Source: Arthrobacter jiangjiafuii (GTDB lineage Bacteria; Actinomycetota; Actinomycetes; Actinomycetales; Micrococcaceae). From it: DNA of 64,000 bases. Below are positions 1-64,000 of the stretch, one piece after another. The translations under genes were made by a program, and so were the position numbers. The notes below the pieces were generated by a model that did not search any database, was not told the DNA's origin, and saw only the letters and a list, made by a program, of their open reading frames with translations. The stretch spans positions 558,001 to 622,000 of the forward strand of contig NZ_CP076022.1 in assembly GCF_018622995.1 (NCBI RefSeq), written 5' to 3'. The stretch's first letter is position 1. Each line of letters starts with the position of its first letter.

Positions 1-1
1 G

Positions 2-850
2 TACCTCATCAAGGGCCCCGACGTCGCCGAGCCCGCCCACGTGCCACAGGTCCTGGACGCGCTGCGCCGGCTGATCAAGGAATCCAAGCGCAAGGTTTTC
101 GCCATCAAGGTGGAACCGGACATTGTCGACAGCCCCGAGGTGCGCGCGCAGTTTGCCGGCGCCGGCCTGGTCAAGACATTCAACCTGCAGCCCAATGACT
201 CCACCGCACTGCTGGACACCACGCCGGAGATCGATCAGGTCCTGAAGAACATCTCCTCGCGCGGACGTAATGCAGTGCGCCGGGCGATCCGCGAAGCCGC
301 CGATGTGCGCCGGGTGGAGCCCACAGAAGAGAACATGCGGACGATGTACCAGCTGATGAGCCATATCGAGGACCGGTCCGCAGCCCGGATGCGCTCCTAT
401 GACTACTACCACCGCTTTTGGTCCAACTTCGTGGCTGCCGGCCAGGGCCGCTTCTACTTCGCCTTTGAAGACGGCGAGCCCACCGTTGGCGCCTTCGTCA
501 TCGCCTACGGGAAGAAGGGCACGTACAAGGACGGCGGCTCCAAACCGCGCCGCAACCAGTACGGCGACTCGCACCTGGTGCAGTGGACGGCCATCACGGA
601 GCTGAAGGAAGACTTCGGCATTGAACAGTACGACTTCTGCGGAACCCCTCCCAGCGACCAGCTGAAAAACAAGGAGCATCCGCACCACGGACTCGGCCTG
701 TTCAAGACCAGCTTCTCGAAGACGGTCACCGACTTTGTGGGCTGCTATGACCTGGTCCTGGATCCGCTGCGGTACAAGATCTGGAACACCATCGGTGAAC
801 GGGTTGCCCGGCAGATTTACTGGCGCCGGCACCAGCAGCCGTTCTACTAA
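2..850 (+). CDS. FemAB-family peptidoglycan bridge aminoacyltransferase (5' truncated)
   Basis: The reading frame is open from base 2, so the N-terminus lies outside the window; the first internal start-like codon is GTG at 41. About 282 residues are visible. They look like the C-terminal GNAT-like half of FemX/FemA enzymes, which add amino acids from aminoacyl-tRNA to the peptidoglycan stem peptide on lipid II. Family-like segments include SSRGRNAVRRAIREA (the basic helix region), a central YGKKGTYKDGGS stretch and a conserved YDFCGTPPS near the end. The protein is cytosolic and acts on the inner membrane face. The family call is fairly secure; the amino acid added cannot be inferred. Confidence 0.8.
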   Translation, partial: YLIKGPDVAEPAHVPQVLDALRRLIKESKRKVFAIKVEPDIVDSPEVRAQFAGAGLVKTFNLQPNDSTALLDTTPEIDQVLKNISSRGRNAVRRAIREAADVRRVEPTEENMRTMYQLMSHIEDRSAARMRSYDYYHRFWSNFVAAGQGRFYFAFEDGEPTVGAFVIAYGKKGTYKDGGSKPRRNQYGDSHLVQWTAITELKEDFGIEQYDFCGTPPSDQLKNKEHPHHGLGLFKTSFSKTVTDFVGCYDLVLDPLRYKIWNTIGERVARQIYWRRHQQPFY

Positions 851-895
851 ACAGCAATCAGGCCTGAATGGGATTCAGGCTACAGAGGCGAAAGG

Positions 896-2845
896 GTGAG
901 TCCTTTGGAGAACACGTCCGATGCAGACCGCCAAGAGCCTGCGCAGAACCCCGACCCCATGGTGGGCCTGATTCCGGTCATCCGGCCACCGGAAGCGCGG
1001 CAGCGCCCGGCGGCCGCAGGAAAGACCGCGCCCGCCACTGGGAAGACCGCGCCCGCCGCCGGGAAGACGGCGGCCAAAACTCCGGTGGACGGTGCCCCGG
1101 CGCGCGTGCCGGGACTGCCGCGCAAAGCACCCAAGGCGTCCAAAGCGTCCAAGGCATCCAAGGCGTCCAAGGGCACTGCCCTGCCCACCGGCCCTGCCGG
1201 TGGCGGGCTGCGGAGCACCAGGCCCAAGCCGCCGCCGCCCACCACCTCGGTGATGCAGACTCTGCCCAAGGGCACCTCCGGCGGACTGGGGTCCGGACGG
1301 GCCGCCCCGGGATCTGACGCCGGCCGCGGCAAGGTGCGGCCGGATCAATCAGCGGGGACTGCATTGCCTCCCCGGAAGCCCCGCGCCCGCAAGACCGTGC
1401 CGGCCAGCCACCAGCCCGGCAGCGCCGCGGCCCTGCGGCAGGACCGCTCTTCGGCAGCGGCCCGCCGCATGCTGCGCCGCCTGGTCCAGGGGGAAACTCC
1501 GCCCACCCAGGCCATGTCCATTGTGGAACGGCTGGCCGGATCTCCGTATGCCAACCCGTTGGTGCGCAGCGCGGGACCGGACGCTTCGGCCCGGAAAACC
1601 CTGGACCTGGCCCTGGGCCTGGCCGAGACGATGTTCCGCTACGGTGCCGGCGCCCTGGAAGTGGAGACGGCCATCATCGCCGTCACTGCAGCCTTCGGCC
1701 TGGAGAACATTGAAGTGGACATCACCAACCAGTCGGTGCTGCTCAACTACTCACCCAAGGACCAGACCCCCATCACCGTGATGCGGGTGGTGCGGTCCTG
1801 GACCAACAACTACGCCGGCCTGGGGCTGGTCCACCAGCTTGTCACCGACATCATCGACGGCGGCGTCTCCCGCGCCGAAGCCTCCAACCGGCTGAACGAG
1901 ATCACCCACCAGCCCAAGCCGTTTCCACGCTGGGCCGTGACCTTTTCCGCCGGCGTGTTTGCCGCCGCCATTGTAGGGTTCATCGGCGGCGGACCGCTGG
2001 CATCCATGGTCGCGTTCATCAGTACGTTCCTGGTCAGCCTGCTGCAGCGGCTGCTCGGACGCTGGCGGGTGCCGGACTTCTTCAGCACGGCAGCCGCCGG
2101 ATTCCTGGTCACCGCCGTCGCGATGCTCTTCTGGTCCTTCGATGTGCCGATTTCCCCCGGGATTGTAGTGGCCGGGGGCATTCTGCTGCTCCTGCCCACC
2201 GGACGCCTGGTCTCCGCGGTACAGGATGCGATCAACGGGTTCCCGGTAACGGCGTCGGGACGTTTCCTGTCGGCGTTCCTCACGTTCGCCGCGCTGGTAG
2301 CCGGCATCGCCGTCGCCCTGGTGGCCGGCGCGCTGCTGGGGGTGCCGCGGCTCGACGTCACCAAGGTAGACGGATCCCAATATCCGTTTGCGGTCACCAT
2401 GGTGCTGCTGGCCGTGGCCCTGGCCACGATCTGCGTCGTGGAGCAGTCGCCGATGAACCTGGTCCTGCCCACGGTCCTGACCGGTGCGGCGGGTTTCCTG
2501 GTGTTCGAGCTGTCCGAGATACTGGGCATCGGACCCCGGCTGACCCCGGCCATCGCGGCCATCTTCATCGGCATGGTGGCGCGCATCGTGGCCCTGCGGA
2601 TGGGCGCTCCGCAGCTGATCGTTGCGGTTCCCGCGGTGCTGTTCCTGTTCCCGGGGCTGAGCATTTTCCGCGCCATGTACGGGTTGAGTATCGGCAGCGA
2701 CGACGTCACCAACGGCGCGGTGGGAATCTTCAACGCACTGACCGTGATCCTGGCGATCGCTGGCGGCGTGGTGTTCGGTGACAACTTGGCCCGGCCGATG
2801 ACCCGGAACCTCTCGGGCAACGACCGCCGGAACCGCCGCCGGTAA
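896..2845 (+). CDS. Threonine/serine exporter (ThrE) family membrane protein
   Basis: This 649-residue protein starts at GTG 896, with GAGG about six bases upstream. The first ~190 residues are Ala/Pro/Lys-rich and disordered, including GKTAPA-type repeats and a (KAS)n run. From about residue 215 the ThrE domain begins (LALGLAETMFRYGAGALEVE). It is followed by roughly ten hydrophobic helices that match the ThrE plus ThrE_2 arrangement. Known ThrE of Corynebacterium exports L-threonine and L-serine by proton antiport. The long basic tail is larger than in typical homologs and may contact the membrane or nucleic acid. The family is secure, the substrate is inferred. Confidence 0.85.
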   Translation: MSPLENTSDADRQEPAQNPDPMVGLIPVIRPPEARQRPAAAGKTAPATGKTAPAAGKTAAKTPVDGAPARVPGLPRKAPKASKASKASKASKGTALPTGPAGGGLRSTRPKPPPPTTSVMQTLPKGTSGGLGSGRAAPGSDAGRGKVRPDQSAGTALPPRKPRARKTVPASHQPGSAAALRQDRSSAAARRMLRRLVQGETPPTQAMSIVERLAGSPYANPLVRSAGPDASARKTLDLALGLAETMFRYGAGALEVETAIIAVTAAFGLENIEVDITNQSVLLNYSPKDQTPITVMRVVRSWTNNYAGLGLVHQLVTDIIDGGVSRAEASNRLNEITHQPKPFPRWAVTFSAGVFAAAIVGFIGGGPLASMVAFISTFLVSLLQRLLGRWRVPDFFSTAAAGFLVTAVAMLFWSFDVPISPGIVVAGGILLLLPTGRLVSAVQDAINGFPVTASGRFLSAFLTFAALVAGIAVALVAGALLGVPRLDVTKVDGSQYPFAVTMVLLAVALATICVVEQSPMNLVLPTVLTGAAGFLVFELSEILGIGPRLTPAIAAIFIGMVARIVALRMGAPQLIVAVPAVLFLFPGLSIFRAMYGLSIGSDDVTNGAVGIFNALTVILAIAGGVVFGDNLARPMTRNLSGNDRRNRRR

Positions 2846-2914
2846 GGACGGCACCGGCAGGGAACCAGGCGGCGCCGTCAAGCGCAGGCGACGAGGGCCC
2901 CGGAACGCAAGGAC

Positions 2915-3790
2915 CTAGAGGATCTTGCCGACCGGGGTCCTTTTTTCTGCCTGGAAGGCGTCCTCGGTGCGGCCGGCTGCCCAGTAGCCGGAGAGGGAGA
3001 CCTGCCGGCGCTCCAGCCCGCGGGTCGTGAACAGGATGTCGCGCAGGGCCTTCATGGCTTCGCGCTCACCGTGGGCAAACACCTGCACGTTGTTGTCGGG
3101 CCAGGCCGCGGCTGCCACGGCACCAGCCAGCAGCCCGGTGTTGCCCGCAGGAAGGCCGCCGCGGTAAAGCCAGGTCACGGTGACGCCCTCCGGCGCCCGC
3201 AGCGGCTGCCGGTCCTCGGGGCCGCCGACCTCCAGGAAGACCTGCCCGACGGCGTCGGCCGGCAGTGCTTCGAGGACGGCGGCGGTGGCGGGCAGGGCCG
3301 ATTCATCCGCAGCGAAAAGGTACCAGCCGGCGTCCGGATCCGGATTGAAGGCGCCGCCGGGCCCGGTGAAGGCCAGCGGATCACCTGGCACCGCCCGGGC
3401 AGCCCAGGGACCGGCGAGGCCCTCGTCGCCGTGAACCACAAAGTCGATGGCCAGCTCGCGGGCGACCGGGTCGACGCTGCGGATGGTGTAGGTACGCGAG
3501 ACCGGCCACTGCTCCCGCGGGAACTGCTCGCGCAGGGCCTCGAGCTCGGCCGTGCCGTCCAGCGGGGCGCCATCGGGGCTGAACCAGATCTTGCAGTACG
3601 CGTCGGCGCAGCCATTGCCGGCAAAGCGCTCGAAGTTGGGGCCGCCGGCAATGATCCGGACCATGTGGGGAGTCAGCTCCTGGCGCCGCAGCACCTCCAG
3701 GGTCAGCAGCGGGCGGGCCCGCCGGGGAACATCCTGTGCAGGCTTCACTGCGGGCACAGCGGGATCGGGCATCTGGTTCTCCTTGGTCAT
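2915..3790 (-). CDS. Siderophore-interacting protein (FAD-binding ferric-siderophore reductase family)
   Basis: This 291-residue cytosolic flavoprotein belongs to the SIP/ViuB family, which reduces ferric siderophores to release iron. The N-terminal FAD-binding barrel contains SRTYTIRS, the flavin-contacting R-x-Y-T/S type motif, and AIDFVVHGDEGLAGPWA. The C-terminal NAD(P)H-binding half carries YLFAADESALPA and FAHGEREAMKALR, both family hallmarks. It starts only 11 bases after the uracil-DNA glycosylase stop, so the two are probably co-transcribed. No DtxR box is obvious immediately upstream. The length fits the family. Confidence 0.88.
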   Translation of the reverse strand: MTKENQMPDPAVPAVKPAQDVPRRARPLLTLEVLRRQELTPHMVRIIAGGPNFERFAGNGCADAYCKIWFSPDGAPLDGTAELEALREQFPREQWPVSRTYTIRSVDPVARELAIDFVVHGDEGLAGPWAARAVPGDPLAFTGPGGAFNPDPDAGWYLFAADESALPATAAVLEALPADAVGQVFLEVGGPEDRQPLRAPEGVTVTWLYRGGLPAGNTGLLAGAVAAAAWPDNNVQVFAHGEREAMKALRDILFTTRGLERRQVSLSGYWAAGRTEDAFQAEKRTPVGKIL

Positions 3791-3801
3791 GGGAATCTCC
3801 T

Positions 3802-4587
3802 CTACCGTATCGCGTCCAACCGCCAGTCAACCGGCTCCGCTCCCTGCTGCCGCAGCAGCTCATTGGTGCGGCTGAACGGACGGGAACCGAAGAATCCGCG
3901 CGACGCCGACAACGGGCTCGGATGGGCGGATTCAATCCGCGCGGCACCGTCCAAAAGCGGAACCACCGACCGGGCATCGTTGCCCCACAGCACGGCCACC
4001 AGCGGAGCGGGACTGCCGTCCGGACGGCGGCGGCCGACGACGGCGCGGACGGCCAGTTCGGTGATCTGCTCCCAGCCGCGCCTGCGGTGCGACCCGGCGC
4101 TTGAAGCGCGTACGGTCAGCACGCGGTTCATCAGCAGGACGCCCTGGTCCGCCCAGGCGCTGAGGTCGCCGTGCGGGCTGGGAGCTATGCCCAGATCGGC
4201 GGCGAGTTCCTTGTAAATGTTGTTCAGGCTCCGCGGCAGTGGCCGCACGTCCCGGTCCACCGCGAAGGACAGCCCCACGGCATGGCCGGGGGTGGGGTAC
4301 GGGTCCTGGCCGATCAGCAGGACCTTGACGTCGGCGAGGGGGCGGGCGAATGCGCGCAGGATGTTTCCCGGAGCGGGCAGGACCTGATGGCCTTCCCGGC
4401 GTTCGGCCTCCAGGCCGGCGGCGATCCGGTGCAGCTCCGGGGCAGCCGGCGCCAGCGCCTGTGCCCAGTCCGCGGCCATCACCCCGGCCAGCGGAGCCGG
4501 TGCGGCGAAGGGGAACGGTTCGGTCCGGGAGGGATCGGGCGCAGGGGCGTCGGGCAGGGTAAAGAGGGTCGGCTCATTGGAACTCAC
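3802..4587 (-). CDS. ung: Uracil-DNA glycosylase, family 1
   Basis: This enzyme removes uracil from DNA as the first step of base-excision repair. Over 261 residues it shows the family-1 catalytic loop GQDPYP at residues 93-98 (catalytic Asp95), the LLMNR segment at 151-155 and the HPSPLS minor-groove loop at 222-227 with His222. The N-terminal ~35 residues are Pro/Ala-rich. It is the first gene of a minus-strand pair with the siderophore-interacting protein. Its promoter should lie between 4588 and 4650, facing the DUF3263 gene. Identification is secure. Confidence 0.96.
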
Positions 4588-4631
4588 CCTTCCAGCCTAG
4601 GCCGCTGCCGTCGGGCACGCGCCCAGCGCAA

Positions 4632-4661
4632 ATGACAAGCCTGTTATTCAGCAACTAACAT
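4632..4661 (+). promoter_or_regulatory. Candidate sigma-70-type promoter for the DUF3263 gene
   Basis: ATGACA at 4632-4637 and TAACAT at 4656-4661, spaced by 18 bases, resemble -35 and -10 boxes. The -10 box overlaps the ATG at 4660, which argues that translation begins at the downstream GTG 4696 rather than at that ATG. This is inference from motif and spacing only. Confidence 0.4.
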
Positions 4662-4695
4662 GGCAGGAAGACCATCTATCAATTGGGAGCATCCT

Positions 4696-4998
4696 GTGGC
4701 AGAAACAACCGAAGCCTTCTCATTGGAGGGTGCGGTTGACCCCGAGAGTCCGCTCGGGGAACAGGAACAGCAGATGCTCGCCTTGGAGCGGGCCTGGTGG
4801 AAGTACGCCGGAGCCAAGGAACAGGCCATCCGCGAGCTGTTCGGCATGTCCGCCACCCGCTACTACCAGGTCCTGAACGCACTGATCGATACCGAGGAAG
4901 CCCTCGCGCATGACCCGATGCTGGTCAAGAGACTGCGTAGACTACGTACAACCCGTCAGCGCGCGCGTACCGCCCGTCGTTCAGGCTCTGACGTCTAG
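4696..4998 (+). CDS. DUF3263 domain-containing protein
   Basis: This is a small, probably cytosolic protein of 100 residues if started at GTG 4696. That start is preferred because GGGAG lies six bases upstream, whereas the in-frame ATG 4660 has no ribosome site and overlaps a candidate -10 box. The core ERAWWKYAGAKEQAIRELFGMSATRYYQVLNALIDTEEAL is the helix-turn-helix-like DUF3263 motif, and the tail is very basic (RRLRRLRTTRQRARTARR), which suggests nucleic-acid binding. It lies 37 bases before the LytR_C gene. The same pairing occurs as Rv0430-Rv0431 in M. tuberculosis (from memory). Function is unknown. Confidence 0.85.
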   Translation: MAETTEAFSLEGAVDPESPLGEQEQQMLALERAWWKYAGAKEQAIRELFGMSATRYYQVLNALIDTEEALAHDPMLVKRLRRLRTTRQRARTARRSGSDV

Positions 4999-5035
4999 AC
5001 CCGGCGCCACCTGAGACCAAGGACAAAACCGAACC

Positions 5036-5653
5036 ATGAGCAAATATCCACGGGACGAGTTCGACAAGATTCCCGAAACATCGTCGCGCCAGGGCGTGCA
5101 CCGGGAACGCCTGATTCCTTCCCGCACCGGCGGCCTGGCACTGATCATCACCGTCGGGGTGCTGGCACTGGTCCTTGGCCTCGCGGCGTACTTCGTCATT
5201 CCCCGCCTGGGAATCGGGCAGGACGCCGGCGCCCCGCCGCCGGCCGCCGAATCCCCGGCCGCCACGGAGAGCACCGGGGCCGAGCCGACTGAGACGGAAA
5301 CGGCCGAAGTAAGCCCGTCCGCCACCCCCACCCCGAGTGCCTCGCCGAGCCCCACGCCGTCGCCCACCCCGACCGCCACGGTGGACCGTGCCCAGCCCGT
5401 GGTGGTCCTGAACGGCAGCGGCGTCGGCGGACTCGGAGCCAGCATCTCGGCCCGGATTGCCGGCGACGGCTGGACCACCGCACAGGTGGCCAACTGGGCC
5501 GGGACACCGCTGCAGTCATCAGTCATCTTCTACAACGGCGCAGACCAGCTGCCCAACGCCGAGGCGCTGGCACAGCTGCTCGGCATCCCCAGCCTCGTGG
5601 ATTCCGCCGAATTCAGCATGGTGACCGTCGTCGCCGGTCCGGGCTTCCACTAA
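5036..5653 (+). CDS. LytR C-terminal domain membrane protein (Rv0431/VirR-like)
   Basis: This 205-residue protein has a basic cytosolic N-terminus, one transmembrane helix at about residues 33-57 (GLALIITVGVLALVLGLAAY) and a Pro/Thr/Ser/Glu-rich spacer of about 50 residues. It ends in an extracytoplasmic LytR_C domain from about residue 120 (PVVVLNGSGVGGLGASISAR). LytR_C domains occur at the ends of LCP ligases and alone in mycobacterial VirR, which affects envelope permeability and vesicle release. Here no LCP catalytic domain is present. Neighbours are DUF3263 upstream and a cold-shock gene downstream. An envelope role is inferred from architecture and synteny. Confidence 0.85.
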   Translation: MSKYPRDEFDKIPETSSRQGVHRERLIPSRTGGLALIITVGVLALVLGLAAYFVIPRLGIGQDAGAPPPAAESPAATESTGAEPTETETAEVSPSATPTPSASPSPTPSPTPTATVDRAQPVVVLNGSGVGGLGASISARIAGDGWTTAQVANWAGTPLQSSVIFYNGADQLPNAEALAQLLGIPSLVDSAEFSMVTVVAGPGFH

Positions 5654-5745
5654 GCCCGGACCCCGGGGCGCCGCCCGTTTCGGCGGCGTCCTACCTGCTT
5701 TGAAGGCCGGTACGTAAACACTCGATAACAATCGCCACTGCCCGA

Positions 5746-5773
5746 TTGGAAGCCCCGCCCCGCTGGCTACAGT
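5746..5773 (+). promoter_or_regulatory. Candidate promoter of the cold-shock gene
   Basis: TTGGAA at 5746-5751 and TACAGT at 5768-5773 with a 16-base spacer resemble sigma-70 boxes. Transcription from here would give an untranslated leader of about 120 bases before the cold-shock start at 5900, a length common for csp genes. Motif-based inference. Confidence 0.35.
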
Positions 5774-5899
5774 GGGTCCAGCCGCGCGCCGCCGGTCCGG
5801 ACCCAGCTCAGAAACCGAGTGACCCGGACCCTGCGCGCCGGCCCGTTCCGCCATGGGAATCGTGGCGGAATGCACGATCGATCAGGGTGGAGAAAGAGC

Positions 5900-6121
5900 A
5901 TGGCGCAGGGGATCGTCAAATGGTTCAACGGGGAAAAAGGGTACGGGTTCATCACCGTGGATGAGGCCCAGACGGACGTTTTTGTCCACTGGTCAGCCAT
6001 CCAGGCCTCCGGCTACCGCACGCTTGAAGAGGGCCAGCGGGTGGAGTTCGAAATCGGCCAGGGCCAGAAGGGTCCGCAGGCGGAAGATGTCCGGGCTGTC
6101 CAGGTAGGGGACCAGGTTTAG
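5900..6121 (+). CDS. CspA-family cold-shock protein
   Basis: This 73-residue single cold-shock domain begins [18 protein letters not shown]. It carries RNP1 (KGYGFITV) and an RNP2-like motif (DVFVHWSAI, with Trp where most homologs have aromatic or His residues). The family binds single-stranded RNA and DNA and acts as an RNA chaperone. ATG 5900 is chosen because GGAGAAAG precedes it and the protein start matches the family; longer in-frame extensions upstream are not family-like. A hairpin just downstream probably ends the transcript, making it monocistronic. Confidence 0.93.
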
Positions 6122-6134
6122 CCCAGAGCGCAGG

Positions 6135-6170
6135 ACGGCGGCGTCCCGGTATGGCCGGGGCTGCCGCCGT
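6135..6170 (+). terminator. Rho-independent-like terminator after the cold-shock gene
   Basis: ACGGCGGC (6135-6142) pairs perfectly with GCCGCCGT (6163-6170), and an inner CCCGG/CCGGG extends the hairpin. It begins 13 bases after the stop codon. The following T tract is short, as is usual in high-GC actinobacteria. Confidence 0.6.
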
Positions 6171-6239
6171 TTGGCGTGTCCGCGCGGACCAGGCCCGGTT
6201 ACAGATGCATGTGAGCTCGGTTGCGGGTGGCAGTGATCG

Positions 6240-6266
6240 CTTGCACTCAGTGTGCGGGAGTGCTAA
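6240..6266 (+). promoter_or_regulatory. CIRCE operator 1 (HrcA site) of groL
   Basis: CTTGCACTC, nine bases, then GAGTGCTAA matches the CIRCE consensus TTAGCACTC-N9-GAGTGCTAA: the right arm is perfect and the left has two changes. CIRCE is the binding site of the heat-shock repressor HrcA. Confidence 0.88.
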
Positions 6267-6274
6267 TTATTGAC

Positions 6275-6301
6275 TTAGCACTCTTGCCGGATGACTGCTA
6301 A
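6275..6301 (+). promoter_or_regulatory. CIRCE operator 2 (HrcA site) of groL
   Basis: TTAGCACTC, nine bases, then GACTGCTAA: the left arm is perfect and the right arm has one change. It lies eight bases after the first CIRCE. A TTGACT between the two could be the -35 box, so HrcA would occlude RNA polymerase. The leader from here to the groL start is about 157 bases. Confidence 0.9.
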
Positions 6302-6317
6302 CAGCGGTCGGCGTTGA

Positions 6318-8096
<1,779 letters not shown>

Positions 8097-8200
8097 CAGC
8101 CCCCGGGCTGCCTCGATGCCGCCGCCGGCCAGGCAGCGGTACCGCGGGCAGCCAACCCGGTCAGCGCAGTTTGCCGGCGCAAGCCGGCAGGCAGCAAACA

Positions 8201-8239
8201 CCAAAGGCGCAGCATCCGATCCGGATGCTGCGCCTTTGG
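8201..8239. terminator. Bidirectional terminator between groL and the WXG100 gene
   Basis: A perfect 18-base-pair stem (left arm 8201-8218 beginning CCAAAGGCGC, right arm 8222-8239) separates two convergent genes. It sits about 105 bases after groL and 8 bases from the WXG100 stop, so it can end both transcripts. Confidence 0.9.
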
Positions 8240-8246
8240 TCTTAAG

Positions 8247-8537
8247 TCAGTGCCGGAACAAGGCCGTGTTTGCCGCTTCGGTTTCCGCGTACTGGGTGGA
8301 GGCGTAGGCGAGGGCCTGGTTGATGCTCGCCAGCGACTCCTCCACCCGTGCCTGGGTGCTGCGCCACTGCGCCACCAGCGACTGGAAGTTCGCCGATGCC
8401 TGCCCCTGCCAGGATTCGCTAAGCGACTGCAGCCCCGACTGCATGCTGTTGATCTCCGCCTGCAGCCGGTCGATGGTGCCGCGGAGCTCCGCGCTCTTGG
8501 CGGCCAGCGCCTCGCTGTCCACTGAAACTCTTGCCAT
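8247..8537 (-). CDS. WXG100-family type VII secretion target (EsxA-like)
   Basis: This 96-residue helical hairpin protein has the diagnostic SESWQGQAS turn (W-x-G) at about residues 42-50 between two predicted amphipathic helices. ATG 8537 is preceded by GGGGAG, and in-frame codons further upstream would add non-family sequence. A Y-x-x-x-E secretion signal is visible near the end (YAETE). WXG100 proteins are exported as dimers by ESX/type VII systems. No EccC, EccD or other secretion component is encoded in this window, so the gene is an orphan here. Confidence 0.9.
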   Translation of the reverse strand: MARVSVDSEALAAKSAELRGTIDRLQAEINSMQSGLQSLSESWQGQASANFQSLVAQWRSTQARVEESLASINQALAYASTQYAETEAANTALFRH

Positions 8538-8718
8538 GGTGTCTCCCCTCGCAGAAAGGCCGCTGCGGTTGCCGGCCGGGTTGTCCTTGCGCTTCCGAGG
8601 GTAGGGCTGCAGGACTGTCGGCCGCGGGCAGCCGCGGGCACTTGTGGAGAACACCGGGCGGGATACATGCAGCCCGGTTATCGGGCAGGACGAGTGGCGG
8701 CAGGCCGAGAACGGTCAG

Positions 8719-8776
8719 CCGGCCGGCTGCGACCCGGCCGGCTGAGACCCGGCTGGCTAGGACCTGGCCGGCCAGG
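8719..8776. repeat. 15-bp tandem repeat overlapping a kinase stop codon
   Basis: About four units of a 15-base sequence (CCGGCCGGCTGCGAC and close variants) run head to tail. The stop codon of the histidine kinase (8757-8759) lies in the third unit, so repeat slippage could change the kinase tail length by multiples of five residues. Confidence 0.75.
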
Positions 8777-10250
8777 CGCCGTCGTCGTCACCATGGCCGT
8801 CGCCGCCGTCGTGGTCCAGGTCCTCCGGCGCCCGGAACGGCAGGCGGATGGACATGGTGGCACCGCCGCCCTCGGTCTCGCTGAGGCGTACCGTGCCGTC
8901 GTGCTGGGCCACCAGTGCGGCCACGATCGCCAGCCCCAGCCCGGTCCCGCCGGTTTCACGGTACCGGGAGGAATCGGCGCGGTAGAAGCGTTCAAAGACG
9001 CGGGCGGCGTCCTCCTCCGAGATGCCCGGACCATGGTCCCGGATTTCCAACACCGCATCGGAACGGTTGTGGATCACCGGGGCCACGCCCACGGCCACCT
9101 CGATCGGGGACCCGTCCGGGGTGTAGCGCAGGGCATTGGTCATGAGGTTCGCGACCACCTGGCGCAGCCGCGCTTCATCGCCCATGGTCGGTGCCGGCCG
9201 GGGCTGCTGTCCGTCCAGGCCCACCACCTTGATCTCCCGTCCGGGGGCACTGGCCCGGGCGTCCATGGCGGCGTCGTTGCCCAGCAGCATCAGGTCCACG
9301 GGCTCGTATTCCAGCGGCCGCTGCTCGTCGATGCGGGCCAGCGTGAGCAGATCCTCGACCAGCTGGCCCATCCGTTTGGCCTCGCTCTCGATCCGGCCCA
9401 TGGCGGCACCCACTTCTTCGGGCTTCTGGAGTGCCCCGTGGCGGTACAGCTCGGAGAAGCCGCGGATGGTGACCAGCGGCGTGCGCAGCTCGTGCGAGGC
9501 ATCCTGGACGAAGCGGCGCATCTTCCGCTCCGAGGTGGTGCGGGCCGCGAACGCGGTTTCAATGTGGGCCAGCATGGCGTTCAGGGACCGTGAGAGGCGG
9601 CCGATCTCGGTGGCCGGGTTGCCGACGTCGACGCGCCGGGACAGGTCACCGGCGGCGATGGCGGCTGCGGTTTTCTCCACCTGGCTCAGCGGCCGGAACT
9701 GGCGGGATACCGCCCAGTACGCAATGCCGGTGGCGCCAAGGGTGCCCAGCAGGCCCACCGAGAAGACCAGTGAGGCTGCCTCATCCACCGTGGCTGCAAC
9801 GGAGTCCAGGGGCACGGCCACCACGATGGAGCCGGGGAAGCTGTCGATCGAGAACACCTTTAGCCGCCAGCCCTTGCTGCCCGGGGCAGACCCCGGGACG
9901 CTGACGCCCTGCTGGTCCAGGCGGGCCACGTCTTCAGCGGTGTAGTTCTTCACCACCGGCGTATCGACGCGGGGATCGGAATGCGTCTCCGGGCCGTGCG
10001 ATCCGTCGTCGGCCAGGTACAGGCCGTAGAACTGGAACAGGGAGGTATCGGTGGCGGGTTCGTTCGAGATCAGATAGCGCGATACGGCCGGGGCGTTGTC
10101 ATCGATTTCAACGTCCAGCCGGGCCACCAGGATCTGGCGCAGCACATAGATGGTCGCCAGTCCCGTGATGGTCACCGTGATCACCATCAGCACGGCCATG
10201 ATGGCCACAAGCTGGGTGCGCAGCGAGGCCGATTTCCAACGGCGGAGCAA
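8757..10250 (-). CDS. Two-component sensor histidine kinase
   Basis: This is a 497-residue membrane kinase of the classical EnvZ-like type. It has a first transmembrane helix at ~13-36, an extracytoplasmic sensor region to ~157, and a second helix at ~158-182. A HAMP linker follows, then HisKA with phospho-acceptor His253 (QDASHELRTPL), then HATPase with N box (NLMTNALRY), DHGPGI, FERFYR and GTGLGLAIV. The C-terminus is Asp/His/Gly-rich (DLDHDGGDGHGDDDG), an unusual possible metal-binding tail. It starts at TTG 10250, only three bases after the response regulator stop, so the two are co-translated. The signal is unknown. Confidence 0.93.
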   Translation of the reverse strand: MLRRWKSASLRTQLVAIMAVLMVITVTITGLATIYVLRQILVARLDVEIDDNAPAVSRYLISNEPATDTSLFQFYGLYLADDGSHGPETHSDPRVDTPVVKNYTAEDVARLDQQGVSVPGSAPGSKGWRLKVFSIDSFPGSIVVAVPLDSVAATVDEAASLVFSVGLLGTLGATGIAYWAVSRQFRPLSQVEKTAAAIAAGDLSRRVDVGNPATEIGRLSRSLNAMLAHIETAFAARTTSERKMRRFVQDASHELRTPLVTIRGFSELYRHGALQKPEEVGAAMGRIESEAKRMGQLVEDLLTLARIDEQRPLEYEPVDLMLLGNDAAMDARASAPGREIKVVGLDGQQPRPAPTMGDEARLRQVVANLMTNALRYTPDGSPIEVAVGVAPVIHNRSDAVLEIRDHGPGISEEDAARVFERFYRADSSRYRETGGTGLGLAIVAALVAQHDGTVRLSETEGGGATMSIRLPFRAPEDLDHDGGDGHGDDDGAWPARS

Positions 10251-10253
10251 GGC

Positions 10254-10967
10254 TTAGCGCTTCTCCGACGTCCGCAGCAGGTAGCCGACCCCGCGCTTGG
10301 TCTGGATCAGCGCCGGAGCGTCGGGACTGCGGTCGATCTTGCGGCGCAGGTAGGAAATGTAGGACTCCACGATGGACGCGTCGCCGTTGAAGTCGTACTC
10401 CCAGACATGGTCCAGGATCTGGGCCTTGGACAGCACTCGGTTGGGGTTGAGCATGAGGTAGCGCAGCAGCTTGAACTCGGTGGGAGAGAGGTCGATGGTG
10501 ACTCCGCCGCGGCGCACCTCGTGGGCGTCGTCATCGAGCTCCAGGTCATCCACGCGCAGCACGGCGTCGTCGTCGTCCAGCGGCTGCGTGCGGCGCAGGA
10601 CCGCGCGGATCCGCGCCACCACCTCGTCCAGGCTGAACGGCTTGGTGACGTAGTCGTCTCCACCGACGGTCAGGCCGGTGACCTTGTCTTCGGTGTCGTC
10701 GCGGGCGGTCAGGAAGACCACCGGGAAGTGCTGGCCGGCGGCGCGCAGGCGGCGGGTCAGCGTAAAGCCGTCCATGTCCGGAAGCATCACGTCCAGGACC
10801 GCGAGGTCCGGGCTGTGGGCGTCGACGGCGGCCAGGGCCTCGCGCCCGTTGGCTGCGGCGACGACGTCGAAACCGGCGAAGCGCAGCGACGTGGACAACA
10901 GCTCGCGAATGTTGGGCTCGTCATCCACTACGAGGAGACGAGCTTCAGGTCCGGATGATTTATTCAC
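10254..10967 (-). CDS. OmpR/PhoB-family response regulator
   Basis: This 237-residue regulator pairs with the adjacent kinase. The receiver domain (residues ~10-125) has the acidic pair VVDDE at 13-17, phospho-acceptor Asp59 (AVLDVMLPDMDGF) and the conserved Lys in DDYVTKPF. The C-terminal winged helix (~140-235) contains LSPTEFKLLRYLMLNPNRVL and ends RGVGYLL, as in OmpR-type DNA binders. It starts at GTG 10967. It lies downstream of the XPB genes in the same direction but after an 82-base gap, so it may have its own promoter. Target genes cannot be seen. Confidence 0.93.
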   Translation of the reverse strand: MNKSSGPEARLLVVDDEPNIRELLSTSLRFAGFDVVAAANGREALAAVDAHSPDLAVLDVMLPDMDGFTLTRRLRAAGQHFPVVFLTARDDTEDKVTGLTVGGDDYVTKPFSLDEVVARIRAVLRRTQPLDDDDAVLRVDDLELDDDAHEVRRGGVTIDLSPTEFKLLRYLMLNPNRVLSKAQILDHVWEYDFNGDASIVESYISYLRRKIDRSPDAPALIQTKRGVGYLLRTSEKR

Positions 10968-11049
10968 TTCCCCAGTTTCTTACATTTAGCTGTGCGTTGT
11001 CTGTAGGTATGCTGAACGGAATCTGGACCAAAAGGCGCCAGGACGCGCG

Positions 11050-12696
11050 CTAGACCGGCTTTTCGATATCCGAGGCGTCCAGGATGGAGTACGCGTAGCC
11101 CTGCTCGGCCAGGAAGCGCTGCCGTTTCGCGGCGAAGTCCTGGTCCAGGGTGTCGCGGGCCACCACGGTGTAGAAATGCGCCGACTTCCCGTCGGCCTTG
11201 GGCCGCAGCAGCCGTCCGAGGCGCTGGGCCTCTTCCTGCCGGGACCCGAAGGAACCGGAGACCTGCACCGCCACCGACGCCTCGGGCAGGTCAATGGAGA
11301 AGTTGGCGACCTTCGAGACCACCAGGGTGGTCAGCCGGCCCTCGCGGAACTCGTTGAACAGCCGCTGGCGTTCCTTCACCGGGGTATCGCCCTTGATCAC
11401 GGGGGCGTCGAGCCGCTGGGCCAGTTCGTCCAGCTGGTCCAGGTACTGGCCGATCACCAGGGTCTGCTCGCCGGCATGCCGGCGCACCAGCTGCTCGACG
11501 ACGGCGGATTTGGTTTCGGAGGTGGAACACAGTCGGTACTTGTCGCCGTCCTCGGCCATTGCGTACGCCACCCGCTCGTCGCGGGGCAGGTCCACCCGGA
11601 CCTCGATGCACTCGGCGGGCGCGATGTAGCCCTGCGCCTCGATGTCCTTCCACGGCGCGTCGTACCGCTTGGGCCCGATCAGCGAGAACACCTCGCCTTC
11701 GCGGCCGTCCTCACGCACCAGGGTGGCGGTCAGGCCCAGCCGGCGGCGGGCCTGCAGGTCAGCGGTCATGCGGAAGATCGGTGCCGGCAGCAGATGCACC
11801 TCGTCGTAGATGATCAGGCCCCAGTCATTGGCATCCAGCAGCTCCAGGTGCGGATACAGCCCGCCGCGCTTGAGCGTCAGCACCTGGTAGGTGGCGATGG
11901 TGACCGGCCGGACTTCCTTGACCGCACCGGAGTATTCGCCGATCTCGTCCTCGGTCAGGGAGGTGCGCTTGAGCAGCTCATCCTTCCACTGCCGCGCCGA
12001 GACCGTGTTGGTGACCAGGATCAGGGTGGTGGTGCCGCTGGTGGCCATGGCCGCCGCACCCACGAGGGTCTTGCCCGCACCGCAGGGCAGGACGACGACG
12101 CCGGAGCCGCCGGCCCAGAAATTCTCCACCGCCAGCTTCTGGTACGGGCGCAGGGCCCAGCCGTCCTCATCCAGCAGGATCGGGTGCGGTGCGCCGTCGA
12201 CATAGCCGGCGAGGTCTTCGGCCGGCCAGCCCAGCTTGAGCAGCAGCTGCTTGAGCTGGCCCCGCATCGATGACTGCACCACCACGGTTTCGCCGTCGAT
12301 CCGCGGACCCAGCAGCGGCTGGATCTTCTTGGCGTGCAGCACTTCCTCGAGCACCGGATAGTCGGTGGTCCGCAGCACCAACCCGTGCTGCGGGTCCTTT
12401 TCCAGCCGCAGCCGGCCGTACCGGGACATCGTTTCCTCGATGTCCACCAGCAGCGAGTGCGGCACCGGGAAGCGGGAGTACATAAGCAGCGTGTTCAGCA
12501 CCTGTTCCGCGTCCAGGCCGGCGGCCCTGGCGTTCCAGAGGCCCAACGGGGTCAGCCGGTAGCTGTGGATGTGCTCGGGGGCGCGTTCCAGCTCGGCAAA
12601 GGCGGCAATGGCATGCCGGGCCTCCGTGGCCTGGGGGTGGTCTACTTCCAGCAGAATGGTTTTATCACTCTGGACAATCAACGGTCCGTCAGCCAT
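11050..12696 (-). CDS. XPB/Ercc3-family DNA repair helicase
   Basis: This 548-residue superfamily 2 helicase is the bacterial counterpart of eukaryotic XPB, an ATP-driven DNA translocase of nucleotide-excision repair. Motifs in order: an N-terminal XPB-type domain (1-~130), Walker A PCGAGKT at 204-210, DEVH box at 298-301, the XPB-specific RED motif at 328-330 (LTATLVREDGRE), and a C-terminal helicase domain with VQVSGSFGSRQEEAQRLGR. Its start overlaps the end of the upstream partner gene by 8 bases, which indicates translational coupling. Actinobacterial XPB has 3'-5' helicase activity in vitro; its in vivo role is unsettled. Confidence 0.93.
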   Translation of the reverse strand: MADGPLIVQSDKTILLEVDHPQATEARHAIAAFAELERAPEHIHSYRLTPLGLWNARAAGLDAEQVLNTLLMYSRFPVPHSLLVDIEETMSRYGRLRLEKDPQHGLVLRTTDYPVLEEVLHAKKIQPLLGPRIDGETVVVQSSMRGQLKQLLLKLGWPAEDLAGYVDGAPHPILLDEDGWALRPYQKLAVENFWAGGSGVVVLPCGAGKTLVGAAAMATSGTTTLILVTNTVSARQWKDELLKRTSLTEDEIGEYSGAVKEVRPVTIATYQVLTLKRGGLYPHLELLDANDWGLIIYDEVHLLPAPIFRMTADLQARRRLGLTATLVREDGREGEVFSLIGPKRYDAPWKDIEAQGYIAPAECIEVRVDLPRDERVAYAMAEDGDKYRLCSTSETKSAVVEQLVRRHAGEQTLVIGQYLDQLDELAQRLDAPVIKGDTPVKERQRLFNEFREGRLTTLVVSKVANFSIDLPEASVAVQVSGSFGSRQEEAQRLGRLLRPKADGKSAHFYTVVARDTLDQDFAAKRQRFLAEQGYAYSILDASDIEKPV

Positions 12697-15127
12697 GTGC
12701 CGGGCTATCCTCCACTGTTTCTACATCCATGATGCGGTGCACTGACACCACTCGTTCCACGTCTCGGCGCGGATCGTAGACCCGCACCCTGCCCTCTCCA
12801 ACTGAAAGGGGAACAAAAATCTCCTGGCGCTGATTCCCCTGGCTGTCCACGACGCCCATGCGCACGGAGCGCCGGGTGCGGATGGCCTCGCGCAGGATCT
12901 CCAGGCCCACCAGCGGTTCACTGTCGCTGCGTCCGGCCACCGGAGGCCCGCTCCCGCGCAGGGCGGCAAGCTGGTTCGCGACGTCGTCGTCGGTCAGTTC
13001 CCAGGGATTGATCCGGGTTTTCGACGGCGCCAGCGTCACTGGGGGATGGGCATGCGAGCCGGCGACCGGGCGTGCCCGGCCTTCCAGCGCGGGGGAATAG
13101 CCCAGCTCCCGAAGCGTGTAGGAGAGTTCCTGGGCGCTGGCCACGGAGCCGACGACGGTGGGGGAGAGCCGTACCAGTCCAAGTGCCGTGGTGCGGGGGT
13201 CGGCGAGGAGCCCGGTCAGCCCGTCTTCGTCGTCGCTGCGCAGATACGACGCCATGGCGCCTACCCGCAGCCGGCCATAGCGCGCAGCGGTGTCCTCCAC
13301 GAGGTACGCCAGCGGCTGCGGCACTTCAGTGGCCGAGTGCCGGCGCAGGAAGTCGAGGATCCCGGCGGCGTCGAGGCCACTGTCCAAAGCCCGGCGGATG
13401 GAGTCGGCGGAGAAGCGGTAGATGGTGGCCGGTCCCTGGCCTTCGGCGACGGACACGGCGGCCAGCCGGCGGGCGACGCCGGGCTCCAGATAGCCGGGGG
13501 CCACTGCCGTGAGGTCGGCCTGGAGCAGGAAGGAGTTCAACGGCTCCGGCAGGGCTCCGCGCAGGTGCTTGATGGCCCGTTCCCAATCCCCGGCCGCCGC
13601 GGCCAAGCCGAGTTCCGTGAGAGCGCCTGAGCCAAGCAGTCCCAGCTGGGCTGCCTCCTTCAGGATGCCCGGGACCAGGCGGGCGAACCGCCGCTGCAGC
13701 CGCGGCTGGTGCCAGGTCAGGGCACTGACCAGCCCCTCGGCGTCGAGCGCTCCGCTGGCACCCTCTTCCTGCACGTCGTCGGCCGCCAGGGCAGCGAGCA
13801 TCTCCAAGGCCCGCTGCCGCACCAGCGGCGCGTCCGGGCGGGATGCTTCGGCCGCGAGGGCATTGACGGTGCTGCCGCCGGGCAGCGGGCTGCCGACCAA
13901 CGACGGCGCCCGGTCCGCGTCAAGCCACGCTTGGACCAGCCGGCGCCACTGGTCGTGCCGGTCCTGGGTCAGCCAGTCCTCTTCCGTGGCGCACCACCGG
14001 GACGTGGTGACATCGAGGGAGAGCAGCCCTGCCAGTGCGGCAAGCTCCAACAGCCACGCGGTGGCCGCCGGATCGATCCTCAGAGCCTCGGAGACGCGCC
14101 GGACCTCGCGCACACCGACCCCGCCGGAGCGCAGGGTACTGATGGGAGTGGCTTTGGCCAGGGCAAGGAGTTCCGTGACCAAGCGGAGGGTTTCCGCAAC
14201 CGCACCGTAAGCGGCGTTGTCCCGGATACTGTCCGCCACCCGGCGGGTCTGCGGAGTCGGCGGCTGAAGCTTGAAATCGGCCACGATCACGTGCCCGCGG
14301 GACGCCTGCCCCACCGGGCGGGGCAGCTCCACGTGCAATGCATCCAGCGGAACCAGCAGGCCGCGCGCCACCAGCCACTCCACCGGAGTGGGGGAGGGGT
14401 TGTCCAGGACAGCCCGCCCCATGGCCGCCTTCTTCGGGATCGCCCCCACGGGTGAGTACTTGAAGCGCCGCAGCAGCTCCAGCGTCGCCGGCGGCGCGCC
14501 GGCCATGAGGGTTGCCCAGCCCGCCGGGTCGGAGACCAGATGGTGCAGCGAGTGGGCTGCCGTGGCAGGGGTGTCGGCCCTTTCCATGTCAATACCGGTG
14601 CGCCGCAGGCCCTCGACGATCCCGACCAAACGCTGGCCGAAATCCGGCTGCTGGACGGCAAGAGTGGAATATGGCCGGCCGAGCCCTGCCGGATACGCGC
14701 CGAGGGCTTCGCCCAGCACCGAGACCGGCAGATAGAACCGGCGGCCGGCGTCGGCGCGGGGCGCTCCCGGATGGGGGGTGGCCCGGCGCAGCAGGGCCAG
14801 GGCATGAAGATGGTTCAGGATGGCGTCCAACGCCTTGATGGTGGACCCGGCGATGGCGCTTTTCAACCACGACGCCGTGGTGCTCAGATGGGAGTCTTCG
14901 TTGGTTGTCAGGTCCACGGCCTCGAGGACCTGCAGCTGCGGCGCGGTGAGTTTCTCCAGCACCCGCTGCACGCTGATCCGGGTCGAGGCCCGTGCCGCGA
15001 GGGCCTGGAAATCGGGCACCGGCGGCAGTATCAGATCCGGTCTGGCCGCGAGCAATTCACGCAGCTGGTCGTCGCTGCGTGAGGCTAGATCTTCGGCTAA
15101 TGCTCGGATCGCGGACATCGTCTCCAC
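12689..15127 (-). CDS. XPB-associated protein with helicase C-terminal/XPB-N-like domain
   Basis: This 812-residue protein is encoded directly upstream of XPB and overlaps it by 8 bases. It lacks Walker motifs, so it is not itself a helicase. The N-terminus has an LLAARPDL-type helical region and a winged-helix-like stretch (RVLEKLTAPQLQVLEAVDL). The C-terminus (residues ~690-800, GLEILREAIRTRRSVRMGVVDSQGN) resembles WYL/SH3-like ligand or DNA-binding folds. The same gene pair occurs in mycobacteria (Rv0862c-Rv0861c, from memory). A role as XPB partner or regulator is inferred from this conserved coupling. Start may be GTG 15127 or ATG 15118; no clear Shine-Dalgarno discriminates. Confidence 0.82.
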   Translation of the reverse strand: METMSAIRALAEDLASRSDDQLRELLAARPDLILPPVPDFQALAARASTRISVQRVLEKLTAPQLQVLEAVDLTTNEDSHLSTTASWLKSAIAGSTIKALDAILNHLHALALLRRATPHPGAPRADAGRRFYLPVSVLGEALGAYPAGLGRPYSTLAVQQPDFGQRLVGIVEGLRRTGIDMERADTPATAAHSLHHLVSDPAGWATLMAGAPPATLELLRRFKYSPVGAIPKKAAMGRAVLDNPSPTPVEWLVARGLLVPLDALHVELPRPVGQASRGHVIVADFKLQPPTPQTRRVADSIRDNAAYGAVAETLRLVTELLALAKATPISTLRSGGVGVREVRRVSEALRIDPAATAWLLELAALAGLLSLDVTTSRWCATEEDWLTQDRHDQWRRLVQAWLDADRAPSLVGSPLPGGSTVNALAAEASRPDAPLVRQRALEMLAALAADDVQEEGASGALDAEGLVSALTWHQPRLQRRFARLVPGILKEAAQLGLLGSGALTELGLAAAAGDWERAIKHLRGALPEPLNSFLLQADLTAVAPGYLEPGVARRLAAVSVAEGQGPATIYRFSADSIRRALDSGLDAAGILDFLRRHSATEVPQPLAYLVEDTAARYGRLRVGAMASYLRSDDEDGLTGLLADPRTTALGLVRLSPTVVGSVASAQELSYTLRELGYSPALEGRARPVAGSHAHPPVTLAPSKTRINPWELTDDDVANQLAALRGSGPPVAGRSDSEPLVGLEILREAIRTRRSVRMGVVDSQGNQRQEIFVPLSVGEGRVRVYDPRRDVERVVSVHRIMDVETVEDSPAHG

Positions 15128-15157
15128 GTTACCCGACGGCGCATCAAAAAAGGCGGC

Positions 15158-15421
15158 TTAGCCGCGGCGTCGGCGCCGGATTCCGTCAATTACCAGCCCT
15201 GCCATCAGCACAAACGCCACCGGAAGGAGGTAAATCGCTCCGGCGGCAAAGCCGGGCCAGACACTTTCACCGCGCAGTGCGGAGAGCAGGACGGCGCCCA
15301 GGCTCAGCAGCCCGAGGACCGCCAACAGGGCGGCAGCGCCGGTCACGCTCCGGCGCAGCGGTGAACCTGACGGAGAGGTTCGATTCGGGGTCCTGCCCTG
15401 TGGGGGCGTGCTGGTGTCCAT
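15158..15421 (-). CDS. Small two-helix membrane protein, unknown function
   Basis: This 87-residue protein has a polar Ser/Thr/Pro-rich N-terminus, two hydrophobic helices (ALLAVLGLLSLGAVLLSAL and GAIYLLPVAFVLMAGLVI) and a strongly basic end (RRRRRG), predicting both termini inside. ATG 15421 is preferred over the much longer in-frame extension, which reads as low-complexity shadow sequence. It lies 30 bases upstream of the XPB-partner gene and may be the first gene of that operon. No family is recognised. Confidence 0.6.
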   Translation of the reverse strand: MDTSTPPQGRTPNRTSPSGSPLRRSVTGAAALLAVLGLLSLGAVLLSALRGESVWPGFAAGAIYLLPVAFVLMAGLVIDGIRRRRRG

Positions 15422-15515
15422 GGCCTTTAACGCTAACAGCGGAAAATGCCCGGGTCCAAAGGGCGGGCAGGGGAAAGGAATACCAGGGCGGGATATTCTA
15501 AAGGAAACAGGCTTC

Positions 15516-15549
15516 CCCGTAGTATCACTCCCGTAGTATCTCTGGGAGT
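15516..15549. repeat. Direct repeat and hairpin in the csp leader region
   Basis: CCCGTAGTATC occurs twice (15516-15526 and 15530-15540), 14 bases apart. ACTCCC (15527-15532) can pair with GGGAGT (15544-15549). The element sits in the 247-base gap between divergent genes, about 120 bases before the cold-shock-domain start, and could be a regulator site or leader structure. Confidence 0.5.
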
Positions 15550-15668
15550 GCCGGATTCCCCGGCAGGACCGGGCCGCGCGTTCACTGCGCGCGTTTGGCA
15601 CCGCGGGTTGCAGACACTGCGGCAGGCATCGCTGTACGCACCCATTAGCTAAGAACGAGGTAACCGAA

Positions 15669-16052
15669 GTGCCCATCGGCAAGGTCAAGTGGTTCGACAC
15701 TGGTAAAGGTTTTGGGTTTCTGGCCACGGACGAGGGGCAGGAAGTCTTCCTTCACGCCTCGGCCCTGCCCGCCGGGGTAACGGAGGTCAAGCCCGGAACC
15801 CGGATGGAGTTCGGCGTGGCCGACGGCCGGCGCGGACCGCAGGCCCTCTCGGCCCGGATCCTGGAGGCTCCGCCGTCCGTAGCCCGGGCCACGCGCAAGA
15901 GCGCCGATGACATGGCGGTCATCACCGAAGACCTTATTAAACTGCTGGACGCAGTCTCCAACGGCCTGCGCAAGGGCCGTTACCCGGACAAGAAGCATGC
16001 CACCAAGGTGGCGGCCGTTCTGCGTGCCGTTGCCGACGACCTGGACGTTTAA
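15669..16052 (+). CDS. Cold-shock-domain protein with helical C-terminal extension
   Basis: This 127-residue protein starts at GTG 15669 with ACGAGG eight bases upstream. Residues 1-~66 form a cold-shock domain (MPIGKVKWFDTGKGFGFLATDEGQEVFLHASAL) with RNP1 KGFGFL and RNP2 VFLHA. Residues ~75-127 are a charged helical extension (DDMAVITEDLIKLLDAVSNGLRKGRYPDKKHA) absent from ordinary Csp proteins. Actinobacterial CspB-type proteins near DUF3027 and serC share this layout. It probably binds RNA; the extension may mediate dimerisation or partner binding. It precedes DUF3027 by 14 bases. Confidence 0.9.
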   Translation: MPIGKVKWFDTGKGFGFLATDEGQEVFLHASALPAGVTEVKPGTRMEFGVADGRRGPQALSARILEAPPSVARATRKSADDMAVITEDLIKLLDAVSNGLRKGRYPDKKHATKVAAVLRAVADDLDV

Positions 16053-16066
16053 GGCGGAGTCGCTGC

Positions 16067-16666
16067 ATGACCATGAGCGCAACATCATCTTCTGAACCTA
16101 TCGGGACCGATGCGGGCACTGACGGGGCCGGGGCCGCAGACGCGACCGCTGCCACCGCACGGCGGCGCGCGGCGCGACGTCCCTCCAAGCCCGATGCCCT
16201 GCTCGCCGCTGCCGTGGACACGGCGCGGGCCGGACTGCTCGAGGTTGTTCCTGCCGCCGAGATCGGTGAATACGTCGGTGCCACCCCGGATGCCGAACGG
16301 CTGGTAACCCATCGTTTTGTGGCACACCGGCCCGGCTACAACGGCTGGCACTGGTACGCCACGGTGGCCCGCGTGCCCCGGGGCAAGGTTGTCACGGTCT
16401 GCGAAGTGGGCCTGCTCCCGTCGGAGAACGCCGTCCTGGCGCCCGAGTGGGTGCCGTGGTCCGAGCGCGTGCGGCCCGAAGACGTAGCGGCCGAGGAGGC
16501 AGCCCAGGCCGAGGAGGCTGAGCGCGCCAGCCTTCGCGCCGACGCCGAGAACGGGCGCGGCGCCGAGGGGGCTTCGGACGAACCGGAAACGGACCCCGAC
16601 GCAGATGCCGGCCCCGGTGCCGACGCCACCTGGCCTGACGGGGCGGGAACGCAGGAGGACGAATAA
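16067..16666 (+). CDS. DUF3027 domain-containing protein
   Basis: This is a 199-residue protein of unknown function. The conserved DUF3027 core spans ~40-140 (RPSKPDALLAAAVDTARAGL, then HRFVAHRPGYNGWHWYATVARVPRG, then VCEVGLLPSENAVLAPEWVPW). The N-terminus is Ala/Thr-rich and the last 60 residues are very acidic and Glu/Asp/Ala-rich, likely disordered. It follows the cold-shock-domain gene by 14 bases, so they are probably one operon. In mycobacteria a DUF3027 gene also adjoins serC (from memory). No catalytic residues can be named. Confidence 0.85.
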   Translation: MTMSATSSSEPIGTDAGTDGAGAADATAATARRRAARRPSKPDALLAAAVDTARAGLLEVVPAAEIGEYVGATPDAERLVTHRFVAHRPGYNGWHWYATVARVPRGKVVTVCEVGLLPSENAVLAPEWVPWSERVRPEDVAAEEAAQAEEAERASLRADAENGRGAEGASDEPETDPDADAGPGADATWPDGAGTQEDE

Positions 16667-16724
16667 CGCTGTGCCGGGCTTGTTGGTAGTCACCGCCCTG
16701 AATCCATTCGGCCGGTGGTGAGCA

Positions 16725-17999
16725 GTGTTCCGTTCGCTTCGCTTCTTCAACTACCGCATCTGGTTCCTGGGGGCGCTGGTCTCCAACATCGGTACCTGGA
16801 TGCAGCGGACCGCCCAGGACTGGCTGGTCTACGACATCCTGACCGAACAGGACGCCGCGGCCATGGGAATCGTCATGGCCCTGCAACTGGGTCCGCAGCT
16901 TCTGCTCGCGCCGTGGGCGGGCCTGATCGCGGACACCTACAACCGGCGGAAGGTCCTGCTGCTCACCCAGGTGTCCATGGCAGCACTGGGCCTGGGCCTG
17001 GGCGTGCTGGTGCTTTCCGGCCACGCCCAGCTCTGGCATGTGTATGCCTTCGCCCTGGCCCTGGGCATGGTCTCCGCGGTTGATGCCCCGGCCCGGCAGA
17101 GTTTCGTCTCCGAAGTGGTCGGGGAGGCCGACCTGCCCAACGCCGTCGCGCTCAACAGCGCCTCCTTTAACGGAGCGCGGATGGTCGGGCCCGCCGTCGC
17201 CGGCCTGCTTACCGTGGCAGTGGGACCGGGGTGGGTGTTCCTCATTAACACGTTCACCTTTGCGGCGATGGTCCTGGCACTGCTCAAGATGCGCAGCGGC
17301 GAGCTGCGCACCCTGCCGAAGGCCGCTCCGGGCAAGGGGCGGATCCGGGAGGGACTGCGCTACGTCAAATACCGCCCCGACCTCATCATGGTCCTGCTGG
17401 CGATTTTCATCGTGGGCACCTTCGGCCTGAACTTTGCCGTATATATAGCCGCGATGGCCCGGACCGAATTCGGCCAGGACGCCGGGGTCTTCGGGCTGCT
17501 GAATTCGGTCATGGCCATCGGATCGGTGGCCGGGGCGCTGCTCTCGGCGCGCCGCGCCAAGCCCCGGCTCCGCTTTATCTTCGGTGCTGCCGGCGCCTTC
17601 GGGCTGGCCTGCCTCCTGGCGGCTTCCGCGCCGACGCTGTTGTGGTTCGCGGTGTCCCTGGTGCCCGTGGGGCTGTTTGCCCTGACGCTGATGACCAGTG
17701 CCAACGCCTACGTCCAGACCACCACGACCCCGGTGATGCGTGGCCGGGTGATGGCGCTGTACTTCGCCATCTTCATGGGCGGAACCCCGATCGGCGCGCC
17801 GCTGGTGGGCTGGGTGTCCAACAGCTTCGGTCCGCGCTGGAGCCTGGGCGTCGCAGCGGCCTCGGGGCTGATCACCGCCGTCATCGGCTTTGTCTGGGCA
17901 TGGCGGGCCTACCACCTGCGGATCCACTACGACCGCACGCTGCCGCGCAGGCTGCACCTGACCAGCCGCGAGACGGAGCAGGACCCGAACCTGTTGTAG
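16725..17999 (+). CDS. MFS transporter (EntS-like exporter family)
   Basis: This 424-residue inner-membrane protein with about 12 helices begins RSLRFFNYRIWFLGALVSNIGTWMQR, a hallmark of the MFS_3/enterobactin-exporter-like family. It also shows SAVDAPARQSFVSEVVG and RGRVMALYFAIFMGGTPIGAP. It starts at GTG 16725, 58 bases after the DUF3027 stop. The C-terminus is cytosolic and charged. The likely role is export of a small molecule or drug; substrate unknown. The IS481 insertion lies about 30 bases beyond its stop. Confidence 0.88.
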   Translation: MFRSLRFFNYRIWFLGALVSNIGTWMQRTAQDWLVYDILTEQDAAAMGIVMALQLGPQLLLAPWAGLIADTYNRRKVLLLTQVSMAALGLGLGVLVLSGHAQLWHVYAFALALGMVSAVDAPARQSFVSEVVGEADLPNAVALNSASFNGARMVGPAVAGLLTVAVGPGWVFLINTFTFAAMVLALLKMRSGELRTLPKAAPGKGRIREGLRYVKYRPDLIMVLLAIFIVGTFGLNFAVYIAAMARTEFGQDAGVFGLLNSVMAIGSVAGALLSARRAKPRLRFIFGAAGAFGLACLLAASAPTLLWFAVSLVPVGLFALTLMTSANAYVQTTTTPVMRGRVMALYFAIFMGGTPIGAPLVGWVSNSFGPRWSLGVAAASGLITAVIGFVWAWRAYHLRIHYDRTLPRRLHLTSRETEQDPNLL

Positions 18000-18012
18000 C
18001 GTCCGGGTCCTG
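17979..18012. terminator. Possible hairpin at the end of the MFS gene
   Basis: CAGGACCCG (17979-17987) can pair with CGGGTCCTG (18004-18012) across a 16-base loop that includes the MFS stop codon. It has no T tract. It might end the MFS transcript and originally the convergent serC transcript, now separated from it by the insertion. Confidence 0.4.
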
Positions 18013-18030
18013 CTGGTGCGCCGCTGCGGG

Positions 18031-18034
18031 CTAG
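18031..18034. repeat. Target-site duplication CTAG, left copy
   Basis: CTAG flanks the left end of the IS481 element; its partner is 19109-19112. CTAG-centred targets are known for IS481. Confidence 0.8.
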
Positions 18035-19108
18035 CTGTACTCAGACAGGACGTTGGTTGCACCGGGTGATGGGTGCTTTGCCTCCGAGGCTGGTGTGCGG
18101 GCGTTGGTGGTTGTAGAAGTCTAGCCACGGTCCCAGCGCGTCGGTTCGGGCCTGGTTGGAGTCGAAGACCTGCCGGTAGGCCCAGCCTTCCTGCAGGGTC
18201 CGGTTGAAGCGTTCGGCTTTGCCGTTCTGCCACGGATGGCGGGGCTTGATCAGAATGTGTTTGGCATCCAGTGCGGTGAGTACGGACTGAAAATCGTTCG
18301 AGAGGCGGTAGGCGAACGCGTTATCGGTCATCACCCGTTGCACCGGCGCCCCGTGGGCAGCCATGAACGCTGCGGCCCGTTCCAGGAACCCGGCGCAGGT
18401 GAAGCCTTTCTCATCGGGGTGGACTTCCACGAACGCGAGCCGGGAGTGGTCATCCACGGCCACGTGGACGTAGTCGAACCCGACCCGAGTATGGCCGGTG
18501 TTGTGGTTGCGGGCGGATTGCTTCGGGTCTGCCCGCCAGCCACCGCCGTCGGGTATCCGGCCAAGTTTCTTCACATCTATGTGGACCATGTCCCCGGGTG
18601 CGTCGCGTTCATACCGGCGTTCGGTCGCCCGGCCTGCACGGATCCGGGTCCCGGTCAGCGGGTCCAGATCCCAGAGCTTCGGCATCCCGGCACGGGTAAG
18701 GATCCGGGAGACCGTCCGGACGCCGACACCGGTGCGTGCCGCGATATCGGCCGGCCCCGTGCGGTGCTCGGTCCGGGACGCAAGGACCTCGGCCGTCTTC
18801 GCTGGGCTGGTGGCGTGCGGGCAGGATTTCGGCTTCGACGAACGGTCTTCCAAGCCAGGCAGTCCTTCGTCCCGGTAGCGATTCACCCACCGGTAGGCCG
18901 TGGGCCGGGAGATGCCCATTTCTTTGGCGACGTGGGCTACCGGCCGGCCGGAAGTAACGCGCTGGATCAGGATCATTCTTCCGGCCGGAGCCAGACGGGC
19001 ATTACGGTGGGACATGAAGACCTCTTAGGTTCGGGTGTGTGTGGTAACCACCAAACCTAAGAGGTCTTCACCCTATTCACGTGTAACTAACGTGGTGTCT
19101 CAGTACAG
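18035..19108 (-). mobile_element. IS481-family insertion sequence, apparently intact
   Basis: This 1,074-base element encodes one full-length DDE transposase. Terminal inverted repeats are imperfect, 23 of 28 positions matching: the left end 18035-18062 begins CTGTACTCAGACA and the right end 19081-19108 read inward begins CTGTACTGAGACA. Both ends are flanked by CTAG (18031-18034 and 19109-19112), a four-base target duplication typical of IS481 targeting. Removing the element and one CTAG rejoins the MFS-serC convergent intergenic region. Confidence 0.92.
18041..19015 (-). CDS. IS481-family transposase
   Basis: This 324-residue DDE transposase catalyses IS481 cut or copy and insertion. An N-terminal helix-turn-helix (VAHVAKEMGISRPTAYRWVNRYRDEG, ~27-52) recognises the ends. 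The catalytic triad is visible as Asp147 (VHIDVKKLG), Asp231 (MTDNAFAY) and Glu268 (GKAERFNRTL), followed by FYNHQRPHTSLGGKAP, a family hallmark. The stop codon lies inside the left inverted repeat. The frame is intact with no stop or frameshift, so the enzyme may be active. Confidence 0.96.
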   Translation of the reverse strand: MSHRNARLAPAGRMILIQRVTSGRPVAHVAKEMGISRPTAYRWVNRYRDEGLPGLEDRSSKPKSCPHATSPAKTAEVLASRTEHRTGPADIAARTGVGVRTVSRILTRAGMPKLWDLDPLTGTRIRAGRATERRYERDAPGDMVHIDVKKLGRIPDGGGWRADPKQSARNHNTGHTRVGFDYVHVAVDDHSRLAFVEVHPDEKGFTCAGFLERAAAFMAAHGAPVQRVMTDNAFAYRLSNDFQSVLTALDAKHILIKPRHPWQNGKAERFNRTLQEGWAYRQVFDSNQARTDALGPWLDFYNHQRPHTSLGGKAPITRCNQRPV

Positions 19109-19112
19109 CTAG
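19109..19112. repeat. Target-site duplication CTAG, right copy; contains the serC stop codon
   Basis: The first three bases of this CTAG, read on the minus strand, are the TAG stop codon of serC. The duplication therefore preserved the stop when the element inserted. Confidence 0.85.
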
Positions 19113-20236
19113 GAGTGGCTGATGACGTAGTCGATGCAGTTCAGCAGCGCGCTGACGTCGTCAGGCTCAATGGCCACGAAGGTGGCGATGCGCAGCTGGT
19201 TGCGGCCGAGCTTGCGGTAGGGCTCGACGTCCACGACGCCGTTGGCGCGCAGGGTCTTGGCGATGGCTGCCGCATCAATGCTGTCGTCAAAGTCGATGGT
19301 GGCGATGACGTTGGAGCGGTCCTCGGGGCGGGCAACAAACGGTGTGGCCACGTCGGAGGCCTCGGCCCAGGCATAGATCCGGCCGGCCGAGTCTGCCGTG
19401 CGGCCCGTGGCGAAGTCCAGCCCGCCGTTGGCATTGAGCCATTGCACCTGGGCGTCCAGGGTCACGAGCGTGGACAGCGACGGCGTGTTGTACGTCTGGT
19501 TCAGCCGGGAGTTGTCGATGGCCGTCTGCAGGTTCAGGAAATCCGGAATCCAGCGGTCCGAAGCGTTGATCCGCGCTGCCCGCTCCAGCGCTGCGGGAGA
19601 GAACATCCCCAGCCACAGGCCGCCGTCGGACGCGAAGTTCTTCTGCGGCGCAAAGTAATAGACATCGGACTCGGCCAGGTCCACGTCCAGTCCACCGGCA
19701 GCAGAGGTGGCGTCAACCAGCACCAGGGAACCGGCGTCGGCTCCCTGTACCCGCTGCACCGGAGCTGCAACGCCGGTGGAGGTTTCATTCTGCGGCCAGG
19801 CGTAGACGTCGACTCCGGCCTCGGCCACCGGCTGCGGGCGGGTGCCCGGCTCGGCCTTGATGATGGAGGACGCCGCGAGGAAGGGCGCCTTGTTGGTGGC
19901 TGCGGCGAACTTGGAACCAAACTCGCCGAAGGACAGGTGCTGTGCCTTGTCCTGGACCAGGCCGAAGGAGGCCACGTCCCAGAAAGCGGTGGAGCCGCCG
20001 ACGCCGAGAACAACTTCATAACCCTCGGGGGCACGGAAGAAGTCGGAGAGCCCCTGGCGGATACTGCCTACCAGGTTGCGGACCGGTGCCTGCCGGTGCG
20101 AGGTGCCCAGGAGGGTGCTGCCGGCACGGGAGAGGGCCTCCATCTGCTCCGGACGTACCTTCGAGGGGCCGGCGCCAAATCTTCCGTCCTTCGGAAGCAG
20201 GTTGGCGGGAATCTTCAGTGCGGGGGCATCGCCCAT
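19109..20236 (-). CDS. serC: Phosphoserine aminotransferase
   Basis: SerC converts 3-phosphohydroxypyruvate and glutamate to phosphoserine and 2-oxoglutarate in serine synthesis, and also serves pyridoxal phosphate synthesis. The protein has 375 residues and belongs to the mycobacterial-type group. The PLP-binding lysine is Lys199 in YYFAPQKNFASDGG. Upstream GVGGSTAFWD and VDATSAAGGLDVD form the cofactor pocket. ATG 20236 is chosen because GGAG lies eight bases upstream and residues before it are not family-like. The coding sequence is complete, but an IS481 element abuts its stop codon and displaces any native downstream terminator. Confidence 0.96.
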   Translation of the reverse strand: MGDAPALKIPANLLPKDGRFGAGPSKVRPEQMEALSRAGSTLLGTSHRQAPVRNLVGSIRQGLSDFFRAPEGYEVVLGVGGSTAFWDVASFGLVQDKAQHLSFGEFGSKFAAATNKAPFLAASSIIKAEPGTRPQPVAEAGVDVYAWPQNETSTGVAAPVQRVQGADAGSLVLVDATSAAGGLDVDLAESDVYYFAPQKNFASDGGLWLGMFSPAALERAARINASDRWIPDFLNLQTAIDNSRLNQTYNTPSLSTLVTLDAQVQWLNANGGLDFATGRTADSAGRIYAWAEASDVATPFVARPEDRSNVIATIDFDDSIDAAAIAKTLRANGVVDVEPYRKLGRNQLRIATFVAIEPDDVSALLNCIDYVISHS

Positions 20237-20464
20237 GTGTATCGCTCCAAGAGGTTGGCAGAGTGCTCTGGTGTGCCTTTCCATTCTGCCCCAATGCCCC
20301 TGCGGCCAGCCATTCGTTAAGCCGCGGGACAGGACAGACGGCTTACGGCAGGGAATTATCCGCACCCCGAAGGGATGGGCTAACGTAAGGGCAGTAATGA
20401 CCTGTGGCGGCGGCGTCCGCCGTTTGTTCTCATGATCCGCACGAGTACAGAGGAGCGGCCTGCC

Positions 20465-21163
20465 ATGACGGACCTGATCGACACCACCGAGATGTACCTG
20501 CGCACCATCCTGGAGCTCGAAGAAGAGAATATCGTCGCTCTGCGGGCACGCATCGCCGAACGGCTGCGCCATTCAGGGCCCACGGTGTCGCAGACGGTCG
20601 GGCGCATGGAACGTGACGGCCTGGTGGTGGTGTCGGGGAACCGGCACCTGGAGCTGACCGAGCTGGGCCGGCGGCGTGCCACGGAAGTGATGCGCAAGCA
20701 CCGGCTGGCCGAACGCCTCCTGTCCGACGTCATCGGCCTGGACTGGGCCTACGTCCACGAAGAAGCCTGCCGCTGGGAACATGTGATGAGCGAGCGGGTG
20801 GAGCGCCGGCTCTACGAGCTGCTGGGGCATCCCACCGAGTCGCCGTACGGCAACCCCATCCCCGGACTCGAATCCCTCGGCGGGGCGCCCGCCGAGCTGT
20901 TCCACCACGGAGTCACCAACCTCGTGGCAGCCGTGGCAGCAGTGGAACCCGGAACGAAGCTGAAGCTGGTCCGCCTCGCCGAGCCGGTCCAGGTGGAGCC
21001 CGAGCTGCTGGGGCAGCTCGATGAGGCCGGGCTGCATCCCGGAGCCATCATGAGCGCGGAAGTGGTGGCCGGCTACATCTCGGTCCGGGTTCCTGGCTAC
21101 GAAGGTGCCCTGGAACTGCCGCCCGAGGTGGCCGCGCACGTCTTTGTTTCCACCGTTGGGTAA
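20465..21163 (+). CDS. dtxR: DtxR/IdeR-family iron-dependent repressor
   Basis: This 232-residue regulator closely follows diphtheria DtxR: TDLIDTTEMYLRTILELEEE, a winged helix with ERLRHSGPTVSQTVGRMERDGL, then a dimerisation and metal-binding domain with MRKHRLAERLL and EEACRWEHVMSE, including conserved His and Cys ligands. A C-terminal SH3-like domain follows from ~150. DtxR with Fe(II) represses siderophore and iron-uptake genes. ATG 20465 is chosen over the upstream in-frame ATG because GAGGAG precedes it and the N-terminus matches the family. It is divergent from serC. No DtxR box was identified elsewhere in the window. Confidence 0.94.
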   Translation: MTDLIDTTEMYLRTILELEEENIVALRARIAERLRHSGPTVSQTVGRMERDGLVVVSGNRHLELTELGRRRATEVMRKHRLAERLLSDVIGLDWAYVHEEACRWEHVMSERVERRLYELLGHPTESPYGNPIPGLESLGGAPAELFHHGVTNLVAAVAAVEPGTKLKLVRLAEPVQVEPELLGQLDEAGLHPGAIMSAEVVAGYISVRVPGYEGALELPPEVAAHVFVSTVG

Positions 21164-21237
21164 CGGAATGGTCTCTTTTGCACGTTTTCCCCTATAGTGT
21201 CTAACTGACGCTGAAATAACACCGTTATCCGGGCCTT

Positions 21238-21430
21238 ACGCCGAACCCTGCCACTGGCCCGGAATTGCAAACATCAGGCAGGGGCGGAGGACCCATCATT
21301 TGGCAGCTGAGGCTGCCTTGGGGTGAAGCCTCCAGCATCATCACCGGCCGCGCCTTGTGCGTGTGGCCTGGGGTGAGTATGGGGCCGAGTTTTCTCTACT
21401 CGAATCCGACAGCTAACTTCGTAGGCATAT
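21238..21430 (+). promoter_or_regulatory. Cyclic di-AMP (ydaO-yuaA) riboswitch 1
   Basis: This leader carries the class signature: GGCAGGGGCGGAGGACCCA at ~21276, GGGGTGAAGCC at ~21320 and the near-invariant 3' block AATCCGACAGC...TTCGTAGGC ending at 21426. The riboswitch binds cyclic di-AMP and in actinobacteria typically turns off cell-wall hydrolase genes. It ends about 15 bases before the M23 peptidase start, leaving AGAGAGG as ribosome site. Boundaries are approximate. Confidence 0.85.
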
Positions 21431-21444
21431 GAGAGAGGTACAAC

Positions 21445-22218
21445 TTGTCGAAGCATGCTGCCCCGGGCAGGCGCCGCGCGTCCGCTCCGGCCACGGCTCC
21501 ACGCCCGCGGGCTTCCCAGGCCTCGGGGCGCCGCGCCGCCGTACCCGTGAAATCCCGTTCCCTCGGTGGTGCCGCGCAGAAGGTCGCCATTGGCGCCGCC
21601 ACCTCGGGGCTGATCCTCACCGCCGCACTACCCACGACCGCCGCAGTCAGCGAGCCGCCCGAGGATATGCAGCCCACTGCCGTGGAGGAACCCGTTGTCA
21701 CGGTGGATCCCAACGCCAGTGTCGACTTTGAGCGCGCCGCCCTCAGCAGTGCCTTTGATCCGGATGCCAAGCTGCGCCAGGTTGTCGTTGCTGCGGGATC
21801 CGAAGTGGCAGCCGGGGCAGCCAAGGGCACGCTGGCCACGCCTCTCTCCTCCGACCTGGTCCAGACCTCGGGCTTCGGCTACCGGGTCAGCCCGATCACC
21901 GGGACCGCAGGAGAACTGCACCGCGGCCAGGACTTCGCCGCCGCGTGCGGTACAGAGGTCACCGCAGCAGCTTCCGGAACCGTCACCGAAGCCGGCTGGC
22001 ACAGCTTCGGCGGCGGCAACCGCATTGTCGTGGACCACGGCAACGGCGTGGAGACGACCTACAACCACTTGTCCGCGCTGGGCGTGGCTGTGGGCGCAAC
22101 AGTTGAGCGCGGAGACCTGCTCGGAGCCAGCGGCAGCACCGGCGCCTCAACCGGCTGCCACCTGCACTTTGAAGTCATGGTTAACGGCGAAGTTGTGGAC
22201 CCGCTCGGCTGGTTGTAA
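21445..22218 (+). CDS. Secreted M23-family metallopeptidase
   Basis: This 257-residue protein starts at TTG 21445, eight bases after AGAGAGG. A long basic N-terminus (~1-46) precedes a hydrophobic signal helix (KVAIGAATSGLILTAALPTTA), so it is exported. The catalytic domain starts near residue 135. The zinc ligands and active site are visible: His159-x3-Asp163 (HRGQD), His208 (YNHLSALG) and the HxH pair His239/His241 (GCHLHFEV). M23 enzymes cut peptidoglycan cross-bridges. A c-di-AMP riboswitch lies immediately upstream, tying it to wall and osmotic homeostasis. Confidence 0.92.
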   Translation: MSKHAAPGRRRASAPATAPRPRASQASGRRAAVPVKSRSLGGAAQKVAIGAATSGLILTAALPTTAAVSEPPEDMQPTAVEEPVVTVDPNASVDFERAALSSAFDPDAKLRQVVVAAGSEVAAGAAKGTLATPLSSDLVQTSGFGYRVSPITGTAGELHRGQDFAAACGTEVTAAASGTVTEAGWHSFGGGNRIVVDHGNGVETTYNHLSALGVAVGATVERGDLLGASGSTGASTGCHLHFEVMVNGEVVDPLGWL

Positions 22219-22321
22219 CCGCACGACAACCATTCCGTGACCGGAACGTGACATATCGGCATTCTTGTTGTACGCTCATCCTCGTGCCTGATCGGCCTAA
22301 AGGTCAGACACCTTCGAACAG

Positions 22322-22490
22322 ATCGCCGAGCTCTGCCACTGTTTGAAGTCCGTTCGCAAAATCGCATGGCAGAGGCGGGGGAACCACATTCGGGTTTCGC
22401 AAGAAGCCCTAGGGGTTAAGTTGCTTGGACCTTTTGGTCCGGCAGCCGGGTGACTCCCATCCGAATCCGACAGCTCACCTCGTAGGCATT
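22322..22490 (+). promoter_or_regulatory. Cyclic di-AMP (ydaO-yuaA) riboswitch 2
   Basis: This is a second copy of the same class: CTCTGCCACTG near 22330, GGCAGAGGCGGGGGAACCA near 22370-22388, GGGGTTAAG near 22415 and the 3' block AATCCGACAGC...CTCGTAGGC ending at 22487. It ends about 19 bases before the next start codon (GTG 22506), with GGGAGAGG between. It likely controls both NlpC-like genes downstream. Boundaries are approximate. Confidence 0.85.
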
Positions 22491-22505
22491 GGGAGAGGCA
22501 AACTT

Positions 22506-23306
22506 GTGTCATCAGTAGCTCACGGCCGCCGTCGCGCGGCCACCGTCCAGACGAGCCCCATTTCAGCTCTATCCCGGGCCGTCACCTCCAACGTTGGAAC
22601 CATGGGCCGCCAGGCCGCCGTGGTCGTCGCCGCTTCCGGCCTCGTCCTGGCAGCGGGCCTGCCCGCCCAGGCAGCCGTCAGCACCGACCGCCAGGCCCTC
22701 GACGCCACGCCGCTCAGCGCCGTGACCGCCGCCGGAACGGTTACCGTCTCCGCGCAGGCACCGTTCGAGCTCGCCACCCTTGAAGCCGTCTCCTCCGTTT
22801 CGGGTGCAGAGCAGCGCGCCCAGATCGCAGCCGAGGAAGCAGCAGCAGTCGAAGCTGAGGCCGCGGCAGTAGTCGCAGCCCAGGCCGAGCAGGCAGCTGC
22901 CGTTACGGTTGCCCAGAGCGCCCCCGCCGCAGCCACCGCCGCGCCGGCCGCCAGCACAACCGCCGCTGTTGCAGCTCCCGCCGCCGACGTATCCGCCAGC
23001 GGATACGGCGCCGCCCTTGTCGCCGCCGCCTACGGCCAGCTTGGCGTTGCCCAGGACTGCACCGCCATGGTCGAGAAGGCACTGCGCTCCATCGGCAAGT
23101 CCGTCGGAGACCTCGCCCCGGGCCAGTTCTTCGCTTACGGCTCCGTTGTCGGCTCCCCGCAGCCCGGCGACCTCGTCATCACCGGCGGTCACGTAGCCAT
23201 CTACGTCGGCAACGGCCAGGTCATCAGCGGTGGCCTCAACGGCATGAACACCGGCCTGCACAGCCTCTCCGACCTGCCGGGCGCCAGCTTCGTCCGTGTC
23301 AACTAA
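22506..23306 (+). CDS. Secreted NlpC/P60-like protein, divergent
   Basis: This 266-residue protein starts at GTG 22506 after GGGAGAGG. A signal region (GTMGRQAAVVVAASGLVLAAGLPAQA, ~31-56) is followed by a ~100-residue Ala/Glu/Val-rich linker. The C-terminal domain (~165-266) resembles NlpC/P60 cysteine peptidases, with the candidate nucleophile Cys185 in AQDCTAMV and His229 in GDLVITGGHVAIYVGNGQVI. The usual D-C-S-G is D-C-T-A here, and a third catalytic residue is not obvious. A role in peptidoglycan remodelling is inferred from the fold, secretion and riboswitch. It shares an identical signal core with the next gene. Confidence 0.85.
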   Translation: MSSVAHGRRRAATVQTSPISALSRAVTSNVGTMGRQAAVVVAASGLVLAAGLPAQAAVSTDRQALDATPLSAVTAAGTVTVSAQAPFELATLEAVSSVSGAEQRAQIAAEEAAAVEAEAAAVVAAQAEQAAAVTVAQSAPAAATAAPAASTTAAVAAPAADVSASGYGAALVAAAYGQLGVAQDCTAMVEKALRSIGKSVGDLAPGQFFAYGSVVGSPQPGDLVITGGHVAIYVGNGQVISGGLNGMNTGLHSLSDLPGASFVRVN

Positions 23307-23337
23307 GACAACTTGTAGATAACGGAGAAGCCCCAGC

Positions 23338-24114
23338 ATGTCATCGACAATTGAGCGCGCCCGCCACCGGGCGCCGGTGGAACGCACCGCCCCGCTGAGC
23401 GCACTGGCCCAGGCCGTGTCCGCCAACGCAGGAACCATGGGCCGCCAGGCCGCCGTCGTCGTTGCCGCTTCAGGACTTGTCCTGAGCAGTGGCGTCGCCG
23501 CCAACGCTGCCGGCACCGACGTCGTCCGCGACGTCCAGACCAGCACGCTGGATCTGTCCAAGGCAGCACCGCTGACGGTTCCGGCCAACGTGGAACTGAA
23601 CTTCGACCGCCCGGCCACAGCCGGTGTCATCGCCGGTTACGAAGCTCCGGAGCCCGAAGTTGAGCTGGCCCCCCAGGGCGAGACGGTTGCCACCCAGCAG
23701 ACCCCGGACGCCCCCGCCGCAGCGCAGGCTGCCCCGGCCGGTATGGAGCGGACGTCTGCTGTGCAGGCTGCCCCGGCAGCATCGTCCGGCACGGCTGCCA
23801 TCATCGCCGCAGCCGCCCTCGCCCAGCTGGGCGTCGGCCAGGACTGCACAATGCTGGTCACCAATGCGCTGGCAGCTGCAGGCATCAACTTCCACGACTG
23901 GCCTGCCGGCTACCTGTCCCTGGGCAGCACCGTGAGCGCCTCCCAGGCCGTTCCCGGCGACCTGATCTACTACGCCGACGGCGGCATGGGCCTGGCCCAC
24001 ATTGCCGTCTACATCGGCAACGGACAGGCTGTCCACGGCGGCTTCAACGGCGGGTCCACGGTTGTGGCACCGGCCGAGCTCGGCTCCGGCGGCGTCTACA
24101 TCCGCGTCGGCTAA
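23338..24114 (+). CDS. Secreted NlpC/P60-like protein, paralog of the upstream gene
   Basis: This 258-residue protein starts 31 bases after its paralog, so it is probably in the same riboswitch-controlled operon. The signal region contains GTMGRQAAVVVAASGLVL, identical to the upstream protein. A Pro/Ala/Gln-rich linker leads to an NlpC/P60-like domain (~150-258) with Cys170 (GQDCTMLVTNAL) and His221 (GLAHIAVYIGNGQAVHGG). As in the paralog, D-C-T replaces D-C-S. Tandem duplication followed by divergence of the linker is inferred. A terminator hairpin follows. Confidence 0.87.
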   Translation: MSSTIERARHRAPVERTAPLSALAQAVSANAGTMGRQAAVVVAASGLVLSSGVAANAAGTDVVRDVQTSTLDLSKAAPLTVPANVELNFDRPATAGVIAGYEAPEPEVELAPQGETVATQQTPDAPAAAQAAPAGMERTSAVQAAPAASSGTAAIIAAAALAQLGVGQDCTMLVTNALAAAGINFHDWPAGYLSLGSTVSASQAVPGDLIYYADGGMGLAHIAVYIGNGQAVHGGFNGGSTVVAPAELGSGGVYIRVG

Positions 24115-24153
24115 CAGCCTCCAACGCTTCCCCGCCGGATTTCCGGCGCCAGT

Positions 24154-24183
24154 CAAGGGTTCCTCCTTCGGGAGGGGCCCTTG
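24154..24183 (+). terminator. Terminator of the NlpC-like operon
   Basis: A 13-base stem closed by a TTCG tetraloop (left arm starts CAAGGG, right arm ends CCCTTG) with one internal mismatch region lies 40 bases after the stop codon. It probably ends the riboswitch-controlled transcript. Confidence 0.75.
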
Positions 24184-24324
24184 GCTGCGTTAAAACCGCG
24201 GTCATCGTGAAAAATGGCGCATACCCGCAACGGGGCATACTCTTTTCCATAGATCATCCGAAGTGTCGTCCTCCGTCGGCGGGCAGCTTCCCGCCACCGG
24301 AGGCGCAGGCGAAGAGGATTCTGC

Positions 24325-24825
24325 ATGCGTACTCTCGTTCTGAACGCAGGCTACGAGCCGTTGGCCGTGGTGACCTTTCGCCGTGCACTGGTACTTGTCC
24401 TGGCCGGCAAGGCCAGCGTGATTGCCGAGGCCGGGGACCCGGTGGTCGGGCCCACGGAGATTCTGCCGCGGCCCTCCGTGATCCTGCTGCACCGGTACGT
24501 GAAGATTCCGTACCGGGAGGGCACCGCTGCCACCCGCCGCGGGGTCCTGCGCCGGGACGGGCACCAGTGCGCCTACTGCGGCAAGGCGGCCTCAACTGTT
24601 GACCATGTGCTGCCTAAATCCCGGGGCGGAGCCGACAGCTGGGAGAACCTGGTGGCCTGCTGCCTGCGCTGCAACAACGCCAAGGGGGACAGGACCCTGA
24701 GCCAGCTCGGCTGGCAGCTGCGGATCCTCCCGCAACCGCCGCACGGAGCGCGCTGGCAGATCCGGGAGCTGGAGCGGCCGGCGCCGCAATGGAACCAGTT
24801 CCTCGATGCCGGTACTGCAGCCTGA
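24325..24825 (+). CDS. HNH endonuclease family protein
   Basis: This 166-residue protein has an N-terminal ~70-residue domain (MRTLVLNAGYEPLAVVTFRRAL) typical of actinobacterial HNH proteins. The HNH/zinc module contains Cys82-x2-Cys85, Asp93-His94 (VDHVLPKSRGG), Asn108 and Cys113-x2-Cys116 (CLRCNNAKGDRT). All metal and zinc ligands are present, so nuclease activity is plausible. This subgroup is widespread and chromosomal; no methylase or toxin partner is nearby. Its TGA overlaps the ATG of mobA by one base, suggesting translational coupling whose meaning is unclear. Confidence 0.92.
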   Translation: MRTLVLNAGYEPLAVVTFRRALVLVLAGKASVIAEAGDPVVGPTEILPRPSVILLHRYVKIPYREGTAATRRGVLRRDGHQCAYCGKAASTVDHVLPKSRGGADSWENLVACCLRCNNAKGDRTLSQLGWQLRILPQPPHGARWQIRELERPAPQWNQFLDAGTAA

Positions 24826-25523
24826 TGCCATCTGCCAGTGATGCAGGACCCTCCTTTAATGCCGTCATCCTGGCTGGCGGACGTTCCTCCCGGCTGGGCG
24901 GCCGGCCCAAGGCACTGCTGCAGGCATCCGGCCGAACCCTGCTGGCCGGCACGCTGGCAGCCGCCTCAGGCGCCGCGGCATGCGCCGTCGCCGGGCCACC
25001 CGGGCTCGCCGGCCTGACCGCCGCCGCTGAAGCGTCCCGCTCTCGGATCCTGCTGGTGCGGGAGGACCCGCCTTTTGCCGGCCCAGCCGCGGGCGTGGCC
25101 GCCGGGCTGGCGGCGCTGAGCCGGCTGGACACTGCGGAGGGACGCATTAGCCCGGATTGGACGCTGGTCCTGGCGTGCGACATGCCCTTCATCGCCGGTG
25201 CAGTTGAAAGGCTGCTCGCCGCGGCCCGGGCGGATGAGGACGCCGCGCCGCATTCGCTCCTGGCCGTTGACGGGACGGGGCAGGCACAGCCGCTGGCGGG
25301 GCTGTACCGGACCGGGGCGCTGACCGAAGCCATCGCTGCCGCCGACGGGACCGGCGGGCTGCGGAACCTCGCGATGCGGAGGCTTCTTGCTAGGGTGCAA
25401 TGGAAGGACGTTGCGGTGCCGGCTCACAGCACAGCCGACATAGACACCTGGGAAGATGCCAGCCGCTGGTCGGTAGCGGCGCCCGCTGCCGAAGACCAGC
25501 AGGGACCTGCAGCGTCCAACTGA
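24825..25523 (+). CDS. mobA: Molybdenum cofactor guanylyltransferase (MobA-like)
   Basis: This 232-residue nucleotidyltransferase attaches GMP to molybdopterin. The N-terminal GTP-binding signature LAGGRSSRLGGRPK spans ~16-29, and LACDMPF supplies the metal-binding Asp. ATG 24825 overlaps the HNH stop by one base and gives a family-like N-terminus. A longer in-frame ATG at 24789 lies inside the HNH gene and is less likely. It is followed by DUF6457 and moeA, so the operon context supports a molybdenum cofactor role rather than another sugar-nucleotide transferase. Confidence 0.88.
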   Translation: MPSASDAGPSFNAVILAGGRSSRLGGRPKALLQASGRTLLAGTLAAASGAAACAVAGPPGLAGLTAAAEASRSRILLVREDPPFAGPAAGVAAGLAALSRLDTAEGRISPDWTLVLACDMPFIAGAVERLLAAARADEDAAPHSLLAVDGTGQAQPLAGLYRTGALTEAIAAADGTGGLRNLAMRRLLARVQWKDVAVPAHSTADIDTWEDASRWSVAAPAAEDQQGPAASN

Positions 25524-25550
25524 AGGCCCGCAATCAAGGAGTGCAGAAAC

Positions 25551-25844
25551 ATGGTCAGCCAAGAGGAAGAACTTCAAGCGTGGTGCGCAAGGCTGCTCAC
25601 CGCGCTGGAGCTGGACGGAACAACAGTTGATATTGGTGCCGTCCTGAAGCTGGCCGGCGTCGCGGCTCATTCCGTGGTCCGCCCCGCTGCGCCGCTGACT
25701 ACGTATGTCGCCGGATTCGCTGCAGGCCTGGCGGCGGGCAGCGGGCAGGCTGACGACGCGGTGGCCATGGGAGCTGCGATGGGGGTTGCTATGCGGGAAT
25801 GCGAAAAGTACGGCGAAAACGGAGGCACCGATGACAAGCGATAA
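25551..25844 (+). CDS. DUF6457 domain-containing protein
   Basis: This 97-residue protein begins SQEEELQAWCARLLTALELDG, continues DIGAVLKLAGVAAHSVVRPAAPLTTYVAGFAAGLAAG and ends charged. This small helical family recurs in actinobacteria with molybdopterin or DNA-binding partners. Here it lies between mobA and moeA and overlaps moeA by 14 bases, which implies co-translation and a role linked to molybdenum cofactor. No catalytic residues are evident; function unknown. Confidence 0.8.
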   Translation: MVSQEEELQAWCARLLTALELDGTTVDIGAVLKLAGVAAHSVVRPAAPLTTYVAGFAAGLAAGSGQADDAVAMGAAMGVAMRECEKYGENGGTDDKR

Positions 25845-27135
25845 TTCCACACCCGTAATCCTCCCCCTTCAGCCCTCGGCGCCTTGGGACCAGGCCAGGA
25901 GCCTGGCCTTTTCGGCTGGCCGCCCGCTGCCGTTTGAGACCGTTCCCCTGCCTGAGGCGCTGGGACAGATCCTGGCTGACGACGTTGCAGCGCTGCAGCC
26001 GGTCCCGCACTACGCGTCCTCGGCAATGGACGGCTGGGCCGTTGCGGGCCCGCCTCCGTGGCAGTTGGTCAGCTACAAGGAACCCGAAACCGCGCGCTGG
26101 CAGATCCACCGGGAATCCGGCCGCCGGCCGCTGCAGCCGGGCCAGGCCGTGCCCATCCTGACCGGAGGGCTTATCCCGGCCGGGGCGCAAAGCGTGCTGC
26201 GCACCGAGTCCGGAATGCTCTCGGGCGCCGGGAAGGGTGCCGGGGACCCGGTCCTGGTCCTGCGCCCGGGCGCCGCAGAGCCTGTGCCAGGGGACCACAT
26301 CCGCCCGGCCGGCGAGGAAGCCGCGGCCGGGGAAACCACCATCGAACGCGGCACCTTACTGAACCCGGCGCACATTGCGCTGGCCGCCGTCTGCGGCCAC
26401 GACACACTGCCGGTGCTCCGCCCCCCGCGCGTCTCGCTGCTGCTCACAGGGGACGAAGTCATTGAGTCAGGGCTGCCGGAATCCGGTCAGGTCAGAGACA
26501 CCTTTGGCCCGCAGCTGCCGCAGTTGGTGACGATGATGGGCGGACGGATCGACGTGGTCCGCCGGCTGTCGGACCGCTATGAGGACGTCAAGGCAGCGCT
26601 GAGCTCCGCAGCCACCGACGAGTCCACCATCGCGATGTCGTCCGGCGACGTCCTGATCACCACGGGCGGCACCGGCCGCTCGGAAGCGGACCACCTGCGC
26701 CAGGTGCTCGAGGATATTGACGCCGAAATGCTGATCGACGGAATCGCCATGCGCCCCGGCCATCCAACCATGCTGGCGCGGCTTCCGGACGGGCGGCTGT
26801 TGGTGGCCCTGCCCGGGAATCCGCTGGCGGCCATGATGGCCGTGTTCACCATCCTTGGACCGCTCCTGGACGCGCTCCGGGGCGCCCCGCTGCCCGCGCC
26901 GCGGCACGTCCTGGTGGGAGTGGACATCGAGCCGCTGCCCGGACGCACCCGGCTGGTTCCCTGCCGGATCAAAAACGGCCGGGCCATGCCCTCTCCGTAC
27001 TACCGGTCCGGCATGCTGCGCGGCCTCGCCGATGCCGATGCCGTGATGGTGATTCCGGAAGCCGGGTGCACCATGGACGAAACGTTGACTGCCCTGCCGC
27101 TGCCGTGGACCGTGCAGCAGCCGCCGTCGCGCTGA
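25831..27135 (+). CDS. moeA: Molybdopterin molybdenumtransferase
   Basis: MoeA inserts molybdate into adenylated molybdopterin. This 434-residue protein has the MoeA N-terminal domain (SSAMDGWAVAG at ~62-72), the central MogA-like domain with TTGGTGRSEADHLR, and the C-terminal beta-barrel. LLTGDEVIE and ALPGNPLAAMM are further landmarks. ATG 25831 is chosen because GGAGG lies five bases upstream; earlier in-frame codons belong to the overlapping DUF6457 gene. It lies in the mobA-DUF6457-moeA-fdhD block. Confidence 0.95.
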   Translation: MTSDNSTPVILPLQPSAPWDQARSLAFSAGRPLPFETVPLPEALGQILADDVAALQPVPHYASSAMDGWAVAGPPPWQLVSYKEPETARWQIHRESGRRPLQPGQAVPILTGGLIPAGAQSVLRTESGMLSGAGKGAGDPVLVLRPGAAEPVPGDHIRPAGEEAAAGETTIERGTLLNPAHIALAAVCGHDTLPVLRPPRVSLLLTGDEVIESGLPESGQVRDTFGPQLPQLVTMMGGRIDVVRRLSDRYEDVKAALSSAATDESTIAMSSGDVLITTGGTGRSEADHLRQVLEDIDAEMLIDGIAMRPGHPTMLARLPDGRLLVALPGNPLAAMMAVFTILGPLLDALRGAPLPAPRHVLVGVDIEPLPGRTRLVPCRIKNGRAMPSPYYRSGMLRGLADADAVMVIPEAGCTMDETLTALPLPWTVQQPPSR

Positions 27136-27185
27136 GGACAGCGCTTCCGCTAACCTCGAAGAACGACGCAAGACGAGGGGACGGC

Positions 27186-28013
27186 ATGGGACGGGTAACC
27201 CGGCGCGGGCAGGTCACAAAATTCCGGACCGACGGAACAACCAGTAAACGCGAAGACGTGCTGGCAGGCGAGGAGCCGCTGGAGATCCGCGTACAGGGGC
27301 GGTCCTTCACCGTCACCATGCGGACTCCGGGCGACGACTTCGACCTCGTAGCAGGGTTCCTGGTTTCCGAGGGGATTATCTGGGAGCCGGGGCAGCTGAT
27401 CAGCCTGCGCTACTGCTCCGGAGTGGACGAGTCAGGCCAGCAGACCTTCAACGTGGTGGACGTGCAGCTGCGCCCGGACACCGCCCTGCCGGACACCGCG
27501 ATGGAACGCCATGTCTACACCTCCAGTTCCTGCGGCATCTGCGGCACCGCCTCCATCGAGGCCGTCCGCAAGTCTTCGCACTATTCGGTAGGCGACGACG
27601 ACGTCCGGGTGGCGCTGCCGGTGCTGGCGGGGCTGCCGGAGCAGCTGCGGAAGCAGCAGAAGATCTTCGACCGCACCGGAGGGGTCCATGCGGCGGGGCT
27701 GTTCGACGCCGAGGGCACCCTGCTGTGCCTGCGGGAGGACGTGGGGCGCCACAACGCCGTTGACAAGGTGGTGGGCTGGGCCCTGCGCGCCGGTCTGCTG
27801 CCGCTGCGCGGCACCGTTCTGCAGGTCTCCGGCCGGGCGTCCTTTGAACTGGTGCAGAAGGCACAGCTGGCGGGTATCCCGTTGCTGGCGGCAGTCAGCG
27901 CGCCGTCGTCGCTCTCGGTGGAACTGGCCCAGGACGCGGGGATGACCCTGGTGGGTTTCAGTCGCGGAACCTCGCTGAACTGCTACGCGTTCCCGGAACG
28001 GATATCGGCCTGA
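27186..28013 (+). CDS. fdhD: Formate dehydrogenase accessory sulfurtransferase
   Basis: FdhD moves sulfur from a cysteine desulfurase to the molybdenum cofactor of formate dehydrogenase, which is required for activity. The 275-residue protein has the sulfur-relay motif Cys116-G-I-Cys119 (SSSCGICGTASIEAV) and the conserved RTGGVHAAGLF and REDVGRHNAVDKV. ATG 27186 gives the family N-terminus; upstream in-frame sequence lies in moeA. It is 50 bases after moeA. The dehydrogenase itself is not in this window. Confidence 0.96.
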   Translation: MGRVTRRGQVTKFRTDGTTSKREDVLAGEEPLEIRVQGRSFTVTMRTPGDDFDLVAGFLVSEGIIWEPGQLISLRYCSGVDESGQQTFNVVDVQLRPDTALPDTAMERHVYTSSSCGICGTASIEAVRKSSHYSVGDDDVRVALPVLAGLPEQLRKQQKIFDRTGGVHAAGLFDAEGTLLCLREDVGRHNAVDKVVGWALRAGLLPLRGTVLQVSGRASFELVQKAQLAGIPLLAAVSAPSSLSVELAQDAGMTLVGFSRGTSLNCYAFPERISA

Positions 28014-28034
28014 CCAAGCGGGTTACAACCGGGT

Positions 28035-29714
28035 TCAGTGCCGCGCCGGCAGCCGCACCGTGACTGTTGTGCCGCGGCCCACGGCGGAATCCAGGTTCAG
28101 CTCCCCGCCATGCTGGAACACGATGTCCTGCACGATGGCCAGGCCCAGCCCGGTGCCCGGAATGGCCGCAGCAGTGGCATTGGACGCCCGATAGAACCGC
28201 TGGAACAGCTTGGGGATATCCGCTTCCGGGATGCCGATGCCGTTGTCCACGACCTGGATCCGGATCTGGGGACCGGTATCGGTGGCCACTGCCTCACCGA
28301 GAAGCTCCACTGTGCCGCCGGGCTGCGTGAACTTTACTGCGTTGGACACCAGGTTGGTGAACACCTGCTCCATCTGGGTCAGATCGCCGTCGGCCAGCAA
28401 CGGCGACGTTACCGGGCCCATTTTGAGCGTTATGTCGTTGGCGGCGGCGGCCGGAGCCAGCGCTGCGGACACCGAAGCCAGCAGGTGTGCGAGGTCGAGC
28501 TCTTCCACATCCAGCCCGGAGGCGTGGGCGTCGCTGCGCGAGATGGTGAGCAAATCGGAAATGAGCTGGTTCAGCCGCGTGGCGTTCCGGCCCACGATCT
28601 CGAGCATCTCGCCCACTTGCGGGGGAAGGTCCCCGCCGGAACCGTCCATGATCAGTTCCAGGTAGCCGGTGATGGAGGTCAGCGGTGTGCGGAGCTCGTG
28701 GTTGACCGTGGCGACAAAGTCGGTTTTGGCCTTGTCCAGTTCCCGCAGCCGGGCCAGGACCTCCCGCTGCGCCGTGATGAGGTGTCCCTGCACCAGCCCG
28801 TGGGCCAGGTTGCCGCTGAGATGCTTGATGAGCGACAGCTCTGTCCGGCTCCAGTGGCGTGCACGGGTTGTTCCGGCAATCCAGATGTAGCCCAGTACCT
28901 GGTCACCGTGGGCCAGGGGAGCGAACACCGAGGTGCGCAGCCCTGCCTCGGCTGCCCCGGGCAGATCCGGGCCGGCCAGTTCGTCGAGGTTGCGGTGGTC
29001 TTCGATCCGTCGCACCTTTTCCCGTTCCCAGAGACTGGAGCTGAGCTCCTGCGCCGTGTGCAGGGGAAGATGGGGAATCCCAGGCGATCCGGGCTTCTTG
29101 CTCCAGGACGCCCCCATTTCGGGAACGCGGCCATCCGGAAACGTCTCGATGCGGACATGGCAGGCGTCAAATGTTTCACCCAGGCCGCGTACCACCAGGT
29201 CAAGCATCTGTTCGGGATCGTTGGTGGCGCGCAGTGCAGCTGAAATGGCCCGGCTGTCCGCCCGGAGGCGGGCGGCCGCCACCTTCCGCCGCCGCGTGGC
29301 GCGGCTGCCGGCCAGGACGAGGGCCACCCGGCTTGCCAGATCGGCGTACCGGACGGGGCCGCCGGAAAACTGCGTGATGCCCAACTCGACCATCGCGTCA
29401 ATGTCCAGGTCGGAGTCGCCCGAAAGCAGGATGATGGGCAGCCCGGAGACGGAAGGTTCCTGGCGCAGCCGGCGAAGCTGGTCCGGGGAGGCTGCGGAGA
29501 GCATCTCGGCGTCCACGATGCCCAGCACGGAGTCCTTGTTCTGGAGCGCTTTGATGGCGTCGTATTCGTTGTCCACATGCAGCGGCGTCAGTCCGGCCGC
29601 GTTCAGGACCGCCTCTGCCGTTTCCCGTGTGCTGCGGGTGCTGACCGCCACCAGGGCGCACTGCACGTGGGCGCCGGAGGACGCCGCGTCCAGTGGTTGT
29701 AGCGCCGTGGTCAT
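28035..29714 (-). CDS. Soluble sensor histidine kinase with receiver-like and GAF domains
   Basis: This 559-residue kinase has no transmembrane helix and is likely cytosolic. It has an N-terminal receiver-like domain (~15-135, candidate Asp68 in VLGIVDAEM), a GAF sensor domain (~155-310), HisKA with His339 (VATVNHELRTPL), and HATPase with NAVKFT, DNGIGI, FQRFYR and GTGLGLAIV. ATG 29714 is chosen; the in-frame codon at 29804 would add unrelated residues. No response regulator lies beside it, so it may be an orphan kinase, or its receiver-like domain may act in cis. The ligand of the GAF domain is unknown. Confidence 0.9.
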   Translation of the reverse strand: MTTALQPLDAASSGAHVQCALVAVSTRSTRETAEAVLNAAGLTPLHVDNEYDAIKALQNKDSVLGIVDAEMLSAASPDQLRRLRQEPSVSGLPIILLSGDSDLDIDAMVELGITQFSGGPVRYADLASRVALVLAGSRATRRRKVAAARLRADSRAISAALRATNDPEQMLDLVVRGLGETFDACHVRIETFPDGRVPEMGASWSKKPGSPGIPHLPLHTAQELSSSLWEREKVRRIEDHRNLDELAGPDLPGAAEAGLRTSVFAPLAHGDQVLGYIWIAGTTRARHWSRTELSLIKHLSGNLAHGLVQGHLITAQREVLARLRELDKAKTDFVATVNHELRTPLTSITGYLELIMDGSGGDLPPQVGEMLEIVGRNATRLNQLISDLLTISRSDAHASGLDVEELDLAHLLASVSAALAPAAAANDITLKMGPVTSPLLADGDLTQMEQVFTNLVSNAVKFTQPGGTVELLGEAVATDTGPQIRIQVVDNGIGIPEADIPKLFQRFYRASNATAAAIPGTGLGLAIVQDIVFQHGGELNLDSAVGRGTTVTVRLPARH

Positions 29715-29923
29715 GGCGGCCTTTCGTATATGTGCCGAAATCTCAGTGTGGGCAGCGAATCGAAGTGTATCAGCGCATACCTGCTGTGACGTGAGCTGTA
29801 ACACGCCGTCCGGCGTGCCGCTTCCGCCGCCTGTTCTGCAGAGGATTCCGCCGCCACAGGCAGGTCAACGGTGTGCCGCTTCCCGGGCTTAAGCTGGATG
29901 GTGCATACAACGGAGGCAGCATC

Positions 29924-31816
29924 ATGAGCATGGAGAGCGCGGCCTGGGGTTCCCTTTATAAGATCTCCACCGCCAAGGGCAGCAACAACAAGATTTCCCG
30001 GGAGACGCTGAAGCGGATCATCACCTTCGCGTCCCCGTACAAGAGGCAGCTGATCGGATTCGTACTGCTGTCCACGCTGGGCGCGTTCCTGGCGGTGGCG
30101 ACGCCGGTGTTGGCCGGTGAGGTTGTCAACGCGCTCGTTGCCGGGGCGGCAGTGGACCGGGTGTTCTGGCTCGCCGGGCTGATCGCCGTGGTGGCACTGG
30201 CCGACGCCGGGGTGTCCCTGGCCACCCGCTGGTTCTCCTCCCGCATCGGCGAGCAGGTCATCCTGGACCTGCGCACGGCGGTCTTTGACCACGTGCAGAA
30301 GATGCCGATCGCCTTCTTCACCCGCACCCGCACCGGCGCGCTGGTCAGCCGGCTGAACAACGACGTCATCGGCGCCCAGCAGGCGTTCAGCGGAACCCTC
30401 TCCGGCGTCGTATCCAACGTGGTCGCCCTGGTCCTGACGCTCATCGTCATGCTCAACACCTCCTGGCTGGTCACCGTCCTGGCAATGCTGCTGCTGCCGG
30501 TCTTCCTCATCCCGGCCCGCAGGATGGGCGGAAAGCTGGCGGCGCTGCGCCGCGAGGCCGCCAACCACAACGCATCGATGGGCACGCAGATGACCGAACG
30601 GTTCTCCGCCCCCGGCGCCACCCTGGTCAAGCTCTTCGGCCGGCCCGAGCAGGAGTCCGGCGAGTTCGCCGTCCGCGCCGCCCGGGTGCGGGACATCGGG
30701 GTGAAGATGGCCATGATGCAGGCGGTGTTCGTGACCGCGCTGACGCTGGTTTCGGCGCTCGCACTCGCGCTGGTTTACGGCCTGGGCGGCTACCTGGCCC
30801 TGACCGGCACCCTGGACACCGGCGACGTCGTCACCCTGGCGCTGCTGCTGACCCGCCTCTACGCACCGCTGACCTCACTGGCCAACGCGCGGGTGGAGAT
30901 CATGAGCGCGGTGGTGAGCTTTGAACGCGTGTTCGAAATCCTGGACCTCAAGCCGCTGATCCGGGAAAAGGACCACCCCGTTCCGGTGCCGCAGGGTCCG
31001 CTGGGCGTGGAGTTCGACGACGTCAGGTTCGCCTATCCCACCGCCGACAAGGTCTCGCTGGCCTCACTGGAGGATGTTGCGGTGCTCGACACCCGCGGCG
31101 GCGAGGAAGTGCTGCACGGGATTTCGTTCCGGGTGGAGCCGGGGCAGACTGTCGCCCTGGTGGGAACCTCTGGCGCCGGCAAGTCCACGATCGCGCAGCT
31201 GCTGTCTCGGTTGTACGACGTCGATTCCGGTGCGGTGCGCTTCTCCGGCACCGATGTCCGCGACGTCAGCTTCGCCTCGATGCGGCAGGCGCTGGGCATG
31301 GTGACCCAGGACGGTCACCTGTTCCACGAAAGCATCCGGTCCAACCTGCTGCTGGCCAATCCGGAGGCCACCGAGGACCAGGTCTGGGATGCCCTGCGGC
31401 GTGCCCGCCTGGAAGACCTGATCCGTTCGCTGCCGGACGGGCTGGACACCATGGTGGGGGAGCGCGGTTACCGGCTTTCGGGCGGGGAACGCCAGCGCAT
31501 GACCATCGCCCGGCTGCTGCTGGCCCAGCCGCGGATCGTGATCCTGGATGAGGCCACTGCGGCACTTGACTCCACCTCCGAAGCCGCGGTGCAGGCAGCA
31601 CTGGGCGAGGCACTTGAGGGGCGCACCGCCGTCGTGATTGCGCACCGGCTCTCCACCATCCGGAACGCGGACAAGATCCTGGTGATTGAGGGCGGGCGCA
31701 TTGCCGAGCAGGGCACCCATGCCGAGCTGCTGGCGCTGGGCGGGCGGTATGCGGAGTTGCACGGCACGCAGTTCGCCGTTGAGCCCGTCGCGGAGGAGGA
31801 TGCCGTCCGCGGCTAG
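29924..31816 (+). CDS. ABC exporter, fused permease and ATPase (MsbA/LmrA type)
   Basis: This 630-residue half-transporter has six transmembrane helices (residues ~40-330) followed by a nucleotide-binding domain. Walker A is GTSGAGKST (414-422), the signature is LSGGERQRM, Walker B is RIVILDEATAALD, and IAHRLSTI is the switch His. ATG 29924 has GGAGG seven bases upstream. A homodimer would export lipids or drugs. It is divergent from the kinase gene, which could regulate it, but no direct evidence shows this. Confidence 0.93.
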   Translation: MSMESAAWGSLYKISTAKGSNNKISRETLKRIITFASPYKRQLIGFVLLSTLGAFLAVATPVLAGEVVNALVAGAAVDRVFWLAGLIAVVALADAGVSLATRWFSSRIGEQVILDLRTAVFDHVQKMPIAFFTRTRTGALVSRLNNDVIGAQQAFSGTLSGVVSNVVALVLTLIVMLNTSWLVTVLAMLLLPVFLIPARRMGGKLAALRREAANHNASMGTQMTERFSAPGATLVKLFGRPEQESGEFAVRAARVRDIGVKMAMMQAVFVTALTLVSALALALVYGLGGYLALTGTLDTGDVVTLALLLTRLYAPLTSLANARVEIMSAVVSFERVFEILDLKPLIREKDHPVPVPQGPLGVEFDDVRFAYPTADKVSLASLEDVAVLDTRGGEEVLHGISFRVEPGQTVALVGTSGAGKSTIAQLLSRLYDVDSGAVRFSGTDVRDVSFASMRQALGMVTQDGHLFHESIRSNLLLANPEATEDQVWDALRRARLEDLIRSLPDGLDTMVGERGYRLSGGERQRMTIARLLLAQPRIVILDEATAALDSTSEAAVQAALGEALEGRTAVVIAHRLSTIRNADKILVIEGGRIAEQGTHAELLALGGRYAELHGTQFAVEPVAEEDAVRG

Positions 31817-31849
31817 CGGCGCAGGGATGTACCCAGGGGGCAGCGCGGG

Positions 31850-31885
31850 ATTTTGATCGGTGGTGCCATTTTGATCGGTGGTGCC
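31850..31885. repeat. 18-bp perfect tandem repeat overlapping the tRNA-Arg 3' end
   Basis: ATTTTGATCGGTGGTGCC occurs twice without a gap (31850-31867 and 31868-31885). The second copy contains the CCA end and first acceptor bases of tRNA-Arg, so the first copy duplicates a partial tRNA 3' end. It may record slippage or an integration scar. Confidence 0.85.
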
Positions 31886-31955
31886 CCCGGCCGGAATCGA
31901 ACCGACGACCTGCCCTTTAGGAGAGGGCCGCTCTATCCTACTGAGCTACGAGGGC
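31879..31955 (-). tRNA. tRNA-Arg (anticodon CCT), CCA encoded
   Basis: On the minus strand the gene begins GCCCTCGTAGCTCAG, has an anticodon loop CTCCTAA giving anticodon CCT, a T loop GGTTCGATTCC and an encoded CCA. The acceptor stem GCCCTCG/CGGGGGC pairs with one G-U. It reads AGG codons. It lies in the opposite direction to the ABC gene upstream. Confidence 0.95.
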
Positions 31956-32022
31956 GGGCTGCCGGACTGGCCGGCAGGCGGTTATCAGCTTACCTGTTTC
32001 CCGGGCTCCGGTGCTGCACCCG

Positions 32023-32553
32023 TTACGGTGCGTGTTGCCCGGCCGGTGCATCCGGAGCGGCCGGGGCCGGGGATTCCAGTGCAGCCTGATGGGCGGAGTA
32101 GGCCCCGCGCATGTCTTCCATGAACCGGTGGACGGTCTGCAGCTCTTCGGTGGAGTACCGGCTCATCACCGTATCCGTCAGCGCCCCGAGCGGCCCGAAG
32201 TAGGCTCCGGCCAGCTTCATGGCCAGCGGTTCAAAGTGCAGGGTCACCTTCCGGCGGTCGGCGTGGTCCCGGTTGCGGTGGATGTGTCCGATCCGCTCCA
32301 GCCGGTCAATGACCGCCGTCGTCGCGCCCGTCGAGGTGCCGAGCATGGCGCTGAGCCGGCCGGCGGTAAGCGCCTCGTGACGGGTTTCGGCTTCCATGAT
32401 CAGGGTCAGGGCACGCATATCGGTGGCGTTGAGCCCGTGCCGGTGCGCGAAAGCATCCGCCACGCGCTGCCCGTCCAGGGCCATGCCGCGGATGGCGTTC
32501 ACGATGTCCCGCTTGAGATCCTTCTCTTCCACGCTCCTATAGTAACTCCACAT
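32023..32553 (-). CDS. MarR-family transcriptional regulator
   Basis: This 176-residue winged-helix regulator has the MarR core from ~15 to 145: LNATDMRALTLIMEA, then TAGRLSAMLGTSTGATTAVIDRLERIGHI (recognition helix), then HADRRKVTLHFEP (wing). The C-terminus is Ala/Pro-rich. It is divergent from an MMPL transporter, and a palindromic operator lies between them, starting three bases from its ATG. It probably represses itself and the transporter until a ligand, perhaps a drug or lipid, binds. Confidence 0.92.
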   Translation of the reverse strand: MWSYYRSVEEKDLKRDIVNAIRGMALDGQRVADAFAHRHGLNATDMRALTLIMEAETRHEALTAGRLSAMLGTSTGATTAVIDRLERIGHIHRNRDHADRRKVTLHFEPLAMKLAGAYFGPLGALTDTVMSRYSTEELQTVHRFMEDMRGAYSAHQAALESPAPAAPDAPAGQHAP

Positions 32554-32555
32554 TG

Positions 32556-32596
32556 AAGTATCTCTAAAAGTGAGATACTTTTTGCTGGAGATACTT
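32556..32596. promoter_or_regulatory. MarR operator: palindrome plus a third half-site
   Basis: AAGTATCTC (32556-32564), seven bases, then GAGATACTT (32572-32580) form a perfect inverted repeat. A further GAGATACTT at 32588-32596 repeats 16 bases later. The cluster lies between the divergent MarR and MMPL starts and is a good candidate for the MarR binding site. Confidence 0.82.
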
Positions 32597-32616
32597 TTAT
32601 TGCACCGGGAGCGAGC

Positions 32617-34752
32617 ATGAACGCAGGGATAGTGAAATCGGCCAAAGCGGCCTGGATAACGCTGCTGCTGAGCCTGGCGGTCATCATTGGCCTCTTTGCT
32701 CTGCCGGCACAGGAAAACGAGGCGTCCACGGTGGGCGGCCTCAGCGACAAGTACCAGACCACCCAGGTCAACGAACTCCTGGAGGAATTCCCGGATGCCC
32801 AGGAATCCACGGCACTGATTGTCGTTTCCCGGACTGACGGGGCGCCCATGACGGACGCCGACCAGGCCGCCATCGCCGAAATCAACGCCGCCGCCGCCGA
32901 GCTGGGTGCCGTTGGCCCCCCGCCGCAGGTGCCGCCGATCGTCTCCGAAAACAAGCTCGTGGGACTGGTTCCGGTAACCCTGAAGGCGGCAGCCGACGAC
33001 GGCGATGCCGTCGCCGCCGAGGTCGAAGCCCTGCGCGGGGAAATCTCCGCCACGGCACCCGAGGGGCTCAAGGCGGAGCTCACCGGCGGAGCAGCCTTCA
33101 CCGCAGACCTGGCCGGGGTGTTCTCCGGTGCCAACTTCATCCTGCTGACCGTCACCGCCGGCGTGGTGGCCCTGCTCCTGCTCGTCACCTACCGCTCACC
33201 GTGGCTCTGGCTGGTTCCGCTGGCCGTGGTGGCAACCATTGAGCAGGCCGCCCTCAAGGTGGTTGACTTGCTGGCCCCGGTGGTCGGCATCGACGTGGAC
33301 CCGTCCGCGGTTGGCATCACTTCCGTACTGGTCTTCGGTGCGGCCACCAACTATGCCCTGCTGCTGATTGCCCGCTACCGCGAGGAACTGCGCATCCACG
33401 AATCCAAGTACGAGGCCATGGGCAAGGCCCTCTCCCGGACGCGCGAAGCCATCATCGCCTCCGGCGGCACCGTGATCCTGGCGCTGCTGGTGCTGCTCTT
33501 CACCGACACCATGAGCTACCGCGGGCTGGGCTTCTCGGCGGCCACCGGCATTGTCCTGGCCATCCTCAGCGCACTCTTCATCCTGCCCGCAGCCCTGGTG
33601 CTGCTGGGGCGGAAGCTGTTCTGGCCGTTCGTGCCGAAGGTCGGCGACGCCGCCCGTGAAGGCAAGTTCTGGGGCAAGCTCGGCGAGGTCACGGCCCGTG
33701 CGCCCAAGCGCATTGCCGGCGCCGCCGTCGTCGTCCTGCTCGCCGCCGGAGGACTACTGTTCAATGTGCAGATCGGCCTGAGCGAAAACGAGCAGTTCAC
33801 CGAAAAGCCGCAGGCCGTCACCGCAGCCGAAACCCTGGCCGAGGGCTTCCCGGCAGGCTCGTCCTCGCCGGTGATCGTGCTGGTGAACTCCGACAGTGCC
33901 GATGCGGCAGTGGAGGAACTCGCCGCGCTGGAGAGCGTTTCGGGTGCCGAGGTGGCTTCCGAGCACAACGGCATGACGCGCATCGACGTGATCGACAGTT
34001 ATGAACCGGGCACCGACGGGGCCAACGCCTTCATCGGGGACCTTCGCTCCGATCTGGCCGCCAACCCGGAGTATGAAGCCCTGGTAGGCGGGGAAGCGGC
34101 CGAGCGGGTGGACCAGCTGGCTGCGAACCAGCACGACCTCACGCTGGTCGTCACCTCGGTGATCATCCTGGTCTTCCTGGTCCTGCTGGTGCTCCTGCGC
34201 AGTATCGTCGCTCCGGTGCTGCTGGTGGCGTCCGTGCTGCTGACCTTTGTGGCCAGCACCGGCATCAGCTGGTTCCTGTTCGTCAACGTGCTCGGCTTCC
34301 CGGCGCTGGACACGCTCACGCTGCTGTACAGCTTCATCTTCCTGGTGGCGCTGGGCGTTGACTACAACATCTTCCTGACCACCCGGGCCCGGGAGAACGC
34401 CGTCACCATGGGCACCAAGGCGGGCATGCTCAGCGCGCTGCGCTCCACCGGCGGGGTCATCACCAGTGCCGGCATCCTGCTGGCCGCAGTGTTCGCCGTG
34501 CTCGGCGTGCTGCCGCTGGTCACCCTGACCCAGGTGGGCATCACCGTGGCCATCGGCGTCCTGCTCGACACCCTGGTGGTGCGGACCGTCATTGTTCCGG
34601 CCCTGGCGTTCATCCTGGGCGAGAAGTTCTGGTGGCCGTCCAAGCCGGCCCAGCACGGCGGCACCGGCGGACGCCACGAGGCACCGGCGGGCGACTCCGG
34701 GCCGCGCCGGGAGCTTGCGCCGGCGGGGGCGCACCGCGCACCCGGCCGCTAG
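32617..34752 (+). CDS. MMPL-family RND-type membrane transporter
   Basis: This 711-residue protein has two repeats, each with a large extracytoplasmic loop and about six helices. The first repeat has a periplasmic-side loop at ~35-165 followed by LLTVTAGVVALLLLVTYRSPWLWLVPL and GAATNYALLLIARYREEL. The second has the loop at ~380-510 and LGVDYNIFLTTRARENAVTMG. The latter two carry the family's proton-relay segments. MMPL proteins export lipids, siderophores or drugs. It starts at ATG 32617 after GGAG and is controlled from the shared MarR operator. A strong terminator follows. Confidence 0.93.
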   Translation: MNAGIVKSAKAAWITLLLSLAVIIGLFALPAQENEASTVGGLSDKYQTTQVNELLEEFPDAQESTALIVVSRTDGAPMTDADQAAIAEINAAAAELGAVGPPPQVPPIVSENKLVGLVPVTLKAAADDGDAVAAEVEALRGEISATAPEGLKAELTGGAAFTADLAGVFSGANFILLTVTAGVVALLLLVTYRSPWLWLVPLAVVATIEQAALKVVDLLAPVVGIDVDPSAVGITSVLVFGAATNYALLLIARYREELRIHESKYEAMGKALSRTREAIIASGGTVILALLVLLFTDTMSYRGLGFSAATGIVLAILSALFILPAALVLLGRKLFWPFVPKVGDAAREGKFWGKLGEVTARAPKRIAGAAVVVLLAAGGLLFNVQIGLSENEQFTEKPQAVTAAETLAEGFPAGSSSPVIVLVNSDSADAAVEELAALESVSGAEVASEHNGMTRIDVIDSYEPGTDGANAFIGDLRSDLAANPEYEALVGGEAAERVDQLAANQHDLTLVVTSVIILVFLVLLVLLRSIVAPVLLVASVLLTFVASTGISWFLFVNVLGFPALDTLTLLYSFIFLVALGVDYNIFLTTRARENAVTMGTKAGMLSALRSTGGVITSAGILLAAVFAVLGVLPLVTLTQVGITVAIGVLLDTLVVRTVIVPALAFILGEKFWWPSKPAQHGGTGGRHEAPAGDSGPRRELAPAGAHRAPGR

Positions 34753-34770
34753 CGAAAGCCGGACCTCTCA

Positions 34771-34813
34771 ATGCAGAAGGCCTGCCCGGCTGTTCCGGGC
34801 AGGCCTTCTGCAT
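34771..34813. terminator. Bidirectional terminator after MMPL
   Basis: A perfect 19-base-pair stem (34771-34789 with 34795-34813, arm beginning ATGCAGAAGG) and a five-base loop lie between two convergent genes, followed by TTTGT on the plus strand. Confidence 0.92.
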
Positions 34814-34838
34814 TTGTGCTCTTGGTTGTTGATGCTGC

Positions 34839-35480
34839 CTAGGAACCGGTGCCCGGCCCGGCTGCCCGTGGGCCCTGAGCCGGTGTCCGCTTGCCGAACA
34901 CTGCCACCACCGACGCCAGCAGGCTCAGCCCCAGCAGCACCCAGCGGGCGATGGTCAGGGTGCTGGCCAGCGCGGCGTCGGAAGCGGCGAGCTCCGCTGA
35001 GCCCAGGGCCTGGTCGATGACGACGTTCTCCCACAGATCGACGATGACAAAGAGGATCGGGGCCGCCCACAGCAGCCAGCGGCGGGCCCTGCCGCGGGCA
35101 TTCAGGCCAATGATCAGCAGCCAGGTGAAGCCGAAAATGAGCGGGAAAATGGTGCCGGCGGTCTTGTGCACGTAGCTGAGCTGGCCCAGGGCATCGCTGT
35201 CCATGACGCCGCGCAGGTCTTCCAGATAGGCCATGCTGTAACCGCCCACCAGCGAATCCGGCATGGCCATGCCGTCGCTCAGCTGCGTCATCTGGTCCAG
35301 CACCAGGAGGTGCAGGTAGAAGAACATGAAGAGCGTGGTGGCCACCGCTGCGATGAGGATCAGGTTCGCGTTGCTCTTGGCCTGCTGCTCGGTGCGCGGT
35401 GCGGTCATTTTCGCTGCCTGCGGGGGCTGTACGGCCTTCTCGCCGTGTTTTGCTGCCCGCTGTGCCGGAGTTTTTCCCAT
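34839..35480 (-). CDS. Four-helix membrane protein, unknown function
   Basis: This protein of about 213 residues has a Lys/Ala/Gln-rich cytosolic N-terminus (~1-38) and four hydrophobic helices: NLILIAAVATTLFMFFYLHLL, TIFPLIFGFTWLLIIGL, WLLWAAPILFVIVDLW, IARWVLLGLSLLASVVAVFG. A polar loop (DQMTQLSDGMAMPDSLVGGYS) faces outside. ATG 35480 and ATG 35408 are both possible starts and neither has a clear Shine-Dalgarno; the longer is listed. No family is recognised. Confidence 0.65.
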   Translation of the reverse strand: MGKTPAQRAAKHGEKAVQPPQAAKMTAPRTEQQAKSNANLILIAAVATTLFMFFYLHLLVLDQMTQLSDGMAMPDSLVGGYSMAYLEDLRGVMDSDALGQLSYVHKTAGTIFPLIFGFTWLLIIGLNARGRARRWLLWAAPILFVIVDLWENVVIDQALGSAELAASDAALASTLTIARWVLLGLSLLASVVAVFGKRTPAQGPRAAGPGTGS

Positions 35481-35615
35481 GCTTAACAGTATGGCTGCCC
35501 GGCTTGCGGGGTGACGGACCACGGGCGGGCAGGTGGCCGGTTCCTTGGACGGGGACCAGCCGCGGGTGCCGGCACGCCCGCTGGTATCGCTTGCCCCGCC
35601 GGATAGGCTGGGCGC

Positions 35616-36416
35616 ATGAGTGTCTGTGCAACAAAGGATGATTTCGCCCTGGCCGCCGAGCTGGTGCGCGACGCCGGGGCGCTGGCCCTGCGCATGCGCG
35701 TCCAGGGGCTGACCGCTACCGCCAAGACCACCGTGTCCGACGTCGTCACGGGCGCCGACCACGCGGCGGAAAAACTCGTGGTGGACCGGCTGCGGGCCCT
35801 GCGCCCCGAGGACGGAATCATCGGCGAAGAAGGGGCCAGCGTCACCGGCACCTCCGGCCGCTCCTGGGTCATCGATCCGGTGGACGGCACCTACAACTTC
35901 TTCTCCGGCTCCACCTACTGGTGCTCGGCCATCGCGCTGAAAGCCGACGGGCCCCACGACTCCGCCGGTGATCCCGAAGTGCTGCTCGGGGCCATCTACC
36001 AGCCGCAGGAAGACCGGCTTTGGGTTGGCGGCGAGGGGCATCCGGCCACTTTGAACGGCGCCGAAATCCCGCCCCTGCAGGATGCGCCGCTGGAACGGCT
36101 CAGCGCCGGCACGTACCTGCACCCCACCTGGCTGCGGCGTCCAGACGTCGCCGGCCCGTGGACGGCTGCCGCGTCGCGGACGGCGACCATCCGCATGCTC
36201 GGATCCGGCTCCTGCGACCTGGGCTCGGTCGCGTCCGGCCGCCTGGGCGCCTGGTTCCAGCACAGCTGTCCGGAATGGGACTGGCTACCGGGCAAGGCCA
36301 TCATCCGGGCCGCCGGCGGCAGCACCGACGTCGCCGTCGTCAACGGCTTCCGCTGGCACATTGCGGGCGGCGCTGCGGCTGTCCGGGAAATCCACAAGGC
36401 CCTGACCTCGGCCTAA
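35616..36416 (+). CDS. Inositol monophosphatase family protein
   Basis: This 266-residue Mg-dependent phosphatase shows the family metal sites: GEEG at 70-73, WVIDPVDGTYNF (DPVDGT at 87-92), and the C-terminal EWDWLPGKAIIRAAGG. Members hydrolyse inositol-1-phosphate, fructose-1,6-bisphosphate or histidinol phosphate; the substrate cannot be chosen from sequence alone. The N-terminus is complete at ATG 35616. A GC hairpin follows the stop and pcrA begins 68 bases later. Confidence 0.9.
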   Translation: MSVCATKDDFALAAELVRDAGALALRMRVQGLTATAKTTVSDVVTGADHAAEKLVVDRLRALRPEDGIIGEEGASVTGTSGRSWVIDPVDGTYNFFSGSTYWCSAIALKADGPHDSAGDPEVLLGAIYQPQEDRLWVGGEGHPATLNGAEIPPLQDAPLERLSAGTYLHPTWLRRPDVAGPWTAAASRTATIRMLGSGSCDLGSVASGRLGAWFQHSCPEWDWLPGKAIIRAAGGSTDVAVVNGFRWHIAGGAAAVREIHKALTSA

Positions 36417-36422
36417 ACCTCC

Positions 36423-36442
36423 GGCCCCCTCCCGGGAGGGGC
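36423..36442 (+). terminator. Possible hairpin terminator after the phosphatase
   Basis: GGCCCC and TCCC pair with GGGA and GGGGCC just six bases after the stop codon. No T tract follows, so termination strength is uncertain. Confidence 0.4.
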
Positions 36443-36484
36443 CGCCGGAAAAGGTCGGTGGCAGCACCTAGACTTAAGAACACC

Positions 36485-39022
36485 ATGGACTATCTTTTTG
36501 ATCCGTACTTTTCAACGGCCAAGACCGACTCTGCCAAGGACTCCCCGGCTGCGGACGGCAACGCTGCCGGCGCGGGTAAGGACGCGGGCAAGGACGCCGG
36601 CACCGGCTCCGATACCGGGCACGCCGCCGGGCACCCGCGCCAGCAGGCCAAGCCCCGGGTGGATGAGGCCCGCGCCGCGGACCTGCTGCAGGGTCTGAAC
36701 CCGCAGCAGGAGGAAGCGGTCAAGCACGGCGGCTCACCCCTGTTGATCGTGGCCGGGGCCGGGTCCGGAAAGACCCGGGTGCTCAGCCACCGGATCGCGT
36801 ACCTGATGGCCACCGGACGCTCCAACCCCGGGCAGATCCTGGCGATTACCTTCACCAACAAGGCCGCTGCCGAAATGCGCGAGCGGATCGAAGCCCTGGT
36901 GGGCGGGGTCGCCAAGACCATGTGGATCTCCACCTTCCACTCCTCCTGCGTGCGGATCCTGCGCCGCGAGGCCAAATCCGTGGGCATGAACTCCAACTTC
37001 TCGATCTACGACTCTGCGGATTCGCTGCGCCTGATCACCCTGGTGGCGAAGGGCCTGGACCTGGACCCCAAGCGCTTCACGCCCAAAATGATCATGCACA
37101 AGATCTCGGCGCTGAAGAACGAACTGATCGACGATGAAACCTTCGCTGCCACAGCCAACCTGTCCGACCCGTTCGAGCAGGCCGTCGCCGACGTGTACCG
37201 GGGCTACACCGAGCGCATGCGCTCGGCCAACGCCATGGACTTCGATGACCTGATCGCGCAGACCGTGTACATGTTCCGGGCCTTCCCGGGAGTGGCCGAG
37301 TACTACCGCCGCCGGTTCCGCCACATCCTGGTGGACGAGTACCAGGACACCAACCACGCGCAGTATGCCCTGGTGCGCGAACTGGTGGGCGTGCCGGGGG
37401 AGGGCAACACCCTGGACATTCCGCCGGCCGAGCTCACCGTGGTGGGCGACTCCGACCAGTCCATCTATGCCTTCCGTGGCGCCGATGTGCGCAACATTAA
37501 TGACTTCGAAAAGGATTACCCCGCCGCCCGCACCATCCTGCTGGAGCAGAACTACCGCTCCACGCAGACCATCCTGAACGCGGCTAATGCGGTCATCTCC
37601 CGCAATCCGAACCGGCCGGAGAAGCGCCTCTGGACGGCCGAGGGCAGCGGCGAAAAGATCATCGGCTATGTCGGCGAAAACGAGCACGACGAAGCGCGGT
37701 TCATCGCCGAGGAAATCGACCGCCTGCAGGACGAGGAAAACCTGCGTCCGGGCGACGTGGCGGTCTTTTACCGCACCAACGCCCAGTCGCGTTCCCTGGA
37801 AGACGTCCTGGTCCGCGTCGGGCTGCCCTACAAGGTGGTGGGCGGCACCCGGTTCTACGAACGCAAGGAAATCAAGGACGCCCTGGCGTACCTGCGGGTG
37901 CTCGTGAACGCCGACGACGTAGTGAACCTGCGCCGGATCCTGAACGAACCCAAGCGCGGCATCGGCGACCGCGCCGAATACTCGGTCGCGGCCCTGGCCG
38001 AACGGGAACGGATCTCCTTCATGGCGGCCCTGCGCCGGGCGGAGGAAGCCCCCGGCCTGGCCACCCGCTCGCTGAACGCCGTCAACGGCTTCGTCAAGCT
38101 CATCGACGACCTCGCCGAAGTGGCGGCCGGTTCCGGTGCCTCCGCGGCGCTGGAAGCGGTGCTGGAACAGACCGGCTACCTGGCGCAACTGCGGTCCTCC
38201 AACGATCCGCAGGACGAGTCCCGGGTGGAGAACCTGGCTGAACTGGTGGCAGTGGTCCGCGAATACGAAAAGGACAATCCCGAGGGCTCCCTGGGGGAGT
38301 TCCTGGAGCAGGTCTCCCTGGTCGCCGACGCAGACTCCATCCCCGATGCCCCGGAAGGCTCTGCCGAAGAGGTGGCCGCCGCCGTCGAGGAATCGCGCCA
38401 GCAGGGCGTCGTCACGCTGATGACCCTGCACACTGCCAAGGGCCTGGAATTCCCGGTGGTGTTCCTGACCGGGCTGGAGCAGGGACTGTTCCCGCACCAG
38501 CGCTCTGCCACCGATCCCGCCGAACTGGCCGAGGAGCGGCGGCTCGCCTATGTGGGCCTGACCCGGGCACGGAAGCGGCTCTACATCACCCGCTCCGAAG
38601 TGCGCAGCATGTGGGGACAGAGCCAGTACAACCCGGCCAGCCAGTTCGTGGGAGAGATCCCGCAGGAGCTGATCCAGTGGAAGCGCGAGGGGATGGACCG
38701 GCCCACCTGGGGCGGCAGCACCAGTGCCGGCTCCAGCCGGTATGGCGGTTCGCACTGGGGTGCCGGTTCCGGAACGGGTTCCGGCATGGGCGCCGGGGGC
38801 AACATTTCCGCCGCCCCGGTGGCCAAGGCCATCGGCCGGGTCCAGCCGCAGAAGGAAGTCATCTCGGTCGGCGTCGGTGACAAGGTCAACCACACCAGCT
38901 TCGGCCACGGAACCGTGCTGGCGGTGGAGGGAACCGGCGACAAGACGGTGGCAAAGGTTAAGTTCGACGTCGGCGAGAAGCGGCTGCTGCTGCGCTACGC
39001 CCCGCTGACCAAGGAAGCCTAA
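36485..39022 (+). CDS. pcrA: UvrD/PcrA-type ATP-dependent DNA helicase
   Basis: This 845-residue SF1A 3'-5' helicase acts in nucleotide-excision repair and replication restart. A disordered Ala/Gly/Asp/Lys-rich N-terminus (1-65) precedes LNPQQEEAV. Motifs: Walker A AGAGSGKT (90-97), Ia TFTNKAAAEM, II VDEYQDTN (283-290), III GDSDQSIYAFRGA (321-333), IV LEQNYRST, V LMTLHTAKGLEFP, VI VGLTRARKRLY. The C-terminus has a Gly/Ser linker and a Tudor-like VGDKVNHTSFGHGTV domain that in PcrA contacts RNA polymerase. ATG 36485 is used; the in-frame upstream extension lies in the phosphatase gene and is a shadow. Confidence 0.96.
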   Translation: MDYLFDPYFSTAKTDSAKDSPAADGNAAGAGKDAGKDAGTGSDTGHAAGHPRQQAKPRVDEARAADLLQGLNPQQEEAVKHGGSPLLIVAGAGSGKTRVLSHRIAYLMATGRSNPGQILAITFTNKAAAEMRERIEALVGGVAKTMWISTFHSSCVRILRREAKSVGMNSNFSIYDSADSLRLITLVAKGLDLDPKRFTPKMIMHKISALKNELIDDETFAATANLSDPFEQAVADVYRGYTERMRSANAMDFDDLIAQTVYMFRAFPGVAEYYRRRFRHILVDEYQDTNHAQYALVRELVGVPGEGNTLDIPPAELTVVGDSDQSIYAFRGADVRNINDFEKDYPAARTILLEQNYRSTQTILNAANAVISRNPNRPEKRLWTAEGSGEKIIGYVGENEHDEARFIAEEIDRLQDEENLRPGDVAVFYRTNAQSRSLEDVLVRVGLPYKVVGGTRFYERKEIKDALAYLRVLVNADDVVNLRRILNEPKRGIGDRAEYSVAALAERERISFMAALRRAEEAPGLATRSLNAVNGFVKLIDDLAEVAAGSGASAALEAVLEQTGYLAQLRSSNDPQDESRVENLAELVAVVREYEKDNPEGSLGEFLEQVSLVADADSIPDAPEGSAEEVAAAVEESRQQGVVTLMTLHTAKGLEFPVVFLTGLEQGLFPHQRSATDPAELAEERRLAYVGLTRARKRLYITRSEVRSMWGQSQYNPASQFVGEIPQELIQWKREGMDRPTWGGSTSAGSSRYGGSHWGAGSGTGSGMGAGGNISAAPVAKAIGRVQPQKEVISVGVGDKVNHTSFGHGTVLAVEGTGDKTVAKVKFDVGEKRLLLRYAPLTKEA

Positions 39023-39229
39023 ATATGGCCCCAGGCTGCCTAAATAGCGCAGACGCACTGATTTCTACAAACCATAGAACTGTGCGCTTCGTCACTAAAG
39101 GGGTAGTCTGGGGACGGCATTCGGCGCTTAGCGACTAAAGTTCCAGAGGGGCAGACCGGCTTGACGCATCTGCTTCTGCGATCATCTGATCGAATGTAAA
39201 CCTACTTCGACGTAGAAGGACACTAGCCC

Positions 39230-40399
39230 GTGGACCTGTTTGAATATCAGGCGCGCGATCTGTTTGAGGCGCACGGTGTACCCGTGCTTGCCGGAATCGT
39301 GGCGCACACTCCCGAAGAAGCAAAAGCTGCAGCCGAGAAGATTGGCGGCGTTGTAGTCGTCAAGGCACAGGTCAAGGTTGGTGGCCGAGGCAAGGCCGGC
39401 GGCGTTAAGGTCGCCAAGACTGCTGACGAGGCGTTCTCGTACGCCTCCGACATTCTCGGCATGGACATCAAGGGCCATACCGTCAACACCGTGATGATCG
39501 CACAGGGTGCCGACATCGCCGAGGAGTTCTACTTCTCCGTACTGCTGGACCGCGCCAACCGCAACTACCTGGCCATGTGCTCGGTGGAAGGCGGCATGGA
39601 AATCGAGGTTCTCGCCGTAGAGCGCCCCGACGCCCTGGCCCGCGTAGCCGTTGACCCGGCCGTCGGCATCGACCAGGCCAAGGCCGAAGAGATCGTTGAC
39701 GCGGCAGGTTTCGCTCCGGAACTGCGCGAAGGCGTTGTCAACGCGATCCTCAAGCTCTGGGACGTCTTCGTGAAGGAAGACGCCACCCTGGTGGAGGTCA
39801 ACCCGCTGGTCAAGACCGGAGCCGGCGACATCGTTGCCCTCGACGGCAAGGTCTCCCTGGACGAAAACGCAGACTTCCGCCAGCCCGGCCACGCCGCGCT
39901 GGAAGACAAGGACGCTGCTGACCCGCTCGAGGCCAAGGCCAAGGCCAACGACCTCAACTACGTCAAGCTTGACGGCCAGGTCGGCATCATCGGCAACGGC
40001 GCCGGGCTGGTCATGTCCACGCTCGACGTCGTCGCCTACGCCGGCGAAAAGCACGGCAACGTCAAGCCTGCCAACTTCCTGGACATCGGCGGCGGAGCCT
40101 CGGCATCCGTCATGGCCGCGGGCCTGGACGTCATCCTCAACGATGAGCAGGTCAAGTCCGTGTTCGTGAACGTCTTCGGCGGCATCACCGCCTGTGACGC
40201 CGTGGCCAACGGCATCGTCAAGGCCCTGGAAATCCTGGGCGACGAAGCCAACAAGCCGCTGGTTGTCCGCCTGGACGGCAACAACGTCGAAGAAGGCCGC
40301 CGCATCCTCGCCGAGGCCAACCACCCGCTGGTCACCCTGGCCACCACCATGGACGAAGGCGCCGACAAGGCTGCCGAGCTCGCTTACGCCGCTCGCTGA
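39230..40399 (+). CDS. sucC: Succinate-CoA ligase, beta subunit
   Basis: SucC with SucD interconverts succinyl-CoA and succinate with formation of ATP or GTP in the citric acid cycle. The 389-residue beta subunit begins [20 protein letters not shown], has the ATP-grasp domain ([19 protein letters not shown]) and the C-terminal ligase domain ([38 protein letters not shown]). It starts at GTG 39230 with GAAGGA upstream. It is 37 bases before sucD, so they are one operon. Confidence 0.97.
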
Positions 40400-40436
40400 C
40401 CCCAGCCTGTCGAACTTCTAGAAAGAGAATCCCCTT

Positions 40437-41339
40437 ATGTCTATCTTTTTGAACAAGGACTCCAAGGTCATCGTTCAGGGCATCACCGGCGGCGAAGGCA
40501 CCAAGCACACCGCCCTGATGCTCAAGGCCGGAACCCAGGTTGTCGGCGGCGTTAACGCCCGCAAGGCCGGAACCACCGTCGTCCACGGCGACGTGGAACT
40601 CCCCGTCTTCGGCACCGTCACCGAGGCCATGGACAAGACCGACGCAGACGTCTCCATCGTCTTCGTGCCGCCGGCCTTCACCAAGGACGCCGTCATGGAA
40701 GCGATCGACGCCGGCATCGGCCTCGTCGTCGTTATCACCGAAGGTGTCCCGGTCCAGGATTCCGCCGAGTTCTGGGCCCACGCCCAGTCCAAGGTGGATG
40801 CAGACGGCAACCAGGTCACCCGCATCATCGGCCCGAACTGCCCCGGCATCATCACTCCGGGTGAAGCCCTCGTGGGTATCACCCCGAACAACATCACCAC
40901 CAAGGGCCCGATCGGCTTGGTCTCCAAGTCCGGCACCCTGACCTACCAGATGATGTACGAACTGCGGGACCTGGGCTTCTCCACCGCGATCGGCATCGGC
41001 GGCGACCCCGTCATCGGCACCACGCACATCGACGCCCTGGCCGCGTTCGAAGCTGACCCCGAGACCAAGGCCATCGTCATGATCGGTGAAATCGGCGGCG
41101 ACGCCGAAGAGCGCGCAGCCGAGTTCATCAAGGCCAACGTCACCAAGCCCGTTGTGGGCTATGTTGCCGGCTTCACCGCTCCCGAAGGCAAGACCATGGG
41201 CCACGCAGGCGCCATTGTCTCCGGTTCCGCAGGAACCGCACAGGCCAAGAAGGAAGCTCTTGAAGCTGCCGGCGTGAAGGTCGGCAAGACGCCGTCCGAG
41301 ACCGCCACCCTGCTGCGCGAAGTTTTCGCAGCGCTCTAA
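40437..41339 (+). CDS. sucD: Succinate-CoA ligase, alpha subunit
   Basis: This 300-residue partner of SucC has an N-terminal CoA-binding Rossmann domain ([23 protein letters not shown]) and a C-terminal ligase domain. The phosphorylated histidine is in [16 protein letters not shown]. The [17 protein letters not shown] segment is typical. AGAAAGAG precedes ATG 40437. A T-rich terminator follows. Confidence 0.97.
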
Positions 41340-41353
41340 TACGCACGCATCTG

Positions 41354-41393
41354 CCCCCGTCGCCCGGAGTTCTTCCGGTCGGCGGGGGTTTTT
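41354..41393 (+). terminator. Rho-independent terminator of sucCD
   Basis: A 14-base stem (arm CCCCCGTCGCCCGG with CCGGTCGGCGGGGG, two mismatches) is followed by TTTTT, 15 bases after the sucD stop. Confidence 0.9.
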
Positions 41394-41421
41394 GTGCGCT
41401 TGGTTAATCCGCAGAAAGTAC

Positions 41422-42834
41422 ATGATGTCCACAACTCTTTCCCCCGGCGACTCTGCCTACAAGGGCGCTAACCGCCACCGTGGTGCGCTGGGACGCGCCT
41501 CCTGGATTGCCACCCTCGGCGGCTTCCTTTTCGGCTATGACACCGGCGTCATCAACGGGGCGCTGCCTTTCATGCAGGTGGACCTGGGGCTCACCCCGTT
41601 CACCGAGGGCCTGATCACCTCCAGCCTGCTCTTCGGAGCGGCCTTCGGCGCCCTGGCGGCCGGACAGCTCGCCGACCGCTTCGGCCGCCGCCGGCTGCTC
41701 ATGGTCCTGGCCGTGGTCTTCCTGGCCGGAGCCCTGGGCACTGCCGTCGCACCGTCCATCGCCGTGATGGTGGTGGCACGCGTGGTGCTGGGCCTGGCCG
41801 TGGGTGGCGCCTCCGCCGTCGTGCCGATGTTCCTCTCCGAACTTGCCCCCGCCGCCCGGCGCGGGCAGATGGTGACCCGCGACCAGCTGATGATCGTCAC
41901 CGGCCAGCTGGCGGCGTTCACCACCAACGCCGTGATCGGCAATGTGTGGGGCGAGGAAAACCATATCTGGCGCTGGATGCTGGCCGTGGCCAGCATTCCC
42001 GCAATCGCGCTGTGGATCGGGATAAAGTTTGTGCCCGAGAGCCCGCGCTGGCTCGCGGCACAGGGCCGCTACCCGCAGATGATGGCGGTGCTGCAGAAGA
42101 TCCGCAGCTCCGAGGACGCCCAGGCGGAGTACGACGACGTGCGCGCGCTGGCCAGCCACGAGACCACCCGCCGTGGTTCCTTCAAGGACTTCGCCGAACC
42201 GTGGCTGTTCCGGGTCCTGCTGATCGGCATGGGCATGTCGGTGGTCCAGCAGATCACCGGCGTGAACGCCATCGTCTACTACGGCACGCAGATCCTGGCC
42301 GACGCCGGCTTCGGCACCGAAGCCGCGCTGACCGCGAACATCGCCAACGGCATCGTTTCCGTTGCAGCCGCCATCCTGGGCATCTGGCTGCTGGGCAAGG
42401 TGGGCCGGCGGCCGATGCTGATCACCGGCCTGATCGGCACCTCCACCACGCTGGCCCTGATCGGCGTCGCCTCGCTCACGCTGGCCGAGGGCACCGCCCG
42501 CGGCTTTGTGGTGCTGTCCCTGACCGTGCTGTTCCTGGCCTTCCAGCAGGGTGCCATTTCGCCGGTGACCTGGCTGATCATCGCCGAGGTCTTCCCGCTG
42601 CGGGTCCGCGGGCTCGGGATGGGCCTTTCGGTGTTCGTGCAGTGGATGGCGAACTTCGCCGTCGGCTTCTCGTTCCCGATGCTGATGGCCGGGCTGGGCA
42701 TCTCCAACACGTTCTTTATCTTCGTGGCCCTGGGCGTCTGCGCCATCCTGTTCGTGAGGCGCTTCATGCCCGAGACCCGCGGCAAGTCGCTGGAACAGCT
42801 CGAGGCCGAGCTCAAGAACGCCGGCAGCAAGTAG
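41422..42834 (+). CDS. Sugar-porter family MFS transporter
   Basis: This 470-residue permease with 12 helices shows the sugar-porter signatures: GYDTGVINGALPF, DRFGRRRLL, FVPESPRWL, QQITGVNAIVYYG (sugar-binding helix 7), GRRPMLI and PETRGKSLEQLE. It probably takes up a sugar or polyol with protons; substrate unknown. Start is ATG 41422 or 41425. It follows the sucCD terminator, so it has its own promoter. A strong hairpin follows. Confidence 0.92.
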   Translation: MMSTTLSPGDSAYKGANRHRGALGRASWIATLGGFLFGYDTGVINGALPFMQVDLGLTPFTEGLITSSLLFGAAFGALAAGQLADRFGRRRLLMVLAVVFLAGALGTAVAPSIAVMVVARVVLGLAVGGASAVVPMFLSELAPAARRGQMVTRDQLMIVTGQLAAFTTNAVIGNVWGEENHIWRWMLAVASIPAIALWIGIKFVPESPRWLAAQGRYPQMMAVLQKIRSSEDAQAEYDDVRALASHETTRRGSFKDFAEPWLFRVLLIGMGMSVVQQITGVNAIVYYGTQILADAGFGTEAALTANIANGIVSVAAAILGIWLLGKVGRRPMLITGLIGTSTTLALIGVASLTLAEGTARGFVVLSLTVLFLAFQQGAISPVTWLIIAEVFPLRVRGLGMGLSVFVQWMANFAVGFSFPMLMAGLGISNTFFIFVALGVCAILFVRRFMPETRGKSLEQLEAELKNAGSK

Positions 42835-42854
42835 CCCATCAGGCGACACCGGAC

Positions 42855-42903
42855 AAAGAGGGAACCTGCAGCGCCGTTAATGGGGCACGCAGGTTCCCTC
42901 TTT
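42855..42903. terminator. Bidirectional terminator between sugar porter and hydrolase
   Basis: AAAGAGGGAACCTGC (42855-42869) pairs perfectly with GCAGGTTCCCTCTTT (42889-42903), followed by T on the plus strand and preceded by A on the minus, a classical two-way terminator. Confidence 0.93.
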
Positions 42904-42927
42904 TCATTTCCCGTAAAGCCGGTGTTG

Positions 42928-44487
42928 TTACGGAACGGCCGGATACGCGGCCACAGTGGGCACGGCCACCGTTGCCGTGAAGCTGGCCAGCGCCGTCGCC
43001 CTGGGCAGCGCATAGACGGACGTTGCCGGCGTCACCTGCAGCACCAGCCTGGACGAGGGTGTAGCTGTGTAGGAGACCTCCTCCAGCGGGATGGTCAGCG
43101 TGTGCTCCCGGCCGTCCAGCACCAGCGGCACCGGAGTGACCTGGTTGCCCAGCACCAGCGAGGCCCGGGACTTGTCGATGAGCTGCGCATAGACGTGCGT
43201 GTTGACCTGCCGGGCCGATCCCCGGTAGGTCAGGGTCAGTTGCGGGGCGCCAAACACCGAGGTGGAGACGGCCGGTGCGGTGACCGGTACGTTCAGTGCC
43301 GACGGCGCTACCGCGGCGGCGACGACGGCGCCGCTGAGGGCGGCGGGGGAGAGCAACAGTGATCCCTTGCCGGAGCCGGTGAGGGCGCCCGCCGCCTCGG
43401 GGTAGCCCGGGGCGCCGCGCGTCACGCCGGCCTGGTCGATGAATTCGAAGGCGGCGCCGGTGTCCACGGGTGCCTTCTGCAGGTATTTCGCGAACCAGTT
43501 CAGTACCGCCGGCGTGATCCGGTCCGGTCCGGCCGTGGAGTTGCACAGGCCGTGCCCGCCGCAGAACTGCAGCATCTTGGCGGGGGTGCCGGTGCTGCTG
43601 ATCAGGTTGAAGTTGCGCGTGGCCTCGTCGAGGGTGAACAGCGTGTCAGCGGTGCCCTGGATGATCAGTGTGGGAGCGGTGATGGAGGTGAACATTTCGT
43701 CCGAGGTCAGGGAGCTGAAGTAGGCCACCGACTCGGCGCTGAGCTGGTTCGGATAGGTCAGGCCCTCGCGGCAGGCCTTGCGCACCGGAGCGGACAGAGC
43801 GCCCTTGTTGCCGACGAGCGAGCCGAGCTGGCCCAAGGCGGTGCCTTCCGCGCAGAGCAGGGCGCCCCAGCCGGTCTTGAAGGAGCCGGCCTTGTACAGG
43901 CTGGACGTCAGGTCATTCCAGGCGATGGTCGGGGTAATGGCGTCCACCCGCTGGTCTTGGGCGGCCAGCACAAACTGGATGCCGCCGCCGTACGATGCAC
44001 CTGCCATACCCAGGACCGGATCACCCGGCGCGTCCAGCCGTGCTTCGGGCTGGGCGGCAATGAAGTCGATGAGCGCCTCGCCATCCCGGCCCTCGTAGGC
44101 GGGGTTGTTGACGTAGGCCTCACCGCCGCTGAGGCCGAAGCCGCGCGGATCCCAGGTCACTACGTTGTAACCGGCGTTCCGCAGCGGAGCGATGCCGATG
44201 GAGCCGATCAGCGTGCTCGTGGTGCTGGTGGGGATCCTGCCGCCCGGCACGCCGAAGCCGGGGCCAACCATCACGGTGGGTGCCTGCTGGCCGGCCGCCA
44301 GGCCGGTGGCCGGGAAGAAATTGGTATGGATGGGGGTGCCGTCAAAGCTGGTAACGACGACGTCGGTCCGGGACGCCGGAGTGGGTGCAGCTGCGGGTGC
44401 CGGTGCGGCGAGGGCGGCGGGTGCTGCCGCCAGGGATGACCCCAGCAGCCCCACGGCAACCGCCACGATGCTTACATGCTTCCTCAT
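42928..44487 (-). CDS. Secreted alpha/beta hydrolase (peptidase S15/CocE-like)
   Basis: This 519-residue secreted protein has a signal peptide (KHVSIVAVAVGLLGSSLAAAPAALAAPA, ~2-30) and an S15-type alpha/beta hydrolase domain. The nucleophile is Ser in GMAGASYGGG, the acid is in IQGTADTLFTL and the His in CGGHGLC. The C-terminal ~180 residues are beta-rich (STSVFGAPQLTLTYRGSARQVNTHVYAQLID), resembling the jelly-roll of X-Pro dipeptidyl peptidases and cocaine esterase. ATG 44487 is used; the longer frame upstream is not signal-like. An ester or peptide substrate is inferred. A palindrome lies 31 bases upstream of the start. Confidence 0.87.
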   Translation of the reverse strand: MRKHVSIVAVAVGLLGSSLAAAPAALAAPAPAAAPTPASRTDVVVTSFDGTPIHTNFFPATGLAAGQQAPTVMVGPGFGVPGGRIPTSTTSTLIGSIGIAPLRNAGYNVVTWDPRGFGLSGGEAYVNNPAYEGRDGEALIDFIAAQPEARLDAPGDPVLGMAGASYGGGIQFVLAAQDQRVDAITPTIAWNDLTSSLYKAGSFKTGWGALLCAEGTALGQLGSLVGNKGALSAPVRKACREGLTYPNQLSAESVAYFSSLTSDEMFTSITAPTLIIQGTADTLFTLDEATRNFNLISSTGTPAKMLQFCGGHGLCNSTAGPDRITPAVLNWFAKYLQKAPVDTGAAFEFIDQAGVTRGAPGYPEAAGALTGSGKGSLLLSPAALSGAVVAAAVAPSALNVPVTAPAVSTSVFGAPQLTLTYRGSARQVNTHVYAQLIDKSRASLVLGNQVTPVPLVLDGREHTLTIPLEEVSYTATPSSRLVLQVTPATSVYALPRATALASFTATVAVPTVAAYPAVP

Positions 44488-44517
44488 AGTGACCTCATTG
44501 TCTTGTGCACGAAAAAG

Positions 44518-44533
44518 GTTACCGGGCGGTAAC
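44518..44533. promoter_or_regulatory. 16-bp palindrome upstream of the hydrolase, candidate TetR-type operator
   Basis: GTTACCGGGCGGTAAC has perfect six-base arms around a four-base centre and lies 31 bases from the hydrolase start. Such ACCG-CGGT palindromes are common TetR-family sites. No TetR gene lies adjacent. Confidence 0.5.
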
Positions 44534-44667
44534 TTTTCGCACGCTACTGGCGAGTGGGAAGTCACACAAGGGCGGGACGTCAATCGCTTCTCCAACGAAG
44601 CAAACCCCCAGATGGCGCTGCGCACCGTGGCCTGGCTCCGGTAGGCTCCGCGGTTCCCCGCGGCTGG

Positions 44668-44708
44668 CCGGGTTTTCGGGCAGGAAACCCGGGTTTTCGG
44701 GCAGGAAA
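44668..44708. repeat. Two 20-bp tandem copies, period 21
   Basis: CCGGGTTTTCGGGCAGGAAA occurs at 44668-44687 and 44689-44708. It lies in the 312-base non-coding gap between the hydrolase and the BCCT gene, next to two terminator hairpins. No gene is seen in this gap. Confidence 0.8.
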
Positions 44709-44710
44709 AA

Positions 44711-44737
44711 GGGATCCCCGGGCGGGCCGGGGATCCC
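44711..44737 (-). terminator. Hairpin downstream of the BCCT transporter (distal)
   Basis: GGGATCCCCGG pairs perfectly with CCGGGGATCCC around five bases. On the minus strand it is followed by TTTTTCC, so it is a good terminator for the BCCT transcript. Confidence 0.8.
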
Positions 44738-44754
44738 TGCAACAGCTTTTCCGG

Positions 44755-44788
44755 CCGTCGGGATCCCCCTATCCGGGGATCCCGACGG
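44755..44788 (-). terminator. Hairpin downstream of the BCCT transporter (proximal)
   Basis: CCGTCGGGATCCCC (44755-44768) pairs perfectly with GGGGATCCCGACGG (44775-44788), 12 bases beyond the BCCT stop. Both hairpins share the GGGATCCCC core. Confidence 0.8.
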
Positions 44789-44799
44789 CGGATCCGGTA

Positions 44800-46725
44800 C
44801 TAGCCGCGCGGGCGGGACGTGCCGCCATCGGCATCGCTGCCGGTGTCCCGGGGTCCGGTGACGGCACGGGAGGCGGAGGCCGGGACGGGGGCCGGCGTCC
44901 CGACGTCGTGCGCCGTGGTGTCGTGCGCCGTGGTGTCGTGTTCCTGCGTGGCGAGGTCGAAGGTGGAACCGCCGTGTTCGTCCACGCCTGCTGCAATGGC
45001 ACGCTCCATAACCGACTTGGTCAGCTGGCGGCGCAGCGCCATCGGGTCGCGCCCCAGGTCCTTGGCCAGGGCTATGGTCATCAGCAGCATTACGATCGCG
45101 AACGGCAGGGCTGCCACGATGGTGATGCGCTGCAGCGCTGCCAGGGCAGCTGAAGGATCGTCGTTTCCTCCGGCCAGGAGCATCACCGCTGCCACGGCGC
45201 CGGTCAGCACGCCCCAGAAGATGATGACGCCGCGCGCCGGCTTTTCCGAGCCGTTGGAGCTCAGCGAAGCCATGACCAGGGAGGCGGAGTCGGCTCCGGT
45301 GACGAAGAAGATTCCCACCAGGACCATGGCCAGGATACCGACGGCCGCGGCAATCAGGTTCGGCATGGGCAGCAGGGCAAAGAGCTCAAAGAGGGCGGCG
45401 TCCGAGCCTGCAGATGCCACCAGGGCGTCCGCCTCGCCTGGCGCGGCGGTTTGCTGCGTGCCGATGGCGGCGCCCCCGAAGATGGAGAGCCACAGCACGG
45501 TGACGACGAACGGAACCAGCAGGACTCCGGTCACGAACTGGCGAATGGTCCGGCCCCGGCTGATGCGTGCGATGAACATACCGACGAAGGGCGTCCAGGA
45601 CAGCCACCAGGCCCAGTAGAAAATGGTCCAGCTGGAAAGCCATTCCCGCATCGATGCGTCACCGACGGCCTCCGTGCGGGAGGCCATCTCAGCCATGTTG
45701 CCGGCGTAGTCGGCAATCGCGGAGGGAATCACGTTGAGGATAAACAGGGTGGGTCCGGCGATGAAGACGATGACCGCCAGGAGCAGCGCGAGGCCCATGT
45801 TGATGTTGGAGAGCCACTGGATGCCCTTGGAGATGCCGGACATGGCGGAGGCCACGAAGCAGGCGGTCAGGATCGCGACGATGCCCACCAGGATGGGGGT
45901 GCCGACGGTGCCGATCCAACCGGTCGATTCCAGGCCGCTGCCGATTTGGAGCGCGCCCAGTCCCAGCGAGGCAGCGGTGCCGAACAGGGTGGCGAAGATC
46001 GAGAAGATATTCAGCACCTTCCCCAGCGGGCCGTCGACGCGTGCCCTGCCGAACAGGGAGGTGAAAGCCGAGGAGATCATCTGCTTGCGGCCCAGGCGGT
46101 AGGTGCCGTAGGCCATGGCGATGCCGACGATCGCGTACATGGCCCAGGGGTGCAGGCCCCAGTGGAAGACCGACGTGGCCATGGCGGTGCGCAGAGCTTC
46201 CGGGGTCTGGCCGTCCACGGTTCCCGGAGGCGGGGAGACGTAGTGGAAGAGCGGTTCGGCCACGCCGTAGAACATCAGGCCGATGCCCATGCCGGCGGCG
46301 AACATCATGGAAATCCAGGACAGGGTCTTGAACTCCGGTTCCTCGTCGTCCTTGCCGAGCGGAATGTTGCCGAATCGGCCCAGTGCGAGCCACAGGACGT
46401 AGACCACGAAGAAGGATGCCAGCAGGACGAACATCCAGCCGGTGTTTTCCATGATCCAGTCCAGTGCCGTCTGCGAGGACGTTGCCAGGGAATCACGGCC
46501 CAAGAGGCCCCAGAGGATGAAGGCAATGGCCAGCGCGCCGGTGATCCCGAAGATGACCTTGTCCAGCCTGGCCGGGGTTTCGGTGCTGCGGGCCACCTCG
46601 TGTGCGTGTTCGGTCTCCCGGAGCTGCTGCAGCAGTTCCTGGTCCGGGTTGGTGTCCGGTTCGGCTGCCAGTGTTGCGTCGGGATTCGGCTCCGCAGCTG
46701 CGGGACGTTCGGTCATGTTAGCCAT
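44800..46725 (-). CDS. BCCT-family betaine/choline/carnitine transporter
   Basis: This 641-residue sodium- or proton-coupled osmolyte importer has about 12 helices. The N-terminal ~55 residues are charged and the C-terminal ~110 are polar, as in osmosensing BetP. Family motifs: WMFVLLASFFVVYVLWLALG, AAGMGIGLMFYGVAEPL, FHWGLHPWAMYAIVG and the signature FYWAWWLSWTPFVGMFIARISRGRTIRQF. It starts at ATG 46725 with AGGAAGG upstream. The function is probably glycine betaine or choline uptake during osmotic stress. Confidence 0.94.
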   Translation of the reverse strand: MANMTERPAAAEPNPDATLAAEPDTNPDQELLQQLRETEHAHEVARSTETPARLDKVIFGITGALAIAFILWGLLGRDSLATSSQTALDWIMENTGWMFVLLASFFVVYVLWLALGRFGNIPLGKDDEEPEFKTLSWISMMFAAGMGIGLMFYGVAEPLFHYVSPPPGTVDGQTPEALRTAMATSVFHWGLHPWAMYAIVGIAMAYGTYRLGRKQMISSAFTSLFGRARVDGPLGKVLNIFSIFATLFGTAASLGLGALQIGSGLESTGWIGTVGTPILVGIVAILTACFVASAMSGISKGIQWLSNINMGLALLLAVIVFIAGPTLFILNVIPSAIADYAGNMAEMASRTEAVGDASMREWLSSWTIFYWAWWLSWTPFVGMFIARISRGRTIRQFVTGVLLVPFVVTVLWLSIFGGAAIGTQQTAAPGEADALVASAGSDAALFELFALLPMPNLIAAAVGILAMVLVGIFFVTGADSASLVMASLSSNGSEKPARGVIIFWGVLTGAVAAVMLLAGGNDDPSAALAALQRITIVAALPFAIVMLLMTIALAKDLGRDPMALRRQLTKSVMERAIAAGVDEHGGSTFDLATQEHDTTAHDTTAHDVGTPAPVPASASRAVTGPRDTGSDADGGTSRPRG

Positions 46726-47048
46726 AGGCCCTTCCTTGAATTAACGGAAAGAATGCCCGGCTCCCTGTGGGGAGCCATCGGGCGGGCTCAGATAAGGCTG
46801 CTGGGTCCCGGGTTTCGCAGGTCTGTGTACTTGTACTCTGCGGGCATGGCTCTACCGGGTACTGAAAGCGACGCTGCCCCTCTTTGCGTTTCTTCCGTAC
46901 CTGCTTCGATGATGCGTAGTCATAATCAGAGTTTCCCGGCCCGGGGCTGCAGTCAAATTTAGCGCCCGCGGTGAAAGGGGCCCCAAGTGCCTACTTCCCT
47001 TTACCTGCAAGGAGTTGGTTCCCGGCGGCGTGGGGGAACACACAGGGG
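46726..47048. other. 323-base intergenic region upstream of BCCT
   Basis: No gene is supported here. It holds a hairpin at 46755-46783 (GCCCG plus GCTCCC pairing with GGGAGC and CGGGC) and a weaker one at 47018-47039 (GTTCCC/GGGAAC) near the aldo/keto reductase stop. These may be the reductase terminator or part of the BCCT leader. Confidence 0.45.
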
Positions 47049-47876
47049 TTAGTGGCCGAAGACATCCGAATCGGAAATCTGCTCGTCGCCTTCCAGTCCG
47101 TCCAGGGCAGCCATGTCCGCAGGCTCGAGTTCGATATCGAAGATGTCCAGGTTCTGCGCCATCCGTGCCGGATTCCCGGACTTGGGGATGGTGACGACTC
47201 CGGATTGGATGTCCCAGCGCAGCACGATCTGGGCCGGCGTCTTGCCGTACTTGCCGGCGAGGCCCTGGATTACGGGATCGCTGAGCAGCTTCCCGCCCCT
47301 GCCCAGCGGACTCCAGGCTTCGGTCACGATGCCCAGGCCGGCGTTGGCGCGCCGCACGTCCCGGCGCGGATGATAGGGATCGAGCTGGACCTGGTTGATC
47401 TCGGGAACCAGTCCGGCCCCGCGCAGTTTCTGCAGATGGGCCGGCTTGAAATTGGACACTCCCACGGCGCGCACCAATCCGTCGTCCTGCACCGCGCGCA
47501 ACCCGCGAAAAGCCTCCACATAGCGGTCCTGGCCCGGATTGGGCCAGTGAATGAGCAGCAGGTCGATGTAGTCAGTGCCCAGGCGCTGCAGGGACGCCTC
47601 CGCGGTCTGCCGGACGCCGTCGACGCTGTGCCATTCCTTGTTGAATTTCGTGGTGATGAACGCTTCGCTCCGGTCCAGGCCGCTGCGGCGCAGGCCTTCG
47701 CCGACGCCGCGTTCATTGCGGTAGTTTTCGGCGGTGTCGAAGTGCCGGTATCCCAGGGAGACCGCGGTCTCGACGGCGCTGGCGGCGCCGTCGTCGTCCA
47801 GGGGCCAGGTGCCCAGCCCCAGCTGCGGGATGAGGGTTCCGCTGCGCAGCCGCAGCAGGGGAGGTGCGATGCTCAT
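47049..47876 (-). CDS. Aldo/keto reductase (2,5-diketogluconate reductase-like)
   Basis: This 275-residue NADPH-dependent oxidoreductase has the complete AKR tetrad: Asp and Tyr in HFDTAENYRNERGVGEGL, Lys in ITTKFNKEW and His in LLLIHWPNP. The C-terminal NADPH-binding IPKSGNPARMAQNLDIFDIELEPADMAALDGL is present. Such enzymes reduce sugars or aldehydes; the physiological substrate is unknown. It lies 78 bases downstream of the VIT1 gene in the same direction. Confidence 0.93.
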   Translation of the reverse strand: MSIAPPLLRLRSGTLIPQLGLGTWPLDDDGAASAVETAVSLGYRHFDTAENYRNERGVGEGLRRSGLDRSEAFITTKFNKEWHSVDGVRQTAEASLQRLGTDYIDLLLIHWPNPGQDRYVEAFRGLRAVQDDGLVRAVGVSNFKPAHLQKLRGAGLVPEINQVQLDPYHPRRDVRRANAGLGIVTEAWSPLGRGGKLLSDPVIQGLAGKYGKTPAQIVLRWDIQSGVVTIPKSGNPARMAQNLDIFDIELEPADMAALDGLEGDEQISDSDVFGH

Positions 47877-47954
47877 GGCTGTCCTGACTCGGTGACCGGC
47901 TGGGTTTCCTGCCTCCGAATCTAGGCGACAGGGTTGCCTGTTGGACAGTGGTAC

Positions 47955-49079
47955 CTAGGCGACGGTCGTTCCGAACAGCATCCCCAGCAGGTAGGTCGCT
48001 GCCGCGGCGCCCAGCCCGATGCCCAGCTGGCGCAGCCCGCGCTTGAGGGGGGAGGCTCCGGAGAGCAGGCCGACGACGCCGCCGGTCATCAGCAGCGCAA
48101 GCCCCACCAGGACGCAGGAGACGACGACGGCGGTCAGGCCGGTGAGCCCGAAAAGGTACGGCAGGATCGGGACGACGGCGCCGGAGGCGAAGAAGCAGAA
48201 GCTGGAGATGGCGGCGCCCAGGCCGGTGCCCACCGATTCATGCTCATCGACGCCCTCGACGGCGGCTTCCGGGTTCAGTGAATAGCTCGGGTCGCAGTCA
48301 CACGTGAACAGTCCCATCCGTTCGGCGGCACGGTGTTCTGCCGCTTCCCGGGACATCCCGCGGGCCCGGTAGACCAGTACCAGCTCATTGGCGTCGATAT
48401 CGAGGGACTTCGCGGCCGCCAGGGTGATCTGGGTGGGACGGGACGCCTCCAACAGCTCCCGCTGGGAGCGCACAGACACGTATTCCCCGGCGCCCATGGA
48501 CAGTGCACCGGCGAGCAGCCCGGCCAGGCCGCTGAATAGGATGAAGCCGCTGGAAACGCCGGTGGCACCGATGCCCATGATCAGGGCCAGGTTCGAGACC
48601 AGTCCGTCGTTCGCGCCGAACACTGCGGCGCGGAAGTTCCCGGAGAGCCGATTCCTGCCCCGGGTCGCCAGTCCGCGTACAACTTCCTCATGGATCTGCT
48701 CGTCCGCAGCCATGGCATTGGTCGCATTGGGGTCCTGCGCGTAGGGGGAGCGGCCTTCGGCGCGCTGGGCCAGGGCGAGGACGAAGACGGAGCCGAAGCG
48801 CCGGGCCAGGAAGCCGAGCAGCCGGTTGCGCAGCGAGGCTTTGGTCCTGCCGATGCCCTGCTCCCCGAGCAAGGCCCGCCAGTGGGCTTCATGGCGCCCT
48901 TCCGCCTCGGCGAGGGCGAGCAGGATGTCGCGTTCCTCGCCGTCCCGGCGTTCGGCCAGGTAACGGTAGGTGTCGGCCTCCGCGCGCTCGTCGGCAAGAT
49001 ACTGCCGCCAGCGCTTAATGTCCGCCGAAGACGGCGGCTCCGGAACGTCGGACCGGTCGGCTGCAGGGTGGGTGTTCAC
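47955..49079 (-). CDS. Ferritin-like/VIT1 fused iron-manganese transporter
   Basis: This 374-residue protein starts at GTG 49079, five bases after AGGAG. Residues ~18-150 form a rubrerythrin-like helical domain with E-x-x-x-E metal ligands (RAEADTYRYLAE, EAEGRHEAHWRALLGEQG, DEQIHEEVVRG). Residues ~155-374 are a VIT1/CCC1 transporter domain with about five helices (RAAVFGANDGLVSNLALIMGIGA, GALSMGAGEYVSVRSQRELL). Fused erythrin-VIT proteins, such as MbfA, export iron or manganese. It is divergent from the acyl-CoA ligase. DtxR control is plausible but no site was found. Confidence 0.92.
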   Translation of the reverse strand: MNTHPAADRSDVPEPPSSADIKRWRQYLADERAEADTYRYLAERRDGEERDILLALAEAEGRHEAHWRALLGEQGIGRTKASLRNRLLGFLARRFGSVFVLALAQRAEGRSPYAQDPNATNAMAADEQIHEEVVRGLATRGRNRLSGNFRAAVFGANDGLVSNLALIMGIGATGVSSGFILFSGLAGLLAGALSMGAGEYVSVRSQRELLEASRPTQITLAAAKSLDIDANELVLVYRARGMSREAAEHRAAERMGLFTCDCDPSYSLNPEAAVEGVDEHESVGTGLGAAISSFCFFASGAVVPILPYLFGLTGLTAVVVSCVLVGLALLMTGGVVGLLSGASPLKRGLRQLGIGLGAAAATYLLGMLFGTTVA

Positions 49080-49365
49080 AATGCTCCTGGTACGGGACCG
49101 GAGCGGGGTTGGGAGGCTCCGGTCAGATGACAAACTGACCGAAGGTCTCGCTCGCCCGTGACGCGCACCTGCGTTCAGCGCTGTGCGTGTGGGTGGAATG
49201 CCGGGCCGCGCGGCGGCGGCCAGTATGTCGACAGACCTCGGTCCTCTTCCGCAGTGCGTGGCCGCCAAGAAGCGTTCACTAATATGGATCTGCGGGAGGA
49301 CCGGAGCTACTCCCCTTCGACCTATCAGTGTAGCGGAGACCATCGTGCAACCGGAGGAAGGCAGC

Positions 49366-51249
49366 ATGCAGCCAAGAGCGGACGGGTTTGCAGTCCCTGG
49401 ACCAAGCGGGGCGCGGACGGCGGGGCGCCGTTCAGCGGCTAAAGTCGAGAATGTGAGTACTAACGCACCGACAAATCCGGCCGAGCAGCCCCGCCCCTGG
49501 ACGCGCCACTATGGCAAGGGAGTGCCCGCAGATCCGCGTCTTCCCGATGGTTCCCTGGTGGACCTGGTGGAGGAATCCATTGGAAAGTTCGGGTCAAAAC
49601 CTGCGCTCCAGTTCTTTGGAGCTGTCACCGATTATCAAGCTCTTGGCGAACAGATCCGCCGCGCCGCCACCGGCCTGAAAAAGCTGGGCGTGAAAAAGGG
49701 CGACCGGGTCGCGCTGGTGCTGCCGAACTGCCCGCAGCACATTGTCGCCTTCTATGCGGTCCTGCGGCTGGGCGCCGTCGTCGTCGAACACAACCCGCTG
49801 TACACGGACCGGGAACTGCGCCACCAGTTTGAGGACCACGGCGCTACCGTGGCCGTGGTGTGGGACAAGGTGGCTGACACGCTGCAGGCGCTGCCGGCGG
49901 ACATCCCGCTGCACACCATCATCTCGGTGAACCTGATCGATGCGATGCCGCTGGGCAACCGCCTGGCGCTGAAGCTGCCGCTGCCCGCCGTCCGCAGGAC
50001 CCGTGCCTCCCTGACCGTCTCACGGTCCCCGCGCAAGGGCCTGCGCGCTGTGCTCCCCTGGAAGAAGCTGCTCGACAACCGGCCGCTGCGGCGCCGGCAC
50101 CCCCGGCCTGAGGCGTCGGACCTCGCCGTGATCCAGTACACCAGCGGGACCACCGGGCTGCCCAAGGGCGTCATGCTCAGCCACGCCAACCTGGTGGCCA
50201 ACGCCGCGCAGGGACGCGCGTGGGTGCCCGGACTGCGCCCGGGCAAGGAAACCTTCTATGCCGTGCTGCCGATGTTTCATGCCTATGGCCTGACGCTGTG
50301 CCTGACCTTCGCGATGAGCCTGGGCGCACGGCTGGTGTTGTTCCCGAAATTCGATCCGGACCTGGTGCTCAAGGCCGTGAAGAAGACGCCGCCGACTTTC
50401 CTGCCTGCCGTGCCGCCGATTTATGACCGGATTGTGGACGGCGCCAAGAAGCAGGGCGTCTCGCTGAAGGGCGTGCGCTTTGCCATCTCGGGCGCCATGA
50501 ACCTGCCCACCGCCACGGTGAGCGCCTGGGAGGAAGCCACCGGCGGTTACCTGATCGAGGGCTACGGGCTGACCGAAACCTCGCCGGTGGCCATCGGTAA
50601 TCCGATGGGTCCCACCCGCAAGCCCGGAACGGTGGGTGTTCCGTTCCCGCTGACCGACATCCGGGTGGTGGATCCGGAGAACCCGGGCATCGACCGGGCA
50701 CAGGGAGAGCAGGGTGAACTGCTGATCCGCGGCCCCCAGGTGTTCCAGGGGTACTGGAACAAGCCGGCCGAGACCAAAGCGGTACTGCTCGACGGCGGCT
50801 GGTTCCGTACCGGGGACATCGTGACCGTCGACGAGGACCACTTCGTCACGATCCAGGACCGGATCAAGGAACTGATCATCACCGGCGGCTTCAACGTCTC
50901 CCCGTCCGAGGTGGAGGAAGCGCTCAAGCGCCATGAGAGTGTCGCGGAGGCCGCCGTCGTCGGCATCGGGAAGGAAGGCGGCGGCGAAGACGTGGTGGCC
51001 GCGGTGGTCCTGAAAAAGGACGCGGACTTTGATGCCGAGGACATCCGCCAGTACGTCCGGCGGGAACTGGCCGCGTACAAGGTGCCCCGCCGGATTGTGC
51101 AGATTCCGGACCTGCCGCGCTCGCTGATCGGCAAGGTCATGCGCCGGCACGTACGCGACCATATTGAAGGACCCGCTCCGGCCACGCCGGCCGAGACCGC
51201 CGGGGTCGCCGGAACGGCTGACACCGCAACACCCCACAGCAAGTCCTAG
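49366..51249 (+). CDS. Long-chain fatty-acid CoA ligase
   Basis: This adenylate-forming enzyme activates fatty acids to acyl-CoA. With ATG 49366 (GGAGGAAGG upstream) it has 627 residues. GTG 49453 would remove a 29-residue poorly conserved tail and is an alternative. Motifs: YTSGTTGLPKGVML (258-271), YGLTETSPVA, GWFRTGDIVTVDEDHFVTIQDRIKELIITGGFNVSP and the C-terminal PRSLIGKVMRR with the catalytic Lys. The protein is cytosolic or membrane-peripheral. It is followed by an AI-2E-family gene 30 bases later. Confidence 0.92.
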   Translation: MQPRADGFAVPGPSGARTAGRRSAAKVENVSTNAPTNPAEQPRPWTRHYGKGVPADPRLPDGSLVDLVEESIGKFGSKPALQFFGAVTDYQALGEQIRRAATGLKKLGVKKGDRVALVLPNCPQHIVAFYAVLRLGAVVVEHNPLYTDRELRHQFEDHGATVAVVWDKVADTLQALPADIPLHTIISVNLIDAMPLGNRLALKLPLPAVRRTRASLTVSRSPRKGLRAVLPWKKLLDNRPLRRRHPRPEASDLAVIQYTSGTTGLPKGVMLSHANLVANAAQGRAWVPGLRPGKETFYAVLPMFHAYGLTLCLTFAMSLGARLVLFPKFDPDLVLKAVKKTPPTFLPAVPPIYDRIVDGAKKQGVSLKGVRFAISGAMNLPTATVSAWEEATGGYLIEGYGLTETSPVAIGNPMGPTRKPGTVGVPFPLTDIRVVDPENPGIDRAQGEQGELLIRGPQVFQGYWNKPAETKAVLLDGGWFRTGDIVTVDEDHFVTIQDRIKELIITGGFNVSPSEVEEALKRHESVAEAAVVGIGKEGGGEDVVAAVVLKKDADFDAEDIRQYVRRELAAYKVPRRIVQIPDLPRSLIGKVMRRHVRDHIEGPAPATPAETAGVAGTADTATPHSKS

Positions 51250-51279
51250 AACCCGTTCAGCCAACAGGAAGATCAGGCC

Positions 51280-52473
51280 ATGCCCCGAACACCGACTCCC
51301 CAGCAGGGCGCGGATTCCCCACAACGCTATTGGAGCGGGACACTGGGCCACGCCGGCCAGCGCTCGGCACAGATCCTGCTGGTGCTCATCCTGGCGGCGG
51401 TAACCGTCTACGGGCTGCTGCAGATCACCCTCGTGGTGATTCCGGTGCTGCTGGCGCTGATCCTGGCGGCGGCCATTGCCCCGTTTGTGAACTGGCTTCG
51501 GCGCAAGGGCTGGCCGAGTGCGCTGGCCACCGGGGTGTCCTTCCTGCTGCTGCTGGCAGCCTTCGGCGGACTGATCACCGGCATTATCTTCGCCATCCGC
51601 AGCGAGTGGAGCTCGCTGGTGGACCAGGCAGTGGAGGGCTTCAACGAGCTGTACCGCCTGCTTAAAGACAGCCCGATCCCGATGGACAGCGACACCATAG
51701 AGAACGCCCGCGACGCCGCCATTGGCTTTGCCACCAGCTCGACGGCCGGCAGCGGAGCCCTGGCGGGTATCGGGGCTGCCACGAACTTTGTCACCGGGTT
51801 CCTGCTGATGGCTGTTGTGCTGTTCTACTTCCTCAAGGACGGCGACAAGATCTGGGCGTTCTTCCTGCGCTGGTTCCACGGCGAGCGTCTGGAAAAGGCC
51901 CGCCTGTCCGGCGCCCGAGCCATGGAGGTGCTGGGCGGCTACGTGCGCGGAACCGCGATCGTTGCGGCCGTGGACTCGATCTGCATCGGGGCTGCCCTGT
52001 TCATCCTGCAGGTGCCGCTGGCCCTGCCGCTGTCCGTGATCATCTTTGTCGGTTCCTTCATTCCCCTCGTTGGCGCCACGGCCGCCGGGGTTCTGGCGGC
52101 CCTGATCGCCCTGGTGGCAAACGGCCCGCTGGTGGCCCTGATCGTGGTGATCGTGATCATCGCCGTCAACCAGCTGGAAGGGAACTTCCTGCAGCCGGTG
52201 GTGATGGGCCGCACGCTGAGCATCCACGCCCTGGTCATCCTGCTGGCGCTGACCGCCGGCACCATCCTGGCCGGCATCGTCGGGGCCATCCTCTCGGTGC
52301 CGATTGCCGCCGTCTCGTGGGCGATCATCAAGGTCTGGACCGGTGAGGACGACGGCGACCCCGACGACGTCGCCGAGCTCCCTGAATCCGAGGACTCCGA
52401 GGCCGCTGACGCCGCCTCCGGGGCCGCCGGGACTCGCAGCGGGGACGCCGGGGCGGGCGAGGGGAAGGCCTAA
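51280..52473 (+). CDS. AI-2E/PerM-family transporter
   Basis: This 397-residue membrane protein with about eight helices shows VIPVLLALILAAAIAPFVNWLRRKGWPSALAT near the start and IVGTAI-like GYVRGTAIVAAVDSICIGAALFIL in the core. The C-terminal region has the family-typical SLVGATAAGVLAALIALVANGP and NQLEGNFLQPVVMGRTLSIHALVILLALTAG. Members export AI-2 or act as Na/H antiporters; the substrate is unknown. The last ~40 residues are acidic and Ala-rich. AGGAAG precedes ATG 51280, suggesting an operon with the CoA ligase. Confidence 0.9.
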   Translation: MPRTPTPQQGADSPQRYWSGTLGHAGQRSAQILLVLILAAVTVYGLLQITLVVIPVLLALILAAAIAPFVNWLRRKGWPSALATGVSFLLLLAAFGGLITGIIFAIRSEWSSLVDQAVEGFNELYRLLKDSPIPMDSDTIENARDAAIGFATSSTAGSGALAGIGAATNFVTGFLLMAVVLFYFLKDGDKIWAFFLRWFHGERLEKARLSGARAMEVLGGYVRGTAIVAAVDSICIGAALFILQVPLALPLSVIIFVGSFIPLVGATAAGVLAALIALVANGPLVALIVVIVIIAVNQLEGNFLQPVVMGRTLSIHALVILLALTAGTILAGIVGAILSVPIAAVSWAIIKVWTGEDDGDPDDVAELPESEDSEAADAASGAAGTRSGDAGAGEGKA

Positions 52474-52676
52474 GGCCTAAGGCCTGATAGGCGAGGGCCG
52501 AGGCTGCCAGCCCGTAGTAGATGGGCTCGTTGGCATACACCCCGTCGTAGGAGGCGGACTGCGCGCGTCAAAGGCTGCCCACTGTGCGGCCGGTTTGGCG
52601 GCGCTCGATATGCTCGACAAATGGCAGCCTGCGACTCCGCGACAGGGACGCCGGACACGAGAGGACACAATCCGTC

Positions 52677-53252
52677 ATGAAGGCCTTGCCTGTAGAGCCC
52701 TCGAACTCGCCGGTTGCCATCGGCCCGAGGATCCGGCTGGCACGTCAGGCCCGCCGGATGACCATTGAGCAGGTGGCTGATGCCACCGGGCTCACCAAGG
52801 GGTTCCTCAGCCGGGTGGAGCGGGACCTGACCTCGCCCTCGGTCGCATCCCTGCTCACTCTGTGCCAGGTGCTCTCGATCTCCATTGGTGATCTGTTTAC
52901 TGCCCCGGATACCCAGCTGATCCGCTGGGTCGATGCCCCCGCCATCAATCTGGGCGGCAATGGAATCACCGAGCGGCTGGCCACGCCGCGGACCGAGCGT
53001 CGCGTGCAGCAGATCCGGGCAGTGATCGCCCCGCACGGCTCGGGTGAGGCGGAGCTTTACTCAGTGGACTGCGACGTCGAGGTGCTGCATGTGGCCCAGG
53101 GCAGCTTTGTGCTGATTTTCGACGGCGAAACCATGGAACTAACCGAGGGCGACACCGTGACATTCCCCGGCCAGGAGCCGCACTCGTGGCGCAACCCCGG
53201 CGACGCCGAGGCAGTGGTGCTCTGGACGCTGGTCAGTCCCGCGGCCAGCTGA
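52677..53252 (+). CDS. XRE-family regulator with C-terminal cupin domain
   Basis: This 191-residue regulator has a helix-turn-helix at ~20-75 (IRLARQARRMTIEQVADATGLTKGFLSRVERDLTSPSVASLL) and a cupin at ~110-188 (HVAQGSFVLIFDGETMELTEGDTVTFPGQEPHSWRNPG). This architecture is typical of PuuR-type regulators of polyamine and amino acid catabolism, where the cupin senses a small metabolite. ATG 52677 is chosen; codons upstream are not family-like. It converges on a flavin monooxygenase, beyond which lie agmatinase and a ThDP enzyme that it may control. Confidence 0.9.
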   Translation: MKALPVEPSNSPVAIGPRIRLARQARRMTIEQVADATGLTKGFLSRVERDLTSPSVASLLTLCQVLSISIGDLFTAPDTQLIRWVDAPAINLGGNGITERLATPRTERRVQQIRAVIAPHGSGEAELYSVDCDVEVLHVAQGSFVLIFDGETMELTEGDTVTFPGQEPHSWRNPGDAEAVVLWTLVSPAAS

Positions 53253-53261
53253 CCTGGAGAG

Positions 53262-54971
53262 TTATACCTGGGCCGCGGCGCCGGTGTCGGACGCAACCTC
53301 TGCCGCGGCCGGCGTCGTCAGCCGGGTGAGGTAGTCGATGGCGCCGCTGAGGTCGGTTCCCTCGGAGCGGAACCCGATGTAACCGTCCGGGCGGACCAGC
53401 AGCAGCTCGGGCCGCCGGACGCTGAGCCCCAGCCGGTCGAAGGCCAGGCCGCTGACGTCCTGGATCTCGTTGGTGCTGGGTGCGGCCAGCCGGCTGCCCA
53501 CATTCAACCGCCGCACGCTCAGCCACGGCGCAAGCCGGCCCAGGGCGTTGTGAAGCTGGAGCTGGGTGTCTGCGGGCCATCCCGGACCGCAGAGCAGGAT
53601 TTGGAAGCCGGGGGTGGCCAGCAGCTCCTGCAGGCGGATTTCCCGCCCGTCCTCCCGGACCACCGCATCGGGCAGCCGGTCACCGGCTTTCGGTCCGGCG
53701 CTGAGGAAGGCCGGCAGCCGGCTGTCTCCGGTGGCCACCATGCCGGACTTGCGGTACTGGATGTCAAGCTGCGACACAGCGCGGAACAGGCGGGTGCGCA
53801 GGGCCTTCGATCCGGAAGCCTTGGGCGCCAGCGCCGGCAGCAGTTTGGTACGCGGGAGCTTGAACAGGCCGCTGTGGCTGGAGGCGAGCTTGAAGAGGCG
53901 GTCGGTGAAGGCCAGGACCTCGCGGCCCACCGGCCGGCGTTCGGCGTCGTAACTGTCCACCAGTTCCTCGGAGGCCAGTCCGCGGGCCCCCAGGGCCAGT
54001 TTCCAGCCCAGGTTCAGGGCGTCTTGGATGCCGGTATTCATGCCTTGGGCAGCCACGGGGGAGTGGACGTGCGCGGCATCTCCGGCCAGGAATACGGAGC
54101 CGTTCTGGAAGTACTCGGCAATCTGGTGCGAGAGCTTGAAGGAACTGGTCCACTGCGGATCGTGCAGCTTGACGGTCCCGCCGGTGAATCGGTCGGCTAT
54201 GCCCTGCAGTGATTCCAGCGTCACTGCCGACTGGTCACCGCGCTCCTTCATGCCAATCATCCGCCAGGCTGCCGGGCTACCCAGCGGGAAAAGCAGAAGG
54301 AAGCCGTCATCGTTGAGGTAGGAGTGGACCACGCCCGGCTCCACGCCGTCGGCCTCCAGGTCGGCGAGCACGTAGCTGCCGGGGTAGTCGCTGCCGCGCC
54401 AGTCCATGCCCGCCTTGGAACGGACCGTGCTGTGCGCGCCGTCGGCGCCAACCACGTAGCGGGCCCTGACCCGGTCGATGCCGCGGTCCATGCGCAGGAC
54501 CTTGGCCTCAACTCCGGCGAAGGGATCCTCCGGGTCCAGCCGCTCCAGCTCCTGGAGTTCGACGCCGCGCTCCACGCGGATCCCCCGACCCCCCAGATAG
54601 GAGACCAGTGCCTGTTCGGTCCGGGCCTGGGAGAGGAAAAGCAGGTGTGGAAATTCCGAGTCCTCGATGCCCGTGTCGGACAGGTCCACCGGGATGGTCT
54701 GCTCGGGCAGGTGCAGCTGGAGGGCGCGGGCCGGGCGGCCTGCGCCGGACAGCTCGGTGCTGATGCCGAACGGACGGAGCGCTTCCAGGGTCCGCGGCTG
54801 AAGAGCCAGCGCGCGGGACTCCGCCGGTCGCTGCAGCTGCCGGTCGATGATGCGGAAACTGGTGCCAAAACTGGCCAGCTGGGCCGCCAGGGCCAGCCCT
54901 GTGGGCCCTGCCCCCACGATCAGGACATCGACGTCGTAGTTACTGTCCGCACTGTGCTGTTGAGCCGCCAT
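53262..54971 (-). CDS. FAD-dependent aromatic monooxygenase (PheA/TfdB-type)
   Basis: This protein of ~569 residues has an N-terminal Rossmann FAD motif (VLIVGAGPTGLALAAQL), the DG motif (YVVGADGAHSTVRSKAGM) and the GD motif (FLAGDAAHVHSPVAAQGMNTGIQDALNLGWKLA). The C-terminal thioredoxin-like domain (~400-560, DGREIRLQELLATPGFQILLCGPGW) is typical of phenol and resorcinol hydroxylases. It probably hydroxylates an aromatic or polyketide-like substrate using NAD(P)H. ATG 54971 is preferred over GTG 54977. It is divergent from agmatinase. Confidence 0.9.
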   Translation of the reverse strand: MAAQQHSADSNYDVDVLIVGAGPTGLALAAQLASFGTSFRIIDRQLQRPAESRALALQPRTLEALRPFGISTELSGAGRPARALQLHLPEQTIPVDLSDTGIEDSEFPHLLFLSQARTEQALVSYLGGRGIRVERGVELQELERLDPEDPFAGVEAKVLRMDRGIDRVRARYVVGADGAHSTVRSKAGMDWRGSDYPGSYVLADLEADGVEPGVVHSYLNDDGFLLLFPLGSPAAWRMIGMKERGDQSAVTLESLQGIADRFTGGTVKLHDPQWTSSFKLSHQIAEYFQNGSVFLAGDAAHVHSPVAAQGMNTGIQDALNLGWKLALGARGLASEELVDSYDAERRPVGREVLAFTDRLFKLASSHSGLFKLPRTKLLPALAPKASGSKALRTRLFRAVSQLDIQYRKSGMVATGDSRLPAFLSAGPKAGDRLPDAVVREDGREIRLQELLATPGFQILLCGPGWPADTQLQLHNALGRLAPWLSVRRLNVGSRLAAPSTNEIQDVSGLAFDRLGLSVRRPELLLVRPDGYIGFRSEGTDLSGAIDYLTRLTTPAAAEVASDTGAAAQV

Positions 54972-55015
54972 AGACACAGCCTAGTCTTGACGTGAACCCT
55001 ACTTCCACTTTAGCC

Positions 55016-55032
55016 TCAAGGGAAACACTTGA
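55016..55032. promoter_or_regulatory. Candidate operator between monooxygenase and agmatinase
   Basis: TCAAG, seven bases, CTTGA form an inverted repeat (outer positions largely symmetric) in the divergent promoter region, 45 bases from the monooxygenase start and 105 from agmatinase. It could be the XRE-cupin binding site. Inference. Confidence 0.45.
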
Positions 55033-55136
55033 TGCCTATTTGTCAACGCGCTCGCTGGATCGTCCCTGTGGCGTTTCACGGCGCTTTTGCGGGCTTCGGC
55101 CGGTAACCGGCGGGGCCGGAAACTGGAGACACCAGC

Positions 55137-56105
55137 ATGCAGAACCCGCCGCGGATCACCGCCAACGGCAACCTGGGACCCATCAACGCCGCACTGGTAC
55201 CCCGGTATGCCGGCCCGGCGACCTACGCCCGGCTGCCCCGGCTGGATGAGGTGGCGCGTGCCGATGTGGCAGTGGTGGGCGTGCCCTTCGATACCGGCGT
55301 CTCGTTCCGTCCCGGCGCCCGTTTCGGCGCCAACCATGTCCGCGAGGCCTCCCGGCTGCTCCGGCCCTACAACCCGGCGCAGGACACCTCTCCGTTCGAG
55401 AACCTGCAGGTGGCCGACGCCGGCGACATGGCAGTGAACCCCTTCAACATCAACGAAGCCATCGAAACCATCCAGGCCAACGCACTGGACCTGACCGAGG
55501 GCGGCACCAAGCTGCTCACCCTCGGCGGGGACCACACCATCGCGCTGCCGCTGCTGCGTGCAGCCTCCGAGCGTGCCGGACAGCCCGTGGCCATGCTCCA
55601 CTTTGATGCCCACCTGGATACCTGGGACAGCTACTTCGGCGCCGAATACACCCACGGCACCCCGTTCCGTCGGGCGGTGGAGGAAGGGATCCTGGATACC
55701 GAGGCCATCTCCCACGTCGGTACCCGCGGTCCGCTCTACGGGAAGCGCGACCTGGAGGATGACCGGCGCTTCGGCTTCGGCATCGTCACCTCCTCGGATG
55801 TCTTCCGCCAGGGCGTGGACGAGGTGGTCGCGAAGCTCCGGGACCGGATCGGCAACCGGCCGCTGTATATCTCGGTCGATATCGACGTCCTGGACCCGGC
55901 CCACGCCCCCGGAACCGGCACCCCCGAGGCCGGCGGCATGACCAGCCGCGAACTGCTGGAAATCCTGCGCGGCATGCGGGGCCTGAACCTGGTGGGGGCC
56001 GACGTCGTCGAGGTCGCCCCGGCCTACGACCACGCGGACATTACCGCCGTCGCCGCCTCCCACGTCGCCTACGATCTCATCACCCTGATGGGGTTGGGGG
56101 AGTGA
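55137..56105 (+). CDS. speB: Agmatinase/ureohydrolase family protein
   Basis: This 322-residue manganese enzyme hydrolyses agmatine or a related guanidino compound to urea and an amine. All metal ligands are visible: His133 (GGDHTIALP), Asp157/His159/Asp161 ([10 protein letters not shown]) and Asp248/Asp250 ([19 protein letters not shown]). The substrate might instead be guanidinobutyrate or guanidinopropionate, which family members also use; motifs do not decide. Its stop overlaps the next start by four bases, so the downstream ThDP enzyme is co-translated. Confidence 0.9.
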
Positions 56106-57865
56106 GCGTCCCCGTGGAGCAGGACGGGCATGCCGCCGGAACGCCGGTACACAATGTCCGGGATGAGGAAACGGTTACGGCGGTCATGCCCGAGGCCGGA
56201 AGCGCCGTGCGCAACGGCGGGGACCTGGTGGTTGAAACGCTGTCCGCCCTCGGTGCCACCACTGTCTTCGGCATCCCCGGGCAGCATGCCCTCGGCCTCT
56301 TTGATGCCCTGACCCGCTCGGACCTGCGGTTTGTGTCCTCCCGGGTGGAAAACAACTCGGCTTTTGCCGCCGACGGCTTCTCCCGCGCCACCGGCCAGGT
56401 GGGCGTGCTCTTCCTCTCCACCGGTCCCGGCGCGCTCACCGCCCTCTCCGGGCTGCAGGAGGCCTATGCCACGGGCGTGCCGATGGTGGTGGTTGCCAGC
56501 CAGATCCCGATCGAGGGGCTCGGCGCACGCCGCCGCGGCATGCTGCACCAGCTTGATGACCAGAAGGCTTCGGCGGCGAACGTCACCAAGAGCCAGCGGC
56601 TGATCCAGCATGCCTCCGGTATTCCGTCCGCGATCCAGGACGCCTGGACCGAGGCCATCTCATCCCCCATGGGGCCGGTCTGGCTGGAAATACCGCAGAA
56701 TGTCCTGCTGAATCCGGTCATGGTCCCAGCGGTCGAAGATGCGCTGGCCGAGCCGTTCGACAATCCGCCCCGTACCGAGCTGGTGAAGGAAGCCGTCCGC
56801 TGGCTCTCCGCCGCCAAGCGGCCGGCCATTATTGCCGGCGGCGGCACCCGCCGCGGCCGCGGCGAGGCCGATCTGCTGGCCCTGGCCGAAAAGCTGCGCG
56901 CTCCAGTGATCTGCACGCCCGGCGGCAACGGTGCCTTCCCCTGGAACCACGAGCTCTCCCTGCAGGCCTGGATCGAGGACCGGTACACCACCGAGGTGCT
57001 CGAGGACGCCGATGTGCTGCTGGTGATCGGATCCTCGCTCGGTGAGGTCACCTCCAATTACTTCACCCTGGCGCCGCGCGGAAAGATCATCCAGATCGAC
57101 GCCGAGCCGCGGGTGCTCGAATCCAACCAGCCGGCCCTGGGCATCCGCGCCGATGCCGGGCAGGCGTTGTCCGCCCTGGACGCTGCGCTGGGGCAGGCCC
57201 TGGCTGACGCCGTGCGTGAAGGTTCCCCCCGCCAGCCTTCGGACTGGCACGGGCAGGCTCCGGAGCAGGTCGTCGCGCAGACGCTGCAGAAGGTCTCGGC
57301 GCGGCTGGACAGCCAGGACCTGGACATGGAGCGGCAGTTCATGGCCGATATCCGCGCTGCAGTCCCCGCGGGCATGCAGACGTACTGGGACATGACCATT
57401 TCCGCCTACTGGGCCTGGAGCTGCTGGGATGCAAAATCCGGGCAGTTCCATTCCGCCCAGGGCGCCGGCGGCCTTGGCTACGGCTATCCCGGCGCCATTG
57501 GCGGGGCAGTGGGCCTGGGGGAGCGGGTACTGGCGGTTTCCGGCGACGGATCAGCCATGTACTCCATCGCCGAACTGGCCACCGCCCGCCAGCATGACCT
57601 TCCGGTCACCTGGCTGATTGTCGACGACGGCGGTTACGGCATCCTCCGCGAATACATGGTGGAGGCCTTCGGCAAGGCCACTGCCACCGAGCTCGCCGGA
57701 CCGGATTTCGTGAAGCTGGCCGAGTCCTTCGGCGTTCCGGCGCGCCGCACTGCGCCCGACGGCGTGCGGCAGGCCTTGGTGGAATCCCTGGCGGCCGAGG
57801 GTCCCAACGTGGTTGTGGTCGAGGCCCGGATCGGCCTGTTCGCGCCGACCCATCTGGCACCCTGA
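56102..57865 (+). CDS. Thiamine diphosphate-dependent enzyme (acetolactate synthase-like)
   Basis: This 587-residue protein has the three ThDP-enzyme domains: pyrimidine-binding (catalytic Glu83 in [15 protein letters not shown]), central ([21 protein letters not shown]) and pyrophosphate-binding ([35 protein letters not shown]). The motif begins GDGS and ends DDGGYG rather than the usual N-x-x-Y-G. It is probably cytosolic and acts on a 2-oxo acid such as one from guanidino amino acid breakdown. GTG 56102 overlaps the agmatinase stop by four bases, strong evidence of a shared pathway. Reaction is not established. Confidence 0.88.
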
Positions 57866-57896
57866 GGGTCCGTTACCACTGCCGGCTTGATTGTCC

Positions 57897-58096
57897 CGAA
57901 GGGGCATGACCTCCACACTGAGCGCCATCTGCGCGTCGAACGTTGAGGTCATGCCCCTTCGCTGCGTCCAGTGTCGGGGCCGTGCCGTTTCTGCGCATCC
58001 AGTGTCGGGGCCGTGCCGTTGTCGGGGCGGCCAAGCGGCGTGATCTCTACTCTCGACGGCGGCGTCGGGCGTGATCTCCACACTCGACCCGGGCAT
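57897..58096. repeat. Intergenic repeat cluster (palindrome and diverged tandem units)
   Basis: In the 335-base gap between the ThDP enzyme and MarR, a 17-base arm (CGAAGGGGCATGACCTC, 57897-57913) pairs perfectly with 57945-57961. A 23-base sequence beginning TCCAGTGTCGGGG occurs at 57967-57989 and 57998-58020, period 31. Two further TGATCTC-type units lie at ~58040 and ~58069. No gene is seen. It resembles dispersed actinobacterial intergenic repeats, but the family is not recognised. Confidence 0.75.
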
Positions 58097-58130
58097 CGAT
58101 CCGTCCGCACAACTTCTCCGGGACAGTTAG

Positions 58131-58171
58131 TTGACTGAGGCAAATAAGAGTCTTATTGTTGCCTGAGGCAA
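58131..58171. promoter_or_regulatory. MarR operator region: two repeats flanking a palindrome
   Basis: TTGACTGAGGCAA (58131-58143) and TTGCCTGAGGCAA (58159-58171) differ at one base and are 28 bases apart. Between them AATAAGAGTCTTATT (58143-58157) is a palindrome with seven-base arms. The cluster lies just upstream of the MarR start and likely binds it for autoregulation. Confidence 0.75.
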
Positions 58172-58200
58172 ACAACCAACCGGTTTCAGACAGGTGTTCC

Positions 58201-58695
58201 GTGGCAGTAAACCAGCAGACCGCTGAAGAATTGATCGACCTCGTATTCCGGCTGCAGCGGGAGCTGCGCTGCGTCGCCCAGCGCAGCAGCGACCCGCGCG
58301 GGCCGGGCACGGCGCTGCAGGCAGTCATGCGCATGATCGGCGAAGAGACCGAGCTGCGCGCTACCGAACTGGCAGCCAAGCTGGGCATCGGCGCAGCCGG
58401 ACTGAGCCGGCACATCTCTGAGCTGGTCGAGCTCGGTTACGTCCTGCGCCGGCCCCATCCCGATGACGGCCGCGCCTACCTGATCAGTCTCACTCCGGCC
58501 GGAGCCCAGGCCGTTGCAGAAGAAATGCAGCGCCGCTCCACGTTGCTGAAGCAGATGCTGGGGGACTGGACCGAGGACGAAGCCGCCGCCGCCAGCCACT
58601 CCCTGGGCAAGCTCACCGAAACGCTGTACCACTCAATCCGCGCTATGAAGCCGGGCACCACTCAGATGCCCATCCCGGCAGGAGACCATAACTAA
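58201..58695 (+). CDS. MarR-family regulator of an efflux operon
   Basis: This 164-residue regulator has the winged-helix core ETELRATELAAKLGIGAAGLSRHISELVELGYVLRRPHPDDGRAYLISLT with a conserved D-x-R wing. GTG 58201 is chosen because the alternative TTG 58156 lies inside the candidate operator and adds non-family residues. An AGG lies about seven bases upstream. Its TAA is immediately followed by the GTG of a DHA2 transporter, so it probably represses its own operon until an inducer binds. Confidence 0.9.
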   Translation: MAVNQQTAEELIDLVFRLQRELRCVAQRSSDPRGPGTALQAVMRMIGEETELRATELAAKLGIGAAGLSRHISELVELGYVLRRPHPDDGRAYLISLTPAGAQAVAEEMQRRSTLLKQMLGDWTEDEAAAASHSLGKLTETLYHSIRAMKPGTTQMPIPAGDHN

Positions 58696-60468
58696 GTGAC
58701 AGAACTTCAACGGGCTAACAGCCCAAAGACCTCCGGAAAAAAGACGGTCGCCCGCCGGAACGGCAAGCCGGCCCGCCCGGATCACATCCCCGGCGAGATG
58801 AGCCACCGCCAGATCCTGCAGGCCCTGACCGGCCTGCTCGCCGCGCTGTTCACGGCCATGCTGAGCACCACCATCGTGGCCAACGCGCTGCCCACCATCA
58901 TGGCCGACCTGCACGGCACGCAGACCGACTTCGCCTGGGTGGTGACCGCGGCACTGTTGGCCAACGCAGTCTCCACTCCCATTTGGGGCAAGCTCGCAGA
59001 CCTGTTCAGCAAGAAACTCCTGGTCCAGCTGAGCATCATCGTCTTCGTGCTCGGCTCCGTGCTGGCCGGCCTGGCGGAGAACATGCCGGTGCTGCTCACC
59101 GCACGCGTGATCCAGGGCCTGGGCATGGGCGGACTGACCGCCCTGGTCCAGGCCGTCATCGGCTCCATCATTCCGCCGCGTGAACGCGGCCGGTACTCCG
59201 GCTACATGGGTGCGGTGATGGCCGTGGCCACCGCCGGCGGCCCGCTGCTGGGCGGCTTCATCGTGGACAGCCCGCTGGGCTGGCGCTGGACCTTCTTCCT
59301 CTGCGTGCCCCTGGCCGTGGTGGCGCTGTTCCTGCTCCAGGTCACCCTGCGCCTGCCGCACACCCGCCGCAAGGTCAGCATCGACTGGCTGGGCTCGATC
59401 CTGCTCACCGCCGGTGTTTCCCTGCTCCTGATCTGGGTCTCCTTTGCCGGCAAGGACGGCTACTACGACTGGCTGTCCTGGCAGACCGCCGCCATGGTCG
59501 GCACCAGCCTTGTCCTGCTGGCGCTGCTCGTCTTCGTGGAATCCAAAGTCAGCGAGCCCATCATTCCGCTGAAGATCATCCGCGAACGCACCACCGCCCT
59601 CTCCATCGTGGCCTCGGTAGCCGTTGGCATCGCCATGTTCGGGTCCACCACCTTCCTGGGCCAGTACTTCCAGATCGCCCGCGGATTCAGCCCCACCGAG
59701 GCCGGACTGCTGATGCTCCCGATGATCGCCGGGAACCTGATGGGATCCGTCGGCTCGGGACAGCTGATCAGCCGGTTCGGCAAATGGAAGCGGTTCCTCA
59801 TCGCCGGCACCATCATGGTGATAGCCGGCACCGGCCTGGCGGGCAGCATGGACCACGAAACGGACATGCTCCTGGTCAGCCTCTACATCTTCGTGCTCGG
59901 CCTGGGCATGGGCCTGCTCATGCAGAACCTCGTCCTGGCGGTCCAGAACACGGTGAAGGTTTCCCAGGTCGGCTCGGCCAGCGCCTCGATCGCCTTCTTC
60001 CGCACCGTTGGCGGTGCCGTGGGCGTGTCGGTCCTGGGTGCCGTGATGTCCAGTTCCGTCAGCAGCCGTGCCGCCGACGGCCTGCGGGCCGCCAACATTC
60101 CGGTGTCCGACGGCGGAGCCGGGGATTCGCTGGACATCGGCAGCCTGCCGCCCGCCATCCAGGGAATTTTCCGGGCGGCCTACGGCGACGCGACGGCCAC
60201 GATCTTCCAGATCTCGGCCGTGGTCTCCGTAGTAGCGCTGATCGCGGTGCTCTTTATCAAGGAGCAGGTGCTGCGCCGCACGCTCGATATCCAGCCCACG
60301 CCCCCAGCCCCAACCCCGGCGCAACCGGGCATGACCGGCGCATCCGAGCTGATGCACTCCGGCGCCGGGCCGACCGTTCCGGGCGAATCCCGGTCCGCGC
60401 CGGAGTCCGCAGGCAATGCCGGACCCACGAGCTCCGGCCGCACAGCCGACGGCGGGCCAACCGCCTAG
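58696..60468 (+). CDS. DHA2-family (EmrB/QacA) multidrug MFS transporter
   Basis: This 590-residue permease with about 14 helices begins with a basic N-terminus, then QILQALTGLLAALFTAMLSTTIVANALPTIMADL, the motif-C region RVIQGLGMGGLTALVQAVIGSIIPPRERGRYSG and IDWLGSILLTAGVSLLLIWVSF. The C-terminal ~65 residues are Pro/Ala/Ser-rich. It exports drugs or toxic metabolites by proton antiport. It starts at GTG 58696 directly after the MarR stop, so they form one operon. The substrate is unknown. Confidence 0.93.
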   Translation: MTELQRANSPKTSGKKTVARRNGKPARPDHIPGEMSHRQILQALTGLLAALFTAMLSTTIVANALPTIMADLHGTQTDFAWVVTAALLANAVSTPIWGKLADLFSKKLLVQLSIIVFVLGSVLAGLAENMPVLLTARVIQGLGMGGLTALVQAVIGSIIPPRERGRYSGYMGAVMAVATAGGPLLGGFIVDSPLGWRWTFFLCVPLAVVALFLLQVTLRLPHTRRKVSIDWLGSILLTAGVSLLLIWVSFAGKDGYYDWLSWQTAAMVGTSLVLLALLVFVESKVSEPIIPLKIIRERTTALSIVASVAVGIAMFGSTTFLGQYFQIARGFSPTEAGLLMLPMIAGNLMGSVGSGQLISRFGKWKRFLIAGTIMVIAGTGLAGSMDHETDMLLVSLYIFVLGLGMGLLMQNLVLAVQNTVKVSQVGSASASIAFFRTVGGAVGVSVLGAVMSSSVSSRAADGLRAANIPVSDGGAGDSLDIGSLPPAIQGIFRAAYGDATATIFQISAVVSVVALIAVLFIKEQVLRRTLDIQPTPPAPTPAQPGMTGASELMHSGAGPTVPGESRSAPESAGNAGPTSSGRTADGGPTA

Positions 60469-60522
60469 TTCCTCACCGGCTAGTTCCGGCTCCGGCCAAC
60501 CGGCTAGCTCCTGCACCGGCAG

Positions 60523-61740
60523 TCACTGCATGGTGAAGCGGCGCGCCACCAGATGCCCTGCGGCAGGGAGTCGGAACACCCGGGCCAGACCGGCGTTGCG
60601 CGCCGCCAGCACCGGTCCGGGCAGCGGCCGCCCCAGCGCCATGTTCAGCTGCGCCTGCCGGGACGCGACGACGGCGGCCCGGCGCCGGTCGCGGCCGAAG
60701 CCCGCCAAGAGCGCACCGACGTCGTTCCCGCGCAGCGACGCGGAGATGATCGGAGCCAGTGCAGCGGCATCGAGCCAGCCAAGGTTCATCCCCTGCCCGC
60801 CGATCGGACTCACCTCATGGGCGGCGTCGCCAATCAGCACCGTCCGCCCGTGCACGAGCTTCCGGGCCAGCCCGGTCCGCACCGAAAAAGCGCTGAGCAT
60901 GGTGTTGGATTCGGGGTCGGGCCGGATACCGGTGCGGCTGGCGACGATCCGGGACAGGTCCGCGGCCGTGGCCCCGGCTTCCAGGGTGTCGGTATGCGCC
61001 ACCCAGCGCCGGATGCCTCTCGGGAGGGGGAAGGACTCCACGATCCCGCCGGATTCCAGATAGAGCACTGCCACGGGACCGTCTCCGGTCTGATCCGCGA
61101 AGTCGCCCATGAGATAGGTATCGGGGAGGGTGCGGGTCCGGCAGGGCACGCCCAGCGCCGCCCGGAGTCCGGAGCGGGCGCCGTCCGCCGCCACGAGGAT
61201 GCGGGCGGACACCGAAAAGTCCTGCGATTCGGGACCTGCCGTGCCACGGGTGCCGTCGGTGCCCGGAAGGAAGCTGCCGCGCAGGCGAACCCGGCCGGCG
61301 TCGTCGTGCACGCCCGTAACCTGGGCCCCGCGGACCAGGGCGTGCGGATCCAGGGCCCGCAGCCGGGTCTCGAGCAGCGCCTCGGTCCGTAGCTGCGGCA
61401 GCGTCAGCACGTAGGGGAAACGGGCGGAGGCAGCGGCGAAGTCGACGGCGGCCACCGGAGAGCCGCCGCTGCGGGCCTCGCCGCGGCGGATCTGCACCCC
61501 TTCACGGCTCATTGTCCCGGCCACTCCCGCGGCGGCAAGCGCTTCCAGTGCCGGCGGATGGATTCCGATCGCCCGGGAATGCTCCGACCGCGTCAGCCGC
61601 TGTTCCAAGACCTGCACGCTGATCCCGGCCTGCGCCAGCAGGACCGCCAGATAGATTCCCACCGGCCCGCCCCCCACAACCGCTACGTCGGTGGCAGGCC
61701 GGGGGACGACGGCGGTGCCGGCCTGGGGCTGCGCCGTCAC
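60523..61740 (-). CDS. FAD-dependent hydroxylase of the type III PKS operon (SrsC-like)
   Basis: This flavoprotein monooxygenase has the Rossmann motif VAVVGGGPVGIYLAVLL, the DG motif VAADGARSGLRAAL and the GD motif VLIGDAAHEVSPIGGQGMNLGWLDAAALAP, as in UbiH-type hydroxylases. GTG 61740 is preferred (405 residues) because it overlaps the methyltransferase TGA as GTGA; the frame opens further to GTG 61806 within the preceding gene. It is third in a polyketide operon and probably hydroxylates the aromatic polyketide, as SrsC hydroxylates alkylresorcinol in Streptomyces. Substrate inferred. Confidence 0.88.
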   Translation of the reverse strand: MTAQPQAGTAVVPRPATDVAVVGGGPVGIYLAVLLAQAGISVQVLEQRLTRSEHSRAIGIHPPALEALAAAGVAGTMSREGVQIRRGEARSGGSPVAAVDFAAASARFPYVLTLPQLRTEALLETRLRALDPHALVRGAQVTGVHDDAGRVRLRGSFLPGTDGTRGTAGPESQDFSVSARILVAADGARSGLRAALGVPCRTRTLPDTYLMGDFADQTGDGPVAVLYLESGGIVESFPLPRGIRRWVAHTDTLEAGATAADLSRIVASRTGIRPDPESNTMLSAFSVRTGLARKLVHGRTVLIGDAAHEVSPIGGQGMNLGWLDAAALAPIISASLRGNDVGALLAGFGRDRRRAAVVASRQAQLNMALGRPLPGPVLAARNAGLARVFRLPAAGHLVARRFTMQ

Positions 61741-62510
61741 GGCGGTGTCCCGTCGGGGACGTGCAGCAGCAGGTTCTGCCACGGCCGGTGCCGTAGACAC
61801 TGCCACCCCGGCGGTGCCGCCGCTGCCAGTTCATCAGCCGTGTAGCTGCGCCGGATCGAGGTCAGGCCGTCCTGCCGGATGTAGCTGCCCGGGAAAAACG
61901 GCAGGGTACCGGCGGAAAACAGGCCATATCCCCACCGGCTGCGCTCAATATCGCTGTGCAGGCTCAGCCGGCCCGCCAACTGCTCGGAGTCCGCCAGCAG
62001 GGACCGGAACTGAGCATCGTCCAGGTGGTGCAGGACGTGGTTGGAGATCACCACGTCGTAGGTGCGGCCTTCGGTTACCAGCTCGCTGCTGAAAGCTCGG
62101 CGGAATTCCAGGCCGGGTACTGCCGGGCGCGAGGAGGCAAACGCGTGCGCCCGGTCATCCGGATCGATCCCCGTGACCTCGAGCCGAACACCGTCCCGGC
62201 GGGCCCAACGGGCCAGCATCCGGGGGACATCGCCGCCGCCGGAGCCGATGTCCAGCAGTGTGTTGATCCGTTCAGGCTCTAAGCGGGGACGCAGATAGCG
62301 GACGTAGTTGCGGCGCCATCCGGAGACCACCGTATTGATGAGCCAAAACTGCGCGTAGGTGCGGCGCAACTTTGCCGGGTCGCAGTCCGGCCGGTCCATT
62401 TCCTCCACGGCGTCCGGGTCGCGCTCCGCCAGGGACCGCAGCACGGGTGGGGTCAGCCGCCGGGCCAGCGGGCCCTGGCGCAGGGTGCCCACGGAGGAGC
62501 CGGTACTCAC
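61737..62510 (-). CDS. Class I methyltransferase of the type III PKS operon (SrsB-like)
   Basis: This 257-residue SAM-dependent methyltransferase has motif I LLDIGSGGGDVPRMLARWA, an acidic follow-on VTGIDPDDRA and the post-core motif VVISNHVLHHLDDAQFRSLLADSEQLAGRLSLHSDIER. The N-terminal ~60 residues are helical and basic. It overlaps the PKS stop by four bases (GTGA) and the hydroxylase start by four bases, so the three are translationally coupled. It probably O- or C-methylates the polyketide. No metal or SET motif suggests another role. Confidence 0.9.
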   Translation of the reverse strand: MSTGSSVGTLRQGPLARRLTPPVLRSLAERDPDAVEEMDRPDCDPAKLRRTYAQFWLINTVVSGWRRNYVRYLRPRLEPERINTLLDIGSGGGDVPRMLARWARRDGVRLEVTGIDPDDRAHAFASSRPAVPGLEFRRAFSSELVTEGRTYDVVISNHVLHHLDDAQFRSLLADSEQLAGRLSLHSDIERSRWGYGLFSAGTLPFFPGSYIRQDGLTSIRRSYTADELAAAAPPGWQCLRHRPWQNLLLHVPDGTPP

Positions 62511-63748
62511 ACGCCGGCCGGAGCGGGAGCCGGCTGGCGTCCAGCGTCCGCCTGCTCACCCGAGGCCTGCGCCGCATCGGCCTGGTTCGCCGCACCGGCT
62601 GCCGGGACGGCGTCAACCGGCCCGCCGACGCGGGTAAACAAGCCGGTCTCCACCGTCAGGCCGGGCCCAAATGCCATGGAGCAGATACGTTCGTTGCCGC
62701 CGCGGAACGGCTGGTCCAGGATGTGCTTGAGCACAAACAGCACCGTGGCGCTGGACATGTTGCCCCAGTTCCGCAGGGTGTCGCGGGCCGGAACCAGCTG
62801 CTCGGGTGTCAGCTCCAGCTTGGCCTCGACTTTGTCCAGGATGCTGCGCCCGCCCGGATGGATGGCCCAGTGCTCGATGTCGCGGTACGGCTGGCTGGCG
62901 ACGGCGGGCTCGTTGGCGAGCAACGGTTCCAGGGCGCCCACAATGTGCTCGTCGATGATGTGGGGAACGTAGGTCCCCAGCACCATTTCGAACCCCTCGT
63001 CGCCAATATTCCAGGCCATTGATTCCTCGCCAACCGGGGTCAGGATGGTTTCGAAATGATCCAGCTGGATGCCGGGGGAGTTGCCCGGCAGGTCTCGTGC
63101 GGTGATGACGGCCGCAGCGGCGCCGTCGGCGAACAGCGAGGAACCCATGATGGTGTCCGGGTTGTTGGAGGTGCGCACGTGCAGGGAGCACAGTTCGGCG
63201 CTGACCACGAGTACCACTGCCTCCGGGTCGGCCTCGCAGAAGGACTTCGCAGCCCGCATCGCCGGGAACGCCGCGTAACAGCCCATGAAGCCAAGGTGGA
63301 ACCGCTGCACCGATGGGTTCAGGCCGAGGGCGCGGACCACTTTGTAGTCCGGTCCGGGATTGAAAAAACCGGTGCAGGACACCGTGATCACGTGCGTGAT
63401 GTCGGAGGGGCTGATTCCCTCGCAGGCATCAACCGCCTTTTGGGCTGATTCGATAAAGAGTTTGGTGGCTTCCACGGCGAAGATGTCGTTGCGGACCTTG
63501 GTACTGGGGCTGAGCAGGTTGCCGGATGTGGGGTCGAAGAATAGGGGGTTGTCGGTCCGGTAGGAGAGGGAGAGCTCTGCCAGGGCAGTTCGCCGGGTAT
63601 CAATGGCTGCCGAGTCAAAACAAGTCCGGACGAGCCGTTGTCCCAGCCTGGTGAGGCCGGGTTGGGCGGAGAAGACCTCGCGTGCCTCGGTTTGTACCAG
63701 CACGGTAGGCGGGACAGAGATTTCCAGGGATCTGAGGGTAACCGTCAT
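62507..63748 (-). CDS. Type III polyketide synthase
   Basis: This 413-residue chalcone-synthase-fold enzyme extends an acyl-CoA starter with malonyl-CoA and cyclises it. The catalytic triad is complete: Cys157 (FMGCYAAF), His297 (WAIHPGGRSILD) and Asn330 (GNMSSATVLF). The last ~35 residues are Ala/Gln/Pro-rich and non-conserved. Bacterial relatives with this context make alkylresorcinols or alkylpyrones from long acyl-CoA. ATG 63748 overlaps the upstream CtaG-like TGA as ATGA. The product type is inferred from the methyltransferase and hydroxylase neighbours. Confidence 0.95.
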   Translation of the reverse strand: MTVTLRSLEISVPPTVLVQTEAREVFSAQPGLTRLGQRLVRTCFDSAAIDTRRTALAELSLSYRTDNPLFFDPTSGNLLSPSTKVRNDIFAVEATKLFIESAQKAVDACEGISPSDITHVITVSCTGFFNPGPDYKVVRALGLNPSVQRFHLGFMGCYAAFPAMRAAKSFCEADPEAVVLVVSAELCSLHVRTSNNPDTIMGSSLFADGAAAAVITARDLPGNSPGIQLDHFETILTPVGEESMAWNIGDEGFEMVLGTYVPHIIDEHIVGALEPLLANEPAVASQPYRDIEHWAIHPGGRSILDKVEAKLELTPEQLVPARDTLRNWGNMSSATVLFVLKHILDQPFRGGNERICSMAFGPGLTVETGLFTRVGGPVDAVPAAGAANQADAAQASGEQADAGRQPAPAPAGV

Positions 63749-64000
63749 GGTTCATTCTTAGGGGAATGTTCTGCCGGGCACAACGGTGGTGGTTGGAGGA
63801 TGCCAGACGGTCTGCCGGACCGCACGCGGGGCCGGGTCGAGGAATACCACCGCTGGCAAAGCAGGAACACCAGCACCAGCTCCACTGCGCCGCCCGCGTA
63901 GTACAGCACCATGGCTCCGGCCTCGCCCGAGGACGCCGGCACGCCGTGCGGCGGGGCGGCGTAGAGCGACTTGGCCAGGATGTTGTGGGCCGCGCCCGCC
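63745..64000 (-). CDS. CtaG-like membrane protein, 5' end beyond the window
   Basis: The frame is open to the window edge; 84 residues of the C-terminus are visible. It reads HNILAKSLYAAPPHG, then EAGAMVLYYAGGAVELVLVFLLCQRWY, then a basic/Pro-rich tail. This resembles the end of caa3-type cytochrome oxidase assembly proteins (CtaG/PF09678): an amphipathic loop, a final helix and a basic tail. The stop overlaps the PKS start by four bases (ATGA), so it is co-transcribed. The identification rests on a short segment and is tentative. Confidence 0.5.
   Translation of the reverse strand, partial: AGAAHNILAKSLYAAPPHGVPASSGEAGAMVLYYAGGAVELVLVFLLCQRWYSSTRPRVRSGRPSGILQPPPLCPAEHSPKNEP

Follow-up and report, generated by a model that had tools for sequence, protein, structure and literature searches.

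The stretch of DNA analysed here, referred to below as the window (64,000 nucleotides of Arthrobacter jiangjiafuii, positions 558,001 to 622,000 of contig NZ_CP076022.1), carries at positions 60523-64000 four minus-strand genes that are joined by overlaps of 4 bases. The first of these resembles CtaG, and the other three encode a type III polyketide synthase (PKS), a methyltransferase and a hydroxylase. The locus raises the question of whether CtaG is a partner of the operon that it touches, perhaps linking the product of the operon to respiration as the preliminary description had proposed, or whether the contact between the genes has another origin.

Genomes and loci

Matches to the PKS were present in 106 of 148 genomes, A. 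jiangjiafuii included; 29 of these belong to the genus and 77 are others, some of them with weak matches only. The PKS neighbourhoods were fetched from all 29 genus genomes and from 32 of the 77 others, and the best 80 of 575 confirmed stretches were added, 9 of which repeat genus loci already included. Removal of loci with identical PKS starts left 131 distinct loci, 29 from the genus and 102 from elsewhere. All 34 DUF2243 places without a PKS beside them were surveyed separately, and the regulon search, whose pattern (CATTGT-N20-21-ASAATGR) was derived from the sites at the PKS itself, covered 19 genomes (13 of the genus, including that of A. jiangjiafuii, and 6 others).

The genes and their junctions

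The coordinates of the open reading frames and inspection of the sequence bear out the four coupled genes (Table 1). The hydroxylase frame is open as far as GTG 61806, so that the start at GTG 61740 is a choice.

Table 1. Features of the locus; coordinates refer to the window except for the whole CtaG gene.
Feature	Position	Strand	Evidence or remark
Whole CtaG-family gene	G000:C1:621745-622575	-	276 aa; PF09678, 161.6 bits (161.3 in a repeat search)
CtaG-family gene, 3' part in window	63745..64000	-	ORF; cut by window end
Predicted -35 of PKS promoter, TTGTGC, inside CtaG frame	63778..63783	-	TTGTG at -35 to -31 in 29/29 genus loci
Predicted -10 of PKS promoter, AAGAAT, 5 nt before ATG	63754..63759	-	ANAAT at -10 to -6 in 29/29 genus loci
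ATGA overlap, CtaG stop / PKS start	63748-63745	-	Only in A. jiangjiafuii among 29 genus species
Type III PKS (first gene, ATG)	62507..63748	-	PF00195, 102.8 bits; PF02797, 91.9 bits; cut-offs 27
GTGA overlap, PKS / methyltransferase	62510-62507	-	Sequence
SAM methyltransferase (second gene, GTG; SrsB/PkqB-like position)	61737..62510	-	PF13489/PF13649, 41 bits; cut-off 27
GTGA overlap, methyltransferase / hydroxylase	61740-61737	-	Conditional on hydroxylase start GTG 61740
FAD-dependent hydroxylase (third gene; SrsC/PkqC-like position)	60523..61740, alternative start 61806	-	PF01494, 166.1 bits; cut-off 22

The part of the upstream gene that lies in the window scores 15.9 bits against PF09678, below the cut-off of 27.7. 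The search beyond position 64000 that the preliminary description had proposed establishes the gene as CtaG, since the whole protein matches profile positions 1-236 of 237. Two bases upstream of it, outside the window, lies a DUF2243 gene (PF10002, 162.5 bits), a family of which no mention was found in open-licence PubMed Central papers. Of the 34 DUF2243 regions away from a PKS, 27 have CtaG after DUF2243 in the same orientation, and DUF2243 is the usual partner of CtaG. The A. jiangjiafuii pair resembles these others in its tight spacing and differs from them in abutting the PKS operon. In one clade of the genus a solo CtaG stands by the PKS, and a second CtaG is paired with DUF2243 elsewhere in 7 of the 8 genomes. 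The genome of A. jiangjiafuii also holds a second CtaG-domain gene (a 707-aa open frame, 277.2 bits), so that the roles of these proteins, including the predicted one in oxidase assembly, may be split.

The operon and its likely product

The methyltransferase matches the NCBIfam model PRK06202, which is named just "hypothetical protein", at 325 bits (cut-off 243), and every score of the hydroxylase against UbiH-type and aromatic hydroxylase models falls under the model's own cut-off. The second and third genes of the operon of Streptomyces griseus used for comparison are srsB and srsC. That operon holds a type III PKS, a methyltransferase and a hydroxylase together, according to excerpts of PMC9927152 and PMC10896814, and the Arthrobacter trio is like srsA-srsB-srsC in gene order and family, with the same three enzyme types in one operon, but is unlike it in having CtaG upstream, which among the surveyed loci is found only in this genus. 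The order of PKS, methyltransferase and oxidoreductase is also that of pkqA-pkqC of Mycobacterium smegmatis and of a cluster of Streptomyces sp. MNU77, which are associated in the available text of PMC9927152 with an alkyl benzoquinone proposed as an alternative electron carrier; the Arthrobacter product and its role are predicted. The profile matches, with a SAM methyltransferase directly downstream of the PKS and then a flavin hydroxylase, as in srs/pkq operons, uphold the enzyme families and the srsABC-like order given in the preliminary description (known operons from PMC9927152, in part).

The trio is an already known operon type that recurs widely in Micrococcaceae. The methyltransferase and the hydroxylase are each present in 30 of the 32 fetched non-genus PKS loci, and beyond the positions of the three genes every neighbour cluster is limited to at most 3 of 20 genera. 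The T3PKS clusters that antiSMASH called, common to the Micrococcaceae strains of PMC11078813 in the portion available, are probably of the same type. The alkylresorcinol match in that portion concerns one strain, named there without its family, and CtaG, gene overlaps and the promoter go unmentioned. In the available parts of the literature on alkylresorcinol, Arthrobacter and type III polyketide one alkylresorcinol match is assigned to Leifsonia, not Arthrobacter.

From the family assignments and the srsABC-like gene order, a methylated, hydroxylated alkylresorcinol or quinone is the likely product, the chemistry being read by analogy from the gene order of the srs/pkq operons. The PKS would convert a fatty acyl starter to an alkylresorcinol, to which the methyltransferase would add a methyl group, and the hydroxylase would then oxidise it to a hydroquinone or quinone (a polyketide quinone or phenolic lipid). 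The putative catalytic triad of the PKS, located in the sequence by motifs, is C125, H297 and N330, and W294, three residues ahead of the putative catalytic His, is at a near-His position that is a putative counterpart of Trp281 of ArsB. A Trp before the putative catalytic His is present in all 12 of the commonest motif variants, which account for 122 of the 131 loci (best 80 of 575 stretches included). Trp281 of ArsB marks resorcinol formers in the excerpts of PMC9927152, and this residue, if its equivalence holds, would agree with the match in gene order to the quinone-forming operons of the same excerpts. It is unlikely that the trio instead gives an alkylpyrone or some phenol other than a quinone, such as might serve in the cell envelope, even though pyrones are products of some bacterial type III PKSs (PMC10896814, in part). 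Solved structures were rejected as a guide to the product: 104 distinct sequences were matched, and the 60 listed are mainly plant chalcone/stilbene synthases.

Conservation of the CtaG-PKS neighbourhood

Under a functional coupling, CtaG, acting in oxidase assembly or copper handling, would be co-expressed with the lipid pathway on the grounds that this pathway supplies the terminal oxidase with a polyketide quinone. All 29 genus genomes do have a same-strand CtaG no more than about 6 kb from the PKS, with no gene intervening in 11 of them (A. jiangjiafuii and 10 relatives in which the CtaG stop is 77-145 nt upstream of the PKS), and the available text of PMC9927152 reports that in related actinobacteria polyketide quinones act as carriers in respiration. 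A conserved, co-directional and uninterrupted adjacency is nevertheless not what the loci display. In 18 of the 29 species other genes separate CtaG from the PKS, the CtaG stop being 1.3-5.3 kb upstream, opposite-strand genes intervene in 13, and CtaG is found at none of the 102 distinct non-genus loci (best 80 of 575 stretches included), 90 of which have more than 6 kb of upstream sequence covered. The intervening genes, named by eye, occur in differing subsets: RecQ (+), mmsB (-), an MHS transporter (-), mmsA (-) and LysR (+). Flanking genes with no obvious link to the operon are also retained in the fetched genus stretches (acetolactate-synthase-like in 24/29, Tex in 22/29), and these counts, the usual partnership of CtaG with DUF2243 and the predicted PKS promoter described below make the coupling quite improbable. 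Among open-licence PubMed Central papers that name CtaG and type III polyketide, none points to a CtaG-PKS link in its title or the start of its abstract. The proviso in the preliminary description that the adjacency might be confined to this strain holds for the overlap (1/29) and fails for adjacency and for loose proximity.

The predicted promoter of the PKS gene

The paired promoter motif is present at all 29 genus loci and at 73 of the 102 others (best 80 of 575 stretches included), where 29 miss the strict test, and at 0 of 262 control blocks. It probably represents a conserved promoter belonging to the PKS itself, and the position of the predicted -10 implies a leaderless transcript. The operon would then be transcribed from an element of its own immediately before the PKS start codon. 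At -36 and -4 the A. jiangjiafuii element differs from the consensus of the genus, so its promoter could be weakened, and transcriptional read-through from CtaG into the PKS could matter.

The near-invariant element ahead of the PKS has the form of a dyad (CATTGT and either ACAATG or AGAATG, some 21 nt apart, followed by the start codon), which is possibly a new PKS-specific promoter element. The strict pattern occurs in 11 of the 19 genomes, at the PKS start in each of the 11, with a single match elsewhere (G004:C1:1401021), and thus reveals no wider regulon in these genomes; read backward as a control, it matches in one genome, G001. The genus genomes without a strict match are that of A. 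jiangjiafuii (half-site CGTTGT) and G010 (half-site GATTGT). That the dyad is a leaderless promoter combined with the operator of a dedicated putative regulator across Micrococcaceae, and that repeated closure of the CtaG gap in Arthrobacter reflects selection tying a respiratory assembly gene to the operon, is, taken together, highly improbable.

Origin of the overlap

In the tree, A. jiangjiafuii is sister to seven species, each of which has genes or remnants between CtaG and the PKS. Fitch parsimony places a non-adjacent arrangement at the root of the genus, with mmsB and the MHS transporter present, and indicates that adjacency arose more than once (4 changes, or 5 if solely losses of intervening genes are permitted). 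For RecQ the reconstructed root state is absence (4 changes, compared with 7 losses), so that certain lineages may have gained it by insertion, rather than A. jiangjiafuii having lost it. No close orthologue of mmsB or RecQ was found in the A. jiangjiafuii genome, where the best matches have 47% and 38% identity respectively.

These results suggest a sequence of events in which the DUF2243-CtaG pair, a separate unit, would already have lain close to the PKS in the genus ancestor, an intervening mmsB-like gene and MHS-type transporter would have been lost in A. jiangjiafuii, and the CtaG frame would then have extended across the PKS promoter to stop within the PKS start codon, producing the ATGA overlap. 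An assembly or sequencing artefact might be suspected of an overlap seen in a single genome of 29, but that assembly is a single contig, both frames are intact at the junction, and the CtaG core and the PKS start are as in the relatives, so that an artefact is extremely improbable.

The reading favoured here, with a probability of about 0.8, is that the trio is a known operon with its own promoter, that CtaG and DUF2243 make up a pair distinct from it, and that the overlap results from gene loss. The coupling is a lineage-specific junction, explained most simply by a deletion. Because the intervening genes were most likely lost, the contact says little about function, and we infer that CtaG and the PKS have no functional link. 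CtaG as an operon partner was rejected on the evidence of distribution, interruption and promoter, and the proposed link to respiration is not supported.

Implications

A neat translational overlap can arise as a by-product of gene loss, which is a warning against reading function from one genome. The predicted promoter element offers a testable feature of a widespread Micrococcaceae lipid operon, and that operon could yield an alternative respiratory quinone.

The PKS operon

The genes coding for the type III polyketide synthase (PKS), the SAM methyltransferase and the FAD hydroxylase constitute an operon of an already known type, and their order matches the operon of Streptomyces griseus and, in Mycobacterium smegmatis, the pkq operon, whose enzymes, according to the published accounts, convert alkylresorcinol to alkyl benzoquinone (PMC9927152; PMC10896814). 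Type III PKS clusters are described as common to Micrococcaceae strains in a further report (PMC11078813). The window covers C1:558001-622000 of the own genome, a single contig of 3.59 Mb. The 4-base overlaps which the preliminary description reported between the minus-strand genes are real, their bases having been correctly read; DUF2243 and CtaG are 2 bases apart. Residues C125, H297 and N330, with positions read from the own PKS, are present, and we take them to be the sites of the putative catalytic triad.

Features of the locus (window coordinates, or contig C1 where indicated)
Feature	Position	Strand	Remarks
DUF2243		-	first in minus-strand series; PF10002, 162.5 bits
CtaG	C1:621745-622575	-	second; PF09678, 161.6 bits
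Type III PKS	62507-63748	-	third; PF00195, PF02797
SAM methyltransferase	61737-62510	-	fourth; NCBIfam PRK06202, 325 bits (cut-off 243)
FAD hydroxylase	ending at 60523	-	fifth; PF01494, 166.1 bits
Predicted PKS promoter element	63754-63783	-	inside CtaG frame; codes part of CtaG's last residues
MarR-family regulator and DHA2-type MFS exporter	58156-60468	+	convergent; exporter TIGR00711, 241 bits (cut-off 230)
627-aa open frame	58633-60516	-	antisense to MFS gene
Acetolactate-synthase-like gene	56102-57865
Second CtaG-domain gene	C1:3244176-3244907		within 707-aa open frame

A PKS match of some strength occurs in 106 of 148 genomes (the own genome and its relatives), and the match is strong (E 5.7e-212 or better) in all 29 genomes of the genus, Arthrobacter as GTDB defines it. 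The methyltransferase and the hydroxylase were each detected by tblastn in 30 of 32 fetched non-genus loci, and in a crude grouping of adjacent frames in these loci the clusters other than those at the three gene positions reached at most 3 of 20 genera. Judged by possible rather than proven start codons, overlap or tight spacing within the trio is common: the methyltransferase has a possible start at -4 relative to the PKS in 20/29 genus loci and 30/102 other loci (partly drawn from the best 80 of 575 confirmed stretches), and the hydroxylase has one at -4 or at -11 to -8 in 27/29 and 83/102.

The acetolactate-synthase-like gene was found in 24 of the 29 fetched genus stretches, plus the own, and Tex in 22, with misses that result at least partly from stretches ending too early; a short YlxP-like gene exceeded the threshold in just 8. 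The MFS gene is kept beside the operon in 21/29 genus loci, and in one clade an antiporter-like gene, identified by eye, replaces it. The frame antisense to it is probably a high-GC shadow frame.

Position of CtaG

CtaG lies outside the PKS operon; the preliminary description over-read a single junction. A same-strand CtaG is located upstream of the PKS, at most about 6 kb away, in all 29 genus loci, but only in the own genome does its stop overlap the PKS start, the stop being 77-145 nt upstream in 10 loci and 1.3-5.3 kb upstream in 18. The intervening genes, named by eye in the 29 loci rather than by family search, are varying subsets of a RecQ helicase (+), an mmsB-like dehydrogenase (-), an MHS-type transporter (-), an mmsA-like dehydrogenase (-) and a LysR regulator (+). 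Opposite-strand genes interrupt the gap in 13/29 loci, and RecQ is the sole intervening gene in five, in one of which (locus L041) it is split in two pieces. A profile built from 58 sequences detected no CtaG in the fetched stretches of 102 distinct non-genus PKS loci, 90 of which reach more than 6 kb upstream; in seven non-genus loci Tex is upstream, as in the genus, without CtaG between.

Origin of the contact

In a tree of the PKS, methyltransferase, hydroxylase and CtaG, which are linked genes of the locus itself, the own strain has as its sister group seven species (support 0.96; 1.0 for the whole group), all of which have genes or remnants between CtaG and the PKS. Decay is visible in this gap in two of them, as a 7% transporter remnant (L035) and the split RecQ (L041). 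Fitch parsimony places non-adjacency at the genus root (4 changes, or 5 losses if losses alone are permitted), together with mmsB and MHS. RecQ is reconstructed as absent there (4 changes vs 7 losses), so that it may have been gained in certain lineages rather than lost in the own lineage, which need never have had it. Just 2/102 non-genus loci contain homologues of the intervening genes, which makes the block itself a genus-level feature as well. For mmsB and RecQ, the own genome offers no close orthologue (best identities 47% and 38%). Compared with 27 of 28 relatives, CtaG of the own genome carries about 10 to 20 extra residues in its tail, and CtaG of L041 has a distinct, longer read-through tail. 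Loss of the intervening block would be the simplest account of the contact, short of proof.

The best explanation as a whole, a quinone-lipid operon with its own promoter that was brought into contact with a separate DUF2243-CtaG pair by gene loss, is given a probability of 0.80; the outcome for RecQ and the less firm published backing for the product keep it from being higher. That the trio makes an alkylpyrone or a non-quinone phenol rather than a quinone is unlikely.

The DUF2243-CtaG pair

The survey of DUF2243 covered 34 regions, 7 in the genus and 27 outside it, that are at a distance from the PKS or on a different contig. A same-strand CtaG follows within about 250 nt in 27, including two (L185, L207) in which the CtaG match is split or weak; the seven without one are L183, L191, L200, L206, L208 (a broken copy), L203 (at a contig edge) and L187, where a same-strand CtaG is upstream. 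The PKS-side CtaG is accompanied by DUF2243 in 21/29 genus loci. In the remaining eight, which form a clade (L048, L050, L054, L056-L060), the PKS-side CtaG has no DUF2243 neighbour and sits on a longer branch, and seven of these genomes carry the pair elsewhere (L175-L181). This solo CtaG could represent retention near the PKS, a reading weakened by the fact that flanking genes without obvious link are kept too. Over the domain, the second CtaG of the own genome shares 25% identity with the one beside the PKS.

A predicted promoter element before the PKS

Counted from the PKS ATG, TTGTG at -35 to -31 and ANAAT at -10 to -6 are present in 29/29 genus loci. The pair of TTGT and ANAAT, 24-26 nt apart, occurs in 73/102 non-genus loci and in none of 262 control blocks taken farther upstream (two per locus in 131 loci, partly overlapping); in about 15 of the 29 non-genus loci that fail, visual inspection shows a variant in this position, such as TAGTAATG or TATGAATG, and the remainder differ. 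The own element carries G at -36 and A at -4, where the genus consensus has A and G, respectively, and both variants occur outside the genus. From the placement of the two motifs, transcription would begin at the A of the ATG or close to it, and we infer a leaderless PKS mRNA. M. tuberculosis commonly makes leaderless transcripts, and there a TANNNT motif has its centre 7-12 bp upstream of most primary starts, according to one study (PMC3898074).

The element also forms a near dyad, CATTGT being accompanied by ACAATG in 30/131 loci and by AGAATG in 58/131. A strict dyad pattern modelled on the PKS sites was found in 11/19 genomes, with one match elsewhere than at the PKS. This PKS-specific element is the most interesting leftover of the analysis: nearly invariant in the genus and in many other Micrococcaceae loci (L035-L174), it is possibly the operator of a regulator.
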